Below, piece by piece: positions 1-21,197 of a DNA stretch of 21,197 bases; position 1 is the stretch's first letter; the number at the start of each line of letters is the position of its first letter. The translations under genes and the position numbers were made by a program. The notes under the pieces are model-generated. The model was given only the letters and a program-made list of their open reading frames with translations. It had not been told where the DNA came from and did not search any database. The stretch is from a virus, in IMG/VR virus record IMGVR_UViG_3300025466_000210, positions 1 to 21,197 of that record; one strand, 5' to 3'.

Positions 1-379
1 CTTCAGCTGGCTCAGTGCCATAGTCTGCGGGCATGATAACTTCTAAGTATTCCATGTCTGGACTGTAGTCGTACAAATAGTGTACGATACCCGGACGTTG
101 CTGTACGCAATCGCCTGCTTCAACTAGGTGTATTTTGTCTTCATACATGAACTTGGCCCAACCTTTTAACATATAAACGATTTGGAACTCAGCTACGTGA
201 ATGTGCCAACCTGTGCCGCCTGAGTTTTCTGGGGGTAAGTTGGCCTTGGTGATGTGTGCTAGAACACGCCCGTTGGTAGCATCTGCTACCCCAAGATCCT
301 TGTATAAGAAAAAGTCGCGTAACCCGCCACCTTTAAACTCCACTTCAGAACCTTTGACGTGTGAAAACTTTGTTGTCAT
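1..379 (-). CDS. Cupin-domain protein, 3' end cut by window edge
   Basis: Read on the minus strand from ATG at 379-377; the sequence stays open for 126 codons to the window edge, so the C-terminus is missing. A strong ribosome binding site (GAGGAG, 390-384) lies just upstream. The protein has the two cupin motifs: GTGWHIHVAEFQIVYMLKG (an HxH plus Glu metal-binding pattern) followed by a Gly-rich turn, and later GDCVQQRPGIVHYLYD with the second-motif His. It ends at the edge in an acidic LEVIMPADYG stretch. It resembles small single-domain cupins of Proteobacteria whose substrate is unknown; the metal site argues for an enzyme or a small-molecule sensor. A late-promoter-like CTAAATA sits upstream. 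Probably a host-derived auxiliary gene. The fold is secure, the function is not. Confidence 0.85.
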   Translation of the reverse strand, partial: MTTKFSHVKGSEVEFKGGGLRDFFLYKDLGVADATNGRVLAHITKANLPPENSGGTGWHIHVAEFQIVYMLKGWAKFMYEDKIHLVEAGDCVQQRPGIVHYLYDYSPDMEYLEVIMPADYGTEPAE

Positions 380-400
380 ACAACCTCCTCTATCTGTGTG

Positions 401-407
401 TATTTAG
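401..407 (-). promoter_or_regulatory. T4-type late promoter (CTAAATA) for the cupin gene
   Basis: On the minus strand CTAAATA lies 22 nt upstream of the cupin start codon, with GAGGAG between them. The same element precedes several other genes here. It overlaps one arm of an imperfect hairpin (407-424) at the end of the small-ORF operon. Confidence 0.55.
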
Positions 408-426
408 TGTGCCTTGCGGCGCACAA

Positions 427-504
427 TTATGCCTTAGTGGGCATTTTAGTTGGGTTGTTTACCCATTCGACATCTTCGTCGGTCATTGGTTGCCATGTAT
501 TCAT
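427..504 (-). CDS. Tiny ORF D (25 aa), last of a minus-strand coupled operon
   Basis: Begins MNTWQPMTDEDVEWVNNP and ends KMPTKA. Its ATG (504-502) overlaps the TGA of the preceding tiny ORF as ATGA, the same junction used throughout this operon. Acidic and Trp-rich, with no membrane segment and no recognised family. The case for it being real rests on the regular overlaps, not on homology. Confidence 0.5.
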   Translation of the reverse strand: MNTWQPMTDEDVEWVNNPTKMPTKA

Positions 505-599
505 TGTGCTATGATCAAATAGGTAACAATAGCAACAATGGCTACTACAGCAATCTGTTGTCCGTATTTGGCTTCAAATTGTTCAAGCGTTCTAATCAT
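501..599 (-). CDS. Tiny membrane protein ORF C (32 aa)
   Basis: A short polar N-terminus (MIRTLEQFEAKYGQQ) is followed by one hydrophobic segment (IAVVAIVAIVTYLIIA) that would span the membrane once, ending in Q. Starts by ATGA overlap with ORF B (start 599-597) and ends by ATGA overlap with ORF D. Single-span peptides of this size occur in phages as holin-like or lysis-regulating or inner-membrane accessory proteins, but nothing here identifies the role. The clean hydrophobic segment supports translation. Confidence 0.6.
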   Translation of the reverse strand: MIRTLEQFEAKYGQQIAVVAIVAIVTYLIIAQ

Positions 600-697
600 A
601 TCCAATGTTGTCCTTTGAGCACAGCTTCAGCGCGGGCAGTTTGTACAGCCTTGATGATTTCGTAAAAATCAACGAAAAATTGTTGGATAGTTTTCAT
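596..697 (-). CDS. Tiny ORF B (33 aa)
   Basis: Starts MKTIQQFFVDFYEIIKAVQT and ends VLKGQHWI; predicted to be a single amphipathic helix. ATGA overlaps at both ends tie it to ORFs A and C. It has no independent ribosome binding site, so translation would depend on coupling. No family recognised. The N-terminus (MKTxQxF) is superficially like the T4 capsid-targeting sequence, which may be coincidence. Confidence 0.55.
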   Translation of the reverse strand: MKTIQQFFVDFYEIIKAVQTARAEAVLKGQHWI

Positions 698-852
698 AGT
701 CCACGGCCCCATACAAATTTCTGTGTGTATTCGTTTGACAAACGATCTACGTCTGCGGCGTTTTGTGGGTTGTGACTGACGATATAAGCTTCTAAACCTG
801 TCATTTGGCTTTGTTTAAAGAACTTTTTGAGTCCTTGTAATAGTTTTGACAT
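694..852 (-). CDS. Small ORF A (52 aa), first of the minus-strand coupled operon
   Basis: Reads MSKLLQGLKKFFKQSQMTGL and continues through a Asn/Gln-rich middle to KFVWGRGL. The start codon (852-850) has a good ribosome binding site AAGGAGA (865-859). A CTAAATA element at 913-907 would drive the operon. Basic N-terminal helix, no signal peptide. It resembles short conserved hypotheticals of T4-like marine phages, for which I know no function. Its TGA overlaps the next ATG. Confidence 0.65.
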   Translation of the reverse strand: MSKLLQGLKKFFKQSQMTGLEAYIVSHNPQNAADVDRLSNEYTQKFVWGRGL

Positions 853-906
853 TTTGTGTCTCCTTGTTAAGTGTGTGTTAAGTAGTTACTCAGTGTTTCT
901 ACTGAG

Positions 907-913
907 TATTTAG
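907..913 (-). promoter_or_regulatory. Late promoter element CTAAATA for the small-ORF operon
   Basis: CTAAATA on the minus strand, about 55 nt upstream of ORF A. Similar spacing from the element to the start codon is seen at 1300 and 2003 on the plus strand. Confidence 0.5.
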
Positions 914-948
914 CATATTAGTATAAACCATGATATTTTTCAAGTCGT

Positions 949-977
949 TTGATATTCTTTACAATCCAGTGTACAAT
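949..977 (+). promoter_or_regulatory. Sigma70-like promoter upstream of the 83-aa gene
   Basis: TTGATA (949-954), a 17-bp spacer, then TACAAT (972-977), which is close to the bacterial consensus. An AATAAATA late element (980-987) follows immediately, suggesting one gene served by both an early and a late promoter. Confidence 0.55.
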
Positions 978-979
978 CA

Positions 980-987
980 AATAAATA
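980..987 (+). promoter_or_regulatory. Late promoter element AATAAATA
   Basis: Seven of eight bases match the T4 late consensus TATAAATA; it lies 18 nt before the ATG at 1005. Confidence 0.5.
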
Positions 988-1004
988 TACTAAAGAGAAA
1001 CACA

Positions 1005-1256
1005 ATGCGAAAAAGCACCCGTAGTATTCTACAAGAAATTAGTGACATTGGCCTAGCTCGTGATCCAGACTTGGTAATTGAAAGTCGTGGTAGCAACATT
1101 ATCCAAAGTGCTATTAACTTACTAGACATGATTCGTGAGAATTATGATGTGGAAACCGCCGCCGAGCTAGAACGCCGTTTTATCAACAGTATCAAAGGTG
1201 CCGATCCCTCCAAGTTCAAACGTGGGATTAAACGCATACAGGAAAGTAAAGAATAG
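1005..1256 (+). CDS. Small conserved phage protein (83 aa), function unknown
   Basis: Starts MRKSTRSILQEISDIGLARD. An upstream in-frame ATG at 930 is possible but would run through the promoter signals; the ATG at 1005 has AAAGAGA just upstream and is preferred. The protein is charged and largely helical, with a basic C-terminus (SKFKRGIKRIQESKE) that could bind nucleic acid. No cysteines or membrane segment. Promoters of both early and late type lie upstream, and a clear terminator (1267-1290) follows 10 nt after the stop, so it is a single-gene unit. I do not recognise a characterised family. Confidence 0.8.
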   Translation: MRKSTRSILQEISDIGLARDPDLVIESRGSNIIQSAINLLDMIRENYDVETAAELERRFINSIKGADPSKFKRGIKRIQESKE

Positions 1257-1266
1257 AATCCAAACT

Positions 1267-1290
1267 AGCACCTATAGCAGGTGCTTTTTT
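1267..1290 (+). terminator. Rho-independent terminator
   Basis: AGCACCT, loop ATAGC, AGGTGCT, then a run of T. Ends the 83-aa gene's unit and insulates the following array. Confidence 0.85.
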
Positions 1291-1299
1291 ACATTTGAG

Positions 1300-1306
1300 C
1301 TAAATA
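1300..1306 (+). promoter_or_regulatory. Late promoter element CTAAATA
   Basis: First of the late promoters of the paralog array, 52 nt before the ATG at 1358. A transcript starting about 5-7 bases downstream would begin just ahead of the hairpin at 1318-1332. Confidence 0.55.
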
Positions 1307-1317
1307 ATTATATACAG

Positions 1318-1332
1318 CCCACAGAGTGTGGG
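1318..1332 (+). promoter_or_regulatory. 5' leader hairpin, copy 1
   Basis: CCCACA, loop GAG, TGTGGG: a perfect 6-bp stem near the expected 5' end of the late transcript. The same loop and inner stem occur before the next paralog (2021-2035), where the outer pairs differ but still pair. Confidence 0.6.
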
Positions 1333-1357
1333 TTATACCATATAGAGGAGAAATATT

Positions 1358-1936
1358 ATGGCACAATATTCAGGTAATTTAATCGGACAACCGGGCGATA
1401 CCGGCACAACAGCATCAAGCGTAGCGGCGAACTATCGTCGTGCGATGAGCCCATTCAGCAACTTTGGCACACGTCAAATTGCTTTTTTAGCTGTTGAAAA
1501 TTTATCAGTAGATACAGACACAACAGAAGGATATGTTAGTGTTGCTGATACAAATAACACAGGCGGAACTGGTGAAACTTACGCAATCAACGATGCTTCA
1601 GGTAACGTAGTAGTTCCAGAAAGCCAAATCTTCAAGTCAAACAGCGCAATGTACAAAGCAATCAGTGGCATCCAATTGGCAGCTGAAGTTTGTTTTGTTG
1701 GACAGCCTACTTATTCTGGATCAGCTGGTACTAACCAGAAAGCCGCATTTATCGTAGGCATATATATCGATACAGCAGGCAGTTATAATGCTGATGAACA
1801 ACACGCAAGTATGCAAAACATGAATGCTCGTACAATCCAACAGGCTGTACGTGACGCTACTGGTGACAGCAGTGTTACAGTTGAACCAACATTCCCAATT
1901 GGTACAGCATTGGTAAAACCAGGACATGAGTATTAA
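1358..1936 (+). CDS. Virion-type array protein 1 (192 aa)
   Basis: First of five related proteins. Shared landmarks: an N-terminal YSGN..., then NYRR and an FGTRQIAFL block (about residues 25-45), a central AISGIQLAAEVCFVGQP block (about 102-118), a FIVGIYIDT strand (about 131-139), and a helical NARTIQQAVRDATGDSS region near the C-terminus. GAGGAG at 1345-1350 sets the start at 1358. It has a private late promoter, a 5' hairpin and a terminator. No signal peptide or membrane segment. Expression as a late gene and the low-complexity Ser/Thr/Asn/Ala-rich composition suggest a virion protein such as a head decoration or fibre component; that role is inference. The family's function is unknown to me. 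Confidence 0.85.
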   Translation: MAQYSGNLIGQPGDTGTTASSVAANYRRAMSPFSNFGTRQIAFLAVENLSVDTDTTEGYVSVADTNNTGGTGETYAINDASGNVVVPESQIFKSNSAMYKAISGIQLAAEVCFVGQPTYSGSAGTNQKAAFIVGIYIDTAGSYNADEQHASMQNMNARTIQQAVRDATGDSSVTVEPTFPIGTALVKPGHEY

Positions 1937-1972
1937 TCAGTAAATTTCCTGTTCGGGATGGGAAGCAAACTG

Positions 1973-1993
1973 GGGCTCTTTGAGCCCTTTTTT
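1973..1993 (+). terminator. Rho-independent terminator
   Basis: GGGCTC, loop TTT, GAGCCC, then TTTTTT. It is followed by GTTGGC, which recurs after the next terminator. Confidence 0.85.
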
Positions 1994-2002
1994 GTTGGCT
2001 GG

Positions 2003-2010
2003 TATAAATA
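2003..2010 (+). promoter_or_regulatory. Exact T4 late promoter TATAAATA
   Basis: Perfect match to the T4 late -10 consensus, with no sigma70 -35 needed. It lies 10 nt before the hairpin and 46 nt before the ATG at 2057. Confidence 0.75.
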
Positions 2011-2020
2011 CTATACAACG

Positions 2021-2035
2021 ATCACAGAGTGTGAT
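2021..2035 (+). promoter_or_regulatory. 5' leader hairpin, copy 2
   Basis: ATCACA, loop GAG, TGTGAT. The loop and four stem pairs match copy 1; the two outer pairs have changed on both sides so that pairing is kept. Confidence 0.6.
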
Positions 2036-2056
2036 TAAACCCATTAGGAGAGTAAA

Positions 2057-2608
2057 ATGGCAAAATATTCAGGCGACCAAGTCGCACATAACCCAGAAGT
2101 AGTAGCTAATTATCTACGTGTTGCACCAACAACACGTTTGGCCACACGTCAGATTCAATTCTTGAAAATACACGCAAGTGATAGCAATTTTTTCGCACCA
2201 TATTCTGAACTACCAAACAGCAATTTTAGCAAGGCAGTTCGCGGTGTACAAGCACAAGCAGAAGTAGTAATTATTGGTAGTCCAAACGGCAGCGCATTTG
2301 TTATCGGTGTTTATGCTGATACAATGAATGATGGTAACATCAGCGATCCAAACCACAATGATAGCTATGCTTACGCAAATAGTCTTGCTCGTACAATTGG
2401 AGAGTCAGTTACTGCTAGTTTAAATGGTGCTACAACTATTGACGTAGATCTTGTTGTAATGTATGGTTTAGAGTTTCTTGATTGGAACCGTGCTATTAAC
2501 TATGTTGACCCAACAGCTACACCAGCTACGATTGGTGCTAACTATGCTTACCAAGGTCAAAGTTCATACGAAAACGAACTATTCACCAACGGGGTAGTTA
2601 CACCTTAA
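2057..2608 (+). CDS. Virion-type array protein 2 (183 aa)
   Basis: Paralog of the preceding protein: MAKYSGDQ at the start, NYLR followed by LATRQIQFLK, a central FSKAVRGVQAQAEVVIIGSP block (about residues 59-78), then FVIGVYADTMNDGN (about 83-96) and a LARTIGESV helix. AGGAG at 2046-2050 supports the start. The C-terminal 45 residues (Tyr/Asn/Thr-rich, ending in NGVVTP) are not shared with the other copies, so divergence is concentrated at the C-terminus. It has an exact late promoter and its own terminator. Probably a virion protein; exact role unknown. Confidence 0.85.
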   Translation: MAKYSGDQVAHNPEVVANYLRVAPTTRLATRQIQFLKIHASDSNFFAPYSELPNSNFSKAVRGVQAQAEVVIIGSPNGSAFVIGVYADTMNDGNISDPNHNDSYAYANSLARTIGESVTASLNGATTIDVDLVVMYGLEFLDWNRAINYVDPTATPATIGANYAYQGQSSYENELFTNGVVTP

Positions 2609-2630
2609 TAGGTTATCGAGTTCAAACAAA

Positions 2631-2652
2631 AAGGATCCGAGGATCCTTTTTT
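2631..2652 (+). terminator. Rho-independent terminator
   Basis: AAGGATCC, loop GA, GGATCCTT, with a T run to 2652, followed by GTTGGC. Separates array proteins 2 and 3. Confidence 0.85.
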
Positions 2653-2662
2653 GTTGGCCCGA

Positions 2663-2669
2663 CTAAATA
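2663..2669 (+). promoter_or_regulatory. Late promoter element CTAAATA
   Basis: Between the terminator at 2631-2652 and the ATG at 2700. No hairpin is visible in this leader. Confidence 0.5.
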
Positions 2670-2699
2670 AAGTATAAACAGCATAAACAGGAGAACATT

Positions 2700-3245
2700 A
2701 TGCCATCATTAATCGGAACAAGTGTAGCGGCCAATTACCGCACACAACAAGTACCATTCAGCCGTTTTGGCTCACGCAAAGTAGTATGGTTCAACATCGG
2801 AGAAATTCGTTTCAGTGCTGAATCTAATTCACCAGACATCGTAATGACAACATTAAACACATTGATTGACACTATTCAAACTCGTGCTGAAGTTGCTATC
2901 ATTGGCGCACCACACGTGGGTTATAATCACGGTCGTATCACAGTTGGTGTATTTGAAGACACTTTCAACAACGGTAATAATCTTGCTATTGAAGAAAACA
3001 ATCCAGGAAACGGCCACAATCCTAAAGCTACTACACTACAAGATGCTATTCAAGAGGTATTGGGTGACAGTGCTACTGTAACCGAAGTTTTCTTGTTAGG
3101 CGGGTTAGCTGAAAATCCAGCTCAAGCTGGCGACTATGGCTGGACAACAGATGCTTCATTCCAAGAGTACTATACCAAGTTTGAATATGTTGAAAATTCA
3201 CCTATCAACCCAGATCCAAACTTGAAAGCGTTTTACAACTCTTAA
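2700..3245 (+). CDS. Virion-type array protein 3 (181 aa)
   Basis: Shorter N-terminus lacking the YSG motif (MPSLIGTSVAANYRT), then FGSRKVVWF, a central TLIDTIQTRAEVAIIGAP block (about residues 57-74) and ITVGVFEDTFNNGNN (about 82-96), which align with proteins 1 and 2. A helical TTLQDAIQEVLGDSATV region matches the C-terminal helix of protein 1. The C-terminal tail is again unique. CAGGAG supports the start. Private CTAAATA promoter and terminator. Function unknown; virion role inferred from late expression and family membership. Confidence 0.85.
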   Translation: MPSLIGTSVAANYRTQQVPFSRFGSRKVVWFNIGEIRFSAESNSPDIVMTTLNTLIDTIQTRAEVAIIGAPHVGYNHGRITVGVFEDTFNNGNNLAIEENNPGNGHNPKATTLQDAIQEVLGDSATVTEVFLLGGLAENPAQAGDYGWTTDASFQEYYTKFEYVENSPINPDPNLKAFYNS

Positions 3246-3265
3246 TCAGTAACAGATTAAACACT

Positions 3266-3288
3266 AAAGGATCTTAGGATCCTTTTTT
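3266..3288 (+). terminator. Rho-independent terminator
   Basis: AAAGGATC, loop TTAG, GATCCTTT with a T run, then GTTG. Its stem sequence is close to that of the terminator at 2631, as expected if the whole unit was duplicated. Confidence 0.8.
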
Positions 3289-3301
3289 GTTGACTGAAAC
3301 A

Positions 3302-3309
3302 TATAAATA
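3302..3309 (+). promoter_or_regulatory. Exact T4 late promoter TATAAATA
   Basis: Perfect consensus 25 nt before the ATG at 3335. Would drive array proteins 4 and 5 and probably the downstream protease, since no terminator follows at 4280. Confidence 0.75.
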
Positions 3310-3334
3310 CTTGAAACGCATTTAGGAGATAATA

Positions 3335-4279
3335 ATGCCAAAATATTCAGGTGATCAAATTTATCAAAACGGCGCATACGGCGAACTAGTTAGCCCAACC
3401 GCCCTTAATTACCGCAGAACAGAAGGTTCTAGTAATTTTGGTACACGTAAACTAGCATGGTACACAGTATGGATGGATCCAGATATTGGACTAGCCGCAA
3501 ACTACGCTGAAAATAATAGCTTATACTATCAAATTGTTCGTGCTATTCAACAAGGCGCTACACCAGGAATTTTTTCAAATCAAACTGGCGGAGCAGAATT
3601 GTTTTATGTCGGTACTCCACAGAACTCTAGTTCAAGTCCAATGAATCAAATAAGCCAAAGTAATGCTTATTCAGAGTATGGATGGTATGGATTAAAACCA
3701 ACAAACTTTACAGATAATTTTGATATTGTTAGTATTACACACAGCACACCTAGCGCAGGGTTTGCCACAGCAGTTATAACATCAGCTGCACAACCATTTA
3801 ATGTTGGTGATTTTTTAGGTATTAACGATACAAGTCATTATAATAATGGTATTAATGGCAACTACACGTATGCTACATCAGTTACTAACAATAATGACGG
3901 TACATGGTCTGTAGTTTTTGCTTCCACTAACACGCATGACGACGGCGCCGGCGGTTTTATGAGTGCCGATCTTGGCTATGACTGTTTTATGTTTGCCATT
4001 GCGGATGATGCTGAACCAATATTACCATTGGGAGAAAGCAGCCCTGGCGGCAACGGAACACTTTATACAGGTGTAGCGCAGGATTTTGAATGTTATTGTG
4101 ATGATTCTACAACCGAAACAACTATCGTTCCTATAAATTTCTTCGCAGCCATAGCCCAAGTTTTACAAGCAAACGATATAAGCACTAGTGGTGACTTGCC
4201 TCCAGGGGGTGATTCGTTTTATATCACTCGATGCCAAGATAGTTTTGGAATATTTCCTAACTACTTGTACAGCTACTAA
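3335..4279 (+). CDS. Virion-type array protein 4 (314 aa) with inserted beta domain
   Basis: Starts MPKYSGDQ with NYRR and NFGTRKLAWY, like proteins 1 and 2. The core then runs YYQIVRAIQQGA and ELFYVGTP (to about residue 95). A segment of about 80 residues (roughly 130-208; Thr/Asn/Gly-rich strands such as TAVITSAAQPFNVGDFLGI) is inserted before the core resumes with CFMFAIADDAE. A helical INFFAAIAQVLQANDI near the C-terminus matches the last shared helix. A similar segment sits at a different place in protein 5. AGGAG supports the start. Probably a virion protein with an extra surface domain. Confidence 0.85.
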   Translation: MPKYSGDQIYQNGAYGELVSPTALNYRRTEGSSNFGTRKLAWYTVWMDPDIGLAANYAENNSLYYQIVRAIQQGATPGIFSNQTGGAELFYVGTPQNSSSSPMNQISQSNAYSEYGWYGLKPTNFTDNFDIVSITHSTPSAGFATAVITSAAQPFNVGDFLGINDTSHYNNGINGNYTYATSVTNNNDGTWSVVFASTNTHDDGAGGFMSADLGYDCFMFAIADDAEPILPLGESSPGGNGTLYTGVAQDFECYCDDSTTETTIVPINFFAAIAQVLQANDISTSGDLPPGGDSFYITRCQDSFGIFPNYLYSY

Positions 4280-4295
4280 TAATTAAGGAATAATC

Positions 4296-5165
4296 ATGTC
4301 ACAATACGCAGGTAATTTATACAATCAAACTAACGCAAGAGAAGTTGCTGTTAACACACAAAAAGCTAGTCCAAGCAGTTTGTTTGGTACACGTAATTTA
4401 AAATTTTATAGTCTATTAGTAGATTTTAACTTGTATGGAGATATTGGTAATCCAATAGATGATCAATATCCTATTACCAGTATAGTAGGTGATGGTACCA
4501 CAGTTACTATTACGTTGGCTAATCCTATTAGCGAACTAGAAACTATTGTCCCAGGTGAAAGTAAATTTTTTATATTTGATGAAGCCTACAACATAGACAC
4601 TAGTGGATTCTACGGAGAGCATGTAATCAGCGCCTACACCAGCAACACAATAAGTTTTGCTTGGTATTATGTGGGAACTTACACATATTCTAGTGGCCCA
4701 CAACCTTTATTACAACTAGCAAGATACAATGAAGCAGATAGTTTTTATGGTTATCTAGTTCGTGCTATACAAAAAGTAGCAGAAGTCTACTATCTAGGTC
4801 GTCCATTTCCATCGTTGGCTACTGGCGTTTATAACTTGAACGCAGAGTATTATGGACCTGTATCATTTGTGTTTGGCATTGCCAACGACACAGTAGAAAA
4901 TGGCAACGACTACGGAGCAGACGCACAATTAGGTACAGAAGAAGATGGCTATAACTATCCATCGGGTAACCAATATCCAGGTACAACTTTTTCTGATTTA
5001 AACAGCAGCGGTACAAACCAAGGCACAGCTGACATCCTACAAGCATTGACCGAAATGCTATATCAATTTGGTTTTGGATACAATACTGATGGATGGTATT
5101 TGAACTATCTAGATGACTTAGGTTGGGGATTCCTTCCAGGACTAAGTGTTGGCAATGCAGCATAA
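4296..5165 (+). CDS. Virion-type array protein 5 (289 aa) with inserted beta domain
   Basis: MSQYAGN start and FGTRNLKFY block, then an inserted beta-rich segment (about residues 58-127, with GDGTTVTITLANPI and YGEHVISAYTSNTISFAW). The core resumes with SFYGYLVRAIQKVAEVYYLG (about 149-168) and FVFGIANDTVENGNDYG. The C-terminus is Trp/Tyr/Gly-rich. AAGGA just upstream gives the start. It follows protein 4 by 16 nt with no terminator, so the two are one transcript. Same inferred virion role as the rest of the array. Confidence 0.85.
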   Translation: MSQYAGNLYNQTNAREVAVNTQKASPSSLFGTRNLKFYSLLVDFNLYGDIGNPIDDQYPITSIVGDGTTVTITLANPISELETIVPGESKFFIFDEAYNIDTSGFYGEHVISAYTSNTISFAWYYVGTYTYSSGPQPLLQLARYNEADSFYGYLVRAIQKVAEVYYLGRPFPSLATGVYNLNAEYYGPVSFVFGIANDTVENGNDYGADAQLGTEEDGYNYPSGNQYPGTTFSDLNSSGTNQGTADILQALTEMLYQFGFGYNTDGWYLNYLDDLGWGFLPGLSVGNAA

Positions 5166-5191
5166 CAATAAAAACAGATCAAGGAAATATT

Positions 5192-5413
5192 ATGGCACAT
5201 CCACAAACAATGACTCCTAGTAGAGTAGCATTATTAAGAGCTAATGGTAAAACTCTTTTAGATACAGCACATGCTAGCAAGTTATCTTTTAGAACTAAAT
5301 TAAGTATGCCAGGCGGCGCTTATGTACCTGCGGCTCTTCATAAATTAGCCACTACAACTCCAACAGCCGAACAATTGGCATTAAGAACAAAAGCTGGATT
5401 AGGTAGAAAATAA
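5192..5413 (+). CDS. 73-aa basic protein coupled to the S8 protease
   Basis: Start chosen at 5192 (MAHPQTMTPSRVALLRANGK) because AAGGAA precedes it; longer readings overlap array protein 5. The protein is small, basic and Ala/Leu/Thr-rich, ending in TKAGLGRK, with no cysteines and no membrane segment. Its TAA overlaps the ATG of the protease as TAATG, so the two are translationally coupled and likely act together; it could be a substrate, chaperone or anchoring peptide of the protease. No family recognised. Confidence 0.75.
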   Translation: MAHPQTMTPSRVALLRANGKTLLDTAHASKLSFRTKLSMPGGAYVPAALHKLATTTPTAEQLALRTKAGLGRK

Positions 5414-6957
5414 TGAGAGAATATGTCATTGTCGCTAAGAGCGAAGCAGATATTGACAGTCTACATGCTGAACTAGTAGCTAACGGCACTCCCGTAGCTG
5501 ACCTAGTTCCGTTGAACGAACTAACTTACCATTATATGCTAACCGATGAGGAAGCGGCTAAATTAGCCACGGATTCTCGTGTTGATGCTATACATTATAA
5601 ATTACCAGACAATGTTATTCGTCTACACGATGTAGTAGAAACTCTACGTGCTTACAACAACACAGCTGGCAACTTTGCTCGTCGTGCTACGAACCCAGAC
5701 TTGTACAATGTCAACTGGGGCCTACGCCGTGCTACATTGAACACTGCTGAAAGTACAGTAGGTACAACTTATTCTGCCGCCCGAGATGGTACAGGTGTTG
5801 ATATTGTTATCATGGACGATGGTGTACAGTCAGGACATCCAGAATTCGACGGTAGACTACAAACTGGTTTTGATTGGTATGCAGGCGCCGGAGTAGCAGG
5901 AACAATGCCCGCAGGCTTTTATGATTACAGTATCTACGGTGAAGCAGAACACGGAACTCACGTGGCTGGCATAGCTGCAGGTAAGACCTATGGTGCAGCT
6001 AAAGGTGCTAACATCTATAGCCTACGCATTTTTGATAATACAACTAGCGGTCCAGCTAAGAGCTTTGATCCATATACAGCATTTGATTTATTGCGTCTAT
6101 GGCATTTACGTAAGATTGCTCAAGGTAATCATCGTCCAACTATTGTTAATATGAGTTGGGGTTATGTTTGGTACTACAGTGAAAATCCAAATCGTACCAA
6201 TCAAAAAGTTATTAATAAAATTGTCTATGAAGGCACTACAACCAATTATCCAAGCTATACAGCCTATGTACCTAGCAAAGGTATGGTAGGTCCCGAGCAT
6301 TGTGTTATCGATGGCGCAACTGAAACACGTATAGCACAAGGTCAAGCCGCTGGTATTATCTATGTAACAGCCGCTGGTAACTATGGACATAAGATTGATG
6401 TATCAGGCGGCCCAGACTACAACAACTATTACACACTACCATTCAGTGGTGCCATTGCTCCAGCTAATACACCAATTTACTATCACCGTGGCGGAAGCCC
6501 AGGCGGTACAGTTCGTGTAAGTGCCGCAGACAGTGCTACCGTTCGTAGTGGAACTAGTTACTTAGAACAGCTGGCCTACTACAGTGAACGTGGCCCAGGA
6601 TGTGACGTTATCAGTCCAGGCACTGATATCACATCAAGCACAAGTAATGCGAGTAGTTTTAGTCCATTTAATTATGTATTTGGTACACAAAGTCAAAGTA
6701 CAACTTATAAGGCTTGTAAGATTGCTGGAACCAGTATGGCAACTCCAAATGTAACTGGAGTAATTGCCCTGTACTTACAGGCTAACCCCACAGCTACACC
6801 AGCACAAGTTCGAGCATGGGTCACAGCACAGGCCAAGTCCAGTCAAGTATATAATCCTACTACTAGTACTAATGCTTGGTCAAACAGCACAGCATTGTTA
6901 GGAGCACCTAACAAGTTCTTGTACAATCCCTATCACGGTGGCTATTCTGGAGCATAA
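5413..6957 (+). CDS. Subtilisin-like serine protease (peptidase S8), 514 aa
   Basis: Catalytic triad visible: Asp135 in VDIVIMDDGVQSGHPEF, His180 in EHGTHVAGIAAG, Ser441 in AGTSMATPNVTG, with the oxyanion Asn323 in AAGNYG. Residues 1-70 (MREYVIVAKSEADIDSLHAE... to KLPDNVIRL) look like an inhibitor-type (I9-like) propeptide domain, so the enzyme is probably made as a zymogen that self-cleaves around residues 70-100. No signal peptide, so not exported by Sec; it more likely acts in the infected cell or in the virion. It overlaps the 73-aa gene by one base and follows the virion-type array with no terminator between, suggesting late expression. Such proteases are occasional in T4-like aquatic phages. 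Substrate unknown; the neighbouring array proteins are candidates. Confidence 0.93.
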   Translation: MREYVIVAKSEADIDSLHAELVANGTPVADLVPLNELTYHYMLTDEEAAKLATDSRVDAIHYKLPDNVIRLHDVVETLRAYNNTAGNFARRATNPDLYNVNWGLRRATLNTAESTVGTTYSAARDGTGVDIVIMDDGVQSGHPEFDGRLQTGFDWYAGAGVAGTMPAGFYDYSIYGEAEHGTHVAGIAAGKTYGAAKGANIYSLRIFDNTTSGPAKSFDPYTAFDLLRLWHLRKIAQGNHRPTIVNMSWGYVWYYSENPNRTNQKVINKIVYEGTTTNYPSYTAYVPSKGMVGPEHCVIDGATETRIAQGQAAGIIYVTAAGNYGHKIDVSGGPDYNNYYTLPFSGAIAPANTPIYYHRGGSPGGTVRVSAADSATVRSGTSYLEQLAYYSERGPGCDVISPGTDITSSTSNASSFSPFNYVFGTQSQSTTYKACKIAGTSMATPNVTGVIALYLQANPTATPAQVRAWVTAQAKSSQVYNPTTSTNAWSNSTALLGAPNKFLYNPYHGGYSGA

Positions 6958-6961
6958 GCTA

Positions 6962-6974
6962 CGATAAATATCGT
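6962..6974 (+). promoter_or_regulatory. Late promoter-like GATAAATA inside a palindrome
   Basis: ACGATA-AA-TATCGT (6961-6974) is a 14-bp inverted repeat containing ATAAATA, ending directly before the ATG at 6975. If it works as a late -10, the transcript would start at or inside the start codon. No ribosome binding site is visible. Confidence 0.35.
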
Positions 6975-7754
6975 ATGTTCGAAAGCTATCAACTAAGACT
7001 CGACTGGAGTCAAGACCTTCCACGCTATTGGTGTGACAACAGTCCGTTCAAAACACATTTCTTAAATGCACAAAGCATTGTGTTTCCTTCAGCTGAACGA
7101 TTCTTTATATCTACTGTAAAACAACATAGAGAGAATGTCACTGATCCGGTATTAAAGGCTGAAGTCGCTGAGTTTGTCAAACAAGAAATATGGCATACCT
7201 ACGCCCATGAACAATACAACAAGTGGTTAGACAACCAAGGATTTCCTGCTGGTGATATGGCCCACGCAAGTGACCGTAGATTTGAATGGATAAAGAAAAC
7301 ATTTAGTCCACGATCACAGTTAGCTATCACTGTGGCTTGTGAACACATCACTGCGTTGACTGGGGCTCATTCATTACAAAATCGATCATTCTTAAAACGA
7401 ATGGATCCGCACTTTGAAAATATATGGAGATGGCACAGTATTGAGGAAGTGGAACATAAATCAGTTACCATGGATGTATATCGAACTATAAATGGCAAAA
7501 CGATCCGTAGACAACTGGCATTGATATTTGCTATAATGCTGTATGTGTGGAGTGTTGGTAAAACAACAGTTCAGTTGTTACATGCTGATAAACAGCTATG
7601 GAAACTTCAAACAGCTATAGATGCTTGGCAGATGTTATTTGCCCCCAAGGGTGTAATTAGAGAAACATGGATCAAAGTGTTACATTTTTTCCGTAAAGAT
7701 TTTCATCCCACGGACCACGATGACACTCAATTAATGAATTTTAGAAAAACATGA
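6975..7754 (+). CDS. PF10118-type predicted di-iron protein (metal-dependent hydrolase family), 259 aa
   Basis: Matches the pattern of the PF10118 family annotated as predicted metal-dependent hydrolases. Helices carry acidic/His pairs: FPSAERFF (Glu41), KQEIWHTYAHEQYN (Glu71, His74, His78), ACEHITALTG (Glu123) and RWHSIEEVEHKSVTMDVY (Glu157, Glu160, His161), the layout of a ferritin-like di-iron site. A hydrophobic helix (about 181-194) could touch the membrane or bind lipid. Full length for the family. Its TGA overlaps the start of an acyl carrier protein (ATGA), pointing to an acyl chain as substrate, for instance oxidation or hydrolysis of an acyl-ACP. That activity is inference; the family has little biochemistry that I know of. 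Confidence 0.85.
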   Translation: MFESYQLRLDWSQDLPRYWCDNSPFKTHFLNAQSIVFPSAERFFISTVKQHRENVTDPVLKAEVAEFVKQEIWHTYAHEQYNKWLDNQGFPAGDMAHASDRRFEWIKKTFSPRSQLAITVACEHITALTGAHSLQNRSFLKRMDPHFENIWRWHSIEEVEHKSVTMDVYRTINGKTIRRQLALIFAIMLYVWSVGKTTVQLLHADKQLWKLQTAIDAWQMLFAPKGVIRETWIKVLHFFRKDFHPTDHDDTQLMNFRKT

Positions 7755-7987
7755 AAGATATTACACAACAAGTTATTGCTATAATAGCAGATGAGTTACG
7801 GTTAAAACTTGAAGCTGTTACCGTTGACAAATTACTCAAAGATGATCTAGGTGTAGAAAGTTTAGATGCACTGGAAATACTTATTGCTTTGGAAGATGGT
7901 TTCAAAATAGTATATCCAGAAGACAGCCACGAACACATTAAAACAGTTCAAGATGTTATAGATATTACTCGCAAGTTGGTTAAGTAA
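7751..7987 (+). CDS. acpP: Acyl carrier protein, 78 aa
   Basis: Length and acidic character fit an acyl carrier protein. The phosphopantetheine attachment site is DDLGVESLDALEIL with Ser37; the usual DSL is ESL here. The recognition helix is followed by the conserved ALEDGFKI (usually ALEEEFgI). A host phosphopantetheinyl transferase would have to activate it, since none is seen in the window. It starts within the stop of the di-iron protein gene (ATGA), so the two are made together. It may carry the acyl substrate of that protein, or divert host lipid synthesis. No ketosynthase or other fatty acid enzyme is nearby. Confidence 0.92.
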   Translation: MKDITQQVIAIIADELRLKLEAVTVDKLLKDDLGVESLDALEILIALEDGFKIVYPEDSHEHIKTVQDVIDITRKLVK

Positions 7988-7990
7988 TGT

Positions 7991-8392
7991 ATGAACTACA
8001 AGTTATACACATTGGTGGATATAACCCACACTGGACAAACTAGAGCCGACCCAGGTAAGGAAACACTACGTTGGAAGGAACAGAACTTTCAAACTGTACT
8101 ACAGACCCTGGGCATTAGAGCCAACGTGACATTTACACAAAGTCCAGTAGTAGTAGAGTTAAAGGGCAGTTTGGTTGGATTTGATACCGAAGAGCCTATA
8201 CGTGTATGGCGCTTTGACTTTACCACAGACAGAGACTTGCTGTATGAGCGTGAGGGCGATCCTGTAGCGTTTCTAAAAGATGACTTTCATCTAGTGCCCT
8301 ACATTGACGGCTTGGACGAACTGATGGATCAAAAATACGCAGTTTTCAACACAGCTGACCCAGGCAAGAACATAACATTCTTCGCTAAATAA
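7991..8392 (+). CDS. Conserved hypothetical phage protein, 133 aa
   Basis: Starts MNYKLYTLVDITHTGQTRAD, 3 nt after the acyl carrier protein stop, so it depends on read-through of translation or coupling. An overlapping ATG at 7987 gives only 18 codons and is not used. The protein is soluble with mixed alpha/beta character (VVVELKGSLVGFD, RVWRFDFTTDRDLLYERE). It resembles a conserved hypothetical of T4-like marine phages whose role is unknown to me. There is no sequence link to lipid metabolism despite the neighbours. Confidence 0.85.
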   Translation: MNYKLYTLVDITHTGQTRADPGKETLRWKEQNFQTVLQTLGIRANVTFTQSPVVVELKGSLVGFDTEEPIRVWRFDFTTDRDLLYEREGDPVAFLKDDFHLVPYIDGLDELMDQKYAVFNTADPGKNITFFAK

Positions 8393-8434
8393 AACATAGT
8401 ATTATTACTGACTGCTTTATAGTAAATAAAGTTG

Positions 8435-8491
8435 TAGGCAAACAATCATTAACTAGGCACTTATACATTTGTTAGGCACATGCTCATATCA
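8435..8491 (+). repeat. Three tandem 19-bp repeats (TAGGCA-N6-CAT-N4)
   Basis: TAGGCA begins at 8435, 8454 and 8473, exactly 19 bp apart, and each copy also has CAT at position 13-15 of the unit. The other positions vary. The array fills much of the 132-bp gap before the gene at 8525. Possible operator or iteron for a protein binding one DNA face about every two turns. The rest of the gap holds only AT-rich sequence (AGTAAATAAA near 8421) and a ribosome binding site. Confidence 0.6.
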
Positions 8492-8524
8492 GGGCAGAAC
8501 TTAAACTTTTAATGGAGAGCCTAG

Positions 8525-8887
8525 ATGGCCCGCACAGCGACAAAGACAACCGAAGCAGTTTCACAATTGGCCACGCTACCTGAGCGAGTGGCAGTAGTTG
8601 AAACCAAAGTACATCAGATTGAAGAAAAGATTGACGACCTCAAATCGGATGTCAAGGACATGCACGACTGTTTGGATAACACACGCGATTTGCTAGCAGA
8701 CAAGCTCAGAGCCATGAGCGAAGAATCTACTAAACAGCACGACGAACTAGCTGGCAAAATCAAAGAACTACAATCAGTAAAAGACAAATGGGTCAAGTAT
8801 TCATTAGCTGCAATGGCATTTGCTGTAGGAGCAGGCTGGATAAACACTATGAATCTTCCACACATATTAAAGTTCCTAGGCATCTAA
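8525..8887 (+). CDS. Coiled-coil protein with C-terminal membrane segment (120 aa)
   Basis: Residues 14-90 form heptad-rich helix (ERVAVVETKVHQIEEKIDDL and onwards, including DKLRAMSEESTKQHDELAGK), followed by a hydrophobic helix (YSLAAMAFAVGAGWINTM, about residues 92-109) and a short tail LPHILKFLGI. This architecture resembles XhlA-type haemolysin/holin-associated proteins, so a lysis or envelope role is possible; a virion tether is the alternative. GGAG at 8514-8517 sets the start. The three 19-bp repeats lie directly upstream. The next gene starts 16 nt after its stop. Confidence 0.75.
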   Translation: MARTATKTTEAVSQLATLPERVAVVETKVHQIEEKIDDLKSDVKDMHDCLDNTRDLLADKLRAMSEESTKQHDELAGKIKELQSVKDKWVKYSLAAMAFAVGAGWINTMNLPHILKFLGI

Positions 8888-8905
8888 TTCAGTTAAATAC
8901 TGAAT
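8887..8905 (+). promoter_or_regulatory. Palindrome with late-like TTAAATA spanning the next start codon
   Basis: ATTCAGT-TAAAT-ACTGAAT: perfect 7-bp arms around a TAAAT core (TTAAATA, 8893-8899). The right arm contains the A of the ATG at 8904. Compare the palindrome at 6961-6974, which also surrounds an ATAAATA core just before a start. Confidence 0.4.
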
Positions 8906-9587
8906 GAACTTAGCAGAATTAATCGATCCAAATCCTCATCATCATGAGCTGAACCCGGCTATTTGGGAAGACAACTCTATGCGTACAGAAGTGCGCCATC
9001 AATTATTAAAAATAGCCAAGAACTTTATTGAGTTTCTTGAAATACCTAATCTTAAACTTAAAGATGTAACACTTAGCGGTTCAAGTGCTGGCTATAATTA
9101 TAGCGAGTATAGTGATATAGATTTACATCTTGTAGTTAACAGCAACGAATTATTTACAGCACAAAAAATACAATACAATAATACTTACGATTTAAAGATT
9201 AAAGGCATACCAGTAGAACTATATGTACAACCTGTAAGCCAAGTACACCATAGCGCAGGTATCTACAGCGTATTGGATAATAAGTGGATTACAGAACCTA
9301 AGCACGAAGAGCCCACAGTTCCAGTCAAAGATATCAAAGCCAAAGCACGTAATTATTCAGGGCAGATTAATAGTGCTATACGTAGCGGAGATCTGGATAA
9401 ATGTAAACAAGCTATGGATGACTTAAAAAGATTGCGTAAAGCAGGACTAGAAGCAAACGGCGAGCAAAGCGTTGAAAACCTAGCTTTCAAGTTGCTTAGA
9501 GCTAGGGGACAGATTGAAAAATTGCGTAAATATATTAACAAATTAGAGAGTGCTGAATTAAGCCTCGGAGAACACAATGAAAATTAA
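8904..9587 (+). CDS. Nucleotidyltransferase-fold protein, 227 aa
   Basis: The signature TLSGSSAGYNYSEYSDIDLH (about residues 56-75) has the Gly-Ser and the two acidic residues Asp71 and Asp73 of minimal nucleotidyltransferases; Glu105 in IPVELYVQ fits the third metal ligand. The C-terminal half is helical and basic (KRLRKAGLEANGEQ, LRARGQIEKLRKYINKLE), perhaps a nucleic-acid or partner-binding part. It begins MNLAELIDPNP, close in style to the short N-terminal motif of the next genes. Target unknown: it could be an RNA, a small molecule or a protein. Its 3' end overlaps the next gene by 11 nt. No visible ribosome binding site. Confidence 0.8.
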   Translation: MNLAELIDPNPHHHELNPAIWEDNSMRTEVRHQLLKIAKNFIEFLEIPNLKLKDVTLSGSSAGYNYSEYSDIDLHLVVNSNELFTAQKIQYNNTYDLKIKGIPVELYVQPVSQVHHSAGIYSVLDNKWITEPKHEEPTVPVKDIKAKARNYSGQINSAIRSGDLDKCKQAMDDLKRLRKAGLEANGEQSVENLAFKLLRARGQIEKLRKYINKLESAELSLGEHNEN

Positions 9588-10221
9588 AGACATAACATTT
9601 CGCGAAGACGCCAAAGTAACAGCAGTTGATCCTGGAAAAAAGACAGTAACATATACTGACACTTCAACTAACATTAGTACTACTGTACCAGACACAATGG
9701 CTAAACCAACTCCAGACGGAGCTGTGGCTGTTGATACAAAAGCTGTAGCAGATGCTGGCGCAGGAGAAGTGCCTAAAGTAACAGTGGGTGCTAATGTTAA
9801 AGATCTTAATGCATCTGAATCTCAAGGAGATGATCCGGAGAATAAACATTATCATGATTGGTTACACAGCGAACACAGCCCATATAGTGATGAAGCAGGA
9901 GATGAAGATGCTGTGTTTCAAAAAGCCATACATTTCTTACACAAACACGGCGTACATCCTGGAGATATAGAATATCATGCACATCATATGACTAAAAAGT
10001 TTCTTGACGAAATTGATGAAACACACCAAGATCTAGTTAGTCAAGGCGATCATGATGTCGGCGGAGATGCTAGTGATAACTATATTGATCAAGTAGTCGA
10101 TAAGGGTTACGAACGTGCTAACCGTGGACCTAGTACAGGATCTGTTAGTACTATCAGTGAAAAGAAACTTAAAGAGTCAGATGAACTTTATAAATGGCTT
10201 ACAATAGCAGGAATAAAATGA
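9577..10221 (+). CDS. Acidic His-rich protein of unknown function (214 aa)
   Basis: Starts MKIKDITFREDAKVTAVDPG; CGGAG at 9566-9570 supports the start inside the previous gene. Residues 1-75 are Thr/Val/Ala-rich and probably extended. Residues 80-150 are rich in His, Asp and Glu (KHYHDWLHSEHSPYSDEAGD, HFLHKHGVHPGDIEYHAHHM), which could bind metal. The C-terminus is charged. No family recognised. N-terminus MKIKDI resembles those of the genes at 10218 and 10892. Its TGA overlaps the next ATG. Confidence 0.75.
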   Translation: MKIKDITFREDAKVTAVDPGKKTVTYTDTSTNISTTVPDTMAKPTPDGAVAVDTKAVADAGAGEVPKVTVGANVKDLNASESQGDDPENKHYHDWLHSEHSPYSDEAGDEDAVFQKAIHFLHKHGVHPGDIEYHAHHMTKKFLDEIDETHQDLVSQGDHDVGGDASDNYIDQVVDKGYERANRGPSTGSVSTISEKKLKESDELYKWLTIAGIK

Positions 10222-10424
10222 AAGTTAATGAATTAATTTCAAGTTTTGAAATTTGGACCACTAATGAGGAATCTGAGTTATTAAAAAAACTTAAAAATCC
10301 TGTTAGAATAAGTCAACTTAGCGAACACGATCAATTCAGAGTCCAGGCCATGATTCGTAAAAGTTTGATAACTAAAATAGGAATGAAAGATCCTATGGTA
10401 GTTGCAAATGAAAAAACAAAATAA
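10218..10424 (+). CDS. Small protein of unknown function (68 aa)
   Basis: Start taken at 10218 (MKVNELISSFEIWTTNEESE) because it overlaps the previous stop as ATGA; a start 24 nt earlier would overlap more and lacks any advantage. Predicted all-helical, mixed charge, with a central VRISQLSEHDQFRVQAMIRK. Resembles small T4-like phage conserved hypotheticals. No function known. Confidence 0.7.
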   Translation: MKVNELISSFEIWTTNEESELLKKLKNPVRISQLSEHDQFRVQAMIRKSLITKIGMKDPMVVANEKTK

Positions 10425-10860
10425 ATCAAAACCCAAAGCTGTAAAAGAGCTGGCTAGTCAGTTTGAAGAAGAATTAAACAAGTCACTACCTATAAGCGTG
10501 TTGCCCGACGGTAGCATATCTTACAAAGAGTTTAATATCAAACGTAATGATATAGGCAATTGGGTTATCTACAATAAAAACAGTCGTGTAATTATAGAAG
10601 AATTTTATCTTAAAACTACAGCTCTAATGGCGGCAAAAGCCTATAGCAAAGTAAATTTGAATAAGTTCTTTGAAATTAAGCATTTAGACAACAAATATTG
10701 GGCTAGCTACAGCGACAATCAGATATACAAACACAACATCAAAAAAGCCAAAGATTACGAAAAATATCTGGTTTTATTGAATAGAATAGAGTACAGTCAA
10801 GAACGTGCCGACTATTTCAAGGACAAGATTTCCACGATGTTTAAGTGGAGTTTCGTATAA
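10408..10860 (+). CDS. Conserved hypothetical phage protein, 150 aa
   Basis: ATG at 10408 (MKKQNKSKPKAVKELASQFE) is preferred over a TTG two codons upstream. It overlaps the preceding gene by 17 nt. Lys/Tyr-rich; strands such as GSISYKEFNIKRNDIGNWVI and a later NKYWASYSDNQIYKHNIKKA suggest a small alpha/beta fold with two repeated W-containing hairpins. The pattern resembles a hypothetical protein of marine T4-like phages. The exact late promoter of the following gene (10856-10863) overlaps its last codons. Confidence 0.75.
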   Translation: MKKQNKSKPKAVKELASQFEEELNKSLPISVLPDGSISYKEFNIKRNDIGNWVIYNKNSRVIIEEFYLKTTALMAAKAYSKVNLNKFFEIKHLDNKYWASYSDNQIYKHNIKKAKDYEKYLVLLNRIEYSQERADYFKDKISTMFKWSFV

Positions 10861-10863
10861 ATA
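10856..10863 (+). promoter_or_regulatory. Exact T4 late promoter TATAAATA
   Basis: Overlaps the 3' end and stop codon of the preceding gene; 28 nt ahead of the ATG at 10892. Confidence 0.75.
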
Positions 10864-10891
10864 CATACAATAGAAGCTTAGGGATACCACC

Positions 10892-11887
10892 ATGCAAATT
10901 AGAGAAATTTCAAAACAAGTAACAGCTAAGGCATTAAACGAAAGCCTAGCAAAGAAGTTCGGATATAAATTGAACTTAGAGCAATTTACCACGGAACAGC
11001 TAGAGGATGCACGTAATAAACTACGTACAAAAATTAGCCAGTTTGAAGTTAGCGAAAGCTACGAAGGTATGCAAAAGAACACAGATTATCAAAAAACTCG
11101 TGCTATGCTAGATTGCGTAAATCAGGAAATTATGGAACGTGAAATGCAACCTGAAGACAAGGCCAAAGAGAAAACATTGAAGAAAAAGTTTGACAAATCA
11201 GATATGAAGGCCAATATGAAAAAACAGTATGGTGAAACTAAAGGTAAAGAAATTTATTTTGCTAGCATTCGTAAAAAGGCTATGGATCATAGCGTTCCTG
11301 AAAGCTGGATCGATTCAGCTATTGAACGTATCGAATTAGGCGAAACAGATCAACAAGAACTAAAAGCAGAATTAACAACAAGATATGATCTAAAAGAAAG
11401 TGTGGCACGCCACATTGTATATCTCGCAGAAGGCGAAGAAGAAAAAGCCAAAGTAATTATGGCTACTAAAGATATGGTTGACCAAGTTACTGGTTGGCTA
11501 GAAGATACAGCTACATTAAAAGCTGAACAGCTTTTAGAATTAATGGACTCTATAAGAGAAACACTAGGAAGCGATGTTGCTTCTAAATATGAACAGGCAG
11601 TTAAGCCAGCACTAGAATCTGTTTACACAGCATTAGAATCAAGTCGTCAAGGTCTACAAACTGGTCTAGCATTAGTATCAGGCGGTGAAGCACCAACAAT
11701 GGGTGCTGAGCCAGCTATGGGCGGTGCAGAAGGCGAGATGGGTGCTCCAGAGATGGGTGCTCCAGAGATGGGTGCTCCAGAAGACATGGCAGCTGGCCCA
11801 GCTCCAGAAGCCGCAGGCAGAGAAAAACGTGAAAGCGTCGACTATAGTCGTCGACTAGGCATGTTATTAGCTTCAAAAAAAAAGTAA
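10892..11887 (+). CDS. Large helical late protein with Met-Gly-Ala-Pro repeats (331 aa), probable virion/head protein
   Basis: Starts MQIREISKQVTAKALNESLA; a weak AGGG lies upstream and an exact late promoter precedes it. Residues 1-265 are charged and helical (for example DKAKEKTLKKKFDKSDMKAN). Residues 270-315 are a low-complexity stretch with three perfect 15-bp DNA repeats giving EMGAP three times, and the end is VDYSRRLGMLLASKKK. Composition and late expression fit a scaffold or internal head protein; this is inference. The last codons are AAA AAA AAG TAA, a run of nine A with a classic A-AAA-AAG slippery heptamer, and a second open frame continues from here, so a longer fused product is possible. 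Confidence 0.85.
   Translation: MQIREISKQVTAKALNESLAKKFGYKLNLEQFTTEQLEDARNKLRTKISQFEVSESYEGMQKNTDYQKTRAMLDCVNQEIMEREMQPEDKAKEKTLKKKFDKSDMKANMKKQYGETKGKEIYFASIRKKAMDHSVPESWIDSAIERIELGETDQQELKAELTTRYDLKESVARHIVYLAEGEEEKAKVIMATKDMVDQVTGWLEDTATLKAEQLLELMDSIRETLGSDVASKYEQAVKPALESVYTALESSRQGLQTGLALVSGGEAPTMGAEPAMGGAEGEMGAPEMGAPEMGAPEDMAAGPAPEAAGREKRESVDYSRRLGMLLASKKK
11735..11779 (+). repeat. Three perfect tandem copies of a 15-bp unit
   Basis: GAGATGGGTGCTCCA three times in a row inside the 331-aa gene, encoding EMGAP three times. Identical copies at the DNA level suggest recent slippage expansion. Confidence 0.9.
11875..11884 (+). other. Slippery run A9-G before a stop: candidate -1 frameshift or transcript slippage site
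   Basis: Nine A then G, containing A-AAA-AAG in the phase needed for -1 slippage, directly followed by the TAA. Slipping joins the 331-aa protein to 110 further codons ending at 12216. An 8-bp stem (CCCTTAGT/ACTAAGGG, 11914-11935) lies 29 nt downstream, farther than a usual stimulator. Confidence 0.4.
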
Positions 11888-12216
11888 TTCAAACAATCCG
11901 TGAAAGTGTAGACCCCTTAGTTTTAACACTAAGGGCTTTACAAGCCGATGCTAATAACAAGCATATTCAGGCTCCACTAACGTGGGATGCAATCAATCAA
12001 CTAGGTAAGGAATATGGTAGTCCAGATATCGACTACGATCGCTTTGCCGCACGTTGGGATTCAGATCCTGTTCTAAAAAAATTAGTCAGTCGTTTTGACG
12101 GCCACGGTGTAGTTGTTTCTACAGATGAGCAGGAACCAAAACCTGAGCAAGGCGAACCAAAACCTGAGTTAATCGACAAAGCCGCGATGAACGCTACAAA
12201 ACGAGCAATGAAATAA
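11887..12216 (+). CDS. 109-codon open frame with no normal start; conserved phage protein or frameshift extension
   Basis: Open from inside the previous gene to TAA at 12214-12216, reading IQTIRESVDPLVLTLRALQA and later LTWDAINQLGKEYGSPDIDY and VLKKLVSRFDGHGVVV. The only in-frame ATGs are near the end. Its content (heptad-like helices, then an acidic-Pro linker with EPKPE twice) looks like real protein and resembles a small conserved protein of T4-like marine phages. Three readings fit: a -1 frameshift extension of the 331-aa protein; an AUU start at 11887, whose TAATT junction mimics the TAATG overlaps at 5411 and 20353 and whose N-terminus (QTIRES) resembles QIREIS of the gene before; or one miscounted A in the run of nine. 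I list it from the ATT. Confidence 0.6.
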   Translation: MQTIRESVDPLVLTLRALQADANNKHIQAPLTWDAINQLGKEYGSPDIDYDRFAARWDSDPVLKKLVSRFDGHGVVVSTDEQEPKPEQGEPKPELIDKAAMNATKRAMK

Positions 12217-12245
12217 TTGACCTTTAGGATCTAAGACTATATAAT
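12217..12245 (+). promoter_or_regulatory. Strong sigma70-type promoter for the nuclease gene
   Basis: TTGACC (12217-12222), exactly 17 bp, TATAAT (12240-12245). The expected start point, 6-8 nt downstream, coincides with the ATG at 12252, implying a leaderless message. The -35 begins immediately after the previous stop codon. Confidence 0.75.
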
Positions 12246-12251
12246 TGTCCT

Positions 12252-12971
12252 ATGACCCTACTCAAAGAAAGATTTAACTACACACCTATAAGTAGAGAAA
12301 GTGTAGAAGGCAAGCGTTTATATGCAACACCAGATGGCAGTAAAGTTCCTAGCGTTACTACCATTCTTGACAAAACAAAACCCAAAGAAAAGATGGAAGC
12401 CTTAATGGCTTGGAAACGTCGAGTGGGCGAAGTTAAAGCACAAGAAATTGTAACTGAAGCTGCAGGACGTGGTACACGTATGCACAAGTTCTTAGAGGAC
12501 TATGTTAAAACAGGTGCTATACAACCTCCAGGAACTAATCCTTATAGTAAACAAAGTCATGCTATGGCTCAAGTTGTTATATCACAGGGCTTATGTAATG
12601 TAAACGAAATCTGGGGGGTAGAAGTTCCGTTATATTATCCAGGATTATATGCAGGGACAACTGACGGTTGCGGTTTACATTTAAACGATGAATCCATTAT
12701 TGACTACAAACAAACTAACAAGCCCAAGAAAGAAGAGTGGATTGAAGATTATTATCTACAGCTAACAGCTTATGCACTGGCCCATAATGAAGTACATGGA
12801 ACTAACATACACAAGGGCGTGGTCCTAATGTGCGTTAGCCCTAAGATGAACGAAAAATTGGAAATGATTGATGTGCCCGTATATCAAGAGTTTATTCTAA
12901 AACCCCAAGATTTCAGCTACTGGGAAGGCAAGTGGTGGGATAGGGTCGAGCAATACTACGCTCTAACTTGA
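12252..12971 (+). CDS. PD-(D/E)XK exonuclease, MGME1/RecB-like (239 aa)
   Basis: Core motifs in order: VPSVTTIL (about 32-39), RGTRMHKFLE with His78, GVEVPL with Glu124, AGTTDG with Asp138, IIDYKQ giving the Asp151-X-Lys153 catalytic pair, and YLQLTAYA with the Gln170/Tyr174 motif common to RecB-type and MGME1-type nucleases. It should cut or trim single-stranded DNA ends during phage replication or recombination, or help degrade host DNA. No ribosome binding site precedes the start, which agrees with a leaderless transcript from the sigma70 promoter. Early expression makes sense for a DNA-metabolism enzyme, in contrast to the late genes on both sides. Confidence 0.9.
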   Translation: MTLLKERFNYTPISRESVEGKRLYATPDGSKVPSVTTILDKTKPKEKMEALMAWKRRVGEVKAQEIVTEAAGRGTRMHKFLEDYVKTGAIQPPGTNPYSKQSHAMAQVVISQGLCNVNEIWGVEVPLYYPGLYAGTTDGCGLHLNDESIIDYKQTNKPKKEEWIEDYYLQLTAYALAHNEVHGTNIHKGVVLMCVSPKMNEKLEMIDVPVYQEFILKPQDFSYWEGKWWDRVEQYYALT

Positions 12972-12977
12972 TAAATA
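12971..12977 (+). promoter_or_regulatory. Late promoter element ATAAATA (GATAAATA)
   Basis: Overlaps the end of the nuclease gene; 19 nt before the ATG at 12997, with GGAG (12986-12989) between. Confidence 0.55.
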
Positions 12978-12996
12978 AAACAAACGGAGATTGACG

Positions 12997-13431
12997 ATGT
13001 CACTAATTACCCCATTCGAAAGAGTTAACGGCTCAAACACCAAAGCAGGAACACTTTATACCCCAAATTGTTCTTTGTACAATATCTATGTTATTAACAG
13101 CTCAGATTCAGCTGTAGATTTAACTGCCCAAGACAGCTACGGCAGCGATGCTAAAGTAGATGGCGTTATTGAAGCCATTGTAAAAGAGATTAATCCATTA
13201 GCTTATTTTACTAGTACTAGTGGTAGCAAGAATATTATTTCTGTAGTACTAGACGTGCGTTTTGACGAAGGAATTGTTAGCCCGACTACAGTTGCCGCTG
13301 AATTAACTAAAGTTGTTCAACGTTTGAGTCCGGTTAATACATACGGTTCAGACACTCCAACATCAGTTAATATTGCACATTCAGTTGTGTGGCCAGCTAC
13401 ATCAATGACATTTGGCGATAGCAAACCCTAA
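12997..13431 (+). CDS. Small virion-type protein (144 aa), function unknown
   Basis: ATG at 12997 chosen (MSLITPFERVNGSNTKAGTL) because GGAG lies 8 nt upstream; a TTG two codons earlier is less likely. Ser/Thr/Val-rich with alternating strands (NIYVINSSDSAVDL, KNIISVVLDVRFDEGIV) and one helix VAAELTKVVQRLSP; no signal peptide, cysteine limited to one near the N-terminus. A late promoter lies in front and a strong terminator behind, so it forms a single-gene late unit directly ahead of the tail fibre. Probably a virion protein, possibly associated with the fibre. No named family recognised. Confidence 0.8.
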   Translation: MSLITPFERVNGSNTKAGTLYTPNCSLYNIYVINSSDSAVDLTAQDSYGSDAKVDGVIEAIVKEINPLAYFTSTSGSKNIISVVLDVRFDEGIVSPTTVAAELTKVVQRLSPVNTYGSDTPTSVNIAHSVVWPATSMTFGDSKP

Positions 13432-13450
13432 TATTATTAACTCAAATATA

Positions 13451-13476
13451 AGCCCTAGTTTATCTAGGGCTTTTTT
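13451..13476 (+). terminator. Rho-independent terminator
   Basis: AGCCCTAG, loop TTTAT, CTAGGGCT, then a run of T (to 13476). Separates the 144-aa protein from the tail fibre. Confidence 0.88.
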
Positions 13477-13489
13477 GTCTCCAACAAGT

Positions 13490-13497
13490 CATAAATA
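13490..13497 (+). promoter_or_regulatory. Late promoter CATAAATA
   Basis: Seven of eight bases of the T4 late element, 20 nt before the fibre ATG at 13518, with AGAGGA between. Confidence 0.6.
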
Positions 13498-13517
13498 TAC
13501 GATAAGAGGATCTTTCG

Positions 13518-16013
13518 ATGGCCGTTTATCAAATTTCAAGAATTCAAATACGTCGCGGACAAGCGAATCAAGGTACAGGGCTACCACAGTTAGCATCCGG
13601 CGAAATGGCTTGGGCAATAGATACCCAGGAATTATACATTGGTAACGGCTCTGTCGGTGAAGGCGCACCAGCCGTTGGCAATACCAAAATACTGACAACT
13701 AATGATTTATCTAGCCAAGCAGGGTTAATTAACTCTATTTTTTACACATACAAAGTTGATGATTCTACTATTCAAACTAGTACTATTTCTGGACAAGTTG
13801 TACAACGATCAATACAAAAGCGTCTCGACGACAATGTAAACACCAATGACTTTGGTGTTGTCATTACTTCTAATATACAACCTGATGTGGATGCTACAAA
13901 CAGTTTGCAACATACCATAAATGAATTGTATAGAAACAGCACAAAGGCCAGCGATGTTGATAATTATGGTCAATCAACACATGATGCGGTAGCTAGACGT
14001 GTAGTGTTAACTATCCCTCCTGGTATTTACAATACTAATCGCACACTTTATATTCCTAGTTATACTACTATTGTCGGTGCTGGTTCAGATAAAACAATTA
14101 TCAAATATAACCCTACAGTCACTTTCACTGGCCTAACTACACAAGACAATTATCCTATTATTACATTCTTTGATGTAACAAATGTTACTACAAATTTGGC
14201 AGGATCATCAGCTATAGGTAATGCGTATATACCAGGAGGCAATGCTGTAGCAACTAGCATATCATTGGCTAACAGTTATATTTCTGGAATAACATTACAT
14301 GTTGGTGCTTTGGATTTAGGAACCATTGAACCAGGACAAATTTTGTTTGGACCTGGAATATTTCCCAATACATATATTGTACAAAATATTGATGGATTAG
14401 GTTCTGGAAGTACATGGCAAATTGCCTGTCCCACCCATACCTACAACACTCCGACAGCAAGTGGAACTATTATAGGTACTGGTATAATTTTATCATCTAC
14501 ATTTACTGGATCTATTGTAGCTGGTATTTCTAATGGTTTACTAACTGTATCTGCAACAATTTCTGGATCAGTTGTAGCAGGACAACTGTTGTCGGGAACT
14601 GGTGTGCCTGCAAACACTTACATTTTAGCTTCAATTACATCTAATACATTTTTAGTTAGTACAAATCAAGCCGTGGCATCAACTGTTATTACCGGAACAG
14701 GCGCCATTTCGTTAACAAACACAGGAACAAGTCCAATAGGTGCTGGAACAGGAATATCTTTAGAATTGGCATTAACTGGTGCAGCTATACAAACTGTAAC
14801 AGATATATCAACATTTGGATTCAATACAACCAATAACGATCCTGCGGCTCAAGGAGCGTTAAATCAAGAAGGTGTGCCTACATCGTCCAACCATGCTAGA
14901 CATATTCACTTAAAAGGTTTAACAATTCAAGTTACTACTGGCGATAACACCGCGTTGGAATTGAATTCAACTAGTGATAGTTTGTTTGAAGATATCAAAT
15001 TAATCGGTGGGCCTAGTTATCCTGTATTCAATACTGTATCTACAGGTATTGCATTAAATTCCAAAAATGCTGTGCTAACACAAAATAACATATTCAGAGA
15101 TGTTATCCTTAACAACTTTACATTTGGTGTATACTCTTCAGGAGCTTCAAATAGCAATGTGTTTGAAAATCCATACGTCGACGGTGTTTACATGGGGTTT
15201 GTGTTAGGTTATAATTATACTTCGCAATTTAATCACACTAGTGATCAATTAACTGTAGGATCAGATAACAAAAATCAAATTATTAATGGAAATTTTAATA
15301 ATGTTAGAAGACAAGCTGTGTTGATTGGTACTGGCACTGGTAATACTGTAGCTAATACTAAATTATATAATGTAGGTAATGATGGAGGCACAAATTCGTT
15401 GTACCCACAAATTTATTGTTTTACCAATAATAATTCTGTAACCAACGTTTATTCTGATAGAACAGCTGCATCATTCGATTCAACTAACTTAACATCTTTT
15501 CCATATATTCCAGAAGTTGGAGGAAACGTTACATATAAAACTATTGGGTTTGAACAAATTTCAGGATTGGTATGTACAACAAGCCCATCAAACATTGGTC
15601 CTCAATTTGTTTTTAGACTACCAGTATGCACAGATGAATTAGGTGAAACAATTGGTAATGCAGTATACAATATCGACTATACTTATAATAGTACCGTAGG
15701 ATCGTATGTACGTAAAGGTACAATTACAATTTCTGCTACATTTTCACCAGGCTCACCATTTAGTGTAAACCATCCAATTCAACTAAGTGATGGATATAAT
15801 TTTGCTGGTAGCGATGGAACACTTGGTGATGGCTCGCAAACATCTGTGGCGTTAGATTTCTCTGCTCAATACTTAGATGCAAGCGGCAGCTCGTATTCAG
15901 ATAGTAGTGTGGGTCTGCCTACTTCAATTGGAATATTTTACACAAATAAATTACCTAACGAAAGAGGACAATTGAGTTATTCATACACAGCTTCTTTCTC
16001 ACAACCAAACTGA
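13518..16013 (+). CDS. Tail fibre / receptor-binding protein with beta-helix-like body (831 aa)
   Basis: The N-terminus (RIQIRRGQANQGTGLPQLAS, then GEMAWAIDTQELYIGNG) matches the MTD-type N-terminal domain by which many phage fibres attach to the baseplate or shaft. From about residue 130 a pectate-lyase-like region begins (VVLTIPPGIYNTNRTLYIPS, typical of right-handed beta-helix fibres). Residues about 233-318 and 325-398 are two diverged copies of a Gly/Thr module (GQ-L-G-G-NTYI pattern). Repeats of Asn/Gly/Thr strands follow to residue 650, then a C-terminal beta-rich end. No catalytic residues of a depolymerase can be assigned. Late promoter upstream. Binding to the host surface is the expected role; the receptor is unknown. 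Confidence 0.85.
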   Translation: MAVYQISRIQIRRGQANQGTGLPQLASGEMAWAIDTQELYIGNGSVGEGAPAVGNTKILTTNDLSSQAGLINSIFYTYKVDDSTIQTSTISGQVVQRSIQKRLDDNVNTNDFGVVITSNIQPDVDATNSLQHTINELYRNSTKASDVDNYGQSTHDAVARRVVLTIPPGIYNTNRTLYIPSYTTIVGAGSDKTIIKYNPTVTFTGLTTQDNYPIITFFDVTNVTTNLAGSSAIGNAYIPGGNAVATSISLANSYISGITLHVGALDLGTIEPGQILFGPGIFPNTYIVQNIDGLGSGSTWQIACPTHTYNTPTASGTIIGTGIILSSTFTGSIVAGISNGLLTVSATISGSVVAGQLLSGTGVPANTYILASITSNTFLVSTNQAVASTVITGTGAISLTNTGTSPIGAGTGISLELALTGAAIQTVTDISTFGFNTTNNDPAAQGALNQEGVPTSSNHARHIHLKGLTIQVTTGDNTALELNSTSDSLFEDIKLIGGPSYPVFNTVSTGIALNSKNAVLTQNNIFRDVILNNFTFGVYSSGASNSNVFENPYVDGVYMGFVLGYNYTSQFNHTSDQLTVGSDNKNQIINGNFNNVRRQAVLIGTGTGNTVANTKLYNVGNDGGTNSLYPQIYCFTNNNSVTNVYSDRTAASFDSTNLTSFPYIPEVGGNVTYKTIGFEQISGLVCTTSPSNIGPQFVFRLPVCTDELGETIGNAVYNIDYTYNSTVGSYVRKGTITISATFSPGSPFSVNHPIQLSDGYNFAGSDGTLGDGSQTSVALDFSAQYLDASGSSYSDSSVGLPTSIGIFYTNKLPNERGQLSYSYTASFSQPN

Positions 16014-16042
16014 TAGACAATTTCTTAAAATACGCATATAAT
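16014..16042 (+). promoter_or_regulatory. Sigma70-like promoter upstream of nrdA
   Basis: TAGACA (16014-16019), 17 bp, TATAAT (16037-16042). It begins right after the fibre stop codon. It leaves a leader of about 155 nt before nrdA, which has no clear conserved structure. A second TATAAT (16165-16170) lies close to the gene without a good -35, and a CTAAATA late element is at 16145-16151. Confidence 0.65.
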
Positions 16043-16144
16043 TTCAATTGCGATGAAGATATTGTCTCTCGGTTTGAAAAATCCTAGCAAAAACCCCCTT
16101 AAACCTTTGACTGCGAATAAGTTTTGTCGGTCATTTTGCTGCCA

Positions 16145-16151
16145 CTAAATA
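16145..16151 (+). promoter_or_regulatory. Late promoter-like CTAAATA in the nrdA leader
   Basis: 54 nt before the nrdA ATG, similar to the spacing at 1300 and 2003. nrdA would then have both early and late promoters; the late one is only a motif match. Confidence 0.35.
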
Positions 16152-16204
16152 CTTCCTAAAACGATATAATATATTACACCCAATAACAATTTAAAGAAAG
16201 AGCG

Positions 16205-18529
16205 ATGACCAAGATCACAGTAATTAAAAGAAGCGGAAACAGAGAGCCACTAGCCGTAGAAAAGTGGCAAGCACAAATTGCCAAAGTGTGTAAAGGTATA
16301 GCAGATGTTAGTCAATCAATGATCGAAATCAAAAGTCAACCGCACTTTTACGATGGCATTACAACCAGTGAAATTGACAACATCACATTACGTGCTGTAG
16401 TAGACTTAATTGATGTAGAATCTAATCCAGACGTTGGACACACTAACTATCAATATGTAGCAGGCAAACAGAGACTTTCAATGCTACGTAAAGACGTGTA
16501 TGGAGATTACGAAGTTCCACACCTTTACACTATCATTAAGAAAAATGTTGAAGTCGGTTTGTACACTCCAGAACTACTTGAATGGTACACAGAAGATGAC
16601 TGGAACCGTATGAATGACATGCTGGATCACGAAAAAGATGAACAGTATGGATATGCAGCCATCGAGCAGTTGATAGAAAAATATTTGGTACGCAATCGTG
16701 CAACAAAGGAAATTTATGAAACTCCACAGATTAGATATATTGTGGCAGCAGCTACAGTCTTCCATCGGGAAGAACCCAACAGCGCAAGGATGCGTTACAT
16801 TAAAGAATACTATCAAGCGGCATCCGATGGTTTGTTTACTCTTGCTACACCTGTCTTGGCTGGGCTTGGCACTCCGACTAAACAGTTTTCTAGTTGTGTG
16901 CTTATCCGCAGTGACGACGATTTGGATAGCATATTTGCTAGTGGGGAGATGATGGCCAAGTATGCCAGTAAACGTGCTGGCATCGGTTTAGAAATTGGTC
17001 GCTTACGTCCACTAGGATCACCAATTCGCGGTGGCGAAATCATGCATACTGGTATGATACCATTCTTAAAAAAGTGGTTCGGAGATTTGCGCAGTTGTAG
17101 TCAAGGAGGTATTCGTAATGCAAGTGCTACTGTATTTTATCCCATTTGGCATCATCAGTTTGATGACCTTATTGTTCTTAAGAACAACCAAGGTACAGAG
17201 GAAACTCGAGTCAGACACATGGACTATGGAGTTGTCCTTAGCAAATTCTTTTGGAGACGATTCAAGAACAAAGAAAATATCACGTTCTTTGATCCGAATG
17301 AAGTACCCGACTTATATGAAGCCTTTTATCGTAACACAGAGAAATTTGAAGAACTGTATGTAGCCTACGAAAATCGTACAGACTTACGTAAGAAAGTTAT
17401 GAGCGCAGAAGAAGTATTCAAGTCAGGCATACTTAAAGAGCGTACAGACACTGGTCGTATCTATCTAGTGTTTATCGACAACGTACAGAATCAAGGTCCG
17501 TTTGATCCTGAGTATCATACCATCTATCAGTCAAATTTATGTTGCGAGATCCTTTTGCCTACAAAAAGTTTCAAACGTCTGGATGACGCTGAAGGTCGCA
17601 TAGCGTTATGTACACTGGGATCCATCAACTGGGGAGCCTTCCGTAATCCAGAAGACATGCGTCGTGCTTGCCGTATTCTACAGCGTAGCCTATGTAACAT
17701 TCTTGATTACCAAGACTTCCTATCAATCCAGAGCAAGTTATCCAACGATGAAATACAGCCCCTGGGCATTGGTGTTACTAACCTAGCCTACTGGCATGCC
17801 AAACGTGGATTGAAGTATGGAGAAAAGGATGCACTACAAGATGTTAAATCTTGGATGGAGCATCAAGCCTATTACTTGACAGAAGCTACTGTTGAGTTGG
17901 CCAAAGAACGCGGGGCGTGCTTACATAGTAGTCAGACACGCTACGGCCAGGGGATCTTCCCCTGGGAACTACGAGCTGAAGGTGCTAATGAACTAGCAGA
18001 CTTCACACCTGAACTTGACTGGGAAACCTTACGTACTAATATGAAACAGTATGGAGTTCGCAATGCAACCTTAATGGCCATTGCCCCAGTCGAAAGCAGT
18101 AGTGTTGTTATAAACAGCACTAATGGAATTGAGTTGCCCATGAGTTTGATCAGTACTAAGGAAAGCAAAGCAGGATCATTTACACAAGTGGTTCCTGAAT
18201 ATCATAAACTTAAAAACAAGTACCAACTTATGTGGGAACAGAAAGACTGTGATGGTTACCTAAAGACAGCGGCAGTGCTTGCGGCCTATGTGGACCAGGC
18301 TATTTCTGTGAATACTTTTTATAACCCCAAACATTTTGCGGATCGTAAAGTTCCAACTACATTGATTGCCAAGAACTTGATGCAAGCACACATGTGGGGG
18401 ATCAAGACCTTCTATTATAGCCTTGTAAATAAAGCAGGTAGTAAGGCAGATGATGAGATTGCTCCAGATATGCCACTTGAACACATTAATTTTGACGACG
18501 AAGAGGGATGCGAAAGTTGCAAATTGTAG
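16205..18529 (+). CDS. nrdA: Class Ia ribonucleoside-diphosphate reductase, alpha subunit
   Basis: 774 aa, about the size of E. coli NrdA (761). It reduces ribonucleoside diphosphates to deoxyribonucleotides for phage DNA synthesis with NrdB. N-terminal ATP-cone (about 4-95), which lets dATP/ATP tune activity. Active-site residues: Cys231 in QFSSCVL, Cys446 and Glu448 in SNLCCEIL (the thiyl radical Cys and acid), Cys469 in ALCTLGSINWG, the FYY tyrosine pair near the end (radical path), and the redox tail CESCKL, recharged by glutaredoxin. All expected residues are present. AAAGAAAGAG upstream gives the start. First gene of a four-gene block with nrdB and glutaredoxin on the same strand. Confidence 0.98.
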   Translation: MTKITVIKRSGNREPLAVEKWQAQIAKVCKGIADVSQSMIEIKSQPHFYDGITTSEIDNITLRAVVDLIDVESNPDVGHTNYQYVAGKQRLSMLRKDVYGDYEVPHLYTIIKKNVEVGLYTPELLEWYTEDDWNRMNDMLDHEKDEQYGYAAIEQLIEKYLVRNRATKEIYETPQIRYIVAAATVFHREEPNSARMRYIKEYYQAASDGLFTLATPVLAGLGTPTKQFSSCVLIRSDDDLDSIFASGEMMAKYASKRAGIGLEIGRLRPLGSPIRGGEIMHTGMIPFLKKWFGDLRSCSQGGIRNASATVFYPIWHHQFDDLIVLKNNQGTEETRVRHMDYGVVLSKFFWRRFKNKENITFFDPNEVPDLYEAFYRNTEKFEELYVAYENRTDLRKKVMSAEEVFKSGILKERTDTGRIYLVFIDNVQNQGPFDPEYHTIYQSNLCCEILLPTKSFKRLDDAEGRIALCTLGSINWGAFRNPEDMRRACRILQRSLCNILDYQDFLSIQSKLSNDEIQPLGIGVTNLAYWHAKRGLKYGEKDALQDVKSWMEHQAYYLTEATVELAKERGACLHSSQTRYGQGIFPWELRAEGANELADFTPELDWETLRTNMKQYGVRNATLMAIAPVESSSVVINSTNGIELPMSLISTKESKAGSFTQVVPEYHKLKNKYQLMWEQKDCDGYLKTAAVLAAYVDQAISVNTFYNPKHFADRKVPTTLIAKNLMQAHMWGIKTFYYSLVNKAGSKADDEIAPDMPLEHINFDDEEGCESCKL

Positions 18530-18554
18530 AATGGAAAGAACTAAAGGAAGCAAT

Positions 18555-18716
18555 ATGAATTTATCTGATACAGTTGAAATAAATTACAAAGTAACTTGTG
18601 TGTATGATGATATGACTGTTATTATGGAAAACGGAAAAGAAATATCTTGCACTTATCAAGATAACAGAATTAAAATTGACTACTACAGTCCAACTTTTTA
18701 CCCAGGAACAAAATAA
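18555..18716 (+). CDS. 53-aa ORF between nrdA and nrdB
   Basis: ATG at 18555 with AAAGGAAG (18543-18550) in front; reads MNLSDTVEINYKVTCVYDDM and ends YYSPTFYPGTK. All beta in character: strands NYKVTCVYDDMTVIMENGKE and EISCTYQDNRIKIDYY. Two Cys at about 15 and 33. It ends directly against the nrdB start (TAA then ATG). The position inside the reductase operon suggests a small partner or regulator of the enzyme, but this is unsupported by homology. It could also be a filler ORF. Confidence 0.7.
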   Translation: MNLSDTVEINYKVTCVYDDMTVIMENGKEISCTYQDNRIKIDYYSPTFYPGTK

Positions 18717-19817
18717 ATGTCAAAAGCACAATATAACCTACAGACAAAGACAGACTATTTGAATCGCAAGATGTTTCTGGATCCAGCAGGTCCAGTCACA
18801 ATACAGAGATTTGAGGAGACTAAATATCGTAAGATTGCAGACTTTGAAGCGACAGCCCGAGGCTTCTTCTGGCAACCCGAAGAGATTAGTCTTAGTAAAG
18901 ACGCTAATGATTTTAAGGATGCGAGCGATGCGATTAAACATATTTTCACCAGCAATTTATTACGTCAAACAGCACTTGATAGTCTTCAAGGTCGTGGACC
19001 AACGCAGGTATTTACTCCAGTGTGTTCCTTACCAGAAGTCGAAGCTCTTATGTACAACTGGGGTTTCTTTGAAACAAACATCCACAGCAAGAGCTACAGT
19101 CACATAATCCGTAACATCTATAATGTGCCCAAAGATGTGTTCAACACTATCCATGATACAGAAGAGATTGTAAGCATGGCATCCAGTGTAGGCAACTACT
19201 ACGATGCCCTTCATGTTATCAACTGTCGCAAGGAAGCCGGAGAAAAAATCAATGAACAAACACATATTAAAGCCATTTGGTTGGCTCTTAATGCTAGTTA
19301 CGCCCTCGAAGCCTTCCGCTTCATGGTATCATTTGCAACTTCTCTCGCTATGGTAGAAAACAAGATTTTTATTGGTAATGGCAACATTATCAGTTTGATT
19401 CTACAGGACGAATTGCTACACAAAGGTTGGACAGCCTATTTGATCAATCAAGTGGTCAAAGAAGATTCAAGATTTGCTGAAGCTAAACTGGAATGTGAAG
19501 CTGAAGTTTATAACTTATACCTGGACGTTATACGTGAAGAAAAAGAATGGTCAGACTACTTGTTCAAGAAAGGTCCAGTAATTGGTTTGAACTCTAACAT
19601 TCTTAAAGACTTTGTGGACTACACCGCAGTTTCTGCACTTAAAGATATTGGTATTAAGTACCAACAAGCCGCACCTCGTAGCACACCTATTCCGTGGTTC
19701 AACAAACATGTTGATACTAGTAAAAAACAAACAGCACTACAAGAAAGTGAATCAACAAATTACGTTATTGGCATAATGAGTGAAGGTATTGACTACGATG
19801 CCTTACCTGCGTTATAA
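18717..19817 (+). CDS. nrdB: Class Ia ribonucleotide reductase, beta (radical-bearing) subunit
   Basis: 366 aa. It carries the di-iron/tyrosyl radical that starts catalysis in NrdA. Aligned by eye with E. coli NrdB: Asp88 (LDSLQGR), Glu119, His123 and Tyr127 in FETNIHSKSYSHIIRNI, Glu198 in ALEAFRFMVSFA, Glu232 and His235 in LQDELLHKG. The radical Tyr and metal ligands are present. One oddity: Glu119 and His123 are four residues apart, where E. coli ETIH has three, so the ligand helix has one extra residue. Start at 18717 follows the small ORF stop with no gap. NrdA is upstream and glutaredoxin downstream. Confidence 0.97.
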   Translation: MSKAQYNLQTKTDYLNRKMFLDPAGPVTIQRFEETKYRKIADFEATARGFFWQPEEISLSKDANDFKDASDAIKHIFTSNLLRQTALDSLQGRGPTQVFTPVCSLPEVEALMYNWGFFETNIHSKSYSHIIRNIYNVPKDVFNTIHDTEEIVSMASSVGNYYDALHVINCRKEAGEKINEQTHIKAIWLALNASYALEAFRFMVSFATSLAMVENKIFIGNGNIISLILQDELLHKGWTAYLINQVVKEDSRFAEAKLECEAEVYNLYLDVIREEKEWSDYLFKKGPVIGLNSNILKDFVDYTAVSALKDIGIKYQQAAPRSTPIPWFNKHVDTSKKQTALQESESTNYVIGIMSEGIDYDALPAL

Positions 19818-19835
19818 TAGTAAAAAGGAAAGAAT

Positions 19836-20063
19836 ATGAAAGCAGTGGTATGGAGCAAAAATGCCTGTCCATTTTGTGTACAGGCCAAAGCCTTATTAGA
19901 AATGAAAGGCATTGAATTCGAAGAAAGAAATGTTCAAGAAGATTGGACCAAAGAACAGCTATTAGAAGCAGTACCAACAGCCAGAACTTTGCCGCAGATA
20001 TTTTTAGACGATAATTATATAGGCGGGTTCACTGAACTCAAGAAACATTTTGAAAAGGTATAA
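19836..20063 (+). CDS. Glutaredoxin (75 aa)
   Basis: CPFC active site at Cys11-Cys14 (SKNACPFCVQAKALLE), the cis-Pro motif TLPQIFLDDNYIGGFTELKK and the GGFTEL glutathione-binding end. Size and folds fit a class-I monothiol/dithiol glutaredoxin; the dithiol CxxC makes it able to reduce the NrdA C-terminal cysteines. AAAAGGAAAG upstream of the ATG. It follows nrdB by 18 nt, the usual phage pairing of reductase with its reductant, so its job is to recycle the reductase. It takes the place of T4 nrdC. Confidence 0.96.
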   Translation: MKAVVWSKNACPFCVQAKALLEMKGIEFEERNVQEDWTKEQLLEAVPTARTLPQIFLDDNYIGGFTELKKHFEKV

Positions 20064-20064
20064 C

Positions 20065-20355
20065 ATGTTAATTAATAAAGGTATCGCCGAGGGCGAAGTA
20101 GTTACAATCAAAACAACAGCTGGTGAAGAAATTGTAGCCAAATTAGTCGAAGACGGTGTATTAGGTGTTCGAGTTAAGAAACCATTATGTTTGACAGCAA
20201 CCAAAGATGGCATTGGTCTAGTACCATTTTTGTTTACCACAGATCCGGATGCAGAAGTTACTATAAATAGAAGTACAGTAATGGTTCTAGCACCTACTAT
20301 CAAAGATGCCGCAGATCGTTACACTGAACAAACAACAGGGATCAAACTAGCATAA
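20065..20355 (+). CDS. Small beta-barrel (Sm-like) conserved phage protein (96 aa)
   Basis: Start at 20065 (MLINKGIAEGEVVTIKTTAG) rather than 15 nt earlier, because AAAGG precedes it and the earlier ATG lies inside glutaredoxin. The pattern GEVVTIKTTAGEEIVAKLVE followed by GVRVKKPLCLTAT resembles an Sm-like barrel: bent strands with a Gly-rich turn. It then has LVPFLFTTDPDAEVTINRST and a helical tail (IKDAADRYTEQTTGIKLA). Similar small proteins occur in T4-like aquatic phages with no assigned role. The TAA overlaps the next ATG as TAATG, so it is coupled to the PAAR protein. Confidence 0.8.
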   Translation: MLINKGIAEGEVVTIKTTAGEEIVAKLVEDGVLGVRVKKPLCLTATKDGIGLVPFLFTTDPDAEVTINRSTVMVLAPTIKDAADRYTEQTTGIKLA

Positions 20356-20660
20356 TGCCAGCCGTAGCAAGACAAGGCGATCCAACAACCACTGGACATG
20401 GTTGTGATGCAACTACGACTATAACTGGTCCGACAGGTGCCGGATCCAAAGTATTTGCCAATGGCATTCCTATTGAGTGCATTGGCAATCCCACGTCTCC
20501 CCATACTATTAAAAGTGGCAAGGTATGCGTACCCCATAGTGCGGCAATAAATGCCGGATCGGGAAATGTGTTTGTAGGCGGTATTGGAGTAGCCAGAGTA
20601 GGCGATAGTACAGACGGCGGTGCTATCACAGCCGGCAGTCCAAATGTTTTTGCCGATTAA
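20355..20660 (+). CDS. PAAR-motif tail-spike tip protein (101 aa)
   Basis: PAAR-type repeat pattern: MPAVARQGDPTTTGHGCDAT at the start, with Gly/Pro turns and His/Cys residues (GHGC; a second HTIKSGKVCVPHS) that in the family bind the zinc ion at the tip. The middle and end repeat short strands (IPIECIGNPTSPHTI, NVFVGGIGVARVGDSTDGGA). It caps the gp5-type spike at the centre of the baseplate so that the tail can pierce the cell envelope; T4 gp5.4 is the known example. Full length for a single PAAR domain. Coupled to the preceding gene by TAATG. Confidence 0.92.
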   Translation: MPAVARQGDPTTTGHGCDATTTITGPTGAGSKVFANGIPIECIGNPTSPHTIKSGKVCVPHSAAINAGSGNVFVGGIGVARVGDSTDGGAITAGSPNVFAD

Positions 20661-20661
20661 C

Positions 20662-20690
20662 TAGACATTTATTTTTAACCCCTGTACACT
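20662..20690 (+). promoter_or_regulatory. Weak sigma70-like promoter upstream of the histone-like gene
   Basis: TAGACA (20662-20667), 17 bp, TACACT (20685-20690). The same TAGACA -35 occurs before nrdA. A second candidate -10 (TATAAG, 20694-20699) overlaps an inverted repeat AAGTAC-TTG-GTACTT (20697-20711), which could be an operator. Confidence 0.35.
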
Positions 20691-20728
20691 AGGTATAAGT
20701 ACTTGGTACTTGCCTAAAGGAGAATTAA

Positions 20729-20923
20729 ATGGCTACAAACAAATACGCAGAATTCACTGCAATCATCGAAGCAATGGAATCAGACTTCGAAAAATTCTAT
20801 GACAAAGAAGTAGGTGCCGCTGGTACTCGTGTTCGTAAACATTGTCAAGATTTGGCTAAATTGTGTAAAGAAACACGCAACGACGTTACAGCAGTTAAAA
20901 ATGCTCGTAAAGAAGCCAAATAA
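20729..20923 (+). CDS. Histone H1 (Hc1)-like DNA-binding protein (64 aa)
   Basis: Pattern MATNKYAEFTAIIEAMESDF, EKFYDKEVGAAGTRVRKHCQ, then DLAKLCKETRNDVTAVKNAR matches the bacterial Hc1-like family (for example FEKFY...AAGTRVRK). All helix, with basic residues on the second half (RVRKHCQ, KNARKEAK), fitting compaction or coating of DNA. The AAAGGAG ribosome binding site is strong. It is a late-type lone gene with possible early promoter. In a phage it could condense the phage genome, displace host proteins from DNA or bind nucleoid DNA. The lysine/alanine tail of full histones is short here. Confidence 0.85.
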   Translation: MATNKYAEFTAIIEAMESDFEKFYDKEVGAAGTRVRKHCQDLAKLCKETRNDVTAVKNARKEAK

Positions 20924-20928
20924 GTCAA

Positions 20929-20935
20929 CTAAATA
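20929..20935 (+). promoter_or_regulatory. Late promoter element CTAAATA
   Basis: 43 nt before the ATG at 20978; AAGGAG lies between. Confidence 0.5.
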
Positions 20936-20977
20936 TTAGTCTAAGGCGTTATATTAGTATACGCTAAGGAGTATATT

Positions 20978-21197
20978 ATGAAAAAGATAGTTTTTGCTTT
21001 ATCATTGTTAGCATTAGTTGGATCGGCAACAGCTCAAGCACACGAAGGATTTAGATATCGTGGCGGTTGTTGCTATCACGGTGGCGGATATGGTATGGGT
21101 TGGGTCGCTCCAGCTGTAATTGGTGGAGTGATTGGTTATGAAATCGCCCAACCTCGTACAGTAGTTGTTGAACAACCTCCAATTGTTTATACACAAC
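20978..21197 (+). CDS. Exported Gly/His-rich protein, 3' end cut by window edge
   Basis: Starts with a clear Sec signal peptide (MKKIVFALSLLALVGSATAQ, likely cleaved after AQA), then HEGFRYRGGCCYHGGGYGMG, with two Cys and two His, and a Gly-Ala rich membrane-like segment GWVAPAVIGGVIGYEIAQ before a Pro/Val-rich tail (VVVEQPPIVYTQ) that runs off the window. This architecture is common in bacterial exported proteins of unknown function and unusual for a phage. AAGGAG upstream supports the start, with a late-type promoter in front. It may act on the host envelope or periplasm, or bind a metal. C-terminus missing. Confidence 0.75.
   Translation, partial: MKKIVFALSLLALVGSATAQAHEGFRYRGGCCYHGGGYGMGWVAPAVIGGVIGYEIAQPRTVVVEQPPIVYTQ

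Follow-up and report, generated by a model that had tools for sequence, protein, structure and literature searches.

A conserved nine-adenine junction is predicted to fuse two virion proteins by −1 recoding in a clade of T4-like phages

We identified a conserved gene junction at which a clade of phages, here called the A9 clade, most likely expresses a second protein as a 441-aa fusion via −1 recoding. Production of the fusion is what we infer from a conserved split between two reading frames, a coding −1 frame, a run of nine A's (A9) and a downstream hairpin. Together, these strongly support the first of the three explanations originally offered, in which a programmed −1 shift or slippage during transcription yields a fusion, and on this sequence evidence recoding by one route or the other is highly probable. 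The ribosome seems somewhat the better candidate for the main agent of the shift. No report of this frameshift was found in the open-licence papers searched; a conserved frameshift fusing two virion proteins is new as a case, while its type of mechanism is already known.

The window, that is, the whole stretch of DNA analysed, was a virus record of 21,197 bases. Its upstream zero-frame gene (10892–11887, plus strand) is an ORF of 331 aa that ends in TCA AAA AAA AAG TAA, with the nine A's at 11875–11883, G at 11884, and the stop codon at 11885–11887. This shift site (A9-G-TAA, 11875–11887, plus strand) contains two in-frame heptamers, A_AAA_AAA (11875–11881) and A_AAA_AAG (11878–11884), the latter directly abutted by the TAA, and its A9 is the only run of at least eight A's in the window. 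The −1 frame stays open between 11848 and a stop at 12214–12216 and encodes 110 residues when read from GTA at 11884 (11884–12216, plus strand). As had been predicted, no start codon was found near its beginning, and Met codons occur only near its end. Re-reading the sequence confirmed the letters and coordinates proposed earlier for the gene end, the A-run and the −1 frame; the length of the proposed fusion was corrected from 440 to 441 aa (331 + 110).

Relatives were then compared. A search with the −1 frame only, independent of the A-run, identified 27 relatives with the same split in all, and searches with the upstream protein identified several hundred further contigs, the best 80 per search being used. 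The alignments comprised 75 members for the −1 domain and 72 for the upstream protein. The −1 domain was present in 80 distinct rows; in 79 of them A9-G, A9-C, A10, or A11 preceded TAA, and no locus had both parts in one frame. The sole exception was L245, a single contig whose junction was lost by a deletion (3950–4180) that brings the parts together, out of frame, at a short GGCCGCGT-like sequence they have in common; the deletion is either natural or an assembly artefact.

The sequence A9-N-TAA was invariant in 76 distinct intact junctions, which answers in the affirmative whether relatives keep the split with an out-of-frame run. The codon preceding the lysines was TCA in 72, CCA in three, and CAA in one, the two following codons were AAA AAA and the zero-frame stop was TAA in all 76, and the tenth base (N) was G in 60, A in 10, and C in six. 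The base before the Lys-Lys codons is A whether the preceding codon specifies Ser, Pro, or Gln. Every junction carried an X_XXY_YYZ heptamer in the zero frame (A_AAA_AAG, A_AAA_AAA, or A_AAA_AAC), the form with N = C being a weaker bacterial ribosomal site. Since TCA accounts for 33% of Ser codons and AAA for 64% of Lys codons in the same genes, the nine A's appear to be kept as nucleotides. Outside the junction, A9 was seen 0 times against 7.3 expected in approximately 250 kb of coding sequence from the relatives' loci; in the coding sequences of these loci, runs of at least eight A's were seen 6 times against 34 expected, and in-frame A_AAA_AAG 7 times against 23. Elsewhere in these genes, avoidance increases from runs of 7 to 8 to 9 A's, and the junction retains about nine or more, the pattern sought as a sign of transcriptional slippage.

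The −1 frame, which lacks a conserved start codon, remained open for about 100–120 codons in all intact junctions compared. Its differences fell at codon positions 1, 2, and 3 in the numbers 219, 102, and 507, indicating that it evolves as coding sequence under purifying selection. One copy of the −1 domain was present in each of six long contigs, none with its own start, and identity in this domain among relatives with the same layout, drawn from dozens of independent metagenomes, went down to approximately 36%. A downstream −1 frame that is coding, conserved and devoid of its own start is the arrangement looked for in programmed −1 frameshifting.

The structure model of the 331-aa protein (mean pLDDT 77) was all-helical with a long helical hairpin (about residues 180–263), a disordered acidic stretch rich in Gly, Pro, Ala, and Glu, and a C-terminal KRESVDYSRRLGMLLASKKK. 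Of the 72 aligned upstream proteins, 64 matched the virion structural protein phrog_14154, which belongs to the head-and-packaging class. The 110-residue −1 domain was modelled as a small winged-helix-like fold with a charged tail (mean pLDDT 72). Pfam contained no family match for either part. In fold comparisons with the PDB, the −1 domain resembled winged helices (best Z 5.2) and the upstream protein helical hairpins (best Z 9.3); these are common arrangements only, from which no functional conclusion was drawn. Many relatives have a Cys-rich insert (CPDCHKDPCxC) at about residues 85–100 that is absent from the window's copy. This short stretch recurs in gp136 of Synechococcus phage (cyanophage) S-T4 and in a cytidyltransferase family; gp136 was rejected as an orthologue, since this stretch was all that matched.

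An RNA hairpin of 14 pairs with one C-C mismatch, a 6-nt loop, and a stability of −16.5 kcal/mol was identified at 11907–11942 (plus strand). The original prediction had placed an 8-bp stem at 11914–11935, 29 nt downstream and farther than usual for a stimulator. The inner stem is indeed there (11914–11921/11928–11935), but it extends across the mismatch to 11907–11942 and starts 23 nt after the heptamer. The distance does exceed the usual 5–8 nt of −1 frameshifting stimulators (PMC4066793), but the hairpin is conserved and covarying, and begins mostly 10–15 nt after the heptamer in relatives, with 23–24 nt in the window's subgroup.

In the commonest register, a Pro codon contributes its third base to a pair whose partner is the second base of the codon an eight-amino-acid span downstream. 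This pair takes the forms C-G, G-C, A-U, and U-A, the encoded amino acids differing, and the covarying codon pairs in the stem were CCC/AGG, CCG/ACG, CCA/ATG, and CCT/AAG. The covariation score of 63 sequences was 0.205 versus 0.122 for shuffled ones, with no shuffle out of 500 reaching that value, and sliding the partner gave 0.044–0.135, all below the observed score. The arms use codons that are scarce in the upstream genes (AGG, 1 of 308 Arg codons; CCC, 5 of 250 Pro codons). When folding of the 78 nt after the junction was compared with synonymous recodings, the mean z was −2.73 and 67% of sequences lay below −2, versus a mean z of −0.24 and 4% in a control stretch further on. The covariation, the rare arm codons and the stability beyond that of synonymous recodings indicate that the stem itself, not the protein alone, is selected near the junction.

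Distant members keep the hairpin in other registers or at other positions, 4–31 nt from the heptamer. RNAalifold gave no consensus for all 63 stem sequences, because distant members use another register, and a count of the named structure and the synonymous-recoding test were used in its place. A few members (L090, L130, L078) had no good hairpin within 78 nt, and an Rfam search gave no match. Two other candidate signals were rejected: the upstream palindrome GTCGACTATAGTCGTCGAC, which is not conserved, and a Shine-Dalgarno stimulator, as the AGG lying approximately 18 nt 5′ of the heptamer is missing in some members and variable in spacing.

We propose the following mechanism. Most translation would end at the TAA after A9, yielding the 331-aa virion protein. 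In a set minority of events, the reading frame would slip by −1 at TCA-AAA-AAA-AAG, letting the ribosome continue in the new frame and add the 110-residue domain to give the 441-aa protein. The tRNA-Lys would slip on A_AAA_AAG, or one codon earlier on A_AAA_AAA, while the abutting stop codon and the downstream hairpin would hold the ribosome. In this way, a constant proportion of the first protein would carry the second into the particle. The ribosomal rather than the transcriptional slip is favoured because of the heptamers and because the 3′ hairpin is still untranscribed while the polymerase is on the run; a stoichiometric purpose is likewise the reading we favour. The run length is compatible with a ribosomal slip, as A9 holds two in-frame heptamers. 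The hairpin spacing beyond 5–8 nt speaks against the ribosomal reading; the long spacing could mean that the stop codon, not AAG, is in the A site of the held ribosome. Also against it, A1–A3, which lie outside A_AAA_AAG, are constrained as well, which fits slippage by RNA polymerase too. The few members lacking a good hairpin and the weaker N = C site also count against it.

The strongest competing explanation is that the polymerase adds one A in some transcripts (A10), which would give the same 441-aa protein, the hairpin then serving another purpose. We consider this the less likely route, although slippage on A9 may contribute or even dominate. What stays constant is a run of at least nine A's, the tenth base being free to vary (G, A, or C), and the avoidance of long A-runs elsewhere in these genes points the same way. 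In many bacterial genomes, A/T runs begin to be selected against once they reach nine (PMC1088944), and Thermus dnaX and IS elements make use of A9 slippage (PMC1088944, PMC5009743). Against this, polymerase slippage leaves unexplained the strong conservation of a hairpin not yet made when the polymerase is on the run, and the length of A9 is equally explicable for the ribosome. A trade-off between longer A-runs and weaker hairpins was not significant either, the hairpins of members with A10 or A11 being not significantly weaker (p = 0.18).

Separate translation of the orphan frame was also considered, with termination at the TAA coupled to a start at AUU (11887) or at some other non-standard codon. 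AUU is a known rare start codon (infC), the window's junction reads TAATT, and the Rak2-like homologue described below has its own start. However, the second codon of the −1 frame was ATT in only 38 of the 76 junctions, being otherwise AAT, AGT, ACT, ATA, ATC, ATG, or AAA. None of the 76 had a Shine-Dalgarno-like motif (GGAG, GAGG, or AGGA) in the 20 nt before the junction, and separate initiation would leave the A9 and the hairpin unexplained. The resemblance of QTIRES to the QIREIS of the preceding gene, put forward in favour of this start, is not conserved, most relatives having V-N-E or V-I-x-E. We therefore regard AUU initiation as very unlikely. Finally, homopolymers are error-prone in principle, but a missing A is excluded by the same out-of-frame layout in many contigs from dozens of independent metagenomes, never fused in frame, and a recently broken gene is contradicted by the purifying selection on the −1 frame.

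The probable origin of the −1 domain was found in the Rak2-like phages, which are cultivated jumbo phages. In GAP32, RaK2, CBB, PBECO4, BF, and XaC1, a homologue of the upstream protein adjoins a protein of 107–118 residues (e.g., CBB_298/299, GAP32_293/294, and RaK2 ORF135/136), the two being ordinary separate ATG genes with a variable relative frame and no A9, unlike the junction of the A9 clade. The link was reached via structure searches, distant members and a tblastn match to Vibrio phage 2.275.O; the window's own −1 frame as the query gave no match in phage records, and the genome collection held no relative. The upstream proteins of the A9 clade and the Rak2-like virion protein are homologous (hhalign Prob 96, E 1e-9) and have in common a C-terminal K-E-S...L-G...E/A-S-K pattern. 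The −1 domain and the Rak2-like second protein are weakly alike in sequence (hhalign Prob 39, E 3e-4). Both parts are thus linked by sequence, the second weakly, and lie in the same gene order; from the weak likeness, the gene order and the similar fold, the −1 domain is probably the counterpart of the Rak2-like second protein. In the virion of CBB, mass spectrometry found CBB_298 and CBB_299 with 10 and 2 unique peptides, respectively (PMC5259590).

The gene after the split encodes an exonuclease (ORF 12252–12971, plus strand; phrog_298, E 6e-51), and an exonuclease gene also follows the Rak2-like pair, GAP32_295 being 46% identical to the window's product; its place next to the split gives synteny with the Rak2-like phages. 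A sigma70-like promoter was read from the sequence directly after the −1-frame stop (TTGACC-17-TATAAT, 12217–12245, plus strand), and TTGACA/TATAAT-like sequences are kept before the exonuclease gene in relatives. A T4-type major capsid gene was present in four of seven long A9-clade contigs. T4-type Gp23 capsid genes were seen in the jumbo-size A9-clade contigs G001 (356,312 bases) and G002 (345,369 bases). The A9 clade is a large uncultivated T4-like group, some members of which are jumbo phages with relatives among the Rak2-like ones.

Relatives with a clean ATG, which had been expected to count against recoding, do exist, but only among the Rak2-like phages, where they are distant and ordinary separate genes. 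They show the probable descent of the orphan frame from a separate second gene of the Rak2-like type rather than refute recoding. The shift would then replace two separate adjacent virion genes. Tentatively, we suggest that a two-gene virion module was rewired to an obligatory frameshift fusion: the clade would have lost the second start, and a composite signal would set the ratio, comprising A9 acting on polymerase and ribosome, the abutting stop, and a hairpin of steady strength with drifting position and register.

The proposed signal resembles known systems in part. A_AAA_AAG with a 3′ hairpin is standard in bacterial −1 frameshifting (PMC4066793), and dnaX-type sites have the same heptamer and 3′ stem-loop; some bacteria have the zero-frame stop abutting the site and make the long product by the shift (PMC5009743). 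Unlike these, the phage site has A9 rather than A6-G, no Shine-Dalgarno stimulator, a more distant hairpin that drifts in position and register, and a phage virion protein as its product. The A9 slippage of Thermus dnaX and IS elements likewise combines a conserved nine-A run with split ORFs that one additional A brings together (PMC1088944), whereas the phage junction has a conserved 3′ hairpin unneeded by polymerase slippage. Like G/GT of lambda, the phage gene would have a −1 C-terminal extension made at a set ratio (PMC5009743), but the proteins are unrelated. No significant Pfam or PHROGs match to tail assembly chaperones was found, and homologues of the A9-clade proteins (CBB_298/CBB_299; homologues only) occur in mature virions (PMC5259590), from which G and GT are absent.

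If correct, this reading would provide a natural example, spread over several hundred environmental phage contigs, of separate virion genes becoming a frameshift-controlled fusion, with both states extant for comparison. It would also offer a large natural data set on what the signal needs in run length, tenth base, stop codon and hairpin position, and would correct annotation in the A9 clade, where the second protein, having no start codon, escapes gene finders. The ribosomal and transcriptional routes give the same protein when N is G or A, and differ by one residue when N is C (SKKNL if ribosomal, SKKKL if transcriptional). With N = G the joint reads SKKKV by either route, so the fused peptide originally suggested for mass spectrometry does not distinguish them.

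Other genes of the window were also noted. Several consecutive genes at 1358–5165 have a common N-terminal pattern (M-x-x-Y-S/A-G-x ... N-Y-R ... F-G-T-R) and probably form a tandem paralogous structural family. A 514-aa protein (5413–6957), directly after a 96-aa ORF, contains the subtilisin-like motifs DDGVQSGHPEF, GTHVAGIAAG, and GTSMATPNV and is a putative phage-borne subtilase. The stretch 6975–7987 encodes a predicted metal-dependent hydrolase (PF10118, E 1e-74) and, after it, a 78-aa protein whose sequence resembles an acyl carrier protein (GVESLDALE).
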